Below, one piece after another: positions 1 through 64,000 of a stretch of DNA of 64,000 bases (within the stretch, counting starts at the first letter, position 1; each line of letters starts with the position of its first letter). The notes beneath the pieces were generated by a model. That model made no database searches. It was not told where the DNA came from and saw nothing but the letters and a program-made list of their open reading frames with translations. The DNA lies in assembly GCF_003931565.1 (NCBI RefSeq), contig NZ_RRYI01000003.1, forward strand, positions 1-64,000, given 5' to 3'. The position numbers and the translations under genes are program-made. The stretch is from Caulobacter sp. 602-1. Its GTDB lineage: Bacteria > Pseudomonadota > Alphaproteobacteria > Caulobacterales > Caulobacteraceae.

Positions 1-4
1 CGCC

Positions 5-28
5 GGGGATAGAGGGCCCTCAATCCCC
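5..28. terminator. Hairpin, possible terminator of a gene left of the window
   Basis: GGGGAT at 5-10 pairs with ATCCCC at 23-28. A second stem, GAGG/CCTC, stacks inside it. There is no T run, so intrinsic termination is uncertain. It may simply be part of the repeat cluster that follows. Confidence 0.35.
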
Positions 29-33
29 ATAGA

Positions 34-150
34 TCCTCCCCCGCGTCGCGGGGGAGGTGGCCCAGAGGGCCGGAGGGGGCCAGCTGGACCTATGCCGCGC
101 TAGCCCCCTCAGTCGCTCCGCGACAGCTCCCCCGCATCGCGGGGGAGCAT
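34..150. repeat. Palindromic intergenic repeat, copy 1
   Basis: A 117-base GC-rich unit. It starts with a hairpin (CTCCCCCGCG / CGCGGGGGAG), passes through a block of GGAGGG and CCCCCTC runs, and ends with a second CTCCCCCGCATCGCGGGGGAG hairpin. A nearly identical unit of the same length is at 24901-25017, differing at about a dozen positions. Both copies are intergenic. It looks like a chromosomal palindromic repeat family rather than a gene. Confidence 0.8.
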
Positions 151-205
151 CTGGGTGCGCGCCCTCTTCCCGTCCAAGACGTCTTCCGCCCCGGAAGGGA
201 GCCAT

Positions 206-348
206 CCTTACATCTCACGGCGAGACGATCGCCGGGCTGTCCAGGTCACTCAAGGCCGACGCTCCGCGTCGCCGCGACGCGGTCGCCGGAGGCGAGCCTT
301 GACTGACCTGGTCAGTCCGGCACGCTGCTGCCTCCAAGAGATGTAAGG
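206..348. ncRNA. Cloverleaf-like nested inverted repeat; candidate structured RNA or MITE-like element
   Basis: An 11-bp closing stem (CCTTACATCTC 206-216 with GAGATGTAAGG 338-348) encloses three elements. The first is a 6-bp hairpin at 218-234. The second is a long arm pairing 241-256 with 296-311 through one C-C mismatch, capped by an 8-bp GC hairpin at 264-282. The third is a weak 4-bp hairpin at 319-332. All pairings are read directly from the bases. No known RNA family is recognised. It lies 61 bases downstream of the aldehyde dehydrogenase stop codon, so it could be a 3' UTR structure, a small RNA or a non-autonomous mobile repeat. Because the pairing is near-perfect, either strand could fold. 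Confidence 0.4.
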
Positions 349-409
349 TGATCACCGGGCGGAGCCTCCCGGCCCCGCCCTCTCCAAACTCACCTAGCTC
401 AGAGCAAAC

Positions 410-1849
410 CTACTCCGCCGCCGCCTTCGCCGAGTACCCCAGGATCGCCTTCGTCTCCAGGAACTCGCCGAACGCGTGATCCCCCCACTCGCGGCCGTTG
501 CCGCTCATCTTGTAGCCGCCGAACGGGGCCATCAGGTCGGGGCCGGCGCCGTTGAGGTTGACCTGGCCGGCGCGGAGCTTGCTGGCCACCTTGCGGACCG
601 TCTCCAGGTCGCCGCCCGAGACATAGGCCGCCAGGCCGTATTCGGTGTCGTTGCCGACGGTGATGGCTTCATCCACCGTGTCGTAGCCGAGGATCGACAG
701 CACCGGGCCGAAGATCTCTTCCTTGGAGATCGTCATGTCGGACTTCACATTGGCGAAGACGGTCGGCTTGACGTAGTAGCCCTTGTCCAGGCCTTCCGGA
801 CGGCCGACGCCGCCGGTGACCAGGGTGGCGCCCTCGTCGATGCCCTTCTGGATCAGGCCCTGGATCTTGTTCCACTGGGTCTCGCTGACCACCGGGCCCA
901 TCTTGTGATTGCCGTTCGGGTCGCCGACCGTGTGGCTCTCGGCGGCGGCCTTGGCGATGGCGATGACCTCGTCCATGCGCTTGCCCGGCACCAGCATCCG
1001 GGTCGGGGCGTTGCACGACTGGCCCGAGTTCATCATCACCGAGGCCACGCCGCCGCCCACCGCGCGGGCGAAGTCTGCGTCGTCGAGGATGATGTTGGGG
1101 CTCTTGCCGCCCAGCTCCTGGTGGACGCGCTTGACGGTCGGGGCGGCGTTCTTGGCCACCTCGATACCGGCGCGGGTCGAGCCGGTGAACGAGACCATGT
1201 CGACTTCGGGATGGCTGGACAGGGCCGCGCCGACCGTGGGGCCGTCGCCATTGACCAGATTGAAGACCCCGTGCGGCACGCCGGCGGCGTGCAGGATCTC
1301 GGTCCAGATATGGGCGCTGAACGGCGCGATCTCCGACGGCTTCAGCACCATGGTGCAGCCGGTGGCCAGGGCCGGGGCGACCTTGCAGGCGATCTGGTTC
1401 ACCGGCCAGTTCCACGGCGTGATGAAGGCGCAGACGCCGATCGGCTCCTTGACGATCCGGGTCGTGCCCCGGTCTTCCTCGAACCTGTAGTCCTTGAGCA
1501 CGGCGACGGCGGTCTGGACGTGGCCGATGCCCATGGCCGCCTGGGCGCGCTGCGCCAGCCAGGCCGGAGCGCCCATTTCCTCGGTGATGGCCTTGGCCAT
1601 GTCCTCGAAGCGCTTCTGGTACTCGGCGATGATGCGTTCGAGCACGTCGATGCGCTCCTCGCGGCTGGTCTGCGACCAGTTGTCGAACGCCTTGCGAGCG
1701 GCGCGGACGGCGCGGTCGACATCGACCTCCGAACCCATCGAGATCACGCCGGCGACCTCTTCGTTGGCCGGGTTGATGACGTCGAGCGTCTTGGGTTGGG
1801 CCGGATCGACCCAGGCGCCGTCGATATAGAACTTGGTGTACTCGCGCAT
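410..1849 (-). CDS. Aldehyde dehydrogenase family protein (NAD(P)+-dependent)
   Basis: Oxidises an aldehyde to the carboxylate with NAD(P)+; the substrate cannot be told from sequence. The 479-residue length is normal for the family. Visible signatures are the PWNW motif with Asn147, the cofactor loop FTGST (221-225), general base Glu245 in QELGGKSP, and nucleophile Cys279 in GQSCNAPTR. The start at 1849 (MREYTKF) is chosen because AGGAGA lies 6 bases before the ATG. An upstream in-frame start at 1945 would overlap the Nudix gene and add 32 residues with no family similarity. It lies just downstream of the Nudix hydrolase on the same strand. Family assignment is firm. Confidence 0.93.
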   Translation of the reverse strand: MREYTKFYIDGAWVDPAQPKTLDVINPANEEVAGVISMGSEVDVDRAVRAARKAFDNWSQTSREERIDVLERIIAEYQKRFEDMAKAITEEMGAPAWLAQRAQAAMGIGHVQTAVAVLKDYRFEEDRGTTRIVKEPIGVCAFITPWNWPVNQIACKVAPALATGCTMVLKPSEIAPFSAHIWTEILHAAGVPHGVFNLVNGDGPTVGAALSSHPEVDMVSFTGSTRAGIEVAKNAAPTVKRVHQELGGKSPNIILDDADFARAVGGGVASVMMNSGQSCNAPTRMLVPGKRMDEVIAIAKAAAESHTVGDPNGNHKMGPVVSETQWNKIQGLIQKGIDEGATLVTGGVGRPEGLDKGYYVKPTVFANVKSDMTISKEEIFGPVLSILGYDTVDEAITVGNDTEYGLAAYVSGGDLETVRKVASKLRAGQVNLNGAGPDLMAPFGGYKMSGNGREWGDHAFGEFLETKAILGYSAKAAAE

Positions 1850-1938
1850 GCCGTTCTCCTGCCCTTGGATGTGGGATCCGCTCTGCGGGGCGGTTTCAAA
1901 CAAGCATTTAATGTGATCGGCGTTCAGGTGGCTAGCCC

Positions 1939-2409
1939 TCACCACATCACATCTGGCTCCGCGTCGCCCAGAGCCTCGGCGATCCGCCGCCGGGTGGCCT
2001 TGGTCGTCTCCTCCGGCAGGTCGTTCGGATCGAACCAGCCAACCGCGTGGATCTCGCCCTCGGCGTCAGAGGCGCAAGGCTCCCAGGCCTCGATCCGGTA
2101 GAGCAGAACGTGGTCGCCGGGGTGCAGAACCTCGTTGCTGTGGGCCGAGACCAGGCGCGGGCGCGACAGGGCGCGCACGCCCGCCTCTTCCTGGAGTTCG
2201 CGGACCACGGCGATCTCCGCCGTCTCGCCGCGCTCGACCCCGCCGCCGGGCAGGTACCAGCCCTTGATATAGGTGTGCTGGATCAGCAGGACCTTGCCGG
2301 TCTCGTCCGTGACCACCGCCCGCACGCCCAGGGTCAGTCCCCGGGTCATGCGGAAGAAGGCGTAGACCAGGGGGCGGGTGAAGGGTTCGATGCGACGGCG
2401 CCAGAGCAT
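1939..2409 (-). CDS. Nudix hydrolase
   Basis: Hydrolyses a nucleoside diphosphate linked to another moiety; the actual substrate is unknown. The Nudix box Gx5Ex7REUxEExGU is complete from Gly56 to Val78, with REL-EE at 70-75 as the metal ligands. The 156-residue protein carries a basic, hydrophobic N-terminal segment (WRRRIEPFTRP) of about 25 residues before the Nudix fold. The start ATG at 2409 is the first in frame. The gene reads toward the aldehyde dehydrogenase and is about 90 bases from its start, so cotranscription is possible. Confidence 0.92.
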   Translation of the reverse strand: MLWRRRIEPFTRPLVYAFFRMTRGLTLGVRAVVTDETGKVLLIQHTYIKGWYLPGGGVERGETAEIAVVRELQEEAGVRALSRPRLVSAHSNEVLHPGDHVLLYRIEAWEPCASDAEGEIHAVGWFDPNDLPEETTKATRRRIAEALGDAEPDVMW

Positions 2410-2500
2410 GGACCCGTTCTAGCGCGGCTGCCGCTTGCGGTCAGCGGCGCCGGAGGCTAAAGCCGGCTCGATCTTTGTTTTCTCTTTCCGGAGCCGCGCC

Positions 2501-2581
2501 ATGATCGCGATCGGTGTCATCGCCATTTTCCTGGCTGTCATCATGGGCCTGAACTTCTTCGAGTTCGGCCGCATCGACTAG
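2501..2581 (+). CDS. Very small hydrophobic (single-TM) protein, 26 aa
   Basis: The frame encodes 26 residues, nearly all forming one membrane helix (MIAIGVIAIFLAVIMGLNFF) followed by a short polar tail ending FGRID. A GGAG sequence sits about 6 bases upstream of the ATG. Its TAG stop ends three bases before the ATG of the next gene, suggesting translational coupling with the pterin cluster. No function is recognised. A tight start, RBS, TM pattern and coupling favour a real gene, but its size leaves doubt. Confidence 0.5.
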   Translation: MIAIGVIAIFLAVIMGLNFFEFGRID

Positions 2582-2584
2582 GCG

Positions 2585-2971
2585 ATGACGGGCCCCTTCG
2601 ACTGGCAGACCGCCGCGCCGCATCAGGTTGCGGTGCTGGACGACGTCGAGGTTCTGGTCCGTTGCGGACTGCACCCGTGGGAGCGCCATCCCGAGCGCCC
2701 CAACCGGCTGCGCGTCAGCGCGCGGCTGTATTCCCGGACCGAGTTCGCCGGTCCGGGGACCTATGTCGACTATGATCCGCTGCGCGCCCTGATCGTCGGC
2801 TGGCAAGGCCGCGACCATGTCGACCTGCTGGAAACCCTGCTGCAGGAGGCCGTCGACGCGGCCTTCCTCGACCCGCTGGTCGACGCCTGCTGGGTCCGCA
2901 TCGTCAAGCCGGAGATCTTCCCGGAGACCCGCGCGGCCGGCGTCGAGTGGTTCAAGGTCCGGCCGGCTTGA
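2585..2971 (+). CDS. FolB/FolX-like dihydroneopterin aldolase or epimerase family protein
   Basis: A 128-residue protein of the dihydroneopterin aldolase/epimerase fold. The family pattern is seen in VLDDVEVLVRCGLHPWERHPE near the N-terminus and the C-terminal VRIVKPEIF segment with the family lysine. It is more divergent from classical FolB than the second copy at 4458. It overlaps the following reductase gene, which has PTR1/FolM hallmarks. By analogy with folX-folM it may therefore be a dihydroneopterin triphosphate epimerase or a second aldolase. Fold assignment is secure; the exact reaction is inferred. Confidence 0.8.
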   Translation: MTGPFDWQTAAPHQVAVLDDVEVLVRCGLHPWERHPERPNRLRVSARLYSRTEFAGPGTYVDYDPLRALIVGWQGRDHVDLLETLLQEAVDAAFLDPLVDACWVRIVKPEIFPETRAAGVEWFKVRPA

Positions 2972-3738
2972 CGGCCGCCCCCCCGAAAGTCGCTCTCGTC
3001 ACAGGCGCCGCGCGGCGCATCGGCGCCGTCCTGGCGCGCGCGCTGGCCGAGGCCGGTTACGCCGTCGCCCTGCACTATCGGACTTCGGCGCAGGACGCCC
3101 AGGTGCTGGCCAACGCCCTGCGCGCCGACGGCCATGCGGTCGAGCTGTTCCAGGCCGACCTCTCGACCGCCGCCGACGGCCAGGCCCTGGTCGCCGCCGT
3201 CCGCGCCCGGTTCGGCCGGCTGGACCTCCTGGTCAACAACGCCTCGCTGTTCGAGTACGACACGTTCGAGACCCTGACGCCCGAGCGCTGGGACCGGCAC
3301 ATCGCCACCAACCTGACCGCGCCCGTCTTCCTGATCCACGCCTTCGCCACGGCCCTGGGCGAGGCCGAGACCGGCCTGGTGGTGAACCTGCTGGACCAGA
3401 AGGTGCTGCGGCCCAACCCCGACTACTTCTCCTACACCGCCGGCAAGCTGGGCCTGGCCGCCCTGACGCCGGTGCTGGCCCAGGCCCTGGCGCCGAAGGT
3501 GCGGGTCTGCGGCCTGTCGCCGGGCGTCACCCTGCCCTCGGGCAAGCAGACGCACGACGACTATGTCCGCGCCGCCCGCGCCACCCCGTCGGGCGTCAGC
3601 AGCACCCCGGCCGACCTGGCCCGCGCCCTGCTGTTCATCGTCGACACCCCGGCCTTCTCGGGCCAGACCCTGACCATCGACGGCGGCGAGAGCCTGCTGG
3701 GTCGGCCGCGGGACGTGGCCTACGATCCGGACGTCTAG
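2968..3738 (+). CDS. PTR1/FolM-like pteridine reductase (short-chain dehydrogenase)
   Basis: A 256-residue SDR enzyme with the N-terminal NADPH motif TGAARRIG (12-19), the TGxxxRxG form typical of pteridine reductases. It has LVNNAS as the NNAG equivalent. The active-site spacing is Asp143-x12-Tyr156-x3-Lys160, where Asp replaces the usual SDR Ser. That DYK arrangement is the PTR1 hallmark and suggests reduction of dihydropterins or dihydrofolate. The TTG start at 2968 overlaps the TGA of the upstream gene (TTGA). A GTG at 2947 is an alternative adding seven residues. It is flanked by FolB/FolX-like and QueD-like genes, which supports a pterin role. Confidence 0.85.
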   Translation: MTAAPPKVALVTGAARRIGAVLARALAEAGYAVALHYRTSAQDAQVLANALRADGHAVELFQADLSTAADGQALVAAVRARFGRLDLLVNNASLFEYDTFETLTPERWDRHIATNLTAPVFLIHAFATALGEAETGLVVNLLDQKVLRPNPDYFSYTAGKLGLAALTPVLAQALAPKVRVCGLSPGVTLPSGKQTHDDYVRAARATPSGVSSTPADLARALLFIVDTPAFSGQTLTIDGGESLLGRPRDVAYDPDV

Positions 3739-3927
3739 CGGAGCGAGGCCTGGCAGGTTGGCGTGGCGCAACTATATTTTGCGCTGCACCCGCTGTTCAT
3801 GATAAGGGCGCGGCTTCTTGAAGCGCCCGCTGTTCGTCACCGTCGCTTCGCCGAAACGACCTTCCACATTTGACGCGTTCCGCGCCGCGCTCGGCCGACC
3901 CCGGGGCGGCCGGTCCAGGTATTCCAG

Positions 3928-4443
3928 ATGCTTAGCCTCGAATTCAATCGCCGGTACTCCATGGCCCACCGGCTGTTGAGCGACCCGTCGTCCAAGTGCA
4001 GAACGCCGCACGGCCACGACGAGTACGTGTTCATCCGCCTGCGCCCGGCCACGCGGCTGGACCTGGGCGGCTCGAACATGTCGGCCTCGTTCGAGCGGGC
4101 CAAGCGCGCCTGGCACGGCTGGATCGACAGCGCGGTGGACCACGCGTTCCAGGCCAATCTGGCCGACCCGCTGATCGGCTTCTTCCGCGAGCACGAGCCC
4201 GAGACCCTGGCGCGGGTCATGACCTTCGACGGCGACCCGACCACCGAGGCCCTGGCCATCGCCATGGCGCTGAAGGCCAAGGCTTTCCTCGCCATCGACG
4301 GCCTGTTCACGCTAGAGTCCCTCAGGATCCAGGAAACCCCGACCAACGCGGTCGGCCTGGACGCCACGGACATGGCCGGCCTCGCCGGTTGGGTGCCCGG
4401 TCAGTGGTGCCTGCGCGCGGACAACAGCATCAACGACTTCTAG
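3928..4443 (+). CDS. 6-pyruvoyl/6-carboxy-tetrahydropterin synthase family protein (QueD-like)
   Basis: A 171-residue T-fold enzyme acting on dihydroneopterin triphosphate. The zinc ligands are His14 (SMAHRL) and His28/His30 (CRTPHGHDE), with the catalytic Cys24 at the usual Cx3HGH spacing. It is longer than E. coli QueD (about 120 aa), with an insertion around residues 70-120. It could make 6-carboxytetrahydropterin for queuosine, or act on pterins with the adjacent reductase. No queC, queE or queF is in this window, while both neighbours are FolB-like, so a pterin role is at least as likely. A 14-base gap separates it from folB. Confidence 0.85.
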   Translation: MLSLEFNRRYSMAHRLLSDPSSKCRTPHGHDEYVFIRLRPATRLDLGGSNMSASFERAKRAWHGWIDSAVDHAFQANLADPLIGFFREHEPETLARVMTFDGDPTTEALAIAMALKAKAFLAIDGLFTLESLRIQETPTNAVGLDATDMAGLAGWVPGQWCLRADNSINDF

Positions 4444-4457
4444 CGAAACCGGATCGA

Positions 4458-4880
4458 ATGGCCGCTCCCGCTTCCCTCGCCGACACCGCGCCCGCCGACG
4501 CTTCGGCCGATGCGCCCCTGGCGCGGATCATCGTCACCAAGGTCTTCGTCCGCGGCCTGAAGGTCGACGCCGAGATCGGCGTCTACGACCACGAGCACGG
4601 CCGCATGCAGCCCCTGGTCGTCGATGTCGAGCTGGACGTGGCCGCCAGCCACTGCGAGCGCCTGGGCGACACGGTGAACTACGAGACCATCGGCGAGGCC
4701 GCCCGCGCCATCGCCGCCGAGGGCCATATCGACCTGGTGGAAACCTTCGCCGAGCGCCTGGCCCAGGCCTGCTTCGCCGATTCCCGCGTCACCCGCGCCC
4801 GGGTGCGGATCGAAAAGCCCCTGGCCCTGGCCCCGCACGCGGCCGCCGCCGGCGTCGAGATCACCGCCGTCCGGAGCTGA
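4458..4880 (+). CDS. folB: Dihydroneopterin aldolase FolB
   Basis: Cleaves 7,8-dihydroneopterin to 6-hydroxymethyl-dihydropterin and glycolaldehyde in folate synthesis. The 140-residue protein has an N-terminal tail of about 20 residues, then the family core IIVTKVFVRGLKVDAEIGVYDHE. The NYETIG segment and the C-terminal RVRIEKPLAL, with its catalytic-type lysine, follow. The ATG at 4458 is the first plausible start after the upstream stop at 4443. The same frame runs open much further left, but that region is antisense-like shadow of the QueD-like gene. It matches FolB better than the divergent copy at 2585. Confidence 0.88.
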   Translation: MAAPASLADTAPADASADAPLARIIVTKVFVRGLKVDAEIGVYDHEHGRMQPLVVDVELDVAASHCERLGDTVNYETIGEAARAIAAEGHIDLVETFAERLAQACFADSRVTRARVRIEKPLALAPHAAAAGVEITAVRS

Positions 4881-4883
4881 CGC

Positions 4884-5435
4884 TTGGAAGTCTCGCACCG
4901 CGCCCGACTGGCCCCCTTCCAGCCCGAGACGGTCTGGACCCTGGAGGCCGGCGCGCTGGTGGAGACGCGCGGCAAGGTCGAGCGCCGCTTTCCGCTGTCC
5001 GGCCTGACCCGCTACAGCCTGGCGGTCGACAGGACCGGCGGCCGGCGGCGCAGCCTGCTGCTGACCTTTGGTCGTCGCCGCCTGAGCATCGCCTCGCAGA
5101 GCTATCTCGGCCCAGGCCAGTTCGAGGATCGGCTGACCAGCTTCTCGACCCTGGCCCGCGCCATCGCCGCCGTCGGCGCGGATCTGGCGCCCCGCGCCCG
5201 CTTCGGCCTGGCGCGGTTCGAGGCGCGCGCCGCCCTGACCTGGGTGATGGGCCTGACCGCCTTCGGCGCGGCGGCGATGCTGCTGTTCTCGCTGACCGCC
5301 GGCATGGCCTCGGTCGGCGTCGACATGGCCGCGCGGATGAGCTTCGTGCTGATCCTGATGTTCGCGGTCCTGCCCTGGCTGAACCGCGGAACGCCGTTCG
5401 ATCCCCACGCCCCGCCGAGCGATCTGCTGCCCTGA
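4884..5435 (+). CDS. Hypothetical membrane protein with two C-terminal TM helices
   Basis: A 183-residue protein of unknown function. The first about 105 residues are soluble and Arg-rich, resembling a small beta-rich domain. Two hydrophobic helices follow at about 112-135 and 140-160, and the tail is proline-rich. The TTG start at 4884 lies three bases after the folB stop, consistent with operon membership. No motif is recognised. Confidence 0.7.
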   Translation: MEVSHRARLAPFQPETVWTLEAGALVETRGKVERRFPLSGLTRYSLAVDRTGGRRRSLLLTFGRRRLSIASQSYLGPGQFEDRLTSFSTLARAIAAVGADLAPRARFGLARFEARAALTWVMGLTAFGAAAMLLFSLTAGMASVGVDMAARMSFVLILMFAVLPWLNRGTPFDPHAPPSDLLP

Positions 5436-5436
5436 C

Positions 5437-5459
5437 AGGCTCCCCGCCGCGGGAAGCCT
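5437..5459. terminator. Hairpin after the pterin cluster
   Basis: AGGCTCCCCGC pairs with GCGGGAAGCCT with one mismatch, immediately after the stop at 5435. There is no T run, so it may be a weak terminator or an mRNA-stabilising structure. Confidence 0.4.
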
Positions 5460-5554
5460 CCGGGTTACTTCGCCTTCATGACGCCACCTTCATTTGCATC
5501 ACGCGGCGTTCGGCGCGACGATTGGTCCAACGACGTTCTCTTAGGCTCAAGCTC

Positions 5555-5941
5555 GTGCCCGACTCCCTTAGCGACCCTACCGCCATCGACCCCGACGTCC
5601 CGCCGCGTCTGCAGGATGACAAGACCCTGCCCGGCGTCGTCTACGGCCTGCACATCGCCGGCGTGGCCACCGGCGGCGTCACCACCCTGATCGGCGCGAT
5701 CATCGCCTATGTCAGCCGCAAGGACGCGCCTGAATGGCTGGCCAGCCATTACGAATTCCAGATCCGGACGTTCTGGTTGGCGCTGGGCTTCAGCATCGTC
5801 GCCCTGCTGCTGACCCCGGTCGGGATCGGCATCGTCCTGTTGCCCGCCGTCGGCGTCTGGCTGGTCGTGCGCGGCGTCGTGGGCCTGTCGAACCTGCTGA
5901 AGGGCCAGCCCTATCCCACGCCCAAGAACTGGATGCTCTAA
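5555..5941 (+). CDS. DUF4870-like small membrane protein (tandem copy 1)
   Basis: A 128-residue protein with three predicted membrane helices. It shares a pattern with the next gene: DKTLPGVVYGLHIAG, then HYEFQIRTFWLALG, and a C-terminal YPTPKNWML. The GTG at 5555 is chosen because it gives a soluble tail of normal length; a TTG at 5522 would add 11 residues. The stop lies four bases before the ATG of the paralog. Function is unknown, with resemblance to the DUF4870 family of helical membrane proteins. Confidence 0.75.
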   Translation: MPDSLSDPTAIDPDVPPRLQDDKTLPGVVYGLHIAGVATGGVTTLIGAIIAYVSRKDAPEWLASHYEFQIRTFWLALGFSIVALLLTPVGIGIVLLPAVGVWLVVRGVVGLSNLLKGQPYPTPKNWML

Positions 5942-5945
5942 GACC

Positions 5946-6350
5946 ATGACCGACACCACCGCCGTCACCTCCCCCGCGGCCGAAGAGGACAAGGTCCTGC
6001 CGGCCGTCGTCTACGGCCTTTATCTGCTGGGCTTCACCAACGGCCTGACCTGGATCATCGGCCTGATCGTCGCCTATGCGAACCGCGACGCGGCCGGGCC
6101 GATCAACGAAAGCCACTACACCTTCGCCATCCGGACCTTCTGGCTGTCGATCGCCTGGTTCCTGATCGGCGGCGCGCTGATCTTCTTCGGCATTCCGATG
6201 CTGATCGTGCTGGTCGGCCTGCCGATGATCATCGCCGGCGGCCTCATTCTGGGAGCGGTCGGCCTCTGGTTCGTGGCCCGCTGCGTGATCGGGATCTACT
6301 ATCTGTCACGCGGCGAGGCGTATCCGCGCCCGCGCGCGTGGTTGATTTAG
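5946..6350 (+). CDS. DUF4870-like small membrane protein (tandem copy 2)
   Basis: A 134-residue paralog of the preceding gene. It matches at DKVLPAVVYGLYLLG, HYTFAIRTFWLSIAW and the final YPRPRAWLI. Three hydrophobic segments lie at about 22-42, 70-95 and 95-120. The four-base spacing shows the two are cotranscribed, so they may form a heteromeric membrane unit. Function is unknown. Confidence 0.8.
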   Translation: MTDTTAVTSPAAEEDKVLPAVVYGLYLLGFTNGLTWIIGLIVAYANRDAAGPINESHYTFAIRTFWLSIAWFLIGGALIFFGIPMLIVLVGLPMIIAGGLILGAVGLWFVARCVIGIYYLSRGEAYPRPRAWLI

Positions 6351-6351
6351 A

Positions 6352-6373
6352 GGCGCCCTTTCCGCTGGGCGCC
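6352..6373. terminator. Hairpin after the DUF4870-like pair
   Basis: GGCGCCC (6352-6358) pairs perfectly with GGGCGCC (6367-6373) around an 8-base loop, directly after the stop codon. No T run follows. Confidence 0.4.
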
Positions 6374-6525
6374 CACCGAGGAGTCATCCGGCCGCCCCGC
6401 TTCCCCTGCCAGTTGAGACGGCTCGACGGAAGCGGAGCCATCGGATGACTTGTGCGGCCTGGCGGCTGGGACGCCCCGTTTTTCGGGGTTTGCACCCGCC
6501 TTGGGTGAACGTCTGGGGGGACGTG

Positions 6526-7488
6526 ATGCTGGCGCGACTGGTTGGGATCATCTTGGGGCTGATCCTAGCGACGTCGGGATACGTGGTGGCGGGTTGGGGC
6601 TCGCTGGGGAACTGGGCCACGAATCTCGATCTCGGACCATTCGAGCCGCATCGGCCCGCCGTCGGTGTGGCGGCGGCGATGGTGGGCGGGGCGCTCATCG
6701 TCGCCGCCCTGCTTCCCCGCCGCAAACCAAAGAAGCGCGCCGCGCCGATGGCCTTTGGCCTGGAGCTGGGGGCGCCGCAAGCCCAGCCCGTCGTCGCGAC
6801 GCCAACCTTAACGCCTCCCGATCCCAAGCCCGAGTCCGTGGCCCCGCCGGTCATGTCGGTGGCCCCGCCCGCGGCCACGCAGCCCGCGCCCCGCCCCGCG
6901 ACGTTCGCCGAACTGCGCGGCCGCCTGGTCTCGCTCAGCCGCGACGGGTCCTGGCACGAGGCCGCCCGCGCCCTTTCGGCGATGAAGACCACCGCGCAAA
7001 CCGACGAGGAACTGGCGATCGTCTACCGCGACCTCGGCGACTTCGCCCGCGCCCAGGGCCAGATGGACGACGCCGCCGAGGCCTATGACACCTCGGTTTC
7101 CTACGCCCGCCAGGTGCGGCAGACGCGCGGCGACGACGAAAGCGCCGAACTGCTGGCCGGTTCGCTGTCGGGCGTCGGCGACGTGGCCGAGGCCGAGGGT
7201 CGCCTGGACGCCGCCCTCGCCGCCTTCGAGGAGGCCCTGGCCCTGCGACGCTCGCGCGGCGGCCGCGAGGCCGGCGACGCGGGCGCCCAGCGGGCGCTAT
7301 CGGTGAACCTGGAACGTCTGGCCGACCTGCGCGAGGACAGGGGCCATCGCATGCGAGCGCTGGATCTCTACCGCGAGAGCTACGACATCGCTGGCCGCCT
7401 CGCCGCCGCCGACCCGGCGCGGTTCGGACCGGACCTTGCGGTGACGCGCGCGCGCCTGAACGAGCTGGAAGCCAAGATCTCGAGCTGA
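6526..7488 (+). CDS. TPR-repeat protein anchored by N-terminal TM helices
   Basis: A 320-residue protein. Two N-terminal hydrophobic segments (about 1-18 and 45-65) are followed by a Pro/Ala/Val-rich linker (about 75-125) and an all-helical Ala/Glu/Leu-rich domain. Repeats such as AIVYRDLGDFARAQGQMDDA and SGVGDVAEAEGRLDAALAAF are typical of tetratricopeptide units. The start at 6526 is preceded by GGGGGG about 5 bases away; a GTG at 6523 is equivalent, and an ATG at 6445 would add 27 residues without a TM or RBS. It is probably a scaffold on the inner membrane; partners are unknown. Confidence 0.75.
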   Translation: MLARLVGIILGLILATSGYVVAGWGSLGNWATNLDLGPFEPHRPAVGVAAAMVGGALIVAALLPRRKPKKRAAPMAFGLELGAPQAQPVVATPTLTPPDPKPESVAPPVMSVAPPAATQPAPRPATFAELRGRLVSLSRDGSWHEAARALSAMKTTAQTDEELAIVYRDLGDFARAQGQMDDAAEAYDTSVSYARQVRQTRGDDESAELLAGSLSGVGDVAEAEGRLDAALAAFEEALALRRSRGGREAGDAGAQRALSVNLERLADLREDRGHRMRALDLYRESYDIAGRLAAADPARFGPDLAVTRARLNELEAKISS

Positions 7489-7549
7489 GCGTGGCAGCCG
7501 ACTGTGTGAGCGGCTTCGGCTGCCACGCTCTAGATGCTTGAGATAGAGC

Positions 7550-8956
7550 CTACCAGGTAAAGGTCGTCGCCGCGCGCGCCGGGATGCTGGCCTTGAACCG
7601 CCGGCCGCCCTCGACGATGGCGAAATCCGCCGGCGTCTTGCCGGTGTTCAGCACCAGCAGCACCCGGCCGCCGTCGCGGTTCTGGAAGGCGACCGTTCGC
7701 AGGTCGCCGACCTTTTCCGGCGAGCCGATCCGCACCGCGCCGGGCTTCACGAAGCGGCTGGCCTGGCCGAAGGCGTAATATTCCTGGGTGCGGGTGATCG
7801 CGCCGCTCGTGCTGTCGATCGTCACCACCGGCCGGCAGTCGCCGCAGCCGCCGGCGTGTGGGCCGAACTTCTCGTCCAGGGCCAGGTTCCACATCAAGAC
7901 GCCGCGCGCGCCCCGACGGGTGGAGCCGATGATCAGCTGCTCGACCATCCACGAGAAGCTGTCGTCGAACTTGGGAGCCCATTCGCCGCCCGAGCACTCG
8001 GTGAAGAAGACGTCCTTGTCCGGATGGGCCGCGCGCACCGTCTCCATGGCCTCGACCTGGCCGGCATAACAGTGCCAGGCGACGCCGGCGACAAAGGCCC
8101 TGGCCTTGGCGTCGGCCAGAACGGTCAGCGGCTGCTGCGGCTGGTCCCAATTGTGGTCCCAGTCGAGCACCTTGGTCGCGATCTTCTCGCGTTTGAACAC
8201 CGGGGCCAGGTTCTCGCCGAAGAACCTGGCGCGGTCGGCGGGGAGCCAGCGCATGCCGGGATAGTTGTCCGGCTCGAAGTCGGGTTCGTTCTGGATGCTC
8301 AGATAGTCGGTGGGGACGCCCACCTTCCTGGCTTCCTTGATGTAGCGCGCGAAGAAGTCGGCATAGACCGGATAGGCCTCGGGCTTCAGTTGCCCCTTCA
8401 CCAGCGAGCCGGTGGTCTTCATCCAGGCCGGAGCGCTCCACGGCGAGGCCATGACCTTCAGCTCGGGATTGATCTTCAGGGCCGCGCGCACGGTCGGGAA
8501 GACGAATTCCTGCGGCCGCTTCAGCGAGAAGTGCTGCAGCGCCGGATCGGCCGCGCCACCCGGCGCGTCGTCCAGGCTGTAGTGGTCCAGCGAGAAGTCC
8601 GAGGCGCCGATCGTCACGCGCGTGAAGCTGAAGCCGAGGCCGCCCTCCCCGCGCCCATAGAGCTCGCGCAGCAGGCCGTCGCGCTGGGCCGGGGTCAGCT
8701 TGTTCTGGATCAGCCAGGCCGAGGCGTCGGTGATCGCCGCGCCGAAGCCGACCATGGTCTGGTGGCGCTCCTTGGCGTCGACCGCGACCACAGGCAGGCC
8801 AGCGACCGCATCGGCCGCCACCACGCCCGACGGCGCCTGGGCGGCCAGCAGTTGGCTCTTGTCGCCGGTCGTCGTCCAGCTGTGCAGCTTGGGCGCGGCG
8901 TGGGCGGGGGCCGCCGCGACGAGCGCGGCGGCGAGGGTGAGGGAGAGGGTTCGCAT
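7550..8956 (-). CDS. Glycoside hydrolase family 30 (glucosylceramidase / beta-1,6-glucanase-like)
   Basis: An exported 468-residue retaining glycosidase. The signal peptide spans 1-20 (cleavage after AHA). The TIM-barrel family pattern VGFGAAITDASAW appears at about 69-81. The acid/base is Glu224 in LSIQNEPDFEP and the nucleophile is Glu320 in FFTECSGGEW. A short beta-sandwich tail containing VLLVLNTG closes the protein. GH30 members cut beta-1,6-glucan, glucosylceramide or xylan; bacterial forms of this shape are often beta-1,6-glucanases, but the substrate is inferred. The ATG shares its A with the TGA of the GH3 gene, showing tight coupling. It is the last gene of the LacI-TBDR locus. Confidence 0.9.
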   Translation of the reverse strand: MRTLSLTLAAALVAAAPAHAAPKLHSWTTTGDKSQLLAAQAPSGVVAADAVAGLPVVAVDAKERHQTMVGFGAAITDASAWLIQNKLTPAQRDGLLRELYGRGEGGLGFSFTRVTIGASDFSLDHYSLDDAPGGAADPALQHFSLKRPQEFVFPTVRAALKINPELKVMASPWSAPAWMKTTGSLVKGQLKPEAYPVYADFFARYIKEARKVGVPTDYLSIQNEPDFEPDNYPGMRWLPADRARFFGENLAPVFKREKIATKVLDWDHNWDQPQQPLTVLADAKARAFVAGVAWHCYAGQVEAMETVRAAHPDKDVFFTECSGGEWAPKFDDSFSWMVEQLIIGSTRRGARGVLMWNLALDEKFGPHAGGCGDCRPVVTIDSTSGAITRTQEYYAFGQASRFVKPGAVRIGSPEKVGDLRTVAFQNRDGGRVLLVLNTGKTPADFAIVEGGRRFKASIPARAATTFTW

Positions 8957-11259
8957 CACGGCCTCCGCGACCAGGCCTTGAGGTTGGCCTTGCCGGTCAG
9001 GGCCATGTCCCCGGCGTGGCTTCCGACATAGAGCGGATAGGTCCCGGCCGGGATCGTCCAGCCGGGCTTGGCGACGTCGTAGTCGGCCAGCAGGCGCGGC
9101 TCGACGGTCAGGGTGACGCGCTCGGTCTGGCCCGGCGCCAGGTCGACCTTCTCGAAGCCCGCCAGGCGAACCATCGGCTTGCGCTTGCCCGCCGTGACGT
9201 AGAGCTGCGGGGTGTCGGCGCCGGCGACCTTGCCGGTGTTGGTGACGTCGAAGCTGACCTTCAGGCCCGCCGCGTCCTCGACCTTGAGGTTCTTGTAGGC
9301 GAAGGCCGTGTACGACAGGCCATAGCCGAACGGATAGAGCGGCTGACGCTTCTCTTGGGCGTACCAGCGGTAACCGACAGCGGCGCCCTCCGGATACTTT
9401 ACGGCGAAGCCCTTGATGCCATCGACCTTCTGGCCGGCGCGACGGGCGTCGTCGATGGCGGCCTGCTCGGCGAAGCCCGGCGCGCTGCCGCGCGGGGCCT
9501 GGTCGGCGGACTTCGGGAAGGTCATGGCCAGGCGGCCCGACGGGTTCACGTCGCCGAAAAGGATGCGGGCGATGGCCTGGCCGCCGCGCTGGCCGGGATA
9601 CCAGGCCTGCAGCACCGCCCCGACGCGATCCAGCCAGGGCATGGTCACCGGACCGCCGGTCTCCAGCACGACGATGGAGTGCTTGTTGGCGGCGGCGACG
9701 GCGTCGATCAGGGCGTCCTGATTGTCCGGCAGGGCGATCGACGGCGCGTCCTGGGCCTCGGTCTGCCAGTGCCAGGCGAAGACGATGGCGACGTCGGCGT
9801 CCTTGGCCGCGGCGGCCGCGGCGGCCGGGTCCTTGCCGTCGACATAGATCACTTCAGCGCCCGGCGCGGCGGCCTTAATCGCCTCCAGCGGCGAGGAGGC
9901 GTGCCAGGTGACGCGGACGAACGAGGCGGCCTCGCCGCCGTCCAGCGGGATCTCGACCGGCGCGCCGCCGACCGACCGCACCTGCGACGAGCCGCCGCCC
10001 GAGATCACGCCGACATCGGCATGGGCGCCGATCAGCACGATCTTCTTGGCTGTCTTGGCCAGGGGCAGCAGATTTCCGTCGTTCTTCAGCAGCACCGAAC
10101 CGCGCTCGGCCACGGCCTGGGCGACCTTGGCGTGGGCGGCGTAGTCGATGGGCTGGGCGGTCGTCGGGGTCGGGTTGTCCATCAGGCCCGAGGTGATCAC
10201 GCCATGCAGGATGCGCCGGACCATGTCGTCGACGCGCGCCTGGCTGACCTCGCCTTTGGCCACGGCGGCCTTCAGGTCGTCGCCGAAGAAGATCTGGGTG
10301 TCCAGTTCCTGGCCCGACTGCTGGTCGAGCCCCGCCAGCGCGGCCTTCACCGTGCTGTGCACCGCGCCCCAGTCGGACATGACGAAGCCCGGATAGTTCC
10401 AGTCGCGCTTGAGCACCTTGTTCAGCAGGAAGTCGTTCTGGCAGGCCCAGTCGCCATTGACCTTGTTGTAGGCGCACATGACCGAGGCCGGATTGCTCTT
10501 CTCGATCGCGATCTGGAAGGCCAGCAGATCGCTTTCGCGCAGGTCGGCCTCGCCAATTTGCGCGTCCATCACGTGGCGGCCGGTCTCCTGGGCGTTGAGG
10601 GCGAAGTGCTTGATCGTCGAGACGATGTGGTTGGACTGCACGCCCTTGATCTGCTCGCCCGCCATTTCGCCGGCCAGCAACGGGTCCTCGCCGAGATATT
10701 CGAAGTTGCGACCGGCCCACGGGTCGCGGGTCAGGTTGACGCCGCCGGCCAGCAGGACGTTGAAGGTCTTGGCGCGGGCTTCGGCGCCGATCATCGCGCC
10801 GCCGGCATAGGCCAGCTTGGGCTCGAAGGTCGAGGCCAAGGCCAGGCCCGACGGCAGGGCGGTGGCGACGTCGCCCTTGCGCTGCTCGACCTGGTTGGCC
10901 ACGCCCAGGCTGGCGTCGCTTTCCCGCAAGGTCGGGATCTTCAGGCGCGGCACGCCCGGCACATAACCGGCCGAGGGGATCATGTCGGCCGGCGCCGGCT
11001 TGGTGTTCGGCGGGAACAGGCCGTGCAGATATCTGATTTTTTCATCAAGCGTCATCTGCTTGACGAGGGCGTCGGCGCGGGCCCAGGCCGGGTCGTTGGC
11101 GCGCGGGGCCAGCGGGGCGCTGTCCTTGGTCGGCATGACCTGGGCGAGCGCCCCGGATCCAAAGGCCAGGGACATCGGGGTCAGGGCGAGCAACGCCACG
11201 GCGGCGGTGGTCCGGCACAGGATCCGCAGGGCGGATGAAGGCTGGGCGGCGGTCGTCAT
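8956..11259 (-). CDS. Glycoside hydrolase family 3 beta-glucosidase
   Basis: An exported 767-residue beta-glucosidase-type enzyme that should release glucose from beta-linked oligosaccharides in the periplasm. A hydrophobic signal lies at about 18-40 (ending ALA). The GH3 barrel includes KHFALN (217-222) and the nucleophile Asp296 in GFVMSDWGA. The (alpha/beta)6 domain and a C-terminal fibronectin-III-like domain (about 640-750) follow, a BglX-like order. The start at 11259 is 22 bases after the halogenase-like gene. With GH30 it forms an endo/exo pair: GH30 would cut the polymer or conjugate and GH3 would finish the oligomers. Confidence 0.92.
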   Translation of the reverse strand: MTTAAQPSSALRILCRTTAAVALLALTPMSLAFGSGALAQVMPTKDSAPLAPRANDPAWARADALVKQMTLDEKIRYLHGLFPPNTKPAPADMIPSAGYVPGVPRLKIPTLRESDASLGVANQVEQRKGDVATALPSGLALASTFEPKLAYAGGAMIGAEARAKTFNVLLAGGVNLTRDPWAGRNFEYLGEDPLLAGEMAGEQIKGVQSNHIVSTIKHFALNAQETGRHVMDAQIGEADLRESDLLAFQIAIEKSNPASVMCAYNKVNGDWACQNDFLLNKVLKRDWNYPGFVMSDWGAVHSTVKAALAGLDQQSGQELDTQIFFGDDLKAAVAKGEVSQARVDDMVRRILHGVITSGLMDNPTPTTAQPIDYAAHAKVAQAVAERGSVLLKNDGNLLPLAKTAKKIVLIGAHADVGVISGGGSSQVRSVGGAPVEIPLDGGEAASFVRVTWHASSPLEAIKAAAPGAEVIYVDGKDPAAAAAAAKDADVAIVFAWHWQTEAQDAPSIALPDNQDALIDAVAAANKHSIVVLETGGPVTMPWLDRVGAVLQAWYPGQRGGQAIARILFGDVNPSGRLAMTFPKSADQAPRGSAPGFAEQAAIDDARRAGQKVDGIKGFAVKYPEGAAVGYRWYAQEKRQPLYPFGYGLSYTAFAYKNLKVEDAAGLKVSFDVTNTGKVAGADTPQLYVTAGKRKPMVRLAGFEKVDLAPGQTERVTLTVEPRLLADYDVAKPGWTIPAGTYPLYVGSHAGDMALTGKANLKAWSRRP

Positions 11260-11281
11260 GGCGTTACTCCGTCGAAGACGT

Positions 11282-12811
11282 CTAGGGGACTGGAACAGGG
11301 GTCGCCGGCAACGGCGGGGCCTGGCACGCGCGGGCCACGAACTCGGCGTGGCTGGGCATCACGTTCAGGCACTTGCCGATGACCGTCTGGATATTGCCGA
11401 GGTGGGTGGCGATGGCTTCGTCCGAGTGGACGCGGACCAGCGGGTCGTAGCCGCGCGGGATCACGCCCTGGCCCAGGAACACCTGGATCCAGCTCTCCTC
11501 GGTGAACAGTTCGTCGTCCTCGCGGAACACCCGGCCGTTGGCGCGGAACAGGTCCATCTTCCGCTGCAGGGTGGCGGGGACCTCCATGTCGCGGCAGTGG
11601 CGCCAGAACGGCGTATCGTCGCGCTCGGTGGCCTTGTAGTGCAGGATGATGAAGTCGCGGATGCGCTCGTATTCGAAGTCGCTCTGACGATTGAACTCGT
11701 CGACATTGGCCTGATCGAAGCCGCCATCGGGCAGCAGGCGGACCATGCGGATCACGGCCGACTGGATCAGGTGCAGGCTGGTCGACTCCAGGGGCTCCAT
11801 GAAGCCGCTGGCCAGGCCGATCGAGACGCAGTTCTTGTTCCAGATCTTCTTGCGCTTGCCGGTCGTGAAGCGGATGCGCAGCGGGTCGGCGCGCTGGGCG
11901 CCGTCCAGGTTCGCCAGCAGGACGCGCTCGGCCTCGTCGTCGTCGATATACTGGCTGGAATAGACATGGCCGTTGCCGGTGCGGTGCTGCAGCGGGATCC
12001 GCCACTGCCAGCCGGCGTCGTGGGCCGTCGAGCGGGTATAGGGCGTGAAGTGCGCCGAGCGCTCGGTCGGCACGGCGATGGCCCGGTCAGCCGGCAGCCA
12101 GCGGGTCCAGTCCTCGTAGCCGGTCTTCAGGGCCTGCTCGATGATCAGGCCCCGGAAGCCCGAGCAGTCGACGAACAGGTCGGCGGCGATGACCTCGCCG
12201 TCGTCCATGGTCACCGACTGGACGAAGCCGTCCTCGGGCCGCAGCGTCACGTCGACGATCTTGCCCTCGCGCCGCTGCACGCCGCGCGCCTGGGCGTAGG
12301 TCGACAGGTGCTTGGCGTAGAGGCCGGCGTCGAAGTGGAAGGCGTGGGCGATGTGGCCGATCGGCGACTCCGCCATGTCAGCCCGGGCGCGCATGAACTT
12401 GTCCTGCAACGCCATGGCGTTGTTGATCGACAGGGCGTTGAAGTCCGGGGCCTGGCCCAGCTCGCGCATCCGCAGCCAGTATTGGTGAACGCGCAGCCAG
12501 CCCAGGTCCTGGCCCAGCACGCCGAAGCCATGCAGGTAGCTCTCGCCCTTGCGGAACCAGTTGCGGAACTCGATGCCCAGCTTGAACGAGCCCTGCGTCT
12601 TGCGCAGGAAGTCGTCCTCGTCGAGGCCGAGCAGTTCGTTGAATTTCTTGATGGCGGGGATGGTCGCCTCCCCGACCCCGACCGTGCCGATCTGCTCGGA
12701 CTCGATCAGGACGATCTCATAGAGACCCTGGAACAGCCGCGAACACAGCGCCGCCGTCATCCAGCCGGCGGACCCGCCTCCGGCGATCAGTATCTTCTTG
12801 AGCGGTTGCAA
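11282..12811 (-). CDS. Flavin-dependent tryptophan-halogenase family protein
   Basis: A 509-residue FAD enzyme of the PrnA-like halogenase family. It has the N-terminal dinucleotide motif GGGSAG (11-16), the halogenase WxWxIP motif (268-273), the lysine equivalent to PrnA Lys79 at Lys77 in GSFKLGIEF, and FMEPLEST (about 337-344) near the substrate site. The TTG at 12811 is preferred because GGGAGG sits 7 bases upstream. An ATG at 12826 lies upstream of that ribosome site and has none of its own. Family members beside TonB receptors in Caulobacterales and Xanthomonadales have mostly unknown substrates. Its place between receptor and glycosidases is characteristic but unexplained. Confidence 0.9.
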   Translation of the reverse strand: MQPLKKILIAGGGSAGWMTAALCSRLFQGLYEIVLIESEQIGTVGVGEATIPAIKKFNELLGLDEDDFLRKTQGSFKLGIEFRNWFRKGESYLHGFGVLGQDLGWLRVHQYWLRMRELGQAPDFNALSINNAMALQDKFMRARADMAESPIGHIAHAFHFDAGLYAKHLSTYAQARGVQRREGKIVDVTLRPEDGFVQSVTMDDGEVIAADLFVDCSGFRGLIIEQALKTGYEDWTRWLPADRAIAVPTERSAHFTPYTRSTAHDAGWQWRIPLQHRTGNGHVYSSQYIDDDEAERVLLANLDGAQRADPLRIRFTTGKRKKIWNKNCVSIGLASGFMEPLESTSLHLIQSAVIRMVRLLPDGGFDQANVDEFNRQSDFEYERIRDFIILHYKATERDDTPFWRHCRDMEVPATLQRKMDLFRANGRVFREDDELFTEESWIQVFLGQGVIPRGYDPLVRVHSDEAIATHLGNIQTVIGKCLNVMPSHAEFVARACQAPPLPATPVPVP

Positions 12812-12925
12812 CCACCCGCCTCCCATTGAGCAAAGGTCGGGGACGCCTCAGGCGCCCCCGCCTCCGTTGGTTCTTGCCTGGCGAGCCCAAGCCGCGGGGG
12901 AGCGCGGCTCGGCTCAGCCTTCTGC

Positions 12926-15775
12926 TTAGAACCGATAGTTCACGCCGAACAGGATCTGACGGCCGTACTTCTCGTAGGTCTCCGGCAGCGAACCGCCGCT
13001 CTGGGTCTTGGTGCCGCCGCCGTCGAGACCCAGGCGCGTGCGGTACGGCGAGTCCGTCAGGTTGTTGACCTGCAGCAGGATCCCGAGGTTCTCCAGCGGA
13101 CCGTCGTTGAAGGTGTAGCCGATCTGGGCGTCCACCTGCTTGTCGGCCAGAATCTCGGTGAAGCCCCGGGTGGCGAACAGTTGCACCACCTCGCCCTTGA
13201 AGGCCGAGCGGTAGCGCTGGCTGATGCGCGCCTGGAAGCCGCCGCGCTCGTAGTAGCCGGTGACGTTGTAGACCGTGCCCGACAGGCCCGGGATGCGGAC
13301 TTCCTGGGTGGGATCGGGGTTGTTGGTCGGATTCAGGTTCGACTTGGTCAGCGATAGGCTGCCCTGGACGCCGAAGCCCTTCAGGACATCGGCGAACTGG
13401 CCGAAGTCGACCGCGCCGCTGAACTCCACGCCCTTGACCACGCCGCCATTGCCGTTGGCCGGCAAGGTCATCTGGCCGATGTTGTTGATGATCGTCCCGG
13501 CCGGGATGTTGGCCCCCGCCGGCAGCGGAATGCCCGTGAAATCGAACGTGCCCGACTGCTGGTAGATGTAGGTGTCGAGCTTCTTGTAGAAGCCGGCCAC
13601 CGACACATAGGTCGCGGGGCTGACGTACCACTCGTAGGCCAGGTCCGCGGCCTTGGCCATCCAGGGCTTCAGGTGCGGATTGCCGCCCGAGGCCGACCAC
13701 GGATTGACCGTCGTGCCCGGACCGCAGGGCTGGCTGGAGCAGACCAGGCCGTTGAAGCCGGGGGTCACGTTGGCGCGCATGTCGTCCATGCGCGGACGGG
13801 CCATGGTCTTGGACAGGGCGAAGCGCAGGCGGTGGCCGCCGCCCAGGTCGTAGATCAGGTTCAGGCTGGGCAGGACGTCGGTGTAGTCGTCCTTGGCGTT
13901 GATCTTGGTCGGGACGATCGGCTGCCCGGCTTCGGTGCCGTTGATCACGACGCCGCTCGACTCCTGCTTCTGCTGGACCACCTGGACGCCGACATTGCCG
14001 CGCAGGTCGCCGCTCTGGAAGTTGGCCTTGGCGAAGAAGGTCGTGACCTCCTCGGTGATGTCCCAGTTCTTGTCGTAGTAGTTGGCGTCGAGGATCGGCG
14101 ACGAGTTGTAGTACTTCTTCCAGACGTCGCCGATCTTGACCGAGAGGACGTCGCCGAAGCCGGCGAAGCCCAGATTGGTCGGCGAGACCAGGTCGGCCTG
14201 GTCGACATAGACCTGCTGGCGGCCGTTCTTCAGGAACAGGTCGTTGTCCGAGACGGTCTTGCCCTTGTCGCGCTTGGTGTAGTTCACGCCGCCCGACAGC
14301 TGGGTGATGAAGCCGTCCATCTCGTGCTCGAGCCGGATGTCGACGGCCTTGACGTCTTCCTTGACGTGCGGATAGCGGATCGCGCCGTCGTGACCCCAGC
14401 CGCCCCACGGGGCGCGGTCGCCCAGGGTGACCTTGCTGGCGTCGGCGTAGTTCAGGCCCTCGTCATATTGCGAGAACCCGTTGTCGGCGACCTTGAAACC
14501 GATGGTGTCATAGGTGCGGCCCACGTCCGCCGTCGACCCGGTGACCCCGCCCACGCCACGGCCGTAGCCGGCGTAGGTCTCCATGATCTGTTCCTTCCGC
14601 TTGTTCGACGAATAGGACAGGTCGGCGACCAGTTTGGTCTTTTCGGTCAGCTGGAATTCGTTGTTGAAGCCGGCCGAGAACAGCTGGTCCCGGCGCGTAT
14701 TGTAGTCGTTGCGCACGATCGGCACGCCGTTGTTCAGCGTGCCGCCGGTGGCGAACTTCGAGCCGCCCATGTCGGCGGTCGTGACGTTCGAATAGGTCAC
14801 GCCGTCGGCGTAAGGGTTCGAGAACCACTGGGCGCCGCGCGTCGTCTCCTTCTGATTGAAGGTCGAGTAGTACAGGTCCAGCGTCGAGTGGATCCGGTCG
14901 TTCGGCTGGTACTCGAAGATGCCGATGACCGCGTCGCGCTTGTTGTTGCGCGAGACGGCCATGATCTCCTGGCCGTTCAGCATCAGGGCGCCGTCGGCGC
15001 TGTCCGGCGAGGTCGATTCCGGCGGGAAGGCCTCATAGCCATAGGCCTTGTAGCGCTTCACCTGCGAGGGCGAATCCAGGTGGGCGTAGCCCAGGGCCAC
15101 GCCGATCGTGCCGTCGGCGAACTGGTTGATATAGCTGGCGCTGAAGCGGCCGCCCACGTTGTGGGAGTCATCGTTCAGCTTCTTGCCCGAGGTCTTCTCG
15201 CCGCGCAGGTTCAAGGCCAGGACGCGCTTGCCGTATTCCAGCGGGCGCACGGTGCGCAGGTCGGCGGTGCCCGACAGGCCCATGCCCGAGACCTGGGCGT
15301 CGGGCGTCTTGTAGATCACGACGCTGGACAGCAGTTCCGACGGATACTGGTCGAACTCGACGGCGCGGTTGTCGCCGGAGCTGGCTTGCTGGCGGCCATT
15401 CAGCAGCGTGGTGGTGAAGTCGGGCGCGAGACCCCGGATCGAGATCACCTGGGCGCGGCCGTTGACCCGCTGGGCGGCCAGACCCGGCAGGCGGGCGATC
15501 GACTCGGCGATCGAGACGTCCGGCAGCTTGCCGATGTCCTCGGCCGAGACGGCCTCGACGATCGAGGTCTCGTTCTTCTTGATGTTGATCGAGTTCTGGA
15601 TGCCGGCGCGGATGCCCGTCACCACGATCGCGTCGACCGTGTCGTCGGCCTGCGAGGCCGGCGCGGCCTCTTGCGCCCAAGCCGAGCCGGCCAGGGCCAG
15701 GCTGATCGCGGCCGTGGACGCGGTGACATAGAATTTCTGGACGGACGGACGCGTCCCGCTCTTGCGGTTTCGCAT
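12926..15775 (-). CDS. TonB-dependent receptor (carbohydrate locus)
   Basis: An outer-membrane transporter of 949 residues, likely importing oligosaccharides. The signal peptide covers about 1-35 (ending SAWAQ). A TonB-box-like segment DAIVVTGIRAG is followed by a plug with DIGKLPDVSIAESIARLPGL, ISIRGLAPDFTTTLLNGR and SSVVIYKTPDAQ. A long barrel ends in the terminal Phe expected for outer-membrane insertion. The start at 15775 has GGGGAGAG upstream; the open frame continues to 15985 but without signal or RBS. Tandem LacI-type operators lie 71-98 bases upstream. The DIGKLPDVS plug is typical of sugar-related receptors in Caulobacter and Xanthomonas. Confidence 0.93.
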   Translation of the reverse strand: MRNRKSGTRPSVQKFYVTASTAAISLALAGSAWAQEAAPASQADDTVDAIVVTGIRAGIQNSINIKKNETSIVEAVSAEDIGKLPDVSIAESIARLPGLAAQRVNGRAQVISIRGLAPDFTTTLLNGRQQASSGDNRAVEFDQYPSELLSSVVIYKTPDAQVSGMGLSGTADLRTVRPLEYGKRVLALNLRGEKTSGKKLNDDSHNVGGRFSASYINQFADGTIGVALGYAHLDSPSQVKRYKAYGYEAFPPESTSPDSADGALMLNGQEIMAVSRNNKRDAVIGIFEYQPNDRIHSTLDLYYSTFNQKETTRGAQWFSNPYADGVTYSNVTTADMGGSKFATGGTLNNGVPIVRNDYNTRRDQLFSAGFNNEFQLTEKTKLVADLSYSSNKRKEQIMETYAGYGRGVGGVTGSTADVGRTYDTIGFKVADNGFSQYDEGLNYADASKVTLGDRAPWGGWGHDGAIRYPHVKEDVKAVDIRLEHEMDGFITQLSGGVNYTKRDKGKTVSDNDLFLKNGRQQVYVDQADLVSPTNLGFAGFGDVLSVKIGDVWKKYYNSSPILDANYYDKNWDITEEVTTFFAKANFQSGDLRGNVGVQVVQQKQESSGVVINGTEAGQPIVPTKINAKDDYTDVLPSLNLIYDLGGGHRLRFALSKTMARPRMDDMRANVTPGFNGLVCSSQPCGPGTTVNPWSASGGNPHLKPWMAKAADLAYEWYVSPATYVSVAGFYKKLDTYIYQQSGTFDFTGIPLPAGANIPAGTIINNIGQMTLPANGNGGVVKGVEFSGAVDFGQFADVLKGFGVQGSLSLTKSNLNPTNNPDPTQEVRIPGLSGTVYNVTGYYERGGFQARISQRYRSAFKGEVVQLFATRGFTEILADKQVDAQIGYTFNDGPLENLGILLQVNNLTDSPYRTRLGLDGGGTKTQSGGSLPETYEKYGRQILFGVNYRF

Positions 15776-15845
15776 TGTAGCTCTCCCCTCTGAAGCCGCT
15801 CCTGGGCGAGCGACCGCCTTATTCTCGTGAGACCAACCTTGGCCG

Positions 15846-15873
15846 TGGAAGCGCTTCCATGGAAGCGCTTCCA
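15846..15873. promoter_or_regulatory. Two abutting perfect LacI-family operators
   Basis: The 14-base palindrome TGGAAGCGCTTCCA occurs twice with no gap (15846-15859 and 15860-15873). The central CG and GxAAGCGCTTxC shape match LacI/GalR-family operators. It sits 71-98 bases before the receptor ATG, in the promoter zone of the receptor-halogenase-GH3-GH30 operon and downstream of the LacI-type gene on the same strand. Repression relieved by a glucan-derived sugar is the natural inference. Confidence 0.85.
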
Positions 15874-15933
15874 GTAGCACGCCGGGCGACAACGTTGTCA
15901 AGGTCGAAACCGGAAAGCGGGTATGGACCGCTA

Positions 15934-15982
15934 GAGCCCTTTCCGATCTGATCGCATCAATCAGATCGGATAAAAAGGGCTC
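15934..15982. repeat. Intergenic hairpin repeat, part 1
   Basis: GAGCCCTT (15934-15941) pairs with AAGGGCTC (15975-15982). Inside, CCGATCTGAT (15943-15952) pairs with ATCAGATCGG (15960-15969) around a 7-base loop. It resembles alphaproteobacterial intergenic palindromes and is adjacent to a second hairpin. Confidence 0.65.
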
Positions 15983-15996
15983 CATTTCAAAAGTTT

Positions 15997-16046
15997 AGAG
16001 CATTTTTCCATCCGATAACCGTTTCACACTTATCGGAAAATGCTCT
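15997..16046. repeat. Intergenic hairpin repeat, part 2, abutting the LacI-type stop codon
   Basis: AGAGCATTTT (15997-16006) pairs with AAAATGCTCT (16037-16046). CCGATA (16012-16017) pairs with TATCGG (16031-16036). Its right edge overlaps the stop codon of the LacI-type gene by two bases, so on the minus strand it could also terminate that transcript. It is of the palindrome type found repeatedly between genes in this bacterial class. Confidence 0.6.
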
Positions 16047-17085
16047 AGCGCGCGGCCGTGGTCTGGCGGTGAACCACGGCGTGGTCAAGCTGCTGGAAGA
16101 CGGGGGTGGAAGCGGTGTTGGCCCCGGTCAGTCGGGCCACCAGCATCTCGACGGCGCGTTGGCCCAGCACCTTCACCGGTTGATGCACGGTGGTCAGCGG
16201 CGGCCAGACGATGGCGGCGACGGGGGCGTCGTCGAAGCCCGTGATCGACAGGTCGCGCGGAATGCTCAAGCCCCGCGCGTGGGCGGCCGACAGCACGCCG
16301 GCGGCCATGTCGTCATTGGCGCAGACCAGGGCGCTGGGGCTTAGCGGATGGTCCAGCAGCTGCGGCGCAAGGTGCGCGCCCGAGCGGAAGGTGAAGTCGC
16401 CGCGCGCCATGATCCAGGCCTCCTGGCCCAGGCTTTCCTCGGCCAGGGCGCGCTCGAACCCCTTCATGCGTCGGTCGGCCGAGAGGTGGCCCTCCAGTCC
16501 GGCGATGAAGCCGAAGCGCCGGTGACCCAGGCGCAACAACTCCCGCGCCATGTCGTAGCCGCCGGCCTCGTCGTCGACGCCGACGCCGTCGGCGATCCCG
16601 CGGCCCGGTCCGCCCGGCGACACCGTCACCACCTTGCAGCCTTGGGCCAGGGCCGCCTGGATCAGCGAGACGTCGTCGCTATAGGGGGGCGACAGGATCA
16701 GGCCCTCGCAGCGCTGGCTGGTGATCAGGTCCAGCACCCGCTTCTCGCGGTCGGGGGTCTGCTGCGGGACGTTCTGGACCAGCACCTGGTAGCCCAGCGT
16801 CAGGCAGGCGCGCAGGGCTCCCAGTTCCAGGGCGGATTCATAGTAGGAGTTCGGATCGTTCTCGAGGTCCGAGGCGAAGACAAAGGCCAGCAAGCGGCTG
16901 GCCCCGCCCGCCAGACTGCGGGCCTGCGGATTGACCTTGTAGTCCAACTGCTCGATGGCCCGCATGACCCGGGCCCGGACCTCGTCGCGGACATTGGGGC
17001 CGCCGTTCAGCACCCGAGACACCGTCACGCGCGCCACGCCCGAAACGCGGGCGACGTCGTCGATGGTCGGCCTCTTTCCGGTCAA
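16045..17085 (-). CDS. LacI-family transcriptional regulator
   Basis: About 346 residues. The N-terminal LacI helix-turn-helix reads PTIDDVARVSGVARVTVSRV, with hinge residues ending QARSLAGG. A periplasmic-binding-like sensor follows, with LILSPPYSDD, GVDDEAGGYDMAREL and CANDDMAAGVL segments. The TTG at 17085 is favoured by GGAG seven bases upstream; an ATG at 17112 or 17136 would add 9-17 residues. The gene precedes the TBDR-halogenase-GH3-GH30 operon on the same strand. It almost certainly binds the tandem palindromes at 15846-15873 and responds to a sugar from the imported glycan. Confidence 0.9.
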   Translation of the reverse strand: MTGKRPTIDDVARVSGVARVTVSRVLNGGPNVRDEVRARVMRAIEQLDYKVNPQARSLAGGASRLLAFVFASDLENDPNSYYESALELGALRACLTLGYQVLVQNVPQQTPDREKRVLDLITSQRCEGLILSPPYSDDVSLIQAALAQGCKVVTVSPGGPGRGIADGVGVDDEAGGYDMARELLRLGHRRFGFIAGLEGHLSADRRMKGFERALAEESLGQEAWIMARGDFTFRSGAHLAPQLLDHPLSPSALVCANDDMAAGVLSAAHARGLSIPRDLSITGFDDAPVAAIVWPPLTTVHQPVKVLGQRAVEMLVARLTGANTASTPVFQQLDHAVVHRQTTAAR

Positions 17086-17207
17086 AGCACACTCCACTGG
17101 ATGTGGGACCATCGTCGGGAAGCCCCGTCCGCACAAGCGATACGCGTCTTCATGGCGAAGGGTTCGCGCGCAAGAGTTCGCACAAGATGGCTTAGCCGAT
17201 CAACCAA

Positions 17208-17222
17208 ATTGGTCTGACCAAT
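17208..17222. promoter_or_regulatory. FadR/GntR-type operator-like palindrome
   Basis: ATTGGTCTGACCAAT is a palindrome around TGGTCnGACCA, the shape bound by FCD-class GntR regulators such as FadR. It lies about 120 bases upstream of the LacI-type start, on that gene's promoter side. The regulator is not in the window. Confidence 0.5.
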
Positions 17223-17403
17223 GTGGAGCGGGGGCACGGCGTCGCGGCGAAACGCCGGCGCCAGAAGCCTTGGCTCCACAAGTTTTTGCGACAAAGCAAT
17301 GGCAAAGCCACGCTAGCGATCCATACTTGAAATTCGATAATTCATCATTGAGTCAACAAGCACCGAGGAATTCGCCCAGACCCATTTCGCTTTTGCGAAA
17401 TTG

Positions 17404-17418
17404 ATAGATCCAATCTAT
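17404..17418 (+). promoter_or_regulatory. OxyR-type binding site upstream of ahpC
   Basis: ATAGATCCAATCTAT matches the OxyR half-operator ATAGnTnnnAnCTAT at every fixed position. It ends about 80 bases before the ahpC ATG. Only one half-operator is convincing; the second expected 7 bases further on is poor. OxyR control of ahpC is established in many proteobacteria. No oxyR gene is in this window. Confidence 0.65.
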
Positions 17419-17499
17419 TCCGACCAGAAGTTTTATCAATTTGCTCAATCACGAGTCGGGCCTGTAACAGGACCCATCTTCTTCCAACCGGAGCGCCTC

Positions 17500-18063
17500 A
17501 TGTCGCTGATCAACACCGAGATCAAACCCTTCACCGCCCAGGCCTACAAGGACGGCAAGTTCGTCACGGTCAGCGAAGCCGACACCAAGGGCAAGTGGTC
17601 GGTCTTCTTCTTCTATCCCGCCGACTTCACCTTCGTCTGCCCGACCGAGCTGGAAGACCTGGCCGACAACTACGACGTCTTCACCCGCCTGGGCGTCGAG
17701 ATCTATTCGGTGTCGACCGATACGCACTTCTCGCACAAGGCCTGGCACGACAGCTCGCCGGCCATCGGCAAGATCAAGTACACCATGATCGGCGACCCGT
17801 CGGGCGTGGTGACCAACAACTTCGAGATCATGCGCCCGGGCGTCGGCCTGGCCGACCGCGGCACCTTCCTGGTCGACCCGCAAGGCGTGATCCAGTTCAT
17901 GGAAGTCACCGCCGAAGGCATCGGCCGCAACGCCATCGAGCTGCTGCGCAAGATCAAGGCCGCCCAATACGTGGCCAGCCACCCGGGCGAAGTCTGCCCG
18001 GCCAAGTGGGAAGAGGGTGAAAAGACCCTGGCCCCGTCGCTCGACCTGGTCGGCAAGATCTAA
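17500..18063 (+). CDS. ahpC: Alkyl hydroperoxide reductase subunit C (2-Cys peroxiredoxin)
   Basis: Reduces hydrogen peroxide and alkyl hydroperoxides in the cytoplasm, and is recycled by AhpF. The 187-residue length matches the family. The peroxidatic Cys47 is in [11 protein letters not shown] and the resolving Cys166 in GEVCPAKW. The conserved [10 protein letters not shown] precedes the active Cys. The ATG at 17500 has GGAG 6 bases before it; the frame stays open to 17401, across the OxyR-like site, so the longer start is rejected. ahpF follows after 142 bases. Confidence 0.97.
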
Positions 18064-18205
18064 AGCCTAACGACTACCCGGACCGCCGGCCGTTCATTCG
18101 GACCGGTCGGCGGCCCGGCCCTTGATCGTACGCCGCGTTCGATCCTCCTCCCCCCGAAAATCGAACGCCACCTTTCTCTCCCCCTAGCCTTTTTGGGAGC
18201 GCGCC

Positions 18206-19792
18206 ATGCTGGACGCCGGTCTGAAGACCCAGTTGACCACCTATCTGCAGAACCTGCGCCAGCCGATCGAACTGGTCGCCTCCCTCGCGGATGACGCCGG
18301 TTCGAAGGAGATGCTGGCCCTGTTGGAAGACGTCGCCGCGACGTCGGACAAGGTCAGCCTGAACCTGTCGGGCGACGACGCCCGCAAGCCCTCCTTCGCC
18401 ATTACCCGCGCCGCCGGTGACGCTTCGGTGCGCTTCGCCGGCCTGCCGCTGGGTCACGAGTTCACCTCGCTGGTGCTGGCCCTGCTGCATGTCGGCGGCC
18501 ACCCGCCGCGCCTCGACGCCGAGGTCATCGAACGGATCAAGGCGCTGGACGGCGACTACCGCTTCGAGACCTATTTCTCGCAATCCTGCCAGAACTGCCC
18601 GGACGTGGTGCAGGCTCTCAACACCATGAGCGCGCTCAATCCGCGCATCAGCCACGTCGCCATCGACGGCGCCCTGTTCAAGGACGAGGTCGAGGCCCGC
18701 CAAGTCATGGCCGTGCCGACCATCCTGCTGAACGGCGAGGCCTTCGGCCAGGGCCGCATGGATGTCGAACAGATCCTGGCCAAGCTGGACGCCGGCGCGG
18801 GCGACCGCATGGCCGAGAAGATCAAAGCCAAGGACGCCTTCGAGGTGCTGGTCATCGGCGGCGGCCCCGCCGGCGCGGCCGCGGCGGTCTACGCCGCCCG
18901 CAAGGGCATCCGGACCGGGGTCGCGGCCGAGCGGTTCGGCGGCCAGGTGCTGGACACCATGGCCATCGAGAACTTCATCTCGGTCCCCCACACCGAGGGT
19001 CCGAAAATGGCCGCGGCGCTGGAGCAGCACGTCAAGGAATACGACGTCGACATCATGAACCTGCAGAAGGCTGTCGGTCTGGTTCCGGCCAAGACCGCCG
19101 GCGGCCTGATCGAGGTCAAGCTGGAGAACGGCGCCAGCCTGAAGTCGCGCACCGTCATCCTGTCGACCGGCGCCCGCTGGCGGAACGTCAACGTTCCCGG
19201 CGAGGCCGAGTACCGCAACAAGGGCGTGGCCTACTGCCCGCACTGCGACGGCCCGCTGTTCAAGGGCAAGCGCGTGGCGGTGATCGGCGGCGGCAACAGC
19301 GGCGTCGAGGCGGCCATCGACCTGGCCGGCATCGTCGCCCACGTGACGCTGATCGAGTTCGACAGCCAGCTGCGCGCCGACGCCGTCCTGCAGCGCAAGC
19401 TGGCCAGCCTGCCGAACGTCAAGATCGTCACCTCGGCCATGACCACCGAGATCCACGGCGAGAACGGCAAGGTCTCGGGCCTGTCGTACAAGGACCGCAA
19501 CCAGGACAGCGTCAACCGCGTGGACCTGGAAGGCGTCTTCGTGCAGATCGGCCTGGTTCCCAACACCGAGTGGCTGAAGGACTCCGGCGTCGCCCTGACC
19601 AATCGCGGCGAGATCGAGGTCGACTATCGCGGCGAAACCTCGCTGCCCGGCGTCTTCGCCGCCGGCGACGCGACGGTCACGCCCTACAAGCAGATCATCA
19701 TCGCCATGGGCGAGGGCGCCAAGGCCTCGCTGTCGGCCTTCGACTACCTGATCCGCCAGGTTCCGGCGAACGAAGAGGCGGAGGCGGCCTAA
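18206..19792 (+). CDS. ahpF: Alkyl hydroperoxide reductase subunit F
   Basis: An NADH-dependent FAD disulfide reductase that recycles AhpC. The 528 residues carry two N-terminal thioredoxin-like folds with redox pair Cys128/Cys131 (SCQNCPD). A FAD motif [10 protein letters not shown] follows at about 218-227, then the active pair Cys344/Cys347 (YCPHCDGP), the NADH motif [10 protein letters not shown], and the C-terminal [12 protein letters not shown] segment. A GGGAG ribosome site lies just before the ATG. The standard ahpCF order and spacing support a shared peroxide-stress unit. Confidence 0.97.
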
Positions 19793-19823
19793 GGCTCGCC
19801 CCAGCGCGGGCGGCGGCGACCGG

Positions 19824-20354
19824 CTACGGGTCGCGGCGCCGCTCGTCCGCGTCTCCCTCGCCGTCGGCGGTCTCCACCAGCTCCTCCATGAACAAGGCGA
19901 TCAGCGCCGATTGCGAGCGCACGCCGGCCTTGGCGTAGACCCGGGCCAGCTGCGCGCGCACGGTGCCCGCGGCCGCGCCGCGAAGGGTGGCGATCTCGGC
20001 GACGTCACAGCCCTTCAGGGCGAAGAGGGCGACATCGGCCTCGGCCGCGGTCAGCCGCCAGTCGGAAAAGCGCAGGCGCGCCAGCTCGGCCAGGGCGCCC
20101 TTGGCCGCGGCCACCGCCGCCTCGTCCTGGCGGGCGCGCAGGACGAGCCAGCGGACCTGGGTCGCGCCGAACAGGACGCCGACCAGCAGGGCCAGCGCCG
20201 CGCCGCCCTCGGCCAGCAGGTGAGAACCCAGTGCGCCGGCGCGCAGGTCGCCCGTGAAGTCGACCAGGAAGAAGATGGTCGCGGCCAGCTGCAGGATCAC
20301 GATGACCGCGATCATCGTGATCCTGTGTTCGAGGGCTCGACGTCGATTGATCAT
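19824..20354 (-). CDS. Membrane-anchored LuxR-type HTH regulator
   Basis: A 176-residue protein with two N-terminal membrane helices (about 11-31 and 45-65), a short Ala-rich linker, then a LuxR/GerE-type HTH. The HTH runs from LTAAEADVALFALKGCDVAE to GTVRAQLARVYAKAGVRSQS (about 101-150). The tail is very acidic then basic. No receiver domain is present. Its start is only 10 bases from the end of the cytochrome b561-like gene, so it is probably cotranscribed and may sense membrane redox state. That role is inferred from position. Confidence 0.8.
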   Translation of the reverse strand: MINRRRALEHRITMIAVIVILQLAATIFFLVDFTGDLRAGALGSHLLAEGGAALALLVGVLFGATQVRWLVLRARQDEAAVAAAKGALAELARLRFSDWRLTAAEADVALFALKGCDVAEIATLRGAAAGTVRAQLARVYAKAGVRSQSALIALFMEELVETADGEGDADERRRDP

Positions 20355-20364
20355 CGCCAGAGAC

Positions 20365-20988
20365 TTAGCGCCGCCCGGGAAGCATCGCCAAGACTATCCG
20401 CCGTCCGCTCCGCCGCGTTTCGAAGACGACGCCCGCGATGTGCAGGACGATGAGGCCGTAGAGCAAGTTCACCGCAGCCTCATGGACCTCGGTCAGCGGG
20501 CCCTCCTCATGCTCTTCGCCGGCTTCCCCGGCCTCTTCGTGGTCATCCCCGTTACGATCGAGCGTCGCGACCGTGGCGACCGGCGAGGCGGCGGCGCGTT
20601 CCGGCGTGTCGGGGGCGCTGACCATCAGCAGACCGGTCACGACGATGACGGCCAGGACGCTCCAGATCGCATAGACCATCAGCGCGCCGAGCGGATTATG
20701 CGAGGCGTGCTCGGTGCGTCGACCGGCGACGATCTCCCGGATATGCGCCAGGGCGCGGCGCGGGCTGGGCGGAAAGGCCGAGAACCGCGCCTCGGCCGGA
20801 CCGATGACGCCCCAGATCAGACGCAGGACAAGAGTGGCGGCCAGCGCATAGCCGACCCACAGGTGCGGGGTCGAGCCTGCCTCTGTGATCAATCCGTTGG
20901 CGACGACGGCGGCGACAACGGTCCAATGCGTCAGCTTGACCACCGGGTCCCAGCGGCGGGACGCCGGCGTCGTCTCAGTCGCGGTCAT
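20365..20988 (-). CDS. Cytochrome b561/b6-type membrane protein
   Basis: A 207-residue di-heme-type membrane cytochrome b. WDPVVKLTHWTVV carries His21, typical of the first helix of the Ni/Fe-hydrogenase/b561 domain. Further histidines include His42 (TPHLWVGYAL), His97 in the ASHNPLGALM helix, and one in LYGLIVLHIAGVVFE. Four hydrophobic helices are visible, with an acidic Asp/Glu/His-rich loop before the last. The ATG at 20988 has GGAG upstream; starts at 21006 and 21039 are alternatives. It overlaps the stop of the small exported protein by 14 bases. Electron partner unknown. Confidence 0.85.
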   Translation of the reverse strand: MTATETTPASRRWDPVVKLTHWTVVAAVVANGLITEAGSTPHLWVGYALAATLVLRLIWGVIGPAEARFSAFPPSPRRALAHIREIVAGRRTEHASHNPLGALMVYAIWSVLAVIVVTGLLMVSAPDTPERAAASPVATVATLDRNGDDHEEAGEAGEEHEEGPLTEVHEAAVNLLYGLIVLHIAGVVFETRRSGRRIVLAMLPGRR

Positions 20989-21238
20989 GGCGGCGCTCCG
21001 CGTCATGCCTTTCGCCCCGCTCGGCGTGGTCGCGCTCAACCGATTTGGGGCGAGCCTTGTGGCGGGCGTCGTCGTCCGGATCCTCGGCCTTGGCCGGCGC
21101 CGGCTTGGAGGCGGCCGAGGCGGGCGAGACGACCTTGGCCCGAGGAAGCCTGGCCTCCTCCGCGAGGGCGAGGGCGGGGGCGGCCAGGGACAGGATCAGG
21201 AGGCTGGCGCCGAATATGGCGAACGATGGCTTGGTCAC
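20975..21238 (-). CDS. Small exported highly charged protein
   Basis: 87 residues. A clear signal peptide spans about 1-26 (hydrophobic LLILSLAAPALALA). The mature part is short and disordered, rich in Ala/Lys/Pro and then in His, Asp, Glu and Arg (DHAERGERHDAERRHDRD). The GTG start at 21238 has GGAGAA about 6 bases before it. Overlap with the cytochrome gene shows they share an operon. The His/Asp-rich tail could bind metal or heme, but this is speculation; no family is recognised. Confidence 0.7.
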   Translation of the reverse strand: MTKPSFAIFGASLLILSLAAPALALAEEARLPRAKVVSPASAASKPAPAKAEDPDDDARHKARPKSVERDHAERGERHDAERRHDRD

Positions 21239-21358
21239 TTGCGGTTCTCCCGTGCTTGAGACGAGAGAAGGGGTGCGCCGCGCCAGACCGCGCCGCCATA
21301 GGCGGAAGGCTTACAGGCGCCGTGATAAGCGCCTGCTTACGCCCCCCTGTCCGGAGGC

Positions 21359-22249
21359 TTACGCCTCGGCCATCGCCTGGCCGCGCACCAGCGCCGCATA
21401 GGTGTCCATCAGGTCCAGCGACAGCTTGCCGGGCGTGAACCTGAACTCGCCGATCTCGGACACCGGGGTGACCTCGGCGGCGGTGCCGACGATGAAGCAC
21501 TCGGTGAAGGTCGCCAGCTCTTCCTTCTGGATGTGGCGCTCGACGACCTCGATCCCCTTGTCCTTGGCGATGGCGATCACCGTGCGGCGGGTGATGCCGT
21601 CCAGGAAGCAGTCGGGCTTGGGCGTGTGCAGCACGCCGTCCTTGACGAAGAACACGTTCGCGCCGGTCGCCTCGGCCACATAGCCGCGATAGTCCAGCAT
21701 CATCGCGTCGGCGTAACCGTCCTTCTCGGCGGCGTGCTTGGAGATGGTGCAGATCATGTAGAGGCCGGCGGCCTTGGCCGCGACCGGAGCGGTCTTGGGG
21801 TCCGGACGCTGGTACTTGGCCCAGGTCAGGCGGATGCCCTTGGCCTTGGTCGCCGGATCGAAGTAGCTGGGCCACTCCCAGACGGCGATGGCGACGTGGA
21901 TCTTGGTCTGCTGCGCCGAAACACCGATCATTTCACTGCCCCGCCAGGCGATCGGGCGGACATAACAATCCTTGAGGTTATTCTTGGCCGCGGTCGCCTT
22001 GCAGGCCTCGTCGATCTCGGCCACCGTGTAGGGGATCTTGAAGTCGAGGATCTCCGCCGACTTGAACAGGCGCTCGGTATGCTCGGTCAGCTTGAAAATC
22101 TCGCCGCCGTACATCCGCTCGCCTTCGAACACGGACGAGGCGTAGTGAAGTCCGTGGGTCAATACGTGCACCTTCGCCTCGCGCCAGGGAACGAACTGGC
22201 CGTCCAGCCAGATCCAACCGTCACGATCGTCGAAGGGAACCAGAGACAT
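21359..22249 (-). CDS. ilvE: Branched-chain amino-acid aminotransferase
   Basis: PLP-dependent transamination of leucine, isoleucine and valine with 2-oxoglutarate. The 296-residue fold-type IV protein has HGLHYASSVFEGERMY near the N-terminus, PLP lysine Lys159 in VAAKAAGLYM, and the family signature region DYRGYVAEATGANVFFV. The C-terminal TAAEVTPV loop binds the phosphate. Length and motifs fit IlvE rather than D-alanine aminotransferase. It is divergent from the MarR-type gene, which starts about 80 bases away. Confidence 0.93.
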   Translation of the reverse strand: MSLVPFDDRDGWIWLDGQFVPWREAKVHVLTHGLHYASSVFEGERMYGGEIFKLTEHTERLFKSAEILDFKIPYTVAEIDEACKATAAKNNLKDCYVRPIAWRGSEMIGVSAQQTKIHVAIAVWEWPSYFDPATKAKGIRLTWAKYQRPDPKTAPVAAKAAGLYMICTISKHAAEKDGYADAMMLDYRGYVAEATGANVFFVKDGVLHTPKPDCFLDGITRRTVIAIAKDKGIEVVERHIQKEELATFTECFIVGTAAEVTPVSEIGEFRFTPGKLSLDLMDTYAALVRGQAMAEA

Positions 22250-22329
22250 CGGCCCAAGACCTCCTTATTGGAAACCCGGCTCTTAGACGCCCCGAGGACG
22301 GGGGCGTCAAATAAAATGGACTCCGCGCG

Positions 22330-22833
22330 ATGATAGCCCCGCTGCAGCCTGGTTCGGACGATCCCCGTCTGATCCTCCGCGAGGAAGAGCTGGACGGCGG
22401 GCTGGAACTCATCCTGCTCGCAGAGGCCTCGCTGTGGGCCGCCGTCGACGCGGCGCTGGAGGCCGAGACCCTGGGCCTGGGCCGCTCGCATTGGCGCGCG
22501 ACCTTCCTGCTGCGCCGTCGACCGGGCATCGGCGTGCAGGATCTTTCCAAGCTGACCAGCCTGTCCAAGCAGGCCGCCAGCCGCACCCTGGCCGACCTGC
22601 GGAAGGCCGGCCTGGTCGAGCGCGGCGCGGGCGATCTGGACGGCCGTCGGCGTCCGGCGACCCTGACGCCCGAGGGGGTGGCCTTCGAGCACCGCACGGC
22701 CGAGCGGCTGCGGGCGCTGCTGGCCCGCGCCTATCGCACCGGGGGCCTTGACGGCGTGGCCGGCGCGCGGCGGATCCTGGCGGCGCTGGCCGGTCCGCGC
22801 CAGGGTATCGGCGCCGCCCGACGCCAAACCTGA
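22330..22833 (+). CDS. MarR-family transcriptional regulator (PetP-like)
   Basis: A 167-residue winged-helix regulator. The recognition helix region reads VQDLSKLTSLSKQAASRTLADLRKAGLV, followed by the wing DGRRRPATLTPEG. It is immediately followed (12 bases) by an OmpR-type response regulator and a kinase. In Rhodobacter capsulatus a MarR-like petP and OmpR-like petR stand together and are needed for bc1 complex expression. The same pairing here suggests, but does not prove, a petP orthologue. MarR assignment is strong. Confidence 0.85.
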   Translation: MIAPLQPGSDDPRLILREEELDGGLELILLAEASLWAAVDAALEAETLGLGRSHWRATFLLRRRPGIGVQDLSKLTSLSKQAASRTLADLRKAGLVERGAGDLDGRRRPATLTPEGVAFEHRTAERLRALLARAYRTGGLDGVAGARRILAALAGPRQGIGAARRQT

Positions 22834-22845
22834 TACAATGACGCC

Positions 22846-23547
22846 ATGAGCCCCGAAGAACGCCGCGAGCGCCACATCCTGGTCGTCGACGACGACGACC
22901 GCCTGCGCAAACTGATCAAGGAATTCCTCAGCCGGGCGGGTTTCCGGGTCACCGCCGCCTCGGACGCGGCCGGGGCCGACCGCCTGTTCGGCGCCCTGGA
23001 CTTCGACCTGATGGTGCTGGACGTGATGATGCCCGGCGAGGATGGCTACGCCTTCACCAAGCGCCTTCGGGGCCGGGGCGGCGAGAGCGGCCGCACGCCG
23101 ATCCTGATGCTGACCGCCCGCGACCAGACCGCCGACCGCATCGAGGGGCTGTCCAGCGGCGTCGACGACTATCTGGGCAAGCCGTTCGAGCCGCAGGAGC
23201 TGCTGCTGCGCATCGAGGCCATCCTGCGCCGGTCATCGGCGCGGCCGGTGGGGCCCAAGGCGCTGCCGCTGGGCCGCTGCACGTTCGAGGCCGATCGCGG
23301 CGAACTGACCTGCGACGGCGAGGTCGTGCGCTTGACCGAGGCCGAGGTCACCCTGCTGCGCCGCCTGGCCCGCTCGGCCCACGAGCCGGTCGACCGCCTG
23401 GAGCTGGCCCGCGACACCGCCGACGCCACCGGCCGCGCGGTCGACGTCCAGGTCACCCGCCTGCGCCGCAAGATCGAACCGGACCCGAAGAACCCCCGCT
23501 ATCTCCAGACCGTGCGCGGCGTCGGCTACCGGCTGGCGCCGGACTGA
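22846..23547 (+). CDS. OmpR-family response regulator (PetR-like)
   Basis: 233 residues. The receiver domain (about 8-125) has the acidic pocket DDDD at 15-18, phospho-acceptor Asp59 in LMVLDVMMPGEDG, and conserved Thr/Lys in LTARD and YLGKPFEP. A C-terminal winged helix (about 140-230) ends in DPKNPRYLQTVRGVGYRL. It sits between a MarR-type gene and a histidine kinase, the latter starting three bases after its stop. The partner kinase is evident. Target genes may include petABC, by analogy with PetR. Confidence 0.92.
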   Translation: MSPEERRERHILVVDDDDRLRKLIKEFLSRAGFRVTAASDAAGADRLFGALDFDLMVLDVMMPGEDGYAFTKRLRGRGGESGRTPILMLTARDQTADRIEGLSSGVDDYLGKPFEPQELLLRIEAILRRSSARPVGPKALPLGRCTFEADRGELTCDGEVVRLTEAEVTLLRRLARSAHEPVDRLELARDTADATGRAVDVQVTRLRRKIEPDPKNPRYLQTVRGVGYRLAPD

Positions 23548-23550
23548 TTG

Positions 23551-24891
23551 ATGCGCCTGCGCACCAAGCTCTATATCCCGTTGTTCATCAAGCGCTTGCT
23601 GCCGACCAGCCTGTTCGGCCGCAGCTTGCTGATCATCATCCTGCCGGTGGCGCTGATGCAGATCGCCGTGACCTGGGCGTTCTTCGACGCCCACTGGCAG
23701 TCGGTGACCAGCAAGCTGTCGGAAGGCCTGGCCGGCGACATCGCCTGGGCCGTGCAGTCCTACGAGGACGACCCCAGCCCCGCCGCCGTCGAGAAGCTGG
23801 CCCAGCGGGCCGAGGACTCTCTGTCGCTGTCGATCGCCTTCCAGAAGGGCCGCAAGCTGCCGACCGGCCACCGGCCTTCGCTGTTCGCCGCCCTGGATCG
23901 CTCGCTGGACAAGGCGCTCGACGACCGGCTCGACAACCCCTTCTGGTTCGACACCACCCGCTACACCGCCTATATCGACATCCGCGTGCAGGTGAAGGAC
24001 GGGGTCCTGCAGATCTACGCCCTGCGCGACCGGGCCTACGCCACCCAGGGTCACATCTTCATCCTGTGGATGGTGGTGGCGACGATGCTGCTGACGGCGG
24101 TGGCCATCCTGTTCATCCGCAACCAGGTGCGGGCGATCGAGCGCCTGGCCGACGCCGCCGACGCCTTCGGCCGGGGCGAGGACCACGACTTCAAGCCGCA
24201 TGGCGCGCGCGAGGTCCGCCAGGCGGCCATGGCCTTCATGGCCATGCGGGCGCGTATCGTCCGCCATATCGAGCAGCGCACCGCCCTGCTCGCCAGCGTC
24301 AGCCATGATCTGCGCACGCCGCTCACCCGCCTGAAGCTGGAAATGGCCATGTCCGAACCCAGCGAACAGCTGGAGGCCATGAAGGGCGATCTCTCCGAGA
24401 TGGAGCACATGATCGACGAGTACCTGGCCTTCGCCCGCGGCGAGGGCGGGGAGGCGGTTCAGGAAATAAGCCTGTCGGAGCTGGTCGAGGGGGTGGTCGC
24501 CGACGCCGAGCGCGGCGGGGCGATGGTCGAGACCGAGATCACCCGCGACCTGCAGGCGCGGCTACGGCCCCTGGCCTTCCGCCGGGCCTTGGCCAACCTG
24601 ATCGACAACGGCGTCGCCCATGCCGACCGGGTGAAGGTCACGGCCACAGCCCGCCTGACCGGCGGCGTCGAGGTGGCGGTCGATGACGACGGCCCGGGCA
24701 TTCCCGAGGATCGCTACGAAGAGGCCTTCAAGCCATTCTCGCGGCTGGACGAGAGCCGGAACCAGAATGAGAAGGGGGTCGGCCTGGGCCTGGCGATCGC
24801 GCGCGACATGGCGCGGAGCCTCGGCGGAGACCTGGTGCTGTCGCGATCGATGATGGGCGGGCTGCGAGCCTCGATCCGGCTGCCGGGGTAA
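23551..24891 (+). CDS. Sensor histidine kinase (EnvZ-like)
   Basis: 446 residues. TM1 is at about 25-46, followed by a periplasmic sensor of about 120 residues, TM2 at about 169-190 and a HAMP domain (RNQVRAIERLADAADAFGRG). The phosphorylated His252 is in LLASVSHDLRTPLTRL. The ATPase domain has NLIDNGVAHA, DDGPGIPED and GVGLGLAIARDMARS. The ATG at 23551 follows a TTG at 23548, which could equally be used. It is the cognate kinase of the upstream regulator. The ligand is unknown. Confidence 0.92.
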   Translation: MRLRTKLYIPLFIKRLLPTSLFGRSLLIIILPVALMQIAVTWAFFDAHWQSVTSKLSEGLAGDIAWAVQSYEDDPSPAAVEKLAQRAEDSLSLSIAFQKGRKLPTGHRPSLFAALDRSLDKALDDRLDNPFWFDTTRYTAYIDIRVQVKDGVLQIYALRDRAYATQGHIFILWMVVATMLLTAVAILFIRNQVRAIERLADAADAFGRGEDHDFKPHGAREVRQAAMAFMAMRARIVRHIEQRTALLASVSHDLRTPLTRLKLEMAMSEPSEQLEAMKGDLSEMEHMIDEYLAFARGEGGEAVQEISLSELVEGVVADAERGGAMVETEITRDLQARLRPLAFRRALANLIDNGVAHADRVKVTATARLTGGVEVAVDDDGPGIPEDRYEEAFKPFSRLDESRNQNEKGVGLGLAIARDMARSLGGDLVLSRSMMGGLRASIRLPG

Positions 24892-24900
24892 GGCGATAGC

Positions 24901-25017
24901 TCCTCCCCCGCGTTGCGGGGGAGGTGGCCCGGAGGGCCGGAGGGGGCGAGCTGGGTGTAAGCCGCACTAGCCCCCTCAGTCGCTTCGCGACAGCTCCCCC
25001 GCATCGCGGGGGAGCAT
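24901..25017. repeat. Palindromic intergenic repeat, copy 2
   Basis: Same order of hairpins and spacer blocks as 34-150, and the same length. It fills the gap between two convergent genes, so it may act as a bidirectional terminator as well as a repeat. Confidence 0.8.
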
Positions 25018-25025
25018 CGACGGGG

Positions 25026-25583
25026 CTAAAACCCCGCCCCGATCTTCGCCAGCCGATCGGCCATCTGCTTCAGGCGCTTGTCCAGCTCGGCCATGGTCCG
25101 GTTCAGCGCGCCTTCGTCGTCGCGCCAGACCTGGACGACCCGGGCCCAGACCGCGGTCATGGCGGCCAGACGCGGGGCGGTGGCCTCGACGCCGGCGGCC
25201 TCCAGCACGGCGCGGGCGATGCGGGGAAAGCGGCTCGCCGAAACGAGGACGCCCTCGGCCTTGGCGATGGCGATCAGGGCGGCGCGGTGCGGCTCCATGG
25301 CCTCCAGCCGGGCCATGGCGGCGTCGAACAGGCGGTCGTGAACATCGGCGCTCTCGGCGTAGTCCACGCCCAGCGCCGCGCGGTCGAAGCGGGCCGACAG
25401 ATGGGCCAGCACCGCGTGCTTGCTGTCGGCCAGGCCGTAGAGCTCGGCGAACGGAACCTCGGCCTTCACGGCGATGTCGCGCAGGGCGATCGCCGGCCAC
25501 GGCTTGTCGGCGACCAGGGCGAGAGCCGCGGCGGCGGCCCGGTCGAGGATGTCGTCGTCAGCGGAGATTGGGGCGTCGGTCAT
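25026..25583 (-). CDS. TetR-family transcriptional regulator
   Basis: 185 residues, all-helical. The N-terminal region ILDRAAAAALALVADKPWPA followed by ALRDIAVKAEVPFAELYGLADSKHAVLAHL has the TetR HTH layout, ending in a YxLaxSKhaVL-type motif. The ligand domain is unremarkable, with coiled C-terminal helices. The ATG at 25583 is chosen; the frame extends to 25634 but would overlap proC and has no RBS. It lies just after proC on the same strand. No target is evident. Confidence 0.75.
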   Translation of the reverse strand: MTDAPISADDDILDRAAAAALALVADKPWPAIALRDIAVKAEVPFAELYGLADSKHAVLAHLSARFDRAALGVDYAESADVHDRLFDAAMARLEAMEPHRAALIAIAKAEGVLVSASRFPRIARAVLEAAGVEATAPRLAAMTAVWARVVQVWRDDEGALNRTMAELDKRLKQMADRLAKIGAGF

Positions 25584-25623
25584 GGGAGTCACATGGCGGC
25601 GGAAAGCGACGGGAGCAAGACGC

Positions 25624-26406
25624 TTAGCCGCCAAGTTCCTTCGAGCGCGCCACGGCGGCGTCCAGCGCCTTGGGCAGCAGGTCGCCGAAGCCGCCCTCGC
25701 CCATCAGCACCGCCAGCGCCGCGGCCGTCGTGCCGCCCGGCGAGGTCACCTGCTTGCGAAGCTCGGCCGGCTCTTCGCCGCTCTTCTCCATCAGGGCGGC
25801 CGCGCCGATGATCGTGGCGCGAGCCAGCCGGGCGCTGTCGGCTGCGTCCAAACCCTGGGCGGCGCCGGCCGCCTCCAGCGCCTCGACGAAGGCGTAGAGA
25901 TAGGCCGGGGCCGAGCCCGAGACGGCGGTGGCCGCGTGCAGCAGATCCTCATTCGGCAGGTCGACCACCGTCGCGACCGGCGCGAACAGGGCGTGGGCGG
26001 CGGCCCGGGCCGCGTCATTCTCGGCGAAGATCGACGCCGTCCCTCGGCCGATCGCCACGGCGGTGGTCGGCATCACCCGCGCCACGCTCCGGCCGCCGAA
26101 GGCCGCGGAGATGTCCGCCGCGCGGACGCCGGCGGCGATCGACACGATGACCGCGTCCGAAGCCAGATGCGGAGCCACGTCCTTGACCGCCTCGCGCCAG
26201 ATCTGCGGCTTCACGGCCAGCAGAACCGTCTTGGCGGCGGACAGGGCCTCGAGCGGAGGATTGACCAAAGCCCCGACGAACGCGGCGGCGTCGACATGAG
26301 GATCACGGACGATCAGGTCGGCGGCGGCGAAGGCGCCAGCCGCGCTCCAGCCTTCGATCAAGGCGCCGCCCATGCGGCCGGCGCCGAGGAGGAGAATGGG
26401 GGTCAT
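25624..26406 (-). CDS. proC: Pyrroline-5-carboxylate reductase
   Basis: Last step of proline synthesis, reducing pyrroline-5-carboxylate with NADPH. The 260-residue protein has the N-terminal nucleotide motif LLLGAGRMGGALIEGW, VLLAVKPQIW, RVMPTTAVAIGRG, and the C-terminal ProC signature region AVSGSAPAYLYAFVEAL...KQVTSPGGTTAAAL. The start ATG is at 26406. It is followed by the TetR-type gene 41 bases away. Confidence 0.93.
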   Translation of the reverse strand: MTPILLLGAGRMGGALIEGWSAAGAFAAADLIVRDPHVDAAAFVGALVNPPLEALSAAKTVLLAVKPQIWREAVKDVAPHLASDAVIVSIAAGVRAADISAAFGGRSVARVMPTTAVAIGRGTASIFAENDAARAAAHALFAPVATVVDLPNEDLLHAATAVSGSAPAYLYAFVEALEAAGAAQGLDAADSARLARATIIGAAALMEKSGEEPAELRKQVTSPGGTTAAALAVLMGEGGFGDLLPKALDAAVARSKELGG

Positions 26407-26426
26407 GCTTCGCGTTCCACCTGATG

Positions 26427-26532
26427 TGTCATCCCGGACGCGCTTGCGGCGATCCGGGACCCAGGGGCCACGCGCGGTGAGGTCGCCCCTGGGTCTCGGC
26501 TTTCCGCGCTTCGCGCTGCGGCCGGGATGACA
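26427..26532. repeat. TGTCATCCCGG inverted-repeat element
   Basis: TGTCATCCCGG (26427-26437) is the exact inverse of CCGGGATGACA (26522-26532). GACCCAGGGGC and GCCCCTGGGTC pair inside, so the 106-base element folds into one long imperfect hairpin. Elements ending in TGTCATCCCGG are familiar between genes in alphaproteobacteria. It occupies the gap upstream of proC. Confidence 0.75.
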
Positions 26533-26559
26533 ACCCTAGGGGCTGGGCGCAAGCCTAAA

Positions 26560-27066
26560 TCAAGCCTGACCCACCGTCTCGAACATGCAGGCGGCCATGG
26601 CCTCGTCCGGGGTCTTGGCGCCCTGGAGCAGGAATTCGAAGGCCGGGAAGAAGCGGTCGGCGGCTTCCACCGCCGCGTCGATCATCGAGGCGGCCTGGGC
26701 CATGGTCGGGCGCTCGCCGGCCGGCAGGGCCAGGGCGTGGCGGAACACGACCTCGCCGTCCTCGGTCCAGACCTCGAAATGGCCCAGCCAGACGCGCTGG
26801 TTGATCAGGGCCAGCAGCTCGTAGGCGTTGGCGCGCTTGGACTTGGGCGCGCGCAGATCCAGCGACAGACACAGCTGCAGGCAGTCGGCTTCCGGACGCC
26901 AGGCGAACCACAGTTCGTAGTCCTTCCAGTCGCCCTTCAGCGCGAACGCCAGATCGCCGTCTTCGGTGCGATCGAAGGTCAGGTTCTCGGCCGACAGCAC
27001 GTGCTCGACCACCTCGAGGGGGTCTAGCGCCATCAGGACGTCGTCGTCTTCCGGTTGGGTGTCCAT
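26560..27066 (-). CDS. YbjN-domain protein
   Basis: 168 residues. The core DPLEVVEHVLSAENLTFDRTEDGDLAFALKGDW matches the YbjN family, a type III secretion chaperone-like alpha/beta fold of uncertain function. The latter half is helical (INQRVWLGHFEVWTEDGEV). An acidic N-terminal tail precedes the domain. The gene stands alone, with the UbiK-like gene starting on the same strand upstream. Confidence 0.82.
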   Translation of the reverse strand: MDTQPEDDDVLMALDPLEVVEHVLSAENLTFDRTEDGDLAFALKGDWKDYELWFAWRPEADCLQLCLSLDLRAPKSKRANAYELLALINQRVWLGHFEVWTEDGEVVFRHALALPAGERPTMAQAASMIDAAVEAADRFFPAFEFLLQGAKTPDEAMAACMFETVGQA

Positions 27067-27198
27067 GAAAAACCTACGTCCCCGCCCGCGACGGCGAGGG
27101 TTGCCCCCGCCATGAATCGCTCACGCGCCATGGGACACTAATCTGCTTCGTGACGTTCGTCTCAACTCGCTTCACGCCGTGAGCGAGCGCCGAATCGC

Positions 27199-27468
27199 CT
27201 ATTCGCCTGAAGTCGCGGTTTTTCCAGAAGCGCTTTTGGCGGGCGCCTTCTTGGCCGCCTTCAGAGCCGCGACCTCTTCGCGCAGCGCCGCGACCTCGGC
27301 CTTCAGGGCCTCGAAATCGTCGCGACGGATCAGGTCGAATTCGGCCGCCAGACGATCGGCCTGGGCCCGCATGGCGGTCTTGGCCTCCTCGCCGGCCGTC
27401 TGGGCGATGCCCATGGCCGCCTGGGTGAGCTTGGCGAATTCGTCGAGGAAGGGGTTCTGGCTGTGCAT
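27199..27468 (-). CDS. UbiK/BMFP-family accessory factor
   Basis: 89 residues. The N-terminal helix has NPFLDEFAKLTQAAMGIAQTAG and the following coiled coil has DDFEALKAEVAALREEVAALKA, the BMFP/UbiK layout. A Lys/Ala/Ser-rich tail closes the protein. UbiK assists ubiquinone synthesis and membrane association in E. coli. The alphaproteobacterial homologue is assumed similar. The start ATG is at 27468. Confidence 0.82.
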   Translation of the reverse strand: MHSQNPFLDEFAKLTQAAMGIAQTAGEEAKTAMRAQADRLAAEFDLIRRDDFEALKAEVAALREEVAALKAAKKAPAKSASGKTATSGE

Positions 27469-27560
27469 CGCGGTTCCGAGTGGCCCAAAGAGTGGGCGAC
27501 GCTCTTATATGGGAAACGGGGGATGAAAGCGAAGCCCGAAGGCTATAGGAGTGCGACCAT

Positions 27561-28496
27561 GTGTCCCGCACGGAGCCGCGCGTGATTTTCCCGAACATCG
27601 ACCCCATCGTGCATATCGGTCCCTGGGCCCTGCAATGGGGTCCGCTGGCCCTGCGCTGGTACGCCCTGGCCTATGTGGCAGGGATCCTGCTGGGCTGGCG
27701 CTTCGCCGTCCGGATGACCCGGACCGAGCGCCTGTGGGGCGGCCGCGCGCCGACCGCCACGCCGCTGCAGATCGACGACCTGGTGCTGTGGATCACCCTG
27801 GGCATCATCCTGGGCGGCCGGCTGGGCTACATCCTGTTCTACATGCTGATGAACGAGGACCAGCGAATCTGGCTGTTCGCGCACCCGCTGGACCTGTTCA
27901 AGATCTGGGAGGGCGGCATGTCCTTCCACGGCGGCTTCCTGGGCGTCTGCGCGGCGATCGCCCTGTTCGCCCGCCAGCAGAAGATCGACATGCTGAAGCT
28001 GGGCGACCTGATCGCGCCGGTGGCCCCGATCGGCCTGTTCTTCGGCCGCATCGCCAACTTCATCAACGGCGAGCTGTGGGGCCGGCCCACCGACGGGCCG
28101 TTCGGCATCATCTTCTGCAACGAGACCATCAAGGCCGCCCATCCGCGGCACATCTGCCCCGCCGGCTCGTACCCGCGCCATCCCAGCCAGCTCTATGAGG
28201 CGGGGCTGGAGGGCGTGCTGCTGTTCCTGATCCTCGTCTTCGCCGTCTATCGCCTGAAGTGGCTGCAGCGGCGCGGCGCGATCGTGGCGACCTTCCTGAT
28301 CGCCTACGGCCTGTTCCGCCTGTCACTGGAGAACGTGCGCAATCCGGACGTCGGCATGCCCGACTTCCCGTTCGGCCTGACCATGGGGATGATGCTGTCG
28401 ACCCCGATGATCCTGGTCGGCGGCTGGCTGATGTGGAAGGCGCTGCGCGAGCCTGTTCAAGTCGCTCCAGGCGAAGGCGGGCATGAGCCTGCTTGA
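27561..28496 (+). CDS. lgt: Prolipoprotein diacylglyceryl transferase
   Basis: Inner-membrane enzyme transferring diacylglycerol from phosphatidylglycerol to the lipobox cysteine of prolipoproteins. 311 residues with seven hydrophobic helices. The Lgt signature is GRIANFINGELWGRPTDGPFG, and HPSQLYEAGLEG follows. The GTG at 27561 has AGGAG about 10 bases upstream. A second GTG at 27582 with GGAG at closer spacing could be the true start and would remove seven residues. It overlaps the next gene by 14 bases. Confidence 0.95.
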   Translation: MSRTEPRVIFPNIDPIVHIGPWALQWGPLALRWYALAYVAGILLGWRFAVRMTRTERLWGGRAPTATPLQIDDLVLWITLGIILGGRLGYILFYMLMNEDQRIWLFAHPLDLFKIWEGGMSFHGGFLGVCAAIALFARQQKIDMLKLGDLIAPVAPIGLFFGRIANFINGELWGRPTDGPFGIIFCNETIKAAHPRHICPAGSYPRHPSQLYEAGLEGVLLFLILVFAVYRLKWLQRRGAIVATFLIAYGLFRLSLENVRNPDVGMPDFPFGLTMGMMLSTPMILVGGWLMWKALREPVQVAPGEGGHEPA

Positions 28497-29559
28497 TCGT
28501 CTGAAGGCGCAGATCGCCCAGGACGGGCCGATCGGCGTTCCCGAGTTCTTCACCCGCTGCCTGCACGACCCGCGCGACGGCTATTACGCCATCCGGCCAG
28601 ATCTGGGGGCCGGCGGCGACTTCATCACCGCGCCGCTGGTCAGCCAGATGTTCGGCGAGCTGATCGGCGTATGGGCGCTGGAGACCTGGACCCGCATGGG
28701 CCGGCCCGCGCCGTTCCGCCTGGTCGAGATGGGCCCGGGCGACGGCGCGCTGATGAGCGACCTGCTGCGGGCGGGCCGGCTGGATCCGGACTTCCTGGCC
28801 GCCGCCGAGGTCTGGCTGGTCGAGGTGTCGGGCCCGCTGCGCGCGCGACAGGCCGCCAGGCTGGGCGAGCGTCCGCGCTGGGTCGGTCGCCTGGACGAGG
28901 TCCCCGGCGGCGCGCCGATGATCCTGGTGGCCAACGAACTTCTGGACTGCCTGCCGGCCCGCCAGTTCGTCCGGACCAAGGAGGGCTGGGCCGAGCGGGT
29001 GATCGGGTTGGGCGAGGACGGGGCGTTGGCGTTCGGGCTGAGAGGCCTCGGCAAATCGCCCGACGCCGCGCCGCCACATCTGCCGGAAGCCGGCGAAGGC
29101 GGCATCTGGGAATCCTCCCCCGCCCAGGCGGCGCTGGCCTCGGACATCGCCCACCGCCTGCTCGTCGACGGCGGCGCGGCGCTGCTGATCGACTATGGCC
29201 GCGACGCGCCGGAGGCCGGCGACACCCTGCAGGCCATCCGCAACCACCAGAAGGTCGACCCGCTGACCACCGCGGGCCTGGCCGACCTCACCGTCTGGGC
29301 CGACTTCCCCTCGGTCGTCGCCGCCGCGCGGGAGGCCGGCGCCAAGGCCGGGCCGATCCTGACCCAGGCGCAGTTCCTGCTGGCTCTGGGCATCGAGGCC
29401 CGGGCCCAGACCTTGGCCAGCGCCCGCCCCGATCGCGCCGAGCAGATCGCAAGACAGCTTGATCGTCTGGTCGGCAAGGCGCAGATGGGCGCTCTGTTCA
29501 AGGTCGCGTGCCTGACCGCGCCCGACCTTTCGCCCCCCCTCTTCGAGGACGCGACATGA
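28483..29559 (+). CDS. MidA/NDUFAF7-like SAM-dependent methyltransferase
   Basis: 358 residues. DGYYAIRPDLGAGGDFITAPLVSQMFGELIG and the SAM-binding VEMGPGDGALMSDLLR match the MidA/NDUFAF7 family. The mitochondrial member dimethylates an arginine of complex I subunit NDUFS2. Further family motifs are LVANELLDCLPARQFV and ALLIDYG. It starts inside the lgt tail and its TGA overlaps the ATG of the next gene, giving an lgt-midA-pgeF order. The bacterial substrate is unknown; a role in NADH dehydrogenase assembly is an inference. Confidence 0.87.
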   Translation: MSLLDRLKAQIAQDGPIGVPEFFTRCLHDPRDGYYAIRPDLGAGGDFITAPLVSQMFGELIGVWALETWTRMGRPAPFRLVEMGPGDGALMSDLLRAGRLDPDFLAAAEVWLVEVSGPLRARQAARLGERPRWVGRLDEVPGGAPMILVANELLDCLPARQFVRTKEGWAERVIGLGEDGALAFGLRGLGKSPDAAPPHLPEAGEGGIWESSPAQAALASDIAHRLLVDGGAALLIDYGRDAPEAGDTLQAIRNHQKVDPLTTAGLADLTVWADFPSVVAAAREAGAKAGPILTQAQFLLALGIEARAQTLASARPDRAEQIARQLDRLVGKAQMGALFKVACLTAPDLSPPLFEDAT

Positions 29560-30344
29560 CCAAGAAGCCTGACCTGCCCACCGTCCAGTCGCCGCTCCTG
29601 GCCAGTCTGCCCGGCATCAAGCACGCTTTCTTCACGCGCCAGGGCGGGGTCTCGAAGGGAATCTACGACAGCCTGAACGTCGGGCGCGGCAGCAAGGACG
29701 AGCCGGCCGACGTCGAGGAGAACCGCGCCCGCATCGCGCGCTGGTTCGGCGGCGCCCCCGAGGATCTGAACGTCTGCTACCAGATCCACTCGACCATCGC
29801 GATCACGGCCGACGGCTCCTGGGGCGATGCGCGGCCGGAAGGCGACGCGGTGGTCTCAAAGACCCCGGGCGTCATCTGCGGCGCCATGGCGGCCGACTGC
29901 GCGCCGGTGCTGCTGGCCGATCCCGAGGCCCGCATCGTGGCCGCCGCCCACGCCGGCTGGCGTGGAGCGCTGGACGGCGTCGTCCAGGCCGCCGTCGACC
30001 GCATGGTGGAGCTGGGCGCCCGGCCCGAACGCATCACCGGCGTCGTCGGCCCCTGCATCGGCCCCAAGTCCTACGAGGTGGGGCTGGAGTTCCTGCACCG
30101 GTTCGAGGCCGATTGCCCCGGCTCGGGCCGATTCTTCAAGCCAGGCGCGGCGGACGACAAGCGCTTCTTCGACCTGCCGGCGTTCGTGCTGGACCGGCTG
30201 GAGACCGCCGGCGTCGAGCGCCGCGAGTGGGTCGGCCGCGACACCCGGGCCGAGGAGGAATGGTTCTTTTCCAACCGTCGCGCCTTCCTGAATGGCGAGG
30301 GCGACTATGGCCGCCTGCTGTCGGCGATCAGCCTGGAAGCGTGA
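29556..30344 (+). CDS. pgeF: Peptidoglycan editing factor / laccase-domain protein PgeF
   Basis: 262 residues of the YfiH/PgeF family. The metal-site pattern has a His in CYQIHST, Cys in MAADCAPVLL and His in AAAHAGWRGAL. GVVGPCIGPKSYEVG is also typical. E. coli PgeF removes L-Ser-containing precursors wrongly added to peptidoglycan; polyphenol oxidase and adenosine-handling activities are reported for relatives. The ATG at 29556 overlaps the preceding TGA (ATGA), so the in-frame start at 29508 is rejected. Confidence 0.9.
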   Translation: MTKKPDLPTVQSPLLASLPGIKHAFFTRQGGVSKGIYDSLNVGRGSKDEPADVEENRARIARWFGGAPEDLNVCYQIHSTIAITADGSWGDARPEGDAVVSKTPGVICGAMAADCAPVLLADPEARIVAAAHAGWRGALDGVVQAAVDRMVELGARPERITGVVGPCIGPKSYEVGLEFLHRFEADCPGSGRFFKPGAADDKRFFDLPAFVLDRLETAGVERREWVGRDTRAEEEWFFSNRRAFLNGEGDYGRLLSAISLEA

Positions 30345-30472
30345 GGCTTCCGCAACACGCGGGCGATGCTCCGAGTACGGAAGCGAAAAAGTTCCGCCGT
30401 TAACACTTGTGCCTGGGGCGATCGCTGCTAGAAGGCCCCGCATCGGCCGCCCCCCACCCCCGAGATATCCCC

Positions 30473-31411
<939 letters not shown>

Positions 31412-31420
31412 GCCTATCGG

Positions 31421-31448
31421 GCGAGGCGCGAGCGCGAACTCGCCTCGC
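31421..31448. terminator. Hairpin after prs
   Basis: GCGAGGC (31421-31427) pairs with GCCTCGC (31442-31448). GAG/CTC forms an inner extension. It follows the prs stop by 10 bases. There is no T run, so its strength is uncertain. Confidence 0.4.
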
Positions 31449-31550
31449 GCACGGCCACGCTTGTAAAAGTCTGGTTAACGGGGCGAAGTCACAATCTCGC
31501 CGACCCGGGCTGCTATGCGCGCCCCAAGACTTGATGGGGATGTTCAGAAA

Positions 31551-32606
31551 ATGCGTTCTTTTTCGCGTACGCGCGTCGTTCTAACGACGACCGTCGTGGC
31601 GCTGGCCGCCCTGGTGGCGGCCTGTAGCTCGCCGCCGCCGCCGCCCCCGCCGCTCGTGCAGGCGCCGCCGCCGCCGCCGCCGATCACCCTGTCGGCCAGC
31701 ATCGTCGAGCGGGCCAGCGCCTTCCGCGGCTACATGGCCCGCGCCGGCGCGGTGTCCCCCACCTTCCAGAACGGCGAGCAGATCCAGGCCTCGCTGAAGA
31801 TCGGCGCGGCCTATGAGGCCAAATCGTTCATGAACGGCGCGGTGGCCTACGCCGCCGTCCTGGCCCTGCAGGATCCCACCTTCGTCGCCTCGGTGCGCGA
31901 GGTGGCGGCCAACCCGACCCAGCGCCAGGAGATGATCACGAACATCTTCTCCAACCCCTCCTACGCGGCCGTGTTCAAGGGCAGCGACAGCGCCGCCGGC
32001 TTGATCATCGACACGATCGGCCGTGACGGCCTGAAGGTCTACATGGCCGGCAAGGCCGTGAAACAGGCCGCCTACGACGTGCAGAAGTCGACCTGGTCGA
32101 AGGGCTCGGTCGTCGATCGCGACGGTCGCCTGGCGTCCGCCAAGTCGCTGTCGGCGACCCCCGCCCTGGCCGAAAGCGCCGACGTGGCCGTACTGCAGCA
32201 GGCCTCGACCGGCGGTCAGTCGCTGGGCCTGACCCCGCGCGCGGCCCCCGCCCCCTACCAGCCCGTGGTGATCCGCGGCCTGGCGGTCGCGGCCCTGGCC
32301 GCTCTAGGCGCGGCCGGCGACAACAACCTGGCCTCGATCGACGCCCTCAGCGCCGACTGGGCCACGGGCAACTGCCTGAACATGGCCAAGCTGAACCTCT
32401 ACCAGTGCCTGGCCGTGTCCAAGCCGCACTACGAGGACATCTTCTGCCTGGGCCAGCACATCCTGATCGACACCGGCGCCTGCGTGGTCAAGGCCTCGGG
32501 CGCGACCCTGCCGCCGGAACCGCCTCCGCCGCCGAAGGCCGAGCCGGTCAAGAAGGCCGTGGCCAAGAAGGCGCCGGCCAAGAAGGCGGCCACCAAGAAG
32601 AGCTGA
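31551..32606 (+). CDS. Proline-rich lipoprotein of unknown function
   Basis: 351 residues. The signal peptide ends at a lipobox (LAALVAAC, Cys about 25), followed by runs of proline (SPPPPPPPL and PPPPPP). An alanine-rich helical domain follows (about 50-230), then a Cys-containing segment (NCLNMAKLNLYQCLAV, DIFCLGQHI, TGACVV) that could form two disulfides. The tail alternates Lys-Lys-Ala (KKAVAKKAPAKKAATKKS), a cell-wall or nucleic-acid-binding type tail. The ATG at 31551 is chosen since the signal peptide begins there. No family is recognised. Confidence 0.8.
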   Translation: MRSFSRTRVVLTTTVVALAALVAACSSPPPPPPPLVQAPPPPPPITLSASIVERASAFRGYMARAGAVSPTFQNGEQIQASLKIGAAYEAKSFMNGAVAYAAVLALQDPTFVASVREVAANPTQRQEMITNIFSNPSYAAVFKGSDSAAGLIIDTIGRDGLKVYMAGKAVKQAAYDVQKSTWSKGSVVDRDGRLASAKSLSATPALAESADVAVLQQASTGGQSLGLTPRAAPAPYQPVVIRGLAVAALAALGAAGDNNLASIDALSADWATGNCLNMAKLNLYQCLAVSKPHYEDIFCLGQHILIDTGACVVKASGATLPPEPPPPPKAEPVKKAVAKKAPAKKAATKKS

Positions 32607-32627
32607 TCCTTCCCCTCGATCCAGCCG

Positions 32628-32660
32628 AAAGGGCCGGGCGTTGCGTCGCCCGGCCCTTTT
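32628..32660 (+). terminator. Strong Rho-independent terminator
   Basis: A 13-bp perfect stem AAAGGGCCGGGCG / CGCCCGGCCCTTT with a 6-base loop, followed by a T at 32660 and more T-rich sequence. It ends the lipoprotein transcript and insulates rplY. Confidence 0.9.
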
Positions 32661-32763
32661 GTGTATGTAGCGCGACCCCAAAACGACGCTGGCGAGCGTG
32701 GCAATACAGCCATAGGCGCCGGGTCACAGAAGAGAGCATCCGGCTCTCTAGAAAGACGCCACC

Positions 32764-33363
32764 ATGGCCGAGATCATTCTGAACGTTGAAGTCCGTGAAG
32801 GCGCCGGCACCGGCGCGGCCCGCGCCGTCCGTCGCGAAGGCAAGATCCCGGGCACCCTGTACGGCGGCGGCAAGGCCCCGGTGAACATCGCCGTGCGCGC
32901 CAACGAATTCCGCAAGTCGCTGTACACCGGCAAGCTGCTGGGCCACCTGGTCACGCTGCAGCACGGCGAAGAAAAACAATCGGTCATCGCCAAGGCCGTG
33001 CAATTCCACCCGGTCACCGACGAGCCGGTCCACTTCGACCTGTACCGCGTCGACGAGCACCAGCTGATCAAGATCGAAGTGCCGGTTCACTTCAAGAACC
33101 AGGACATCTCGGTCGGCATGAAGAAGGGCGGCTCGCTGGAAGTGATCCGTCACACCGTCGAACTGGCCTGCCCGGCCGACAAGATCCCGGAAGAACTGGT
33201 CATCGACCTGGCCAACCACGACATCGGCGACACCATCCGCATCTCGGAAGTGAAGCTGCCGGAAGGCGTGAAGCCGGCCATGGACCGCGATTTCGTCATC
33301 GCGACCCTGAAGGCCTCGTCGGCCGCCCAGTCGGACGCCGGCGACACCACGGCCGAGGCCTAA
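32764..33363 (+). CDS. rplY: 50S ribosomal protein L25 (Ctc/TL5 type)
   Basis: 199 residues, the long Ctc form. The N-terminal 5S-rRNA-binding domain reads LNVEVREGAGTGAARAVRREGKIPGTLYGG and continues to about residue 90. The C-terminal beta domain has VPVHFKNQDISVGMKKGG. An acidic, Ala-rich tail follows. The start ATG is preceded by an AGA-rich stretch (GAAAGACGCC). It is followed by a terminator and pth, a common bacterial gene order. Confidence 0.95.
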   Translation: MAEIILNVEVREGAGTGAARAVRREGKIPGTLYGGGKAPVNIAVRANEFRKSLYTGKLLGHLVTLQHGEEKQSVIAKAVQFHPVTDEPVHFDLYRVDEHQLIKIEVPVHFKNQDISVGMKKGGSLEVIRHTVELACPADKIPEELVIDLANHDIGDTIRISEVKLPEGVKPAMDRDFVIATLKASSAAQSDAGDTTAEA

Positions 33364-33398
33364 TCGCCTCTCGGTCATCCGACCGAATTGTTTTACGG

Positions 33399-33430
33399 AA
33401 CGGGCGGGCCTTCGGGTCCGCCTGTTTTCG
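33399..33430 (+). terminator. Terminator between rplY and pth
   Basis: AACGGGCGG (33399-33407) pairs with CCGCCTGTT (33418-33426), with one G-U pair, and runs into TTCGTTT. It may attenuate rather than separate, since pth begins 24 bases later. Confidence 0.75.
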
Positions 33431-33453
33431 TTTGAAGTCTTGAGATCCAAGCG

Positions 33454-34071
33454 ATGCTGATCCTCGCCGGCCTGGGTAATCCCGAGCCCAAGTACGAGAA
33501 GAACCGCCACAACGTCGGCTTCATGGCCGTCGACGCCTTGGCGCGGAAGTGGGGGACGGCCCCGTGGCGCGCGCGCTTCCAGGGTCTGGCCTGCGAAGGC
33601 CAGGTCGTCACGCCCGGCGGCCCGGTCAAGCTGCTGCTGCTCAAGCCCAAGACCTATTACAACGAGAGCGGCCGCGCCGTGGGCGAGGCCATGAAGTTCT
33701 TCAAGCTGTCGCCCGCCGACGTCATCGTCTTCCACGACGAGATCGACATGGCCCCGGGGCGCTTCCGGATGAAGGCCGGCGGCGGGGCGGCGGGCAACAA
33801 CGGCATCCGCTCGGTGACCAGCCAGGTCGGCGACGCCTTCCGCCGCGGCCGCATCGGCGTGGGCCATCCAGGCCACAAGGACGCGGTCATGCACTATGTG
33901 CTGGGCGACTTCCACAAGGTCGAGCACCGGTGGCTGGACCCGATGCTGGACGCCATCGCCGAGGCCCTTCCCTTCGCCGCCGCGGGCGACGACGAGCGCT
34001 ATCAGGCCGAGGTCATGCGCCTGGCGCCCGCGCCCAAGGCCGACCCGCGCAAACCCGCCAAGGACGACTGA
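33454..34071 (+). CDS. pth: Peptidyl-tRNA hydrolase
   Basis: Hydrolyses peptidyl-tRNA released from stalled ribosomes. 205 residues. ILAGLGNPEPKYEKNRHNVGFMAVD contains the substrate Asn and the catalytic His about 20 residues from the start. VIVFHDEIDMAPGRFRMKAGGGAAGNNGIRS supplies the Asp and the second signature. The Pro/Lys-rich C-terminal extension is longer than E. coli Pth. rplY-pth is a conserved pair; the next gene starts three bases after the stop. Confidence 0.96.
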   Translation: MLILAGLGNPEPKYEKNRHNVGFMAVDALARKWGTAPWRARFQGLACEGQVVTPGGPVKLLLLKPKTYYNESGRAVGEAMKFFKLSPADVIVFHDEIDMAPGRFRMKAGGGAAGNNGIRSVTSQVGDAFRRGRIGVGHPGHKDAVMHYVLGDFHKVEHRWLDPMLDAIAEALPFAAAGDDERYQAEVMRLAPAPKADPRKPAKDD

Positions 34072-34073
34072 CG

Positions 34074-34823
34074 ATGTTCTCGCTTCCGCTGCCCCTGATC
34101 GGCCTGTCGTTCCTGATCGCCATCGCCCTGTGCGTCCACGCGGTCCGCACCGGCCAGCAGATGTACTGGCTGTGGATCATCCTGGCCTTCCAGCCGATCG
34201 GCGGAATCGTCTATTTCGTCGCCATCATCGCCCCGGCCTGGTTTGGCGGCCGCACCGCCCAGAAGATGGGCCAGGCGGCGCGCAAGGCCATCGATCCGCG
34301 GCGCGAGTACCGCGAGGCCGCTCAGGCCGTCGATGACGCCCCCACCGTCGCCAACCGCGTACGCCTGGCCGTCGCCGCCACCGAGTTGGGCAAGCACGCC
34401 GAGGCCGAAAAGCTCTATGCCGACAGCCTCACCGGCATGTACGCCGACGATCCGCAACTGCTGCTGGGCCGCGCCAACGCCCTGATCGAGCTGAACCGCC
34501 CGGCCGAGGCCCTGCCGCTGCTGGAAAAGCTGGGCGAGACGCCCACGGGCGGCCGCACGGCCCACATCATGCTGGCGCTCGGCCGCGTCTATCACGCCCT
34601 GGGCCGCGAGGAGCAGGCCGAGACCGCGCTCTCCTGGGCCGCCGACAACTATCCGGGCTTCGAGGGCATCGCCCGCTACGCCGTCTTCCTCGCCCGGATG
34701 GGTCGCAAGGACGAGGCCCGCGCTCAGTTGGCCGAGATCGACAAGCGCCTGTCCAAGACCCACGCCCATTTCCGCAAGGAAGCCAAGACCTGGCGGGACT
34801 TCGCGGCCGCGGCGCTGAATTGA
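34074..34823 (+). CDS. TPR-repeat membrane protein
   Basis: 249 residues. Two N-terminal membrane helices (about 6-24 and 31-55: LWIILAFQPIGGIVYFVAII) are followed by a helical repeat domain. TPR-like units include KHAEAEKLYADSLTGMYADD, RPAEALPLLEKLGET and REEQAETALSWAADNYPG. The ATG at 34074 lies three bases beyond the pth stop, so cotranscription is likely. The function is unknown; the build resembles other alphaproteobacterial membrane TPR proteins. Confidence 0.78.
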   Translation: MFSLPLPLIGLSFLIAIALCVHAVRTGQQMYWLWIILAFQPIGGIVYFVAIIAPAWFGGRTAQKMGQAARKAIDPRREYREAAQAVDDAPTVANRVRLAVAATELGKHAEAEKLYADSLTGMYADDPQLLLGRANALIELNRPAEALPLLEKLGETPTGGRTAHIMLALGRVYHALGREEQAETALSWAADNYPGFEGIARYAVFLARMGRKDEARAQLAEIDKRLSKTHAHFRKEAKTWRDFAAAALN

Positions 34824-34829
34824 TACATA

Positions 34830-34858
34830 TCGATTGACAGAAAGTTTTTTAGAATCGA
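34830..34858. promoter_or_regulatory. TCGATT/AATCGA inverted repeat upstream of the DUF2975-XRE pair
   Basis: TCGATT (34830-34835) and AATCGA (34853-34858) face each other across an AT-rich spacer containing TTGACA at 34834-34839. This is a plausible promoter and operator for self-regulation by the XRE protein encoded second in the operon. The -10 element cannot be assigned. Confidence 0.4.
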
Positions 34859-34880
34859 CCATGGCGTCACGGAGGACGTC

Positions 34881-35483
34881 ATGGCCACGGTTCTGCATCT
34901 GAAACCGCTCTACCGCGCGCCGGCCGCGCCGCCGGAGAGCCTGGCGCAACGCCGCGCGCGTCTGGGCAGCCGGGCCGCCGTCTGGCTGTTCACGGGCCTC
35001 GTCGCCCTGTCGGCCGCCATCCTGGTCACGGCGATCGCGGTCATGCTGTTCTACAAGGGCGAGCTGGTCCGTATCGGGCCGGACAATTGCTACATCGGCG
35101 AAGGCCCCGCCAATTCGGTGGCGTTCGGATCTCTGCCTCTGGTCCACCGCCTGGTCTATGTCGTGGTCGGCGTCGCGCGCGCCACCCCCATCCTGATGAT
35201 CTTCTGGAGCCTGCGCGCCCTGTTCGGCGGCTACGCCCGGGGCGAGGTGTTCTCGCGCGACGCGGCCCGTCGGTTCGGCCGAACCGGCGGCTGGCTGTGC
35301 GCCTACGCCGTCTCGCCGTTCCTCTGCCACGTCGCGCTGTCGGCCACCGGCTACGAGATCGACAGGAACTGGGCGCACATGGCCAGCCTGCAGGCCTTCG
35401 TTCTGGGTCTGCTGGTCTTCGTGATCGGCCAGGTCATGCAGGTCGGGCGCGAGATCGAGGAAGACCGCGAGGCCTTCGTCTGA
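34881..35483 (+). CDS. DUF2975-type membrane protein
   Basis: 200 residues. Four hydrophobic helices lie at about 32-57, 86-112, 135-155 and 165-188. The motif RGEVFSRDAARRFGRTGGWL between helices 2 and 3 is typical of DUF2975. The following XRE gene overlaps by one base (TGATG). DUF2975-XRE pairs are common in bacteria and resemble a membrane protein with its dedicated regulator. Biological role unknown. Confidence 0.8.
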   Translation: MATVLHLKPLYRAPAAPPESLAQRRARLGSRAAVWLFTGLVALSAAILVTAIAVMLFYKGELVRIGPDNCYIGEGPANSVAFGSLPLVHRLVYVVVGVARATPILMIFWSLRALFGGYARGEVFSRDAARRFGRTGGWLCAYAVSPFLCHVALSATGYEIDRNWAHMASLQAFVLGLLVFVIGQVMQVGREIEEDREAFV

Positions 35484-35731
35484 TGCCGATCGTCCTGCGC
35501 CTCGACGTGATGCTGGCCCGCCGAAAGGTGCGCTCCAACGCCCTGGCCCGCGCCATCGGGATCACCGACGCCAACCTCAGCCTGCTCAAGTCAGGCAAGG
35601 TGAAGGGCGTCAAGTTCGAGACCCTGGAAGCGATCTGCGACTTCCTGGACTGCCAGCCCGGCGACATCCTCGAATACCAACCCGAGCAACCGCCCGACGT
35701 CGTGGGCGAGAGCGTCAAACGCGCCGGCTGA
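35483..35731 (+). CDS. XRE/Cro-type HTH regulator (YozG-like)
   Basis: 82 residues. The Cro-type HTH core has RSNALARAIGITDANLSLLKSGKVKGVKFETLEAICDFLDCQPGDILEY; the GDILEY end is characteristic of YozG-like regulators. The ATG shares its A with the TGA of the DUF2975 gene. It likely regulates its own operon, perhaps with the membrane partner modulating it. Confidence 0.88.
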   Translation: MPIVLRLDVMLARRKVRSNALARAIGITDANLSLLKSGKVKGVKFETLEAICDFLDCQPGDILEYQPEQPPDVVGESVKRAG

Positions 35732-35754
35732 CGGCGTCATTTCGGAGACCAGCC

Positions 35755-36612
35755 ATGAGATTTTCAACGCCCGCCCGGGCGATCGCCGCCGGCTGCCTGC
35801 TGTTCGGCGTCCAGGCTCGCGCCGAGACCGGGTTCGTCCAGGTTCCGGATGGCAGGCTGGCCTACGAGACCTGCGGCGCGGGAACCAGGACCATCGTGCT
35901 ATTGCACGACGGCGTCCTGCATTCGGCCGCCTATGACGACGTCTGGCCCATGCTCTGCCAGCGCTTCAAGGTGATCCGCTATGACCGGCGAGGCTACGGC
36001 GCCTCGCCGCCGGCCGCCCATCCCTACCGCCCCGTCGACGATCTGGCGGTGCTGTTGAAGGCGCTGGACACCCCGCACGCGACCCTGGTCGGCTCGTCTT
36101 CGGGCTCGGGACTGGCGGTCGACTACGCCCTGGCCCATCCCGAGCAGGTGGATCGACTCGTGCTGGCGGGCCCCTGGATCAGTGGCTTCGACGCCTCGTT
36201 CGGCTTCATTTTCCGCGCCTTGAAGCTGCTCGTCCTCTTCAAGATGGGCCTGACCGACAGCGTGGCGCGCGACCCGTACATCCTGACGAAGAACGCCGCG
36301 CCCCAGCGCGAACGGGTCAAGGCCCTGCTGAAGGCCCACCCCGGCAACCTGACCGCCGGAACCCGGGAACAGCCGCCCGCCGCCCCGGCCAAGCCGCGCC
36401 TTGGAGACATCCGCGTTCCGACCCTGATCCTCGTCGGCCAGGTCGACATCAAGGACGTTCAGGAACAGGGCAAGGTCCTGGAGCGCGCCATCCCCGGCGC
36501 GCGCCGCGACGTCGTGCCGGCCGCGGGGCACTTCATGTACCTGGAGCGGCCGCGAGACTTCGCCGAGCGGGTGACGGCGTTCATGGAGACTCCCGCCAAA
36601 CCTGTTCCCTGA
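35755..36612 (+). CDS. Exported alpha/beta hydrolase
   Basis: 285 residues with a short signal peptide (about 1-22, ending QARA). The hydrolase core has the oxyanion region LLHDG, YDRRGYGAS, the nucleophile elbow VGSSSGSG, a late Asp in LVGQVDIKD, and His in AAGHFMYLE. The usual HG motif is HD here. Its substrate is unknown. It reads convergent with the pirin gene. Confidence 0.85.
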   Translation: MRFSTPARAIAAGCLLFGVQARAETGFVQVPDGRLAYETCGAGTRTIVLLHDGVLHSAAYDDVWPMLCQRFKVIRYDRRGYGASPPAAHPYRPVDDLAVLLKALDTPHATLVGSSSGSGLAVDYALAHPEQVDRLVLAGPWISGFDASFGFIFRALKLLVLFKMGLTDSVARDPYILTKNAAPQRERVKALLKAHPGNLTAGTREQPPAAPAKPRLGDIRVPTLILVGQVDIKDVQEQGKVLERAIPGARRDVVPAAGHFMYLERPRDFAERVTAFMETPAKPVP

Positions 36613-36626
36613 CGGGAGGATCCCCC

Positions 36627-37457
36627 TCAGAACCGCCCGCGCTGGAAATCCTCGAACGCCTGCACGATTTCCTCGCGGGAGTTCATCACGAACGGGCCGT
36701 GCCAGAAGACAGGCTCGTCGATCGGACGGCCGGCCAGCAGCAGCACCCGCGCGTCGGTGACGGCTTCGACCCGCACCGTGTCGCCACGCCCCAGGAAGAC
36801 GCCCGACAGCGCGTCGATCGTGTCGTGGGCGACGCGAACCTGGCCTTCGTAGACCGCCAGCATGGCGTTGCGGTCGTCGCCGACCGGCTCCTCGAACACG
36901 GTCCCGGCCGGCAGCACGACGTCGAAATAGAGGGCGTCGACCGCGCCCCCGCCGATCGGGCCCGTGGTCCCGCCGTCGGTCACGCCGGAGATCACCTTGA
37001 CCGAGACGCCGCCGTCGCGGGCCTCGACCGGGATCGCATCGCTCTCGAACTCCTGGTAGCCGGGCGCGCTCATCTTCAGCCTGGCCGGCAGGTTCACCCA
37101 CAGCTGGAAGCCGCGCATCCGGCCCTCGGCCTGCTCGGGCATCTCGGAATGGACGATGCCCTTGCCGGCCCGCATCCACTGGATGCCGCCCGGCCCGATG
37201 ACGCCTTCGCGGCCCGTGTTGTCGCGGTGCCGCATCCGGCCCTCCAGCATGTAGGTCACGGTCTCGAAGCCGCGATGCGGATGGTCGGGAAAGCCGCCCA
37301 TGTAGTCGGACGCCTGGTCGTTGTCGAAGCAGTCCAGCATCAGGAACGGATCGAACATCTGGGCCTCGGGCGTGCCCAGCATCCGGGTCAGCCGCACGCC
37401 GTCGCCATCCGAGGCGGGCATGCCTTTCACGATCTTCAGGACGGGACGAACGCTCAT
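36627..37457 (-). CDS. Pirin-family protein
   Basis: 276 residues, bicupin. The N-terminal metal-binding pattern is DHPHRGFETVTYMLEGRMRHRD with HSEMPE further on. C-terminal HGPFVMNSREEI is typical of pirins such as YhhW. Relatives act as quercetin dioxygenases or redox-sensing factors. The physiological role here is not evident. The start ATG is at 37457. Confidence 0.9.
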   Translation of the reverse strand: MSVRPVLKIVKGMPASDGDGVRLTRMLGTPEAQMFDPFLMLDCFDNDQASDYMGGFPDHPHRGFETVTYMLEGRMRHRDNTGREGVIGPGGIQWMRAGKGIVHSEMPEQAEGRMRGFQLWVNLPARLKMSAPGYQEFESDAIPVEARDGGVSVKVISGVTDGGTTGPIGGGAVDALYFDVVLPAGTVFEEPVGDDRNAMLAVYEGQVRVAHDTIDALSGVFLGRGDTVRVEAVTDARVLLLAGRPIDEPVFWHGPFVMNSREEIVQAFEDFQRGRF

Positions 37458-37588
37458 GGGAAGCTCCTTTTCGCCTTTGATATCTGATCTGGTTGCAGTT
37501 CTTGCAAGAGGGCCCCAGGCCCCCGGCCAGTTCGCCTTTCCCGACCATCCGTGCTAATCGCCCGCCCAACGAAATTCACGAGAGTTCC

Positions 37589-38689
37589 ATGGCCCTTAAA
37601 GTCGCCATCGTCGGCCTGCCCAACGTCGGCAAGTCCACCCTGTTCAACGCCCTGACCCAGACGGCGTCGGCCCAGGCCGCCAACTATCCATTCTGCACGA
37701 TCGAGCCCAACACCGGCGAGGTCGCCGTGCCCGAGCCGCGCCTGGAGGCCCTGGCCAAGGTCTCCGGCTCCAAGGAGATCATCCCGGCCCGGATCACCTT
37801 CGTCGACATCGCCGGCCTGGTGCGCGGGGCGTCGAAGGGCGAAGGCCTGGGCAACCAGTTCCTGGCCAATATCCGCGACTGCGACGCCGTGGCCTTCGTG
37901 GCCCGCTGCTTCGAGGACGGCGACATCGTCCACGTCGAAGGCCGTATCGACCCGATCAGCGATCTCGAGATCATCGAGATGGAGCTGATGCTGGCCGACC
38001 TGGAGAGCCTGGAAAAGCGCGTCCCCGCCCTGGAAAAGCGCGCCAAGGTCGGCGCCGACAAGGAAAGCGCCAACACGCTGCGCCTGGCCAATATCGCCCT
38101 GGCCCTGCTGCGCGAAGGCCGCCCGGCGCGCGCCGCCAAGATCGACGCCGAGGACGAGAAGGCCTGGCATATGCTGCAGCTGCTGACGTCGCTGCCGGCC
38201 CTCTATGTCTGCAACGTCGACGAAGGCTCGGCCGACAAGGGCAACAAGTACAGCGACCAGGTCGCCGCCCGCGCCGCCAAGGACAACGCCAAGTCGGTCG
38301 TCATCTCGGCCCAGATCGAGAGCGAGATCGCCCTGCTGGACGCCGCCGAACGCGCCGAATTCCTCGAGACCCTGGGCCTGGAGGAGCCGGGCCTGAACCG
38401 CCTGATCCGCGAGGCCTACACCCTGCTGAACCTGCAGACCTACTTCACGGTGGGTCCCAAGGAAGCCCGCGCCTGGACCATCCATGTCGGCGACACCGGC
38501 CCGCAGGCGGCCGGCGTCATCCACACCGACTTCGAGAAGGGCTACATCCGCGCCGAGACCATCGCCTTCGACGACTTCATCAAGCTGGGCGGCGAAAACG
38601 GCGCCAAGGAAGCCGGCAAGATGCGGGCCGAGGGCAAGGACTACGTCGTCAAGGACGGCGACGTGATGCACTTCCGCTTCAACGTCTAA
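37589..38689 (+). CDS. ychF: Redox-regulated ATPase YchF (OLA1-type)
   Basis: 366 residues, a ribosome-associated P-loop ATPase. G1 is GLPNVGKST (9-17). NYPFCTIEPN, DIAGLVRGASKGEGLGN and CNVDE follow. A TGS domain closes the protein, ending in FEKGYIRAETIAFDDF and VKDGDVMHFRFNV. The NVDE motif in place of NKxD marks the ATP-preferring subgroup. The ATG at 37589 gives the normal family length. Confidence 0.96.
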   Translation: MALKVAIVGLPNVGKSTLFNALTQTASAQAANYPFCTIEPNTGEVAVPEPRLEALAKVSGSKEIIPARITFVDIAGLVRGASKGEGLGNQFLANIRDCDAVAFVARCFEDGDIVHVEGRIDPISDLEIIEMELMLADLESLEKRVPALEKRAKVGADKESANTLRLANIALALLREGRPARAAKIDAEDEKAWHMLQLLTSLPALYVCNVDEGSADKGNKYSDQVAARAAKDNAKSVVISAQIESEIALLDAAERAEFLETLGLEEPGLNRLIREAYTLLNLQTYFTVGPKEARAWTIHVGDTGPQAAGVIHTDFEKGYIRAETIAFDDFIKLGGENGAKEAGKMRAEGKDYVVKDGDVMHFRFNV

Positions 38690-38707
38690 GCGTTCAGAAC
38701 AGACCAG

Positions 38708-38736
38708 CGGCCGGAGCGGAAACGCCCCGGCCGTTT
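38708..38736 (+). terminator. Terminator after ychF
   Basis: CGGCCGGAGCG (38708-38718) pairs with CGCCCCGGCCG (38723-38733), with one mismatch, around a GAAA loop and into TTTCTC. Confidence 0.8.
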
Positions 38737-38755
38737 CTCATTGGGGAGCACGCCT

Positions 38756-39436
38756 ATGTCCGACACCGTCACCCTGACCTCCGCCGTCGACGGCTTCGCG
38801 TTCACCGCCCTGCACGCCCAGCCGAACGGCGCACGCAAGGGCGGCGTGGTCGTGGTCCAGGAGATTTTCGGCCTCGACCAGTATGTCCAGGCCGACGTCG
38901 CGCGCTGGGCGGCCCTGGGCTTCGAGGTTCTGGCCCCGTCGATCTTCGACCGCGCCGAGCCCGGCTTCGTGGCCGAGCACGATCCGACGGGTTTCCAGAC
39001 CGGCGTCAGCTATGTGCAGAAGGTCGGCATCGACGCCATGCTGTCGGACATCCAGGCCTGCATCGACGAGCTGGCGGCGCGCGGCCCGGTGTTCGCGGTC
39101 GGCTACTGCCTGGGCGGCTCGCTGGTCTGGCTGGCGGCCGGCCGGCTGAAGGGCCTGGCGGCGGGTTCGGCCTATTATGGCAGCATGATCGCCGCCAACG
39201 CCGAGCTGTCGCTGAAGGCGCCGGTGGTCGTGCACCTGGGCCGCAAGGACGCCCATATCCCGGCCGACGAGGTCAAGGCCAAGGTCCAGGCCGCTCATCC
39301 GGACGTGCCGGTCCACATCTATGAAAACAGCGGCCACGGCTTCAACAATGACGGCCGGCCCGACAGCGATCTCGCCGACGCCGAGTTGGCCCGCGCGCGG
39401 ACCTTGGCGCTGTTCGTCGCCAACGGAGCCGCCTGA
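38756..39436 (+). CDS. Dienelactone hydrolase family protein, copy 1
   Basis: 226 residues. The complete DLH triad is visible: Cys118 in AVGYCLGGS, Asp165 in GRKDAHIP and His194 in NSGHGFNND. Glu36, which activates the Cys, is kept in QEIFGLD. The start at 38756 has GGGGAG upstream. Likely a cytosolic esterase or lactone hydrolase; no aromatic-ring pathway genes are nearby. The next gene is a paralog beginning on its stop codon. Confidence 0.9.
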   Translation: MSDTVTLTSAVDGFAFTALHAQPNGARKGGVVVVQEIFGLDQYVQADVARWAALGFEVLAPSIFDRAEPGFVAEHDPTGFQTGVSYVQKVGIDAMLSDIQACIDELAARGPVFAVGYCLGGSLVWLAAGRLKGLAAGSAYYGSMIAANAELSLKAPVVVHLGRKDAHIPADEVKAKVQAAHPDVPVHIYENSGHGFNNDGRPDSDLADAELARARTLALFVANGAA

Positions 39437-40116
39437 TGGGCGAACGCATCGCCCTGGCGTGCAAGGAAGACGGCTCGCCCTTCGCCGCCTATCACGCCCT
39501 GCCCCAGGAGGCCCGACGCGGCGGGGTGGTCATGCTGCACGCCATCTGGGGCGTGACCCCGCATCTGCGCGGACTGGCCGACAGCCTGGGCGAGCAGGGC
39601 TATGAGGTCATCGTCCCCAGCCTGATGGACGCGGCCGACGCCGACTTCCCCGTCGAGGACCTGACGCCGGCGATCCTCGACGCGCGCATGGCCATGGGCA
39701 AGCTGACGGGCTGGGGTGCAACCACCCTGCCCCGCGTCCAGGCCTGCATCGACGCCCTGGACGGTCCGGTGTTCGCCATGGGCTTCTGCTATGGCGGCAC
39801 GACGGCCTGGCTGGCGGCCTGCCGCTGCGAGCGGCTCACGGCGGTGTCGGCCTTCTATGGCGGCGACATCGTCGCCTATCGCGACGAGACGCCCAAGGTC
39901 CCGACCATTCTGCACTTTGGCAAGACCGACAGCCTGATCCCGCTGGCCGATGTCGAGGCCATCCGCGATGTCCACCCGGACCTGCCGATCTATCTCTACG
40001 AGGCCGGCCACGCCTTCGTGGCGCCCAGCGGCCACCATCCCGACAGCGCCCGCCTGGCGATGCTGCGAACCTTGCAGCTGTTCCAGCGCTCGGGCGGGGG
40101 CAAGGGCGAGGCTTGA
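39436..40116 (+). CDS. Dienelactone hydrolase family protein, copy 2 (Glu36 replaced)
   Basis: 226 residues, aligning without length change to copy 1. The triad is Cys118 (AMGFCYGGT), Asp165 (FGKTDSLIP) and His192 (EAGHAFVAP). The activating Glu at position 36 of copy 1 is Ala here (HAIWGVT), a change expected to alter or lower Cys reactivity. The TGATG overlap shows coexpression. Tandem duplication with divergence is the simplest explanation. Confidence 0.88.
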   Translation: MGERIALACKEDGSPFAAYHALPQEARRGGVVMLHAIWGVTPHLRGLADSLGEQGYEVIVPSLMDAADADFPVEDLTPAILDARMAMGKLTGWGATTLPRVQACIDALDGPVFAMGFCYGGTTAWLAACRCERLTAVSAFYGGDIVAYRDETPKVPTILHFGKTDSLIPLADVEAIRDVHPDLPIYLYEAGHAFVAPSGHHPDSARLAMLRTLQLFQRSGGGKGEA

Positions 40117-40147
40117 GCGCGCGCCAAGCCCCGCCTAGGCTCGGCGG

Positions 40148-40666
40148 ATGATCCGCTCACTGACCGTCGCCATTCTGTCGCTGCTGCTCGCCGCCTCGCC
40201 AGCCTTGGCCCAGACGGTGGTGATCGTTCGCCACGGCGAGAAGGTCTCGCCCAACGGCGATCCGGACCTGTCCCCGGCCGGCCAGGCCCGCGCCCGGGCG
40301 CTGGCGGCCAGCCTCGCCGGGTCCAAGGTCTCGATGGTGCTGGCGACACCGCTGAGGCGCACCCAGCAGACCGGCCAACCCACGGCCGAGGCCGCCGGCT
40401 TGAAGATCGTCCCGATCACCCTGGACGGCGGCGCACCCGCTCACGCCCAGCGCGTCGCCGAGGCCGCCCGCGAGGCGCCCGCCGACGCCACGGTGCTGAT
40501 CGTCGGCCACAGCAACACGGTCACCGACATCGCCCGCGCTCTGGGCGATCCCGCGCCGGAGGTCCTGACCGACTGCGAATACGACCACATGACCGTCATT
40601 CAGCTGGGCGGCGCGACGCCCAAGGCCATCCATGCCCGCTACGGCGCGCCGACCCAGGCCTGTTGA
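40148..40666 (+). CDS. Exported histidine phosphatase family protein
   Basis: 172 residues. Signal peptide about 1-21 (ending ALA). The catalytic RHGEK motif has Arg28 and His29, with TPLRRTQQTG and the second His in LIVGHSNTVTD. It resembles SixA-like or periplasmic phosphoglycerate-mutase-like enzymes. The substrate is unknown. It begins 32 bases after the second DLH gene. Confidence 0.9.
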   Translation: MIRSLTVAILSLLLAASPALAQTVVIVRHGEKVSPNGDPDLSPAGQARARALAASLAGSKVSMVLATPLRRTQQTGQPTAEAAGLKIVPITLDGGAPAHAQRVAEAAREAPADATVLIVGHSNTVTDIARALGDPAPEVLTDCEYDHMTVIQLGGATPKAIHARYGAPTQAC

Positions 40667-40761
40667 GGACTTAGGCGGGCTCGCCCGCCGAGAGGGTGAC
40701 GGCGATGGCGACGGTGTCGAGACCATCGCGCGGACGTCATGGCTGCGCTACGCTGGCGCCC

Positions 40762-41529
40762 ATGCGTTCTCGCGTAACCGCCCTGGCCCTGCTGCTTTCG
40801 CTGCCCCTCGCCGGCGCGGCGCGGGCCGGCGAGACGGCGTGCTGGTTCGAGAACGGAGCCGTGATCGTCCCGGCGGTGATCGCCGACATGGCCGGCGACT
40901 ATGTTCTCGACCTCTCGGCCCCGCGCACCCTGCTGCATGAGACCAAGGCCCAGATGGAGGGCGTCACCGCGCCCGAGCTGACTCTGTCGGTCGAGGTCGC
41001 CGGGCTGAAGGTTCCGGCCGTGTCGGTCAAGGTCGCCGACCTGGACGCGCGCGGCGCCGGCTTCGTCACCCCGATCGCCGGGGTCATCGGCATGGACGTC
41101 CTGGCCGGCCACAGCGTCGAGATCGACTTCGCCCACTGCCGGGTGCGCATCGACCAGCCCTGGAAGGCCCGCCGTCAGGTCGTGTTGCCGGTCGAGGTAA
41201 TCGACGGCCTGCCGACCCTGGCCGCGGCCGTCAGCGATGGTCCCACGGCCCTGCGCGGAGCCTTCGCCATCGACACCGCCTCCAAGGCCATGACCCGCCT
41301 CTCCACGCGCGGGGCGGCCGCGACCGGAAAGCTGGATACGAACGCCCGCCACATCGCGCCGGCGCGGCTCCGCGCCTTGTCGATCGCAGGCGTGCTGGCC
41401 GAGAACGTCCCCGCCACCCTGGCCGACGATCTGCCCGAGGGCGTCGACGGAACCCTGGGAACGGCGCTATGGGCGCGCCACCGCCTGCGCCTGTCGGCCG
41501 ACGCCCGCACCTTGTCGGTCGCGCCCTGA
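40762..41529 (+). CDS. Aspartyl-protease-like exported protein, degenerate active site
   Basis: 255 residues with a signal peptide (about 1-22). Two repeats of a retropepsin-like half are visible: YVLDLSAPRT at Asp50 with GVIGMDVLAG after it, and AFAIDTASKAM at Asp171. Family members carry DTG or DSG; here one site is DLS and the other DTA, so catalysis is doubtful. The start at 40762 is chosen for the signal peptide; upstream residues in frame are not signal-like. The next gene starts on its stop codon. Confidence 0.65.
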   Translation: MRSRVTALALLLSLPLAGAARAGETACWFENGAVIVPAVIADMAGDYVLDLSAPRTLLHETKAQMEGVTAPELTLSVEVAGLKVPAVSVKVADLDARGAGFVTPIAGVIGMDVLAGHSVEIDFAHCRVRIDQPWKARRQVVLPVEVIDGLPTLAAAVSDGPTALRGAFAIDTASKAMTRLSTRGAAATGKLDTNARHIAPARLRALSIAGVLAENVPATLADDLPEGVDGTLGTALWARHRLRLSADARTLSVAP

Positions 41530-41999
41530 TGCTGATCGAAGCCAAGCCCGACGACTTCGCCGCCCTGCTGCGCGGCGAGGCGCCAGCCCCCTATCGCCTG
41601 GCCGACAGCCCGGTGGCTCCACCGGAGGTGCTGGACATGCTGGCGCAACTGGCCGACCGGATTCGCGCGGTGTTCAGCCCCAGCGCCTGGATGATGGTGG
41701 AGGACGGCGAGGTCGTGGGCCTGATCTCCTCCGTCCAGCCGCTGGACGCGGCCGATCGATCCTTGCTGATCGGCTATGGAGTCGCTCCCACCCGCTGGGG
41801 CCGAGGCGTCGCCACCCGCGCCGTCGCCGATCTGGCGGCTTGGGCGCGAAGGGATAACCGCCTACTGGCCCTGACCGCCGAGACCTCGGTCGACAACCCC
41901 GCATCCCAGACGGTCCTGAGCCGCAACGGCTTCCAGGCTGTGGGCGAGCGCGAGGATAGCGAGGACGGGTCGCTGATCGTGTGGCGGCTGGACCTGTAA
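41529..41999 (+). CDS. GNAT-family N-acetyltransferase
   Basis: 156 residues. The acetyl-CoA site appears in IGYGVAPTRWGRGVATRAVADLAAWA, followed by LTAETSVDNPASQTVLSRNGF, motif B of GNAT enzymes. The protein resembles RimJ/RimL-type acetyltransferases acting on amino groups. The TGATG overlap couples it to the previous gene. The substrate is unknown. Confidence 0.87.
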   Translation: MLIEAKPDDFAALLRGEAPAPYRLADSPVAPPEVLDMLAQLADRIRAVFSPSAWMMVEDGEVVGLISSVQPLDAADRSLLIGYGVAPTRWGRGVATRAVADLAAWARRDNRLLALTAETSVDNPASQTVLSRNGFQAVGEREDSEDGSLIVWRLDL

Positions 42000-42010
42000 C
42001 CCCCAAAGAA

Positions 42011-42040
42011 GAAGGGCCCGGTGTCGCCACCGGGCCCTTC
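42011..42040. terminator. Bidirectional terminator between GNAT gene and petC
   Basis: A perfect 13-bp stem GAAGGGCCCGGTG / CACCGGGCCCTTC with loop TCGC lies between convergent genes. On the minus strand it runs into TTCTTTGG. Confidence 0.88.
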
Positions 42041-42070
42041 GAACTTCAGTCCTTTTGGCGCTGAGCCTGC

Positions 42071-42925
42071 TTAGTGCGACTCGTTGCGCCAGACGGTCTT
42101 GTAGCTGGCGTACAGCAGGCCCGAGAGCAGGACGAGGTAGATCAGCACGGCGAAGCCGGTCTGCTTGCGCTCTTCCAGCTTGGGCTCGGCGGCCCACATC
42201 AGGAACGCCGAGACGTCCTTGGCCTGCTGGTCCAGGGTCGACTTGGTGCCGTCGTCGAACGTCACCAGGCCAGCCTTCAGCGGCGGGGCCATGGCGATGA
42301 AACCGCCCGGCGGGACATGCTCGTGGCTGCCCGACCAGGCCGACGTCAGGTCGCCCGGGAAGTAGGGGTTGTAGTGACCGCCGGTCGGAACCTTCAGGCC
42401 CTTCGGCGGATCCACGTAGCCCGTCACCACCGAGTAGATGTGGTTCGGACCTTCCTCGCGGGCCTTGGCCAGCAGCGACATGTCCGGCGGCAGGGCGCCG
42501 CCGTTCGAGGCGCGGGCCGCGGCTTCGTTGGCGAAGGGCGCGGGGAAGTGATCGGCGCTGGTGGCCGGACGCTTGATGGCGTCGCCGGTCTCGCCGTCGA
42601 TGTCGGCGACCTCGTAGTCCTTGGCGATCGCCTTGACCCACGGGTTGTCGTTCGAGTTCGGATACTTCTCGCTGTAGAAGGGGCCGCCCTTGTCGCCGAG
42701 GTTGCGGAAGGCCACCAGCTTCATCGCGTGGCAGGCCGAGCAGACCTCGCGATAGACCTTGTAGCCGCGCTGCAGCTGGGCCTGATCGAACTTGCCGAAC
42801 GGGCCTTCGAAGGACCAGTGGACTTCCTTGGCCTTCAGCGCGCCGCCGCTGGCGAGCGCCGGACCAGCGGCGCCGACGACCAGGAGACCCGCCGCCGCCG
42901 CGATAGCCGAGAGTTTGCGGAGCAT
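42071..42925 (-). CDS. petC: Cytochrome c1 of the bc1 complex
   Basis: 284 residues. Signal peptide about 1-25 (ending ALA), heme-attachment CSACH at 62-66, the conserved GGALPPDMSLLAKAR and GGHYNPYFPG segments, and a C-terminal membrane anchor LIYLVLLSGLLYASYKTVW. The ATG at 42925 is preferred over a TTG at 42934 that overlaps the petB stop, because AGGG lies 10 bases before the ATG. It is last in the petABC operon. Confidence 0.96.
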   Translation of the reverse strand: MLRKLSAIAAAAGLLVVGAAGPALASGGALKAKEVHWSFEGPFGKFDQAQLQRGYKVYREVCSACHAMKLVAFRNLGDKGGPFYSEKYPNSNDNPWVKAIAKDYEVADIDGETGDAIKRPATSADHFPAPFANEAAARASNGGALPPDMSLLAKAREEGPNHIYSVVTGYVDPPKGLKVPTGGHYNPYFPGDLTSAWSGSHEHVPPGGFIAMAPPLKAGLVTFDDGTKSTLDQQAKDVSAFLMWAAEPKLEERKQTGFAVLIYLVLLSGLLYASYKTVWRNESH

Positions 42926-42930
42926 CGGGA

Positions 42931-44217
42931 TCAACCCTTATGAGCGTCGGCCGAGAGGGCCGGCGAAGCGATCGAGTCCGGAACCGGCAGGGTCTTTTCG
43001 ACCAGACCCAGGACCGGGAGCACGACCAGGAAGAAAGCGAAGTAGTAGAGCGAGGCGACGCGGCTGAGCCACACGAAGCTGTTCAGGTCAGAACCGCCCA
43101 GTTGGAACGTGGTCAGGTGCGGGATCACCGGATCGTCCGGAAGCTTGGCGCCGCAGAAGCCCAGGACGATGCAGGCCACCAGGAAGAACAGGAAGTAGAT
43201 CTTCGCGGTCGGACGGTAGCGCATCGAGCGCACCTTCGACGTGTCGAGCCAGGGCAGGGCGAACATGCAGGCGATGGCGCCGAACATGGCCAGCACGCCC
43301 ATCAGCTTGTCCGGAACGGCGCGCAGGATCGCGTAGAACGGCAGGAAGTACCATTCCGGAACGATGTGCGACGGCGTCACCAGCGGGTTGGCCTCGATGT
43401 AGTTGTCGGCATGGCCCAGGGCGTTGGGCATGTAGAAGACGAAGAAGGCGAAGAGGATCAGGAAGACGCTCATCGCGAAGCCGTCCTTCACCGTGGCGTA
43501 CGGCGTGAAGGCGACGGTGTCGGCCTTCGACTTCGGATCGACGCCGGTCGGGTTGTTCTGGCCGACCACGTGCAGGGCCCAGATGTGCAGGATCACGACG
43601 CCCGCGATCATGAAGGGCAGCAGGTAGTGCAGCGAGAAGAAGCGGTTCAGGGTGGGGTTGTCGACCGCGAAGCCGCCCCACAGCCAGGTGGTGATGCTCT
43701 CGCCGACCAGCGGCAGGGCGCCGAACAGGTTGGTGATGACGACGGCGCCGTGGAACGACATCTGGCCCCAGGGCAGGACGTAGCCCATGAAGGCGGTGGC
43801 CATCATCAGCAGATAGATCACGCAGCCCAGCAGCCACAGCACTTCACGCGGCGCCTTGTAGGAGCCGTAGTAGAGGCCGCGCAGCATGTGGATATAGACG
43901 GCGATGAAGAACATCGACGCGCCGTTGGCGTGCATGTAGCGGATCAGCCAGCCGTAGTTCACGTCGCGCATGATGTGCTCGACGGAAGCAAAGGCGCCTT
44001 GAGCGCTCGGATTGTAGTGCATCACCAGGATGATGCCGGTGATCAGCTGGGAGGCCAGGCACAGCGACAGGATGCCGCCGAAGGTCCACCAGTAGTTCAG
44101 GTTCCGCGGCGTGGGATAGTCGACGAACGAGTCATAGCCCAGGCGGATGATCGGCAGACGGGCGTCAAGCCAGCGCTCGATGCCGGTCTTCGGTTGATAG
44201 GTCGAATGTCCGCTCAT
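42931..44217 (-). CDS. petB: Cytochrome b of the bc1 complex
   Basis: 428 residues, eight helices. The heme-ligand histidines are in [10 protein letters not shown] and the [10 protein letters not shown] helix. The quinone site includes [13 protein letters not shown], the PEWY motif. [10 protein letters not shown] and [10 protein letters not shown] are also standard. It carries quinol oxidation and reduction in the inner membrane. Coding order is petA-petB-petC on the minus strand, with five bases between petA and petB. Confidence 0.97.
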
Positions 44218-44222
44218 CTCGC

Positions 44223-44774
44223 TTAACCGATCTTGACCTTGGTGTCGGTGAGGAAGGCGTATTCCGGAACCACCAGGTTCAGGGGCGCGGGGCCCTTACG
44301 GATACGACCCGAGGTGTCATAGACCGAGCCGTGGCACGGGCAGAACCAGCCGCCGTATTCGCCACCGCCGAAGGTCGGCACGCAGCCCAGGTGGGTGCAG
44401 TTGCCGCCAACGATCAGCCAATTGGCCTTGCCCGGCTTGACGCGCGAGGCGTCCGTGGCCGGGTCCTTCATCGCCGCGTGGTCGTCAGCGACGGCCTTGG
44501 CGATCTCGGCCTTGGTGCGATTGCGCACGAAGAGCGGCTTGCCGCGCCACTTGATCGTGACCTGCTGGCCCTCGGCGACCTTGGTCAGGTCGAACTCGGT
44601 CGAGGCCAGGGCCCGCGTGTCGGCGGACGGGTTCATCTGGTCGATGAACGGCCACACCAGGGTCGCGGCGCCGCCGGCGGCGGCCGCGATCGCGGCGATG
44701 TGAATGAAGTCGCGCCGGGAGGGATCGCTCCCGTGTTCCGGCTCGGTCGTTGCGCCCACGGCGGTGTCGGCCAC
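44223..44774 (-). CDS. petA: Rieske iron-sulfur subunit of the bc1 complex
   Basis: 183 residues. The N-terminus carries a twin-arginine signal-anchor ([19 protein letters not shown]). The 2Fe-2S ligands are in CTHLGC and CPCHGS. The hinge and head match the ubiquinol:cytochrome c reductase type. It is first in the petABC operon. The promoter should lie in the 205 bases shared with divergent trmL. Confidence 0.97.
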
Positions 44775-44979
44775 CTACGTCACCCTCTAGTTCCGCCGGT
44801 CCGCGAAAAGCGGTCCGACTTGGAGAAGCGCCTTTCAGCGCCATATCTTGCTCGACCCGCAAGCGGATCTCCGCCACAAGGCAGCGGTCGGATCGTCGTA
44901 TCGGACGCGCGGACCGAGTCCGCAAGCCCTTTCGATTCCCGGCAAAGCCCCTGCTGCCCTTGTGGTTGGTTCGCTTATT

Positions 44980-45444
44980 ATGCGTATCGCACTTTTTCAA
45001 CCAGGCATTCCCCAAAACGTCGGCGCGGCCATCCGGCTGTCGGCCTGCTTCGGGGTCGGGCTCGACGTCATCGAGCCCTGTAGTTTTCCCTTGGATGACA
45101 AGAGCTTGAAGCGCGCGGCCCTGGACTATGGGCCCCTGACGCACCTCACGCGCCACGACAGCTGGGAGGCTTTCCTTAAGGCGCCGGAGCGCGTTGACGG
45201 GCGCCTGCTGCTGTTCACGACCAAAGGCGCCACGCCCTTCCACAGGTTTTCGTTCGAACCCGGAGACACGCTGCTGTTCGGCAATGAGAGTCGCGGCGCG
45301 CCCGAGGAGGTCCACGCGGCGGCGCAAGGCCGCATCGTCATTCCGATCCGCGCCGAGACGCGCTCGATGAACCTGGCGACGACGGCGGCGATGGCCCTGG
45401 GCGAGGCCCTAAGGCAGACGGGCGGATTTCCGGGCGATCAGTGA
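44980..45444 (+). CDS. trmL: tRNA (cytidine/uridine-34-2'-O)-methyltransferase
   Basis: 154 residues of the SPOUT class. MRIALFQPGIPQNVGAAIRLSACFG opens the protein, LLFGNESRGAPEEVH carries the SAM knot, and IPIRAETRSMNLATTAAMALGEAL is the closing motif. TrmL methylates the wobble base of tRNA-Leu species. The ATG at 44980 begins the family sequence; upstream residues in the frame do not match. It is divergent from petA and its end overlaps the next gene by 7 bases. Confidence 0.93.
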   Translation: MRIALFQPGIPQNVGAAIRLSACFGVGLDVIEPCSFPLDDKSLKRAALDYGPLTHLTRHDSWEAFLKAPERVDGRLLLFTTKGATPFHRFSFEPGDTLLFGNESRGAPEEVHAAAQGRIVIPIRAETRSMNLATTAAMALGEALRQTGGFPGDQ

Positions 45445-45860
45445 TCGCCGAAATCGACGTCCCGCCGCGCGGCGACGATCGTCACGATGAACCCCGCCAG
45501 CACGTCCAGCAGCACCATCAGGGTGATCAGGAAGAAGGTCGAGGTCGCGAAGGCCGGTGCGAGCAGGAATTCGACCAGGCACAGAATGAACAGCACCATC
45601 GACAGCGAGTGGTTGATGATCGCGATCTTGCGGCTGGTGGTCGATTTCAGCAGCTCTACGAACAGCACCACCAGCGAGGCGGCCAGCAGCAGGTCGCCCA
45701 GACTGACGCCCCACTCGGCGCGCGAGGTCATGTGAATGGTGAACAGCCGGTCGGTCATGCGGACACTGGCGTCCATGGCCTTGAAGCCGCCCGCCAGGGT
45801 CAGGGCGATCAGATTGTAGATGATGACCGGCAAGGCCAGCAGCGGAACCGCAGCGAACAT
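45438..45860 (-). CDS. Four-helix membrane protein of unknown function
   Basis: 140 residues. Hydrophobic helices at about 3-25, 52-70, 84-104 and 108-130, with a charged C-terminus (RRDVDFGDH). No recognised motif. It is convergent with trmL, overlapping it by seven bases. Confidence 0.72.
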   Translation of the reverse strand: MFAAVPLLALPVIIYNLIALTLAGGFKAMDASVRMTDRLFTIHMTSRAEWGVSLGDLLLAASLVVLFVELLKSTTSRKIAIINHSLSMVLFILCLVEFLLAPAFATSTFFLITLMVLLDVLAGFIVTIVAARRDVDFGDH

Positions 45861-45951
45861 CGAACTTCCCCCTACGGCGGATGCAAGCCGCCGTCTTGGT
45901 TAAGGCGTAGCCGGATTTTCGCCGGGGGTGAAGCGGCCTCGCCCGTGACGC

Positions 45952-46677
45952 TTAAGCTTCTTCCACGCCTTGGGGATCGCGAGCGCGCGACTGCAGCCAC
46001 ATCACGCCCAGCAGGTCGGAGATCGAGGCCTTGAGGCGGCCGAAATTGGTGTATTTCGACACCCCGCTCTCGCGGTGACGATGGTTCACCGGCTGGAAGC
46101 TCACCTCGTAGCCCTCGCGCAGCATCAGGGCCGGGATGTAGCGGTGGATGTGATCGAAGTACGGCAGACGCAGGAACGCCTCGCGGCGGAAGGCCTTCAG
46201 CCCGCAGCCGGTGTCGTTGGCGGTGTCCTTCAGGAGACGCTTGCGCACGCCGTTGCCGAACTTGGAGGCGAAGCGCTTGGCGCTCGAGTCCTGGCGCTTG
46301 ACCCGCTCGCCGCCGACAAGGGCCAGGGTCCTGGGGCCAGCCAGCAGAGCCTTGGCCAGGCGCGGGGCGTCGGCGGGATCGTTCTGGCCGTCGCCGTCCA
46401 GGGTGACGATGATCGGAGCGCGCGCGGCCAGGACGCCCGTGCGCACGGCGCGGCTCTGGCCGGAATTCTTCTGGTGGCTCAGCACGCGCAGCCGCGGAAT
46501 CTCGGCCTTCAGGGCGATCAGGCGGGCCTTGGTGTCGTCGCGGCTGGCGTCGTCGACGAAGATCATCTCGTAGTTGTCGCCGGCGAAAGCGGTCGCGATT
46601 TCACGCGCCAGCTTCGGAGCGGCCTCGCCCTCGTCGAAGACGGGCACGACGATGGAAAAATCGGGGGTGGCGGTCAT
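45952..46677 (-). CDS. GT2 glycosyltransferase, DPM1/polyprenyl-phosphate type
   Basis: 241 residues. SIVVPVFDEGEAAPKL, FVDDASRDDTKA, TLDGDGQNDP and GCGLKAFRREAFLRLPYFDHIHRYIPAL match dolichol/polyprenyl-phosphate mannosyl- or glucosyltransferases. No C-terminal membrane helices are present, so it is of the soluble DPM1 build. Divergent from it is a PMT/ArnT-type gene that would use a polyprenyl-linked sugar. Together they suggest modification of lipid A or another envelope glycan; the sugar is not known. Confidence 0.88.
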   Translation of the reverse strand: MTATPDFSIVVPVFDEGEAAPKLAREIATAFAGDNYEMIFVDDASRDDTKARLIALKAEIPRLRVLSHQKNSGQSRAVRTGVLAARAPIIVTLDGDGQNDPADAPRLAKALLAGPRTLALVGGERVKRQDSSAKRFASKFGNGVRKRLLKDTANDTGCGLKAFRREAFLRLPYFDHIHRYIPALMLREGYEVSFQPVNHRHRESGVSKYTNFGRLKASISDLLGVMWLQSRARDPQGVEEA

Positions 46678-46711
46678 GGGCTTCTAATAGCCGAAAAATT
46701 CGTCGAGGCCT

Positions 46712-46743
46712 GTCCTTTTCAAAAACCTGCTTTTGAAAAGGAC
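46712..46743. repeat. Perfect hairpin in the divergent GT2/GT39 promoter region
   Basis: GTCCTTTTCAAAA (46712-46724) pairs exactly with TTTTGAAAAGGAC (46731-46743) around a 6-base loop. GCCTG/CAGGC extends the outer stem with a small bulge. A wider inverted repeat, ATAGCCGAAA/TTTCGGCTAT, encloses it at 46687-46696 and 46800-46809. The region is unusually AT-rich. Confidence 0.7.
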
Positions 46744-46846
46744 AAACAGGCGTTTATTCAAAAGGTTAGATCGCGATTGACGCCGAAGCCGACCTCCACT
46801 TTCGGCTATCGCGCTCTTGCGGAAGGATCGTGCTAAAGCTGCGGCC

Positions 46847-48535
46847 ATGACGCTTGAATCTCGCTTGGATGTCTGGAGCCGCGGGTGGCGAGGCCCCGTC
46901 TTCGCCGCGCTCGTCGCCCTGATCGCCGGCCTGCCCGGCCTGTTCGCCATGCCGCCGCTGGACCGCGACGAATCCCGCTTCGCCCAGGCAACGTCCCAGA
47001 TGCTGGAGACGGGCGACTATGTGGTCATCAAGTTCCAGGACCAGCCGCGCTTCAAGAAGCCGGTCGGCATCCACTGGCTGCAAGCGATCAGCGTCAAGGC
47101 GTTCTCCGATGCGGAAGATCGGCGCATCTGGGCCTATCGCATCCCGTCCTTGCTGGGCGCGATGCTGGCGGCGGCGGCCTGCGCCTGGGGCGCGGCGGCG
47201 CTGTTCGACCCGCGCACAGGTCTGCTGGCCGGCGCGATCCTGGGGGCGACCTTCCTGCTGTCGACCGAGGCCTTCATAGCCAAGACCGACGCGGCCCTGT
47301 GCGGAACCACCACCCTGGCCATGGCCGCCCTGGCCCGCGTCTACGCCGCCCAGCTGAGGGGCGAGAAGGCCGGAAAATGGACCAAGCTGGCCTTCTGGCT
47401 GGGGCTGTCGATCGCGGCGCTGATCAAGGGCCCGGTCGGCCTGCTGGTGGCGATCCTGGCCCTGGTCGGCCTGGCCCTCTGGGACCGCAAGGCGGCCTGG
47501 ATGAAGGACCTGGGCTGGACCTGGGGGCTGATCCTGTTCGCGGCCATCTGCCTGCCCTGGGCGATGATGATCACGGTGGCGACCGACGGCGCCTTCTGGG
47601 GAGCGGCGGTGGGCGGCGACCTCGCGCCCAAGCTGGCCGGCGGCCAGGAAGGTCACGCCGGCCCCTTCGGCTACCACGCCCTCCTGGCCCCGCTATTGTC
47701 TTTCCCGGCCACCCTGCTGTTGCCCGCCGGCCTCGTCGTGGGCTGGAAAAAGCGGAGCGAGCCTGGCGTGCGCTTCGCCGTCTGCTGGCTGGTCCCGACC
47801 TGGCTGATGTTCGAAATCCTGCCGACCAAGCTGGTCCACTACGAGCTGCCGGCCTACGGCGCCCTGGCCATGTTGATGGCCGCGGCCGTGCGCGAGCCGC
47901 TGGGCAGGCTCGCCCGCTTCATCGGCGGCGGGCTGTCGGTGCTGATGGGCGCGCTGCTGGCCGCCGTGGCCGTCTATGGACAGGTCCAGTTCGGAACCGG
48001 CGGAGACATCGCCTGGACCGTCCTGGCCGCCCTGTTGGCCCTGGCCGCCGGGATCGTCGGAGCGGTGCTGCTGCTGCGCCGCCACTCGGCCCGCGCCCTG
48101 GTCACCGCCGGAGTGCTGGGCGTCGGCGCCCACATCGCCCTGACCGCCGGCCTGATCCCCCGCCTGGAGCCCCTGTTCCTGTCCAAGGATGTCGCCGACG
48201 CCCTGGATCGCACCCGGCTCTCACCCCGCTCCGGCGCGGCCGGCCCGGTGGCCCTGACCGGCTATTCCGAGCCCAGCCTGATCTTCCAGTTGGGGACCGC
48301 CACCGAACTGACCGACGGCGAGGGCGCGGCCCAGGCGGTCGTCGAAGGCCGCCCCGCCGTGGTGGAGGGGCGCGAGGAAAAGACCTTCCGCGACACCCTG
48401 GCCGGCCTTGGCCTGACTCCCCATCCCGTCGCGACGGTCGAGGGGCTGAACTACTCCGACGGCGACCAGGAACGCCTGACCATCTACCGCGGCGAGCCAC
48501 GGGCCGCCGCTCCCGAAGACGAGGTCCAGCCGTGA
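46847..48535 (+). CDS. ArnT/PMT-type glycosyltransferase (GT39/GT83 clan)
   Basis: 562 residues with about ten to twelve membrane helices. The N-terminal catalytic loop has PPLDRDESRFAQATSQML, with the acidic pair common to ArnT and protein O-mannosyltransferases, followed by KPVGIHWLQAISVK. It transfers a sugar from an undecaprenyl carrier to a periplasmic acceptor, probably lipid A or a glycan. The ATG at 46847 is used. It overlaps the HMG-CoA lyase start (GTGA), an unusual partner. Confidence 0.88.
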   Translation: MTLESRLDVWSRGWRGPVFAALVALIAGLPGLFAMPPLDRDESRFAQATSQMLETGDYVVIKFQDQPRFKKPVGIHWLQAISVKAFSDAEDRRIWAYRIPSLLGAMLAAAACAWGAAALFDPRTGLLAGAILGATFLLSTEAFIAKTDAALCGTTTLAMAALARVYAAQLRGEKAGKWTKLAFWLGLSIAALIKGPVGLLVAILALVGLALWDRKAAWMKDLGWTWGLILFAAICLPWAMMITVATDGAFWGAAVGGDLAPKLAGGQEGHAGPFGYHALLAPLLSFPATLLLPAGLVVGWKKRSEPGVRFAVCWLVPTWLMFEILPTKLVHYELPAYGALAMLMAAAVREPLGRLARFIGGGLSVLMGALLAAVAVYGQVQFGTGGDIAWTVLAALLALAAGIVGAVLLLRRHSARALVTAGVLGVGAHIALTAGLIPRLEPLFLSKDVADALDRTRLSPRSGAAGPVALTGYSEPSLIFQLGTATELTDGEGAAQAVVEGRPAVVEGREEKTFRDTLAGLGLTPHPVATVEGLNYSDGDQERLTIYRGEPRAAAPEDEVQP

Positions 48536-49431
48536 GCCGCTTCATCCAGATCGTCGAGGTCGGGCCGCGCGACGGCCTGCAGAACGAAAAGCTGTCCCTG
48601 TCGGTCGACGAGAAGCTCGACCTCATCCGCAAACTGGAGGCCGCCGGCGCCAGGCGCACCGAGGTCGTGTCGTTCGTGAACCCCAACCGCGTGCCGCAGA
48701 TGGCGGGCGCGGAAGAGATCATGACCGCCCTGTCCGCGGACCTGGAGCACGCGCGGATCGGCCTCGTCCTGAACATGCGCGGCTGGGAGCGCTGCGTCGC
48801 GGCCCAGTGCGACGAGGCCAATGTCGTGGTCTGCGCCTCCGACGGCTTCGGCCTGGCCAACCAGGGCGCGACCGTCCGCCAGCAGATCGATGCGCTGGCC
48901 GCCATCGCCGAACGCCAGGCGGTCGAGGGCGGCCCGCCGATCACCGCGACCATCTCGGTCGCCTTCGGCTGTCCGTTCGACGGCGAGGTCTCCGAGGATC
49001 AGGTGGTGGCCATCGTCCGCGAGGCCGCCGCCCTGGGCGTGGCCGAGATCGCCATCGCCGACACCATAGGCGTCGCCGATCCCTGGACGGTCCGCAAGCG
49101 CATCGAGGCGGCGCGGGCCGCCGCGCCGGACACGCGCCTGCGGATGCACTTCCACGACACCCGCAACACGGGCCTGGCCAACGCCTACGCCAGCGTCGAG
49201 GCCGGCGTCGACGTGCTGGACGCCTCGGTCGGCGGCCTGGGCGGCTGCCCGTTCGCGCCGAACGCCACGGGCAATATCGGGACCGAGGATCTGGTCTATA
49301 TGCTGGAACGGGCCGGCTTCGAGACGGGTTACGATCTGGCGGCCCTGATCGAGATCGGCCGCGAGATCAGCGCCAAGCTGGGCAAGGCCCCCGCCTCGTC
49401 CCTGGCCCGCGCCGGAGGTTTCCCCGCATGA
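48532..49431 (+). CDS. Hydroxymethylglutaryl-CoA lyase
   Basis: 299 residues. Cleaves HMG-CoA to acetyl-CoA and acetoacetate in leucine degradation. EVGPRDGLQNEKL, the metal-site HFHDTRNTGLANA and the catalytic-cysteine signature VGGLGGCPFAPNATGN match HMG-CoA lyase. The GTG at 48532 overlaps the preceding TGA. No other leucine-degradation gene is nearby, so the gene order is odd and may reflect coupling of convenience. Confidence 0.92.
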   Translation: MSRFIQIVEVGPRDGLQNEKLSLSVDEKLDLIRKLEAAGARRTEVVSFVNPNRVPQMAGAEEIMTALSADLEHARIGLVLNMRGWERCVAAQCDEANVVVCASDGFGLANQGATVRQQIDALAAIAERQAVEGGPPITATISVAFGCPFDGEVSEDQVVAIVREAAALGVAEIAIADTIGVADPWTVRKRIEAARAAAPDTRLRMHFHDTRNTGLANAYASVEAGVDVLDASVGGLGGCPFAPNATGNIGTEDLVYMLERAGFETGYDLAALIEIGREISAKLGKAPASSLARAGGFPA

Positions 49432-49793
49432 TCCGCCTCGCCGCCCTGCTGACCTTGGGCCTGGCCGCCTGCGCCGCCGCCCCCGTCGACGGGGGCTCGG
49501 TCGCCCGCTGCGACGTGACGATCAAGTTCGGCAGCTACGGCATGGGGATCGACCAGCCGCTGGCCGCGACGGTGGCGGACATGGTCAAGGCCGACCCCGA
49601 CATCGCCCGCTCGGAACGCAAGCCCTGGGGCCGCGAGGGCGAGTTCGACCAGTGCCTGACGGTGAAGACGGGCCGCGACGCGACGGCGTTGTATCAGCGC
49701 TACAGAGCGCTTCTGCCGGCGAAGAGCGTGAAGGCTCCGACCTCGATCGAAGGACCGCGCGGGCTTCGGTTCGAGACGATCGGACCGATGTAG
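49428..49793 (+). CDS. Small lipoprotein, unknown function
   Basis: 121 residues. The signal sequence MIRLAALLTLGLAAC carries a lipobox ending in Cys15. The mature part has two further cysteines (ARCDVTIKFG and FDQCLTV), possibly a disulfide, in a small mixed fold. The ATG lies four bases before the end of the HMG-CoA lyase gene. No family recognised. Confidence 0.75.
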   Translation: MIRLAALLTLGLAACAAAPVDGGSVARCDVTIKFGSYGMGIDQPLAATVADMVKADPDIARSERKPWGREGEFDQCLTVKTGRDATALYQRYRALLPAKSVKAPTSIEGPRGLRFETIGPM

Positions 49794-49841
49794 GCGGCCA
49801 TCACCATTGGTGGAGCGCCAGCGCTCGTGCAATCTGGCGCG

Positions 49842-50462
49842 ATGCTCCTTCGATCGTCCCTCGCCGGCATGATCCTCGCCCTTCTATGCGCGGCTCCGGC
49901 TTGCGCTCAGGAGGCCGACCTCGTCCATTCCGACAGGCCGCTGTGGTCACCGAGAACCGACGCCGTCTGGCCCCAGCATTTCACCGACGGCGACACGTTC
50001 GGCTGCGCGCATCGTTTGCGTCTCGGCGACTGGCTCTACAAGCCGACCGAGGGGGACGACCAATGGTACCGCTTCGGGAACTATGGTGTCTTCCACTGCT
50101 GGATGACCATCTCCCACGGCGACGCGCCCCGGGCTTTCGGGGACAGCCGCCCAGCATTCCTGATTTCATTGGGACGCGAACACGACAAGGAACTCTGGGT
50201 CCTGCAATTGGGCGCACGGCCAGGCAGCGACTACATTCTGCTGGCGGGCGCGCCAGGCAAGGGCTCGATAACGCGTTTCGAGGTCCTGCAAAGGCTCTGT
50301 CCGAAGGCGTCGGTGAAGGGCGGGCCGCCGCTGGACATTCTTCAGACCCGCTATTGCAGCGTAAACACCAAAAGCGAGATGCTGGCGCTGGCCCGGCGGA
50401 TGGCGAAATTGCCTGCCTTGGGTGTGATGGCGTTCGAAGGTGAACCGCCAGGCGACCCCTGA
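49842..50462 (+). CDS. Exported protein of unknown function
   Basis: 206 residues from the ATG at 49842 (a GTG at 49827 would add five). Signal peptide about 1-23 (ending ACA). Four or more cysteines lie in the mature part (GCAHRL, FHCWM, RLCPKA, RYCSVN), suggesting disulfides in the periplasm. Aromatic-rich segments include DDQWYRFGNYGVFHCW. No known family is seen. Confidence 0.65.
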   Translation: MLLRSSLAGMILALLCAAPACAQEADLVHSDRPLWSPRTDAVWPQHFTDGDTFGCAHRLRLGDWLYKPTEGDDQWYRFGNYGVFHCWMTISHGDAPRAFGDSRPAFLISLGREHDKELWVLQLGARPGSDYILLAGAPGKGSITRFEVLQRLCPKASVKGGPPLDILQTRYCSVNTKSEMLALARRMAKLPALGVMAFEGEPPGDP

Positions 50463-50472
50463 GCCCCCGCCC

Positions 50473-51399
50473 CTAGATCGGCCGTCCGGTCAGCTTCCAC
50501 AGCAGCGGCCGGCACACGCTCATCAGCATGATGGCCGGGGCCAACAGCACCGCCGCCGCGAACAGCTGCAGGCTGTCGGCGCGCTTGATGAAGTAGCGGG
50601 TCAGGCCGACGCCCTTATGGAACTCGACCTTCAGCGGGTGTTCCTGGCTGGTGTGACCCAGGTGGATGACCTGAGCGTCGGGCTGGAACAGCACCTGGCC
50701 GCCCGAGCGGCGGGCGCGCCAGCACAGGTCGATGTCCTCGACATGCAGGAAATAGCCCTCGTCGAAACCGCCCAGCGCCTCGAAGTCGCCGCGTCGCATG
50801 GCGAAGCAGGCGCCCGAAATGGTCGGCATCGGTACGGGCGCGCACGGCAGCGGCTCGTTCTCGCGGTGGATCTCGAAGCTGGCCAGCTGGGGGTGACGGC
50901 GGGTGAACTGGCCGAAGCTGAGCACGGTGGTCATCGGCGTCACCTCGCCGCGGCGGCCGCCGCGCTGCTCGGAGCCATCGACGTTGAGCACTCGTGCGCC
51001 GACCACGGTCGGGGTCGGCTGGCCCTTGAAGGCGGTCACGAGGGCGGCCACGCAGCCCGGCTGCAGATTGGCGTCGGGATTGAGGAAGACGATGTACTCG
51101 CCGCCCGCCGTCGAGGCGCCCATGTTGGCGCCGCGGGCGAAACCGATATTGCCGTGGCCCTGCTTGAGCACGACGCGCGGCTCGGTCAGGGCCAGCGAGC
51201 GCAGCATGTCCTCGTCGCGCCCGTCGGACCCGTTGTCGACGATGACGAACTCATCGACCAGCGGCTCGGCCAGGACATGGCTGATGCTCTGGGTCAGCGC
51301 CTCTCCCGTCCGATAGACGACCATGACGACGGATACGTTCGGACGGGCCGGACGCGCACCAACGGCAAGGGTCGAGACGGACGGGAGGATGCTGTTCAT
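50473..51399 (-). CDS. GT2 family glycosyltransferase, rhamnosyltransferase-like
   Basis: 308 residues. VSVVMVVYRTGE, FVIVDNGSDGRDED, NIGFARGANMGA and VFLNPDANLQPG give the GT-A fold. FLHVEDIDLCWRARRSGG supplies the ED motif of the rhamnosyltransferase subgroup. A C-terminal hydrophobic stretch (LQLFAAAVLLAPAIMLMSVC) may anchor it. It begins on the stop codon of thrS. It probably adds a sugar in polysaccharide or LPS synthesis; the acceptor is unknown. Confidence 0.9.
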   Translation of the reverse strand: MNSILPSVSTLAVGARPARPNVSVVMVVYRTGEALTQSISHVLAEPLVDEFVIVDNGSDGRDEDMLRSLALTEPRVVLKQGHGNIGFARGANMGASTAGGEYIVFLNPDANLQPGCVAALVTAFKGQPTPTVVGARVLNVDGSEQRGGRRGEVTPMTTVLSFGQFTRRHPQLASFEIHRENEPLPCAPVPMPTISGACFAMRRGDFEALGGFDEGYFLHVEDIDLCWRARRSGGQVLFQPDAQVIHLGHTSQEHPLKVEFHKGVGLTRYFIKRADSLQLFAAAVLLAPAIMLMSVCRPLLWKLTGRPI

Positions 51400-53393
51400 C
51401 AGGCGGTCGCGGCCTCCGGAGCCGGTTTGGCGAGCCCCAATCTGGCGGCTTCCTGGGCGCGGGCGATGTCGGGCGGGGTGGCGTCGGCCTTCAGGACGCG
51501 AAGGGCTTCCTCGAGCGAAAGGATATTCTGCCCCTCGCCGCCGAGGCGACGCAAAGCCAGCTGACCCGTTTCGGCTTCCTTACGACCCACCACCGCGATC
51601 ACGGGCACCTTGGCGAGGCTATGCTCGCGAATCTTGTAATTGATCTTCTCATTACGCAGATCCACTTCCGCGCGCATCCCCAAGCTGGTCAATTTCTCGA
51701 CGACCGCGCGGGCGTAGTCATCGGCGTCGGACGTGATCGTGGCCACGACAACCTGCGTCGGCGCCAGCCAAACAGGCAGGGCGCCCGCGAAGTTTTCCAA
51801 CAAGATGCCGATGAAACGCTCGAAGGACCCCAAGATAGCCCGGTGAAGCATCACCGGACGCTTCTTCGAACCATCCTCCGAAACGTACTCGGCGTCCAAT
51901 CGTTCCGGCAAAACGAAATCAAGTTGCAGCGTGCCGCACTGCCAGACACGGCCAATGGCGTCCTTAAGCGAGAACTCCAGTTTCGGGCCGTAGAACGCGC
52001 CTTCACCTGGCTGCAGCACCAAGGTCTCGCCCGCTGCTTGCGCCGCGGCGGACAGGGCGGCTTCAGCCTTATCCCAGACTTCGTCCGAGCCGGCGCGCAG
52101 TTCCGGACGCGTCGAGAACTTGGTGTCGGCCAGCGTCATGCCGAGGTCGTTATAGACCGAGCGCAACAGTTCGATGAACCGGGCGCTTTCCTCCGTGACC
52201 TGCTCTTCGCGGCAGAAGATGTGGGCGTCATCCTGCGTGAAGGCGCGCACCCGCATGATGCCGTGCATGGCGCCCGACGGCTCGTAGCGGTGGCAGGCGC
52301 CGAACTCGGCCATGCGCAGCGGCAGTTCGCGATAGCTCTTCTGGCCGACGTTGAAGATCTGGATGTGGCCAGGGCAGTTCATCGGCTTGACCGCCAGGAT
52401 CTCGCCCTCGGCGCTCTCGCACATGAACATGGCGTGGCCGAACTTCTCGGCGTGGCCCGACTTTTCCCACAGGCTCTTGTCGAGGATCTGCGGCGTCTTC
52501 ACTTCCTTGTAGCCGGCCGCGTCGAGGCGACGGCGCATATAGTCCTCAAGCACGCGGTACAGGGCCCAGCCCTTGGCGTGCCAGAACACCATGCCCTTGC
52601 CCTCTTCCTGGATATGGAAGAGGTCCATCGTCTTGCCGAGCTTGCGGTGATCGCGACGCTCGGCTTCCTCGATGCGCTTCAGATAGGCTTCCAGGTCGGC
52701 TTCCGAGGCCCAGCTCGTGCCGTAGATGCGCTGCAGCTGCGCGTTATTCTGATCGCCGCGCCAGTAGGCGCCGGCCAGCTTCGTCAGCTTGAAGGCCTTG
52801 CCGACATGCTTGGTCGACGGAAGGTGCGGACCACGGCACAGGTCTTTCCAGTTGCCCTGGCGATAGACCGTGATCGTGTCCGTGCCCGGCAGGTCACGGA
52901 TGATCTGAGCCTTGTACTGCTCGCCGATCTCGTCGAAGTGCCGAATGGCCTCCTCGCGGTCCCAGACCTCGCGCGTGATCTTCTCGTCGCGGTCGACGAT
53001 CTCCTTCATGCGCTTTTCGATCTTCTCCAGATCGTCCAGGCTGAAGGGCTCGTCGCGCGCGAAGTCGTAATAGAAGCCGTCCTCGACGTTCGGGCCGATC
53101 GTCACCTGGGTGCCGGGGAACAGCTCCTGGACGGCCTCGGCCAACACGTGGGCCGTGTCGTGGCGGATCGTCTCGAGCGCCTCGGGCGCTTCGCGCGTCA
53201 GGATCTCGAACTTGCGCTCGCCCGTCAGCAGGTCGGGCGTCAGGGCGCGATCGAGGTCGAGAACCTGGCCGTCCAGCTTGATCAGCAGGGCCTTCTTCTC
53301 GAGGGATTTGGAGATGGCGGCGGCGACGTCGCGCCCCGTCGAGCCGTCAGGATACTGACGGGCCGAGCCGTCGGGGAAAACCAGATCGATCAT
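51399..53393 (-). CDS. thrS: Threonyl-tRNA synthetase
   Basis: 664 residues in normal domain order. The N-terminal TGS domain occupies about 1-60, followed by the editing domain with zinc-type His/Cys in [11 protein letters not shown], the class II catalytic core and the anticodon domain. Core motifs include [14 protein letters not shown] (motif 2 region, zinc Cys), [34 protein letters not shown], and the motif 3 region [31 protein letters not shown]. The start at 53393 overlaps yidD by four bases. Confidence 0.97.
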
Positions 53394-53644
53394 TCTTCAC
53401 ATATCCACTTGCGTGGCTGGCGCCCCGGCGGCGGGGGGTCGTACCCCGAGCCACCTAACGGATTGCAGCGGCAAATCCGTCGCAACGCCAACCAGGAACC
53501 CTTGAGCGGGCCATGATCCTTGAGGGCGGCCGCCGCGTATTCCGAACAGCTCGGCGCGAATCGGCACTGCCGCCCGATGAGGGGCGAAAGCGTCAACTTG
53601 TAGGCGCGAAGGCCAAGGTCGACGGTGCGGTCGTAGAAGGTCAT
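53390..53644 (-). CDS. yidD: Membrane protein insertion efficiency factor YidD
   Basis: 84 residues. [31 protein letters not shown] and [17 protein letters not shown] match YidD, with the three conserved cysteines. The ATG at 53644 starts at the family N-terminus. YidD helps YidC-dependent membrane insertion. Here it overlaps thrS by four bases rather than sitting beside rnpA-yidC, where it is often found. Confidence 0.92.
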
Positions 53645-53696
53645 GCCGGCGCGCGACTTTGTTGCAGTGCGGTTACACACTCCCCGGAGAGAGGGA

Positions 53697-54158
53697 TCAA
53701 GCCGCGCCGGCGGTGCTAGTTCGCGTTTCGGAGACAGCTGTGGCCTTCCGGACAGCCTCGACCGTCGCTTCGAACGCCAGCAGCGTCGAGGCGTGACGGG
53801 CGGGATAGTCCTTGACCGGCTCCAGCACGGCGAGCTCCGCAAACCGGCCCGCGGGAGGCGAACCGTTCGTCTTCAGCATAGCGGCAAGAGAGTCGCGCGC
53901 CAACTCGATGTCGGAAAGTTCCGCGCCGATGACATTCGCGCCCAGGATCGCGGCGGCGGCCTGGCCCAGGGCGCAGGCCGAAACGTCCTGGGCGTAGTCG
54001 ATGACCTTGCCGTCCTCGACGACCACGTCGACGACGATCCGGCTGCCGCACAGCTTGGCGTGTTTCTCGGCGCTGGCGTCGGGCGCGGGCAGGCGTCCGG
54101 CCCGCGGCATGTTGGCCACGAGCGTCAGGATCCGAGCGCTGTAGAGGTCGTCGATCAT
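53697..54158 (-). CDS. Iron-sulfur cluster assembly scaffold (NifU-N/IscU-like, divergent)
   Basis: 153 residues. The NifU/IscU fold is shown by YSARILTLVANMPRAGRL, AKLCGSRIVVDVVVEDGKV and VSACALGQAAAAILG, giving the first two scaffold cysteines. The third Cys, normally in the LPPVKxxCS region, is absent: the equivalent EPVKDYPARHAS ends in Arg-His. It is therefore either a distinct alphaproteobacterial scaffold type or a non-canonical one. It sits 52 bases before yidD. Confidence 0.85.
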   Translation of the reverse strand: MIDDLYSARILTLVANMPRAGRLPAPDASAEKHAKLCGSRIVVDVVVEDGKVIDYAQDVSACALGQAAAAILGANVIGAELSDIELARDSLAAMLKTNGSPPAGRFAELAVLEPVKDYPARHASTLLAFEATVEAVRKATAVSETRTSTAGAA

Positions 54159-54165
54159 GGGAAGC

Positions 54166-54627
54166 TTAAGATGGGGTCTTCTGGCGCTCGGACCAGATGG
54201 CCTCGGCGCGGTCGCGGACGGCTTCGCCCATCTCCGTGAAAGCGGCCCGCAGCTTGCGGCGCTCGTCGCGGCCGACGAACCGCAGCAGCGGCCCCATGAA
54301 CAGCTCGCCGTTCGAGAAGGTCGAGTTGCTCGGACCCATGCTCTCGATCTCGAGATAGCGGATCGCCGTGACGAACCCGCCGATCCGGCTGGAGCGCCAG
54401 TGCAGCTGCTCGTACGGCACCCAGTCGTGGACCACCGGCGTGATCACCGCGGCCGGCTGGCCCGGCAGGTGCTGCTCCAGCGTGAGGTTGGCCCCGATCT
54501 TCAGCTGGCCCTCGGCCTTGCGGTAGAGCGGGTTCCATGTCTCCCAGGACTCGAATTCCGAGACGATCTCCCAGACGATCTCGGCGGGGGCCTGGACCCC
54601 GATACGGTGCTCGACGGCGCGTTTCAT
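54166..54627 (-). CDS. SRPBCC/START-like domain protein
   Basis: 153 residues. VEHRIGVQAPAEIVWEIVSEFESWETWNPLYRKAEGQLK is the standard start of the SRPBCC ligand-binding fold (PF10604 type), and the C-terminal helix AFTEMGEAVRDRAEAIW closes it. The ligand is unknown. It lies between cysS and the scaffold gene with seven-base and 14-base gaps, so it likely shares their transcript. Confidence 0.85.
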   Translation of the reverse strand: MKRAVEHRIGVQAPAEIVWEIVSEFESWETWNPLYRKAEGQLKIGANLTLEQHLPGQPAAVITPVVHDWVPYEQLHWRSSRIGGFVTAIRYLEIESMGPSNSTFSNGELFMGPLLRFVGRDERRKLRAAFTEMGEAVRDRAEAIWSERQKTPS

Positions 54628-54641
54628 CGGCTCGCTAACCC

Positions 54642-56033
54642 TTAGTCCTTCATTCGCCAGGTGGCGCCGGAAGGGCCGTCCATGACCACCACGCCCAGGG
54701 CGTCGATCTCGGCGCGGATCGCGTCGGCGGCGGCCCAGTCCTTGGCGGCGCGCGCGGCCAGGCGCTTGGCCAGCAGGTCCTCGACCTGGGCCTTAAGTTC
54801 GTCCGACGCGTCGCCCTCGAACCAGCTGTCCGGGTCGGCCTGCAGGAAGCCCAGCAGGGCGCCGGCCTCGATCAGGCGGGCCTTGTTGGCGGCGATGGCG
54901 ATCGTGTCGCCGGCCGTCACGGCCTTCTCGATCAGGCTGGAGACCTCGAAGAAGGCGGACGTGGCCAGCGGCGTGTTCAGATCGTCCATCAGGGCGGCGA
55001 CCACCTCTTCCGGGGCTTCCATGGCCTGATCCAGCGGCACGTCCTTGGCGCGGCGCAGGGCGCCGTACAGTCGGTCCAGCGACTTCTTGGACTGCTCCAG
55101 CAGCTCCGGCGTCCAGTCCAGCGGCTGGCGATAGTGGGCCGACAGCAGCGCCCAGCGGATCACCTCGCCCGGCACGTTCTTCAGAAGCTCGTGCGGGATG
55201 ACGACATTGCCCAGGCTCTTGGACATCTTCTCGCCGGCCATGTCGAGGAAGCCGTTGTGCATCCAGTAGTTGGCCAGCACCGACGTCCTGTGAGCGCAGC
55301 GGCTCTGGGCGACCTCGTTCTCGTGGTGCGGGAAGGCCAGGTCGATGCCGCCGGCGTGGATGTCGATGGTGTCGCCGAGCGTCTTCTCGATCATCGCCGA
55401 GCACTCGATATGCCAGCCCGGACGGCCCGCGCCCCAGGGGCTGTCCCACTCGGGCTCGTTTTCCTTGGACGGCTTCCACAGCACGAAGTCGGCCGGGTGG
55501 CGCTTGTACGGCGCGACCTCGACGCGGGCGCCGGCGATCATCTCGTCCAGCGGCCGCCCGGAAAGCTGGCCGTAGTCGGGAAAGCTCTGAGTGTCGAACA
55601 GCACGTGCCCCTCGGCGGCATACGCCGAGCCGTTATCGACCAGCTTGCCGATCATCTCGACGATCGCGCCGATATGGTCGGTGGCGCGCGGCTCGAGATT
55701 CGGACGCAGCGCGCCCAGGGCGTCGGCGTCCTGGTGATAGGCCGCCAGGTAGCGCTCGGTGATCACCGAGATGTCGACGCCTTCCTCGGCGGCCTTCTTG
55801 TTGATCTTGTCATCCACGTCCGTGACGTTGCGGGCATAGACCACCGCGTCCTCGCCATAGAGGCTGCGCAGCACGCGATAGAGCACGTCGAACACGACGA
55901 CGGGCCGGAAATTGCCAATGTGGGCGTGGTTCCAGACCGTCGGACCGCACACGTACATCGTCACCCGCTTGGGATCGGCGGGAACGAAGTCGCGCTTCTC
56001 GCGCGCCAGGGTGTCGTGGATCTTCAGGGTCAT
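54642..56033 (-). CDS. cysS: Cysteinyl-tRNA synthetase
   Basis: 463 residues. The class I HIGH motif is in CGPTVWNHAHIGNFRP, whose Cys is a zinc ligand. The zinc site continues in WHIECSAM, and KMSKS is in GEKMSKSLGN. The C-terminal helical domain ends in a short basic segment. The start MTLKIHD at 56033 is the family start; the frame is open to 56117 but not conserved. It is first in the minus-strand run leading to yidD and thrS. Confidence 0.96.
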   Translation of the reverse strand: MTLKIHDTLAREKRDFVPADPKRVTMYVCGPTVWNHAHIGNFRPVVVFDVLYRVLRSLYGEDAVVYARNVTDVDDKINKKAAEEGVDISVITERYLAAYHQDADALGALRPNLEPRATDHIGAIVEMIGKLVDNGSAYAAEGHVLFDTQSFPDYGQLSGRPLDEMIAGARVEVAPYKRHPADFVLWKPSKENEPEWDSPWGAGRPGWHIECSAMIEKTLGDTIDIHAGGIDLAFPHHENEVAQSRCAHRTSVLANYWMHNGFLDMAGEKMSKSLGNVVIPHELLKNVPGEVIRWALLSAHYRQPLDWTPELLEQSKKSLDRLYGALRRAKDVPLDQAMEAPEEVVAALMDDLNTPLATSAFFEVSSLIEKAVTAGDTIAIAANKARLIEAGALLGFLQADPDSWFEGDASDELKAQVEDLLAKRLAARAAKDWAAADAIRAEIDALGVVVMDGPSGATWRMKD

Positions 56034-56231
56034 TGGGTCGCGGCAACCTAACGTAACGGAGGTGTTGCCCCCGAAAGGGGCCGGCCCCATATATCTTCCA
56101 GATACGGCGAGGGCCATGTCGCGATGCGTCTAAATCGCTCCTCGCGCCGTATATGAAACGGGTGGCACGCGTAATTCCGGAGCGACAGGCGCTTCGGCGC
56201 AACTCAGCCCGTGGAAAGACCTCTGAAAAAC

Positions 56232-56867
56232 ATGGACGCCTTGTCCCGCGAGCGAACCCTGATCGGCTCTGAAACCGGTCTTGATCTTGAACCCGCCGAG
56301 CGCCCCACCCGAGACGAGGCCATGGCCGCCGTCCGGACCCTGCTGGCCTGGGCCGGCGACAACCCCGACCGTGAAGGCCTGCTCGACACGCCCCAGCGCG
56401 TGGTCGACGCCTATGGCGAGTGGTTCGCCGGCTATCACGGCGATCCGGCCAAGGAGCTTTCGCGCACCTTCGAGGACGTGCAGGGCTATGACGACATGGT
56501 GATGCTGCGCGGCATCGACGTGCAGAGCCACTGCGAACACCACATGGCGCCGTTCCTGGGCAAGGCCTGGGTGGCCTACATGCCGACCGGCAAGGTCGTG
56601 GGCCTGTCCAAGCTGGCTCGCCTGGTCGAGATTTTCGCCAAGCGTCTCCAGACTCAGGAGACCATGACGATGCAGGTCGCCGACGCGATCGAGGATCACC
56701 TTAGCGCCGCCGGCGTGGCCGTGCTGATCGACGCCGAGCACCAGTGCATGAGCACCCGCGGCGTCCACCACCACGACGTCTCGACCATCACCACCCAGTT
56801 CCGCGGCGTGTTCAAGACCGACAAGGTCCTGCAGCAGCGGTTCATGGATCTGGTGACGCGGAAGTAG
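56232..56867 (+). CDS. folE: GTP cyclohydrolase I
   Basis: Makes dihydroneopterin triphosphate from GTP, the entry to folate and pterin synthesis. 211 residues. Zinc ligands are in [11 protein letters not shown] and in [13 protein letters not shown]. The family N-terminus runs through [19 protein letters not shown]. The ATG at 56232 is used; a GTG at 56211 would add seven residues. It would feed the FolB/FolX, PTR1-like and QueD-like enzymes encoded at 2585-4880. Confidence 0.96.
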
Positions 56868-56870
56868 GGC

Positions 56871-57755
56871 CTACGCCGCCGCGCGGATCCCTTCGCGGAT
56901 CCGCGCGACGCAGGCGTCCACCGGGCGGTGGACCAGCGTCACCAGGACGAAGCTGATCAGCATCAAGAGATACCAGGCGCCCATCTTCTCGATCGGCACC
57001 AGATGCCAGCCCTTGGCCTGGCTGGGATAGATCCACGCCCCGGCGAAGGTGCCGAGGTTCTCGGCGAACCAGATGAACAGCGAGACCAGCACCGCGCCCA
57101 TCAGCATCGGCATGCGGCGCGCGGTCTGATCCGGCGTGAACACGAACCAGGTCCGGCCGAACAGCAGCGCCGACAGGGCGAACAGCCCCATCCGGAAGTC
57201 GACGATGTAGTGATGGCTGAAGAAGTTGGCGTAGATCAGCACCGCCAGGATGTGGGTGCTCCAGAACGGCGGATAACGCACGAAGGTGATGTCGAACAGC
57301 CGCCAGATCCGCGCGATGTAGCTGCCGACGCAGGCGTACATGAAGCCGGTGAACAGCGGCACGCCGCCGATCCGCAAGAGGCTGGGCTCGGGATAGATCC
57401 ACGAGCCATGAGCGGTCTTGAACAGCTCCATGATCGTGCCGACGACGTGGAACATGAAGATGACCAGCGCCTCGTCCCAGCGCTCCAGCTTCAGGGCCAG
57501 CAGCAGGACTTGAATGGCGACGGCGGCGATGACCAGGAAATCGTAGCGCGCCAGCGGCGCGCCGGCCGGCCAGAACAGGTGCGTGCCGACCAGCAGGGCC
57601 AGCATCAGGCCGCCGAACAGACAGGCCCAGGCCTGCTTCAGGCCGAACAGCAGGAATTCGTAGGCATAGCCGTTCCAGCGCGACCGTCGCGCCCAAGGCC
57701 TCGCCCTCTCGTCCAGCGCCGCCACGCCGGCCTTGATGCGGTCTTTCAGGTTCAT
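56871..57755 (-). CDS. DUF817 membrane protein
   Basis: 294 residues with about eight membrane helices. EFLLFGLKQAWACLFGG and FHVVGTIMELFKTAHGSWIYPEPS match the DUF817 (YoaT-like) family, as does GTFAGAWIYPSQAKGW. Function unknown. It is convergent with folE, with only three bases between stops. Confidence 0.88.
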   Translation of the reverse strand: MNLKDRIKAGVAALDERARPWARRSRWNGYAYEFLLFGLKQAWACLFGGLMLALLVGTHLFWPAGAPLARYDFLVIAAVAIQVLLLALKLERWDEALVIFMFHVVGTIMELFKTAHGSWIYPEPSLLRIGGVPLFTGFMYACVGSYIARIWRLFDITFVRYPPFWSTHILAVLIYANFFSHHYIVDFRMGLFALSALLFGRTWFVFTPDQTARRMPMLMGAVLVSLFIWFAENLGTFAGAWIYPSQAKGWHLVPIEKMGAWYLLMLISFVLVTLVHRPVDACVARIREGIRAAA

Positions 57756-57870
57756 CGCGTCCCCCGGAGCGCAACGCCGCGCTCCAGCCTTCCAAACAAA
57801 GCGTGTTCAGGCAGGCTTTGCAGGGGCGGGAAACTAGCGCACGGCCTCGCCCTGCGCCATATGTGGCGCC

Positions 57871-58290
57871 ATGAGCACCGACCTGTTCCCCCAAGCCCAC
57901 AGCAAGCACGATCTGGAGCGCGGAACCGCTCTGGCGCCCCGCTTCAACGCCGACGGTCTGGTCGTGGCGGTGGCCCAGCACGCCGACAGCGGCGAGATCC
58001 TGATGCTGGCCTGGATGAACGCCCAGGCGCTGAAGCTGACGGTCGAGACCCGCATCGCCCACTATTTCAGCCGCTCGCGGGGCGAGCTCTGGAAGAAGGG
58101 CGAAACCAGCGGCCAGCTGCAGGACGTCGTCGAGCTGCGGGTCGACTGCGACCAGGACGCGGTGCTGCTGAAGGTGCGTCCGCGTGGCGACGGCGGCGCC
58201 TGCCACGTCGGCTTCCGCTCGTGCTTCTACCGCGTGCTGAACGACGGGAAGCTGGTTGAGCGGGAAACACCGATCCATGACCACCCCTGA
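57871..58290 (+). CDS. hisI: Phosphoribosyl-AMP cyclohydrolase
   Basis: 139 residues, the single-domain HisI without the HisE fusion. Motifs are MLAWMNAQALKLTVETRIAHYFSRSRGELWKKGETSG, VDCDQDAVLLKV and ACHVGFRSCFY, with the zinc and magnesium ligands. Third step of histidine synthesis. The next gene starts inside its last codons. Confidence 0.95.
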   Translation: MSTDLFPQAHSKHDLERGTALAPRFNADGLVVAVAQHADSGEILMLAWMNAQALKLTVETRIAHYFSRSRGELWKKGETSGQLQDVVELRVDCDQDAVLLKVRPRGDGGACHVGFRSCFYRVLNDGKLVERETPIHDHP

Positions 58291-58903
58291 GGCCCTTATC
58301 GCCTTCACCCTGGCCGCCGGGCTGCTGACGCTGACGCCGGGCCTCGACACCGCGCTGGTGATCCGCACCGCCGCCGCCGAGGGTCCTCGTCGCGCGACCG
58401 GAGCGGCGATCGGGATCGGCCTGGGCTGTTTCATCTGGGGCGCGGCGGCGGCCTTCGGGGTGGGCGCGCTGCTGACCGCCTCGGAAATGGCCTATGCGGT
58501 CCTCAAGTGGGTCGGCGCCGCCTATCTGGCCTGGACCGGGATCCGCATGATCCTCAAGCCCCGCGACCAGTTCGAGCCCGGCGAGATGAAGGCCATCGAC
58601 GCCGGCCCGATCGCGGCCCTGCGGCGCGGGCTCCTGACCAACCTGCTCAACCCCAAGGTCGGCATCTTCTACGTGTCGTTCCTGCCGCAGTTCATTCCGG
58701 CCGGCGTCGCACCGGCCCGGTTCGGGCTGCTGCTGGCCGGCATCCACGTGGTCCTGGGACTGCTATGGTTCGCCGCCCTGATCGCCGCCACGGTGCCGAT
58801 CGCGGGGCTGCTGCGCGAAGCCGTGGTGGTCCGGTGGCTGGACCGGGTGACGGGCTGCGTCTTCGTGGCGTTCGGCCTGCGGCTGGCGCTGGAACGGCGC
58901 TGA
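58277..58903 (+). CDS. LysE/RhtB-family amino-acid exporter
   Basis: 208 residues with six hydrophobic helices. LTPGLDTALVIRTAAAEGPRRATGAAIGIGLG and LLTNLLNPKVGIFYVSFLPQF are LysE/RhtB family signatures. It overlaps hisI by 14 bases. The exported amino acid is unknown; the hisI link could be incidental. Confidence 0.9.
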   Translation: MTTPEALIAFTLAAGLLTLTPGLDTALVIRTAAAEGPRRATGAAIGIGLGCFIWGAAAAFGVGALLTASEMAYAVLKWVGAAYLAWTGIRMILKPRDQFEPGEMKAIDAGPIAALRRGLLTNLLNPKVGIFYVSFLPQFIPAGVAPARFGLLLAGIHVVLGLLWFAALIAATVPIAGLLREAVVVRWLDRVTGCVFVAFGLRLALERR

Positions 58904-59022
58904 CTCGCCCCCTCCGGGCCTTCGGCCCTCCTCCCCCGGAGGGGGAAGAAGGTCTGCGGTTCCCCGTCCGCCCCCTCCGGGGGGCGGACGACCGCGAAGC
59001 GGTCAGGCGGGGGCCAGTAAGC
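58904..59022. repeat. GC-rich palindromic intergenic element
   Basis: CCCCCTCCGG and CCGGAGGGGG recur as facing runs, with a CCGCCCCC / GGGGGCGG hairpin and GACCGCGAAGCGGTC. It fills the gap between convergent genes and is likely both a terminator and a repeat. It shares character, not exact sequence, with the repeats at 34-150 and 24901-25017. Confidence 0.6.
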
Positions 59023-60729
59023 CTACCCCTCCTTCAGCGCCTCGACGCCGCCGCCGGCGGCGGGCGTCACGACGAAGCGCTTGAGCACGCTGGTCTCGTA
59101 TTTCGGCTCCAGGATGGTCGAGACCGCCACCAGGTCGCCCGTCGCCTTGCCATGCTCCAGGGTCAGCAGCACGAAGCCCTTGGCGCTGGGGTGGCTGTAG
59201 CGGACTTCCTTGTTGCGCTGGACAAAGGCCTCGCCGATCGGCGCGCCGGGCATCAGGTCGCCATAGCCGGGCGAGGTGATCGAGGTCGCGCCGAACTCGA
59301 CGGCCACGCGTTTGTCGCCGCCGTCGTTCCACAGCTCGTTGGCCCAGAACATGTGGCTGTCGCCGGCCAGAACGATCGGCCGGGCCTGGGCGGCGGTGAA
59401 GATGTCGTAGACCCGCTGGCGATCGGCCGGATAGCCGTCCCAGGCGTCCAGGTTCGACGGAATCTCATAGGCCGACATCGCCACCGACTGGGCGACGCGC
59501 TTCCTGGCGTAGTCGGGCAGCTTGGCGACCAGAGCGTCGAACTTCTCCTCGCCCATCGTCTTCTGCAGGTTGGGCGTGGCGACACGGGCCATGACCACCT
59601 GGTTGCCCAGCACCTGCCAGGCCGTGCCGGCCTTGACCGAGGCGCCGACCTGACCGGCCAGCCACCGCTCCTGATCCTGGCCCATCATCCGGCGCGAGGG
59701 ATCCTTCCACTTGGCGACGAAGGCGGCGACATCGGGCTTGCCGTCGACGATCGGCAGGTCGGTCTCGTAGTCGAGCTGCTGGCTGCGCGCGGTCAGACGC
59801 GTCTCGGTCATCAGCAGGGTGACGACGTCGCCGAACTGGAAGTCGCGCCAGGCCGCTTCGGGCAGGGCGCCCGCCGAAGGCTCACGGATCGGCATCCACT
59901 CATAATAAGCCTTCAGGGCCGCGGCCTTGCGGGTCGCCCAGTCCCCCTCGGTCTTGGGCGTGTGGTTCTCGGCCCCGCCGATCCAGCTGTCGTTGGCGGT
60001 CTCGTGGTCGTCCCAGACGACGATCCACGGCGCGCGAGCGTGGGCCGCCTGCAGCATGGGGTCGGTCTTGTAGATGCGGTGACGGCGCCGATAGTCGTCC
60101 AGGGTGACGATCTCGTGCGGCGGGTCGGGCATGCGCGTCTTGGCGGTCGGCGAGTTCATGCCGTAGTCGCCGGGCGCGGCGCCGTACTCGTAGATGTAGT
60201 CGCCCAGGTGCAGCACCGCATCGACGCGCGGCAGCTTGGCGATCGCGTCATAGGCGTTGAAATAGCCGTTCGGATAGAGGCTGCACGAGGCCACCGCCAG
60301 GACCACGTCCTTGGTCGCGCCGGTCGGCAGCGTGCGGGTGCGGCCGACCACCGCCTCGCCGACCGGCTGGCCCGCGCGGCTGGCGCGGAAGCGGTAGTGA
60401 TACTCGGTCCCCGGCTTCAGCCCCGTCACGTCGACCTTGACCGTATGGTCGCGTCCGGCGTCGGTGGTGGCGTGACCCTGACGGACGATGGTCTTGAAGT
60501 CCGGATCGTTGGCCACGTCCCAACGCACGCCCACGGGCAGCTTGGCGCCCGGCGCGGTCACCCGCGTCCACAGGATCACGCGGTCCTGCAGCGGATCGCC
60601 CGAGGCCACGCCGTGGTCGAAGCTGACCGGGCCATCGTGCAGGCCCTTGACGGTGGCGGCGGCGGCCTCGCCGGCGGCGGCGCCCGACAGGCCCAGCAGG
60701 CCCAGAACCTTGCGGCGGTCGATGGTCAT
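59023..60729 (-). CDS. Alkaline phosphatase D family protein (PhoD-like)
   Basis: 568 residues, exported through Tat: the N-terminus reads DRRKVLGLLGLSGAAAGEAAA. PhoD features are FDHGVASGDPLQDRVILWTRV, LHLGDYIYEYG, VVWDDHETANDSW and LAGDSHMFWANE, which carry the metal ligands. PhoD enzymes hydrolyse phosphodiesters and phosphomonoesters in the periplasm. The adjacent upstream TonB receptor may supply a phosphorylated compound. No Pho box could be read before either gene. Confidence 0.93.
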   Translation of the reverse strand: MTIDRRKVLGLLGLSGAAAGEAAAATVKGLHDGPVSFDHGVASGDPLQDRVILWTRVTAPGAKLPVGVRWDVANDPDFKTIVRQGHATTDAGRDHTVKVDVTGLKPGTEYHYRFRASRAGQPVGEAVVGRTRTLPTGATKDVVLAVASCSLYPNGYFNAYDAIAKLPRVDAVLHLGDYIYEYGAAPGDYGMNSPTAKTRMPDPPHEIVTLDDYRRRHRIYKTDPMLQAAHARAPWIVVWDDHETANDSWIGGAENHTPKTEGDWATRKAAALKAYYEWMPIREPSAGALPEAAWRDFQFGDVVTLLMTETRLTARSQQLDYETDLPIVDGKPDVAAFVAKWKDPSRRMMGQDQERWLAGQVGASVKAGTAWQVLGNQVVMARVATPNLQKTMGEEKFDALVAKLPDYARKRVAQSVAMSAYEIPSNLDAWDGYPADRQRVYDIFTAAQARPIVLAGDSHMFWANELWNDGGDKRVAVEFGATSITSPGYGDLMPGAPIGEAFVQRNKEVRYSHPSAKGFVLLTLEHGKATGDLVAVSTILEPKYETSVLKRFVVTPAAGGGVEALKEG

Positions 60730-60795
60730 GATGTGCTCTCCCCAGACACGGCGGCACGAGACAACGAAAGGAGGAGGCTGTCGAGCAACCTCAAA

Positions 60796-60831
60796 TCCGA
60801 CCTCCCCGGCATTCGCCCGGGGAAGGTCGGA
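60796..60831 (-). terminator. Terminator downstream of the TonB receptor
   Basis: TCCGACCTCCCCGG pairs with CCGGGG-A-AGGTCGGA, with one bulge, and on the minus strand runs into TTTGAGG. It lies 10 bases after the receptor stop, so phoD may have its own promoter or rely on readthrough. Confidence 0.7.
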
Positions 60832-60840
60832 CGGCGGCGT

Positions 60841-63336
60841 TTAGTGGCGGAACGTGACGCCCACGCCCATGAAGCGCGGCTTGCCGGCGATGAAGGTCGG
60901 GATGCCGAAGCTGTCGCCCGTGTTGCCCGCGTCCTTCAGGTACTTCTGGTCGGTGAGGTTCTCGACGAAGGCCTCGACCTTCCAGCGGTCGTCCGCGGCG
61001 CCGAAGCCGACGCGGACGTTCAGCAGGCCGTAGGCGTTCTGGTACTCGTCGACCGTGGTGTCGGGGAACAGGCCCCCCGACTGCAGGTCCGAGCGGTCGT
61101 TGTCGTCGTCGAAGAACATCTTCGAGCGCCAGGTGTAGGTCGGGGTGAAGGTCAGCTTGCCGCCCAACGCCTCGTGGCTGAAGGCCGCGCCCACCGAGAA
61201 GGTGCTGTCCGGCGACAGGCGGAAATGGTTGCCCTCGCGCAGACCGGTCTTCAGGCGGGCGTGGTTGTAGCCGTAGGTCGCGAACAGGGTCCAGTAGTCG
61301 TCGGCCTGGACGCGGGCCTCGCCCTCGAAGCCGTAGGCCTTGGCCTTGCCGGCGTTCAGGGTCACGACCTGCGCGCCCTGGCGGAAGCTGGTGGCGAAGT
61401 TGTCGTAGTCGTAGTGGAACACCGCGCCCGACAGGAACACGCGACCGCCGGCCAGCTTGGCCTTGGCGCCGCCCTCGACGCTGTTGACCTCTTCGGCGGC
61501 GACCACGTTGAAGCGCGCCGAACCCAGAGGCGTGGCCGGAGCGCTGGTCGAGATCACATCCGGGCGACGGCCGCGGGCGTAGGAGGCGTAGAAGCTCAGG
61601 TCTTCCGAAGCGGCGTAACGACCGACCAGGCGCCAGGTCAGGCCGCTGTCGTCGATCTTCTTGCTGAAGCGGTCGCCGTTGTTCGCCGTCGGCTGGGTGA
61701 TCAGGCCGACCATCGGCAGGGCCGGATTGTTCACCGCGTTCGGTTGGGCGGCCAGGAACAGGTTGGTCGGGGTCGGGGCGGCCAGCAGGATGCCCAGGAT
61801 CGAACGGCCGTTGTCGACGCTCGAGGCGTAGGCGGCCTCGCGGTCTTCGCTGGTGTAGCGGATGCCGGCCGTGATCTCGAACTTGTCGGTCAGCTTGAAA
61901 GTGCCGTCGGCATAGACGTCATAGGCGGTGTTCTCGCTGTAGTTGGCGAAGGTCTCGCGGTGGATCGGCTTCAGGTTCGAGACGATCCCCGGCGCGATGG
62001 CGCTCGGAATGCCGAAGCCCAGTTGCAGCACCTGCGCCAGATAGGCCGGGTTGGTCAGCACGGCCAGAGGCTGCGGGTTCGGACGGCTGATGCCCAGGGG
62101 CGTGTTCCCGGCCAGCAGCGCGAGCACCAGGCGCTCGTCATACTGTCCCGGAATCCGCCACGAACCGGTCTCGTGGAAGTAGTTGCCGCCGACGAAGCCC
62201 GAGAAGCGGCCGCCGTCGTCATAACGCAGGCGCAGTTCCTGGCTCTGCTGACGGCCCTTGGCGTCCTCGGCGAAGGTCAGGATCGGCAGGCTCGTACCGT
62301 CCGGATCGAACACTTCGTTCGAGTGGAAGGCGCGCGTGGCGGTGATCGACGACAGGGTCAGGCTGTCGCTGAGCTTGTACTCGGCCAGGGCGGTCAGGCC
62401 GTAGACCTTGCGGTCCAGGCCCAGCGGCTTGCCGCCTTCGAAGCCCGCGCCCGGCGACAGGGTGGCGGCGGAGGCCACGCCGGTGTCGCCCAGCACCGCG
62501 CCGGTGACCGGGTTGGTCGGATTGAAGGTGTGGCTCTTGAACGAGGTGCCGGTGGTGTCGTCGACCTGGTAGTTGCCGATCAGGTCCAGCTTCAGGTTAC
62601 CCGGCTCCAGGTGGTAGGCGACGCGCACGGCCTGGCTGTCGGTCGAGTTGTAGGGGTCGCCGCCAGCCGCGTCGTCGACATAGCCGTCGACCTGGCGGGT
62701 GCGGGCGGCGATGCGCAGCGCGCTGCCGTCGCCGAACGCGAAATTGACCATGGCGTCGCCGGTGAAATAGCCCCCGGTGCCGCCCTCGGCCTTCAGCGCC
62801 CAGTCGGTCTTGGCCGGGTTGGCCTTGTTCTGCACCAGGTTCACCGCGCCGATCAGGGCGCCGCGCCCGAACAGGGTCGATTGCGGGCCCTTGGCGACCT
62901 CGACCCGCTCCATGTCGAACAGCTCGACATACGAGCCGCGCGAGCGCGAGATCGACACGCCGTCCTGATAGATCGACACCCGCGCCTCGTCGGCGGACGA
63001 GCCGGAGTCGGAGGTGATGCCGCGCATCACGAAGCCGGAGTTGTTGTTCGACTGGTTTTGCACCAGGAAGCCGGGCGTGAAGGCCGACAGCTCCTCGAAC
63101 GACTTGACGCCGATGGCCTCCAGGAACTTGCCCGAATAGGCGGTGACCGCGATCGGCACCTCCACCGGGTCCTGGGCGCGCTTCTGGGCGGTGATGACCA
63201 GTTCGCCCAGCTGGGTGGCCTGATCGTTGTTGGCCGGCGCCGGCGTCTCATCGGCGGCCATGGCCGGAGCGGCGATGGCCAGGGCCAGGGCCAGGATGCT
63301 GGCGGTCAACAGCGTGGTGGTGCGGAAAGCGTGCAT
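60841..63336 (-). CDS. TonB-dependent receptor (second)
   Basis: 831 residues. Signal peptide about 1-27 (ending MAA). A TonB-box-like LGELVITAQKR is followed by the plug (VEVPIAVTAYSGKFL, AFTPGFLVQNQSNNNSGFVMRGI, VEVAKGPQSTLFGRGALIGAVNLV). The barrel ends GVTFRH. The EVPIAVTAYSG plug is the sort seen in Sphingomonad/Caulobacter receptors of unknown ligand. The ATG at 63336 has GAGGGG upstream. It precedes phoD on the same strand. Confidence 0.92.
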   Translation of the reverse strand: MHAFRTTTLLTASILALALAIAAPAMAADETPAPANNDQATQLGELVITAQKRAQDPVEVPIAVTAYSGKFLEAIGVKSFEELSAFTPGFLVQNQSNNNSGFVMRGITSDSGSSADEARVSIYQDGVSISRSRGSYVELFDMERVEVAKGPQSTLFGRGALIGAVNLVQNKANPAKTDWALKAEGGTGGYFTGDAMVNFAFGDGSALRIAARTRQVDGYVDDAAGGDPYNSTDSQAVRVAYHLEPGNLKLDLIGNYQVDDTTGTSFKSHTFNPTNPVTGAVLGDTGVASAATLSPGAGFEGGKPLGLDRKVYGLTALAEYKLSDSLTLSSITATRAFHSNEVFDPDGTSLPILTFAEDAKGRQQSQELRLRYDDGGRFSGFVGGNYFHETGSWRIPGQYDERLVLALLAGNTPLGISRPNPQPLAVLTNPAYLAQVLQLGFGIPSAIAPGIVSNLKPIHRETFANYSENTAYDVYADGTFKLTDKFEITAGIRYTSEDREAAYASSVDNGRSILGILLAAPTPTNLFLAAQPNAVNNPALPMVGLITQPTANNGDRFSKKIDDSGLTWRLVGRYAASEDLSFYASYARGRRPDVISTSAPATPLGSARFNVVAAEEVNSVEGGAKAKLAGGRVFLSGAVFHYDYDNFATSFRQGAQVVTLNAGKAKAYGFEGEARVQADDYWTLFATYGYNHARLKTGLREGNHFRLSPDSTFSVGAAFSHEALGGKLTFTPTYTWRSKMFFDDDNDRSDLQSGGLFPDTTVDEYQNAYGLLNVRVGFGAADDRWKVEAFVENLTDQKYLKDAGNTGDSFGIPTFIAGKPRFMGVGVTFRH

Positions 63337-63428
63337 CGAATATCCCCTCGGCGCCATACTAGACCTGGGCCGTAGGCATGGGCCGTGTCGGCGACGCGAC
63401 GAGCGTGTGACGGAGTGATGAAACCCCA

Positions 63429-64000
63429 GTGGATACAGTCGAAGATCAGCTGGATGACGACGCGCTGGACGGCGATGCTCCCGAAGTCGGCGCCGGCGAG
63501 GCGCTGACCGCCGAGTTGCCCGACAGCCTGGCCGGCCAGCGGCTGGACAAGGTGCTGGCCCCGCTGTTCCCCGACCTGTCGCGCGCCCGTCTGCAGGCCC
63601 TGATCGGCGAGGGCCGTCTCTCCCTGGACGGCCAGCCGATCACCGACGCCGCGCGCAAGGCCAGGGCCGGGACCTACGTGCTGTCGGTGCCGCCCCCATC
63701 CCCGGCCGAGCCGGAGCCCGAGGCCATCCCGCTATCGATCCTCTACGAGGACGAGCACCTGATCGTGGTCGACAAGGCCGCAGGCATGGCCGTGCATCCG
63801 GCGCCCGGCACGCCGAACGGCACGCTGGTCAACGCCCTGCTGCACCACTGCGGCGCCAGCCTGTCGGGCATCGGCGGCGTGGCGCGGCCCGGCATCGTCC
63901 ACCGCCTGGACAAGGACACGTCCGGCGTCATGGTCGCGGCCAAGAGCGACGTGGCGCATCAGGGCCTGTCGAAGCTGTTCGCCACCCACGACATCGACCG
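63429..64000 (+). CDS. rluD: RluD-type 23S rRNA pseudouridine synthase (partial, runs off the window)
   Basis: About 190 residues are visible. An acidic leader is followed by an S4 RNA-binding domain (GQRLDKVLAPLFPDLSRARL, about 40-60, to ISRDAARKAR-like residues). The catalytic core then begins: LYEDEHLIVVDKAAGMAVHPAPG and the active-site RPGIVHRLDKDTSGVMVAAK with the catalytic Asp. The start GTG at 63429 is the first usable codon in frame; its RBS is weak. RluD versus RluC/RluA cannot be fixed without the end, but the S4 plus HRLDKDTSG build favours RluD. Confidence 0.85.
   Translation, partial: MDTVEDQLDDDALDGDAPEVGAGEALTAELPDSLAGQRLDKVLAPLFPDLSRARLQALIGEGRLSLDGQPITDAARKARAGTYVLSVPPPSPAEPEPEAIPLSILYEDEHLIVVDKAAGMAVHPAPGTPNGTLVNALLHHCGASLSGIGGVARPGIVHRLDKDTSGVMVAAKSDVAHQGLSKLFATHDID

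Follow-up and report, generated by a model that had tools for sequence, protein, structure and literature searches.

We propose that an operon of Caulobacter, repressed by LacI and serving a beta-glucan, encodes a cytoplasmic flavin-dependent halogenase (FDH) that would tailor a protein of its own locus, the TonB-dependent receptor (TBDR) being the first candidate. This reading is tentative: we give it a probability of about 0.35, held there because residue-level tests on the receptor gave it no support. The glycan, most likely beta-1,6-linked, would enter through the receptor and be broken down by GH30, then GH3; LacI would repress the operon, FDH being co-induced with the receptor. In the cytoplasm FDH would halogenate, probably brominate, an aromatic side chain, with the receptor precursor as the first substrate to consider.

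The enzyme family is already known. What is new is that its genes follow TonB receptors, appear co-regulated and are absent from defined, near-identical loci. Through this linkage the receptor becomes a candidate, open to testing, for the natural target that this enzyme family lacks so far; receptor halogenation, if true, would to our knowledge be a new kind of outer-membrane protein modification.

Layout of the operon

The window, i.e. the whole 64,000-nt stretch of DNA analysed here, has Caulobacter as its nearest named relatives in similarity searches. Five genes follow each other on its minus strand in the order LacI, TBDR, FDH, GH3 and GH30. All five ORFs are open and match their family profiles, so the set of same-strand genes described in the original prediction is real:

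16045-17136, minus strand: LacI-family regulator (PF00356 and PF13377); the ORF starts at TTG, the ATG at 17112 being the likelier start
15996-16047, no strand: palindromic repeat between LacI and TBDR, with 16-nt arms 20 nt apart
15871-15901, minus strand: promoter-like TTGACA...GCTAC, touching the operator
15846-15873, no strand: putative double LacI-type operator, two abutting perfect palindromes TGGAAGCGCTTCCA
12926-15775, minus strand: TBDR of the TIGR01782 type (585.8 bits); the ORF as listed reaches 15985
11282-12826, minus strand: FDH of the BrvH/Xcc4156 type (PF04820, 675.9 bits)
12581-12583 and 11786-11788, minus strand: FDH catalytic codons K82 and E347, read from the sequence
8956-11259, minus strand: GH3 beta-glucosidase-type enzyme (family profile; signal peptide by eye)
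7550-8959, minus strand: GH30 enzyme (signal peptide by eye; nearest family, endo-1,6-beta-glucanase BT3312)

The ORFs are separated by 59 bp (LacI-TBDR), 99 bp (TBDR-FDH), 22 bp (FDH-GH3) and -4 bp (GH3-GH30). The last three gaps leave no room for a small peptide gene after the TBDR, and a small peptide precursor encoded in the operon was therefore rejected. By eye, signal peptides are present in TBDR, GH3 and GH30, and their position places the TBDR start at the ATG at 15775. FDH has no signal peptide: its N-terminus opens directly with the FAD-binding strand. The predicted structure of the TBDR has a mean pLDDT of 82.8, and a Foldseek search confirms the TBDR fold and nothing more.

The operon is probably a beta-1,6-glucan-type uptake system. 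This assignment follows from the nearest NCBIfam family of GH30, NF053856 (endo-1,6-beta-glucanase, GH30_3, Bacteroides BT3312), which scores 315.9 bits, under its curated cut-off of 700. The best PDB match of the enzyme is 5ngk, which we take to be BT3312, and catalytic-type glutamates are present in its QNEP (225) and TEC (321) motifs. Carbohydrate-utilisation loci with a TBDR (CUT/PUL-like loci) share with the window the receptor, secreted glycosidases, a LacI regulator and an operator; here, in contrast, FDH stands between receptor and glycosidases, and relatives add Cupin_8, DUF6445 or SapC.

Three further features lie in or around the operon. The palindromic repeat at 15996-16047 is a dispersed genome element (its 14-bp end has 16 exact matches, against 0 for the reversed control) and is perhaps a terminator. 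The TBDR-FDH gap (12827-12925) holds, by eye, a strong hairpin without a T run. AhpC-type and AhpF genes (17401-19792) lie divergently upstream of LacI, with no evident tie to the operon.

A recurrent operator precedes the receptor gene

The operator element TGGAAGCGCTTCCA is a 14-bp perfect palindrome, and its two abutting copies span 28 bp upstream of the TBDR. They are the only matches in the window at up to 2 mismatches (0.30 expected) and the only exact matches genome-wide; one more site has one mismatch (L260), with no glycan gene evident near it. No second copy was found before the window FDH. The adjoining TTGACA...GCTAC resembles the Caulobacter housekeeping promoter; our sigma-70 scan did not list it at 15871-15901.

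The palindrome recurs in relatives. In the clade of GH30-type TBDRs it is present in 31 of 32 upstream regions, two of these with one mismatch; the 32 were drawn from 39 TBDRs, the other 7, without a recognisable box, being left out. Among 80 named loci fetched by FDH similarity, 37 carry an exact copy, and all 37 belong to a set of 42 loci (L067-L107, L109) in which FDH shares 66% identity or more with that of the window. Two of the 42, L072 and L106, come from the laboratory Caulobacter isolates DSM 9893 and OR37, which carry the operon. Three of the remaining five are fragments without the upstream region (L073, L074, L086), one has a single mismatch (L095) and one has no copy (L103). The exact palindrome is absent from the other 38 of the 80 loci and from 31 further loci, and it occurs in a single one of 80 loci of unlinked TBDRs, L235, which is itself an FDH-less sister operon.

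In seven loci (L089, L093, L100, L101, L102, L104 and L105) an operator copy precedes a separate GH30 or GH3-GH30 unit. Five of these, L100, L101, L102, L104 and L105, keep GH3-GH30 apart under its own operator, and FDH remains directly behind the TBDR; in L100, L101 and L105 the TBDR-side copy is exact, in L102 it differs at one position, and L104 lacks an exact one. The LacI-type operator before the TBDR, which recurs in relatives, fits a LacI-controlled TBDR glycan operon, and the LacI of the window would bind and repress at the TGGAAGCGCTTCCA double operator. With this operator before the TBDR and none before FDH, the earlier suggestion of one glycan-uptake operon including an intact halogenase gene is supported as far as sequence can tell.

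The halogenase is of the BrvH type

FDH scores 675.9 bits against PF04820, far above the cut-off of 21. The FAD motif GGGSAGW at 16-22 (GxGxxG at 16-21), WQWRIP at 273-278, K82 and E347 are all intact, as had been claimed for the FAD and WxWxIP motifs and the PrnA-type lysine. In an alignment of 173 distinct FDH ORFs, the catalytic Lys is kept in 169 and the Glu in 162. A YYHG-type motif, the Trp4 motif of tryptophan halogenases, was not seen by eye in the FDH sequence. The closest solved structures are 9luq, 6y1w and 6frl, of which we take 6y1w to be Xcc4156 of Xanthomonas campestris.

The third, 6frl, is BrvH according to PMC7336383; this enzyme comes from Brevundimonas BAL3. BrvH and Xcc4156 have the same FAD, Lys and WxWxIP motifs as the window FDH, and the ATIPAI and HGFGV motifs of the latter are group C forms as tabulated in PMC8269204. 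By these motifs and matches the window enzyme is a BrvH-type, group C flavin-dependent halogenase, and it looks like a capable one. According to PMC5945002 and PMC7336383, BrvH halogenates indole and not tryptophan, both BrvH and Xcc4156 accept free indole in vitro, relatives of the window FDH brominate in vitro, and what BrvH and the Xanthomonas halogenases act on natively is described as unknown; a peptide substrate is suggested for BrvH and Xcc4156 (PMC7336383). The accessible text of these papers and of PMC8269204 makes no mention of TonB, whereas the window FDH sits beside a TBDR.

Halogenase genes follow receptors, not glycans

Annotations at Xanthomonas and Caulobacter TBDR loci mention 'tryptophan halogenase', and titles and abstract openings of the open-licence literature do not describe a TBDR-FDH linkage. 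We quantified it in seven genomes of the genus, including the window's own (one of the seven, G019, has no FDH), using the best 150 of 163 TBDRs. Of 46 FDHs, at least 39 have a TIGR01782 TBDR no more than 5 kb away, against at most 3.2 by chance, and at least 23 have one within 600 bp, against at most 1.2; the recurrence of halogenase-like genes beside TonB receptors in Caulobacterales, previously asserted, is thereby confirmed. Among the best 150 of 163 TBDRs, 28 are FDH-linked. A single genome holds up to 16 FDHs; in the seven genomes surveyed for linkage these genes mostly occupy different TBDR loci, which is what locus-specific targets would predict.

In a search of 75 genomes of the genus, receptors 82-100% identical to that of the window have an FDH adjacent in 17 of 17 assessable loci, the window included. 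A halogenase gene placed elsewhere in relatives, which the original prediction had named as refuting it, was thus not seen; two further orthologous loci, L264 and L286, end at a contig border. Across 41 genomes, the 10 without FDH have 0-3 TBDRs and the 31 with FDH have 0-18, two of them none, in counts that saturate near 17 (high values being lower bounds) and are uncorrected for kinship. Class-wide searches matched 1 and 2 of 385 genomes, under criteria that proved too strict to be informative.

The linkage extends beyond the genus. For 76 of the 80 loci obtained through FDH similarity, the matched FDH lies no more than 5 kb from a TBDR; the two genes share a strand in 62 of these and are on opposite strands in 14. 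The exceptions are L136, whose matched FDH is 6.1 kb off as the last of five in a row that starts at the TBDR, the contig fragments L073 and L086, and L126, which shows no TBDR. FDH-TBDR adjacency is seen in Caulobacterales, Sphingomonadales, Massilia/Ideonella-type Betaproteobacteria and Cellvibrio. On a receptor tree (FastTree, which gave long-branch warnings) the linked TBDRs fall in several groups: labels change 14 times, compared with 69 times after shuffling. A few 'linked' rows are second TBDRs near an FDH, and four TBDRs labelled unlinked sit inside or beside linked clades. Against a receptor-tailoring reading stand up to 7 of the 46 FDHs, without a TBDR within 5 kb, and L126.

Four loci were noted in passing. 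L174 (G000:C197) and L177 (G007) hold FDHs from a different subfamily (scores near 430 bits), away from TBDRs among the matches listed; the neighbour is an MCRA-family gene in L174 and a protoglobin chemoreceptor in L177. In L175 (G002), perhaps an amino-sugar locus, an FDH has PTS enzymes as neighbours (an EI/HPr/EIIA fusion and EIICB), and the distance to a TBDR is 7.8 kb. In L176 (G007:1927500-1942500) the FDH adjoins a divergent LacI gene and two large ORFs, the scanned one of which has no Pfam match; no TBDR lies within 98 kb among the matches listed.

At TBDR loci the FDH family is found alongside GH3/GH30, GH13/GH97 plus an MFS transporter, GH10/GH43, or SapC/Cupin_8; enzymes of starch, xylan and beta-glucan type are thereby represented. 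FDH thus follows the receptor and not the glycan. The same spread makes an aryl group in the glycan an unlikely point of the enzyme, and it sets back the glycan or its aglycone as the FDH substrate. A broader alternative has FDH halogenating a small aromatic molecule, which either comes in through the TBDR system or is made alongside it; this could be an aglycone, an indole or phenol of plant or fungal origin, or a signal. The co-location of FDH and TBDR genes and the cytoplasmic N-terminus of FDH would suit such a substrate, as would the activity of BrvH and Xcc4156 on free indole in vitro (PMC5945002 and PMC7336383). A common aryl ligand is, however, not expected across starch-, xylan- and beta-glucan-type loci, and a single enzyme per genome would suffice, yet many copies are kept at separate TBDRs. 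We consider this explanation doubtful, and the best placed of the alternatives. Should receptors prove not to be halogenated, a metabolite would be indicated.

Of the 80 loci, 30 have a Cupin_8 gene within 9 kb of the matched FDH, 21 a DUF6445 gene and 4 a SapC gene. The HxD...H triad, the iron site of Fe(II) oxygenases, is kept in 43-44 of 45 Cupin_8 and 22-23 of 23 DUF6445 sequences. The window locus has none of the three; two other FDH loci in its genome have SapC, one of them with Cupin_8 as well. A locus-specific protein target, with the receptor first, appears most likely to us, given that the receptor stays constant as a partner, that FDH is cytoplasmic and has multiplied along with receptor loci, and that other side-chain-type oxygenases accompany it. 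A wider form of this proposal, in which we place little confidence, is that glycan TonB receptors of Proteobacteria have dedicated, locus-specific oxidative tailoring sets, made of BrvH-type halogenases with Cupin_8, DUF6445 and SapC proteins, that would halogenate and hydroxylate residues of the receptor; this would be the native role of BrvH and the Xcc enzymes.

Receptor residues and co-divergence

Whether linked and unlinked columns are compared overall or by clade, none of the aromatic TBDR columns sets all FDH-linked clades apart. The column test yields mostly non-aromatic plug positions that follow kinship, the best being S158 (0.77 vs 0.08); the best aromatic column, Y225 (0.74 linked vs 0.24 unlinked), is lost in clade B. 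An aromatic target in the receptor was set aside: neither these column tests nor a low-power comparison of sister receptors 93-97% identical to each other show an aromatic position that goes with FDH. Columns with at least 90% Trp number 1, 5 and 2 in linked clades A, B and D, 12 and 14 in the small, close linked clades C1 and C2, and 0, 0 and 0 in three unlinked clades. This excess is not specific to Trp, because most unlinked clades are poorer in Tyr and Phe columns as well.

FDH copy number correlates with Trp density over the linked TBDRs (rho 0.41, driven by clade D and uncorrected for kinship), with rho 0.11 inside clade D; Tyr falls and Phe rises with copy number too. Clade D has the highest Trp density, 21.5 per 1000, the other linked clades ranging from 9.0 to 16.4. 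Co-divergence of FDH and TBDR was likewise set aside: its rho is 0.60 over 105 pairs, but within genomes two agree (0.51 over 7 pairs, 0.54 over 8) and two disagree (-0.77 over 4, -0.21 over 5), G002 and G013 being left out for too few pairs. As to the earlier idea of a surface indole or aryl modification, a surface aromatic residue may still be modified, yet the residue-level tests came out negative or weak.

These negative receptor tests, together with the same linkage logic, would also fit an FDH whose target is not the receptor but a different protein, be it encoded at the locus or part of the TonB machinery (GH3, GH30, TonB or an inner-membrane partner). The glycosidases, however, change between loci and are sometimes in a separate transcription unit, no single TonB partner gene stood out as constant in surveys not aimed at one, and we find this alternative unlikely.

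Tandem arrays and the question of chemistry

Receptors of clade D, which comprises GH10/GH43 loci and their relatives, have 2.7 FDHs on average. The catalytic Glu is lost in 11 of the 173 FDHs, all of them in arrays and 10 of the 11 second from the TBDR; three also have Ser for Lys, and one, a short ORF, has a gap there. These Glu-less FDHs, possibly non-catalytic partners, are:

L143, 7030-8472
L138, 7007-8455
L144, 6202-8436
L137, 7027-8466
L118, 8511-9989
L132, 11497-12969
L136, 5470-6948
L136, 8524-9987
L128, 6345-7670
L156, 7520-9847
L157, 3402-4883

That 11 of 173 relatives lack the Glu and are yet kept in arrays would suit a flavin enzyme that acts in the cell as a monooxygenase or oxidase and not as a halogenase, as would weak matches to QhpG, LodB and GoxB, which are flavin-dependent protein maturases. 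Those matches reach 26.5, 19.0 and 18.2 bits against cut-offs of 240, 400 and 400, so FDH is not a member of these families; it would resemble them, and MibH, as a flavin enzyme working on peptide or protein side chains, if its target is a protein. MibH acts on a peptide, according to PMC8269204. K82, E347 and WQWRIP are intact in the window, and relatives brominate in vitro (PMC5945002 and PMC7336383), which makes the non-halogenating enzyme quite improbable. As for the flavin oxidase raised in the original prediction, the kept Lys/Glu pair counts against a dead remnant, while motifs leave halogenation itself unproven.

Sister operons without the halogenase

A sister group of seven loci shares the operator, and its proteins are 68-69% (LacI), 51-53% (TBDR), 85-86% (GH3) and 71-74% (GH30) identical to those of the window. 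In six of the seven (L291-L296), GH3 directly follows the TBDR, and searching the 13.7-15.4 kb read at each turned up no FDH. The seventh (L297) has an FDH 51% identical to the window's between TBDR and GH3, and the best 14 matches of this FDH all lie within the 42-locus group, which makes loss in the six the simpler reading. Six genomes therefore keep LacI, operator, TBDR, GH3 and GH30 without FDH: the enzyme is accessory and dispensable.

The seven sister receptors share 93-97% identity irrespective of FDH, and none of their aromatic residues tracks the enzyme, in a test whose power is low because of that very identity. A strictly needed aromatic target in the receptors of this group is thus not supported by their sequences. 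That FDH is a passenger of the operon, with no part in handling the glycan, agrees with these six genomes and with the lack of a residue-level tie, and is nevertheless the least likely of the explanations, as linked pairs occur in Alpha-, Beta- and Gammaproteobacteria, in several TBDR clades and in either orientation, and survive rearrangement of the locus.

In all seven sister loci (L291-L297) a hairpin with a T run, resembling a terminator, is visible by eye immediately behind the TBDR stop codon and ahead of FDH or GH3; it perhaps lowers downstream expression.
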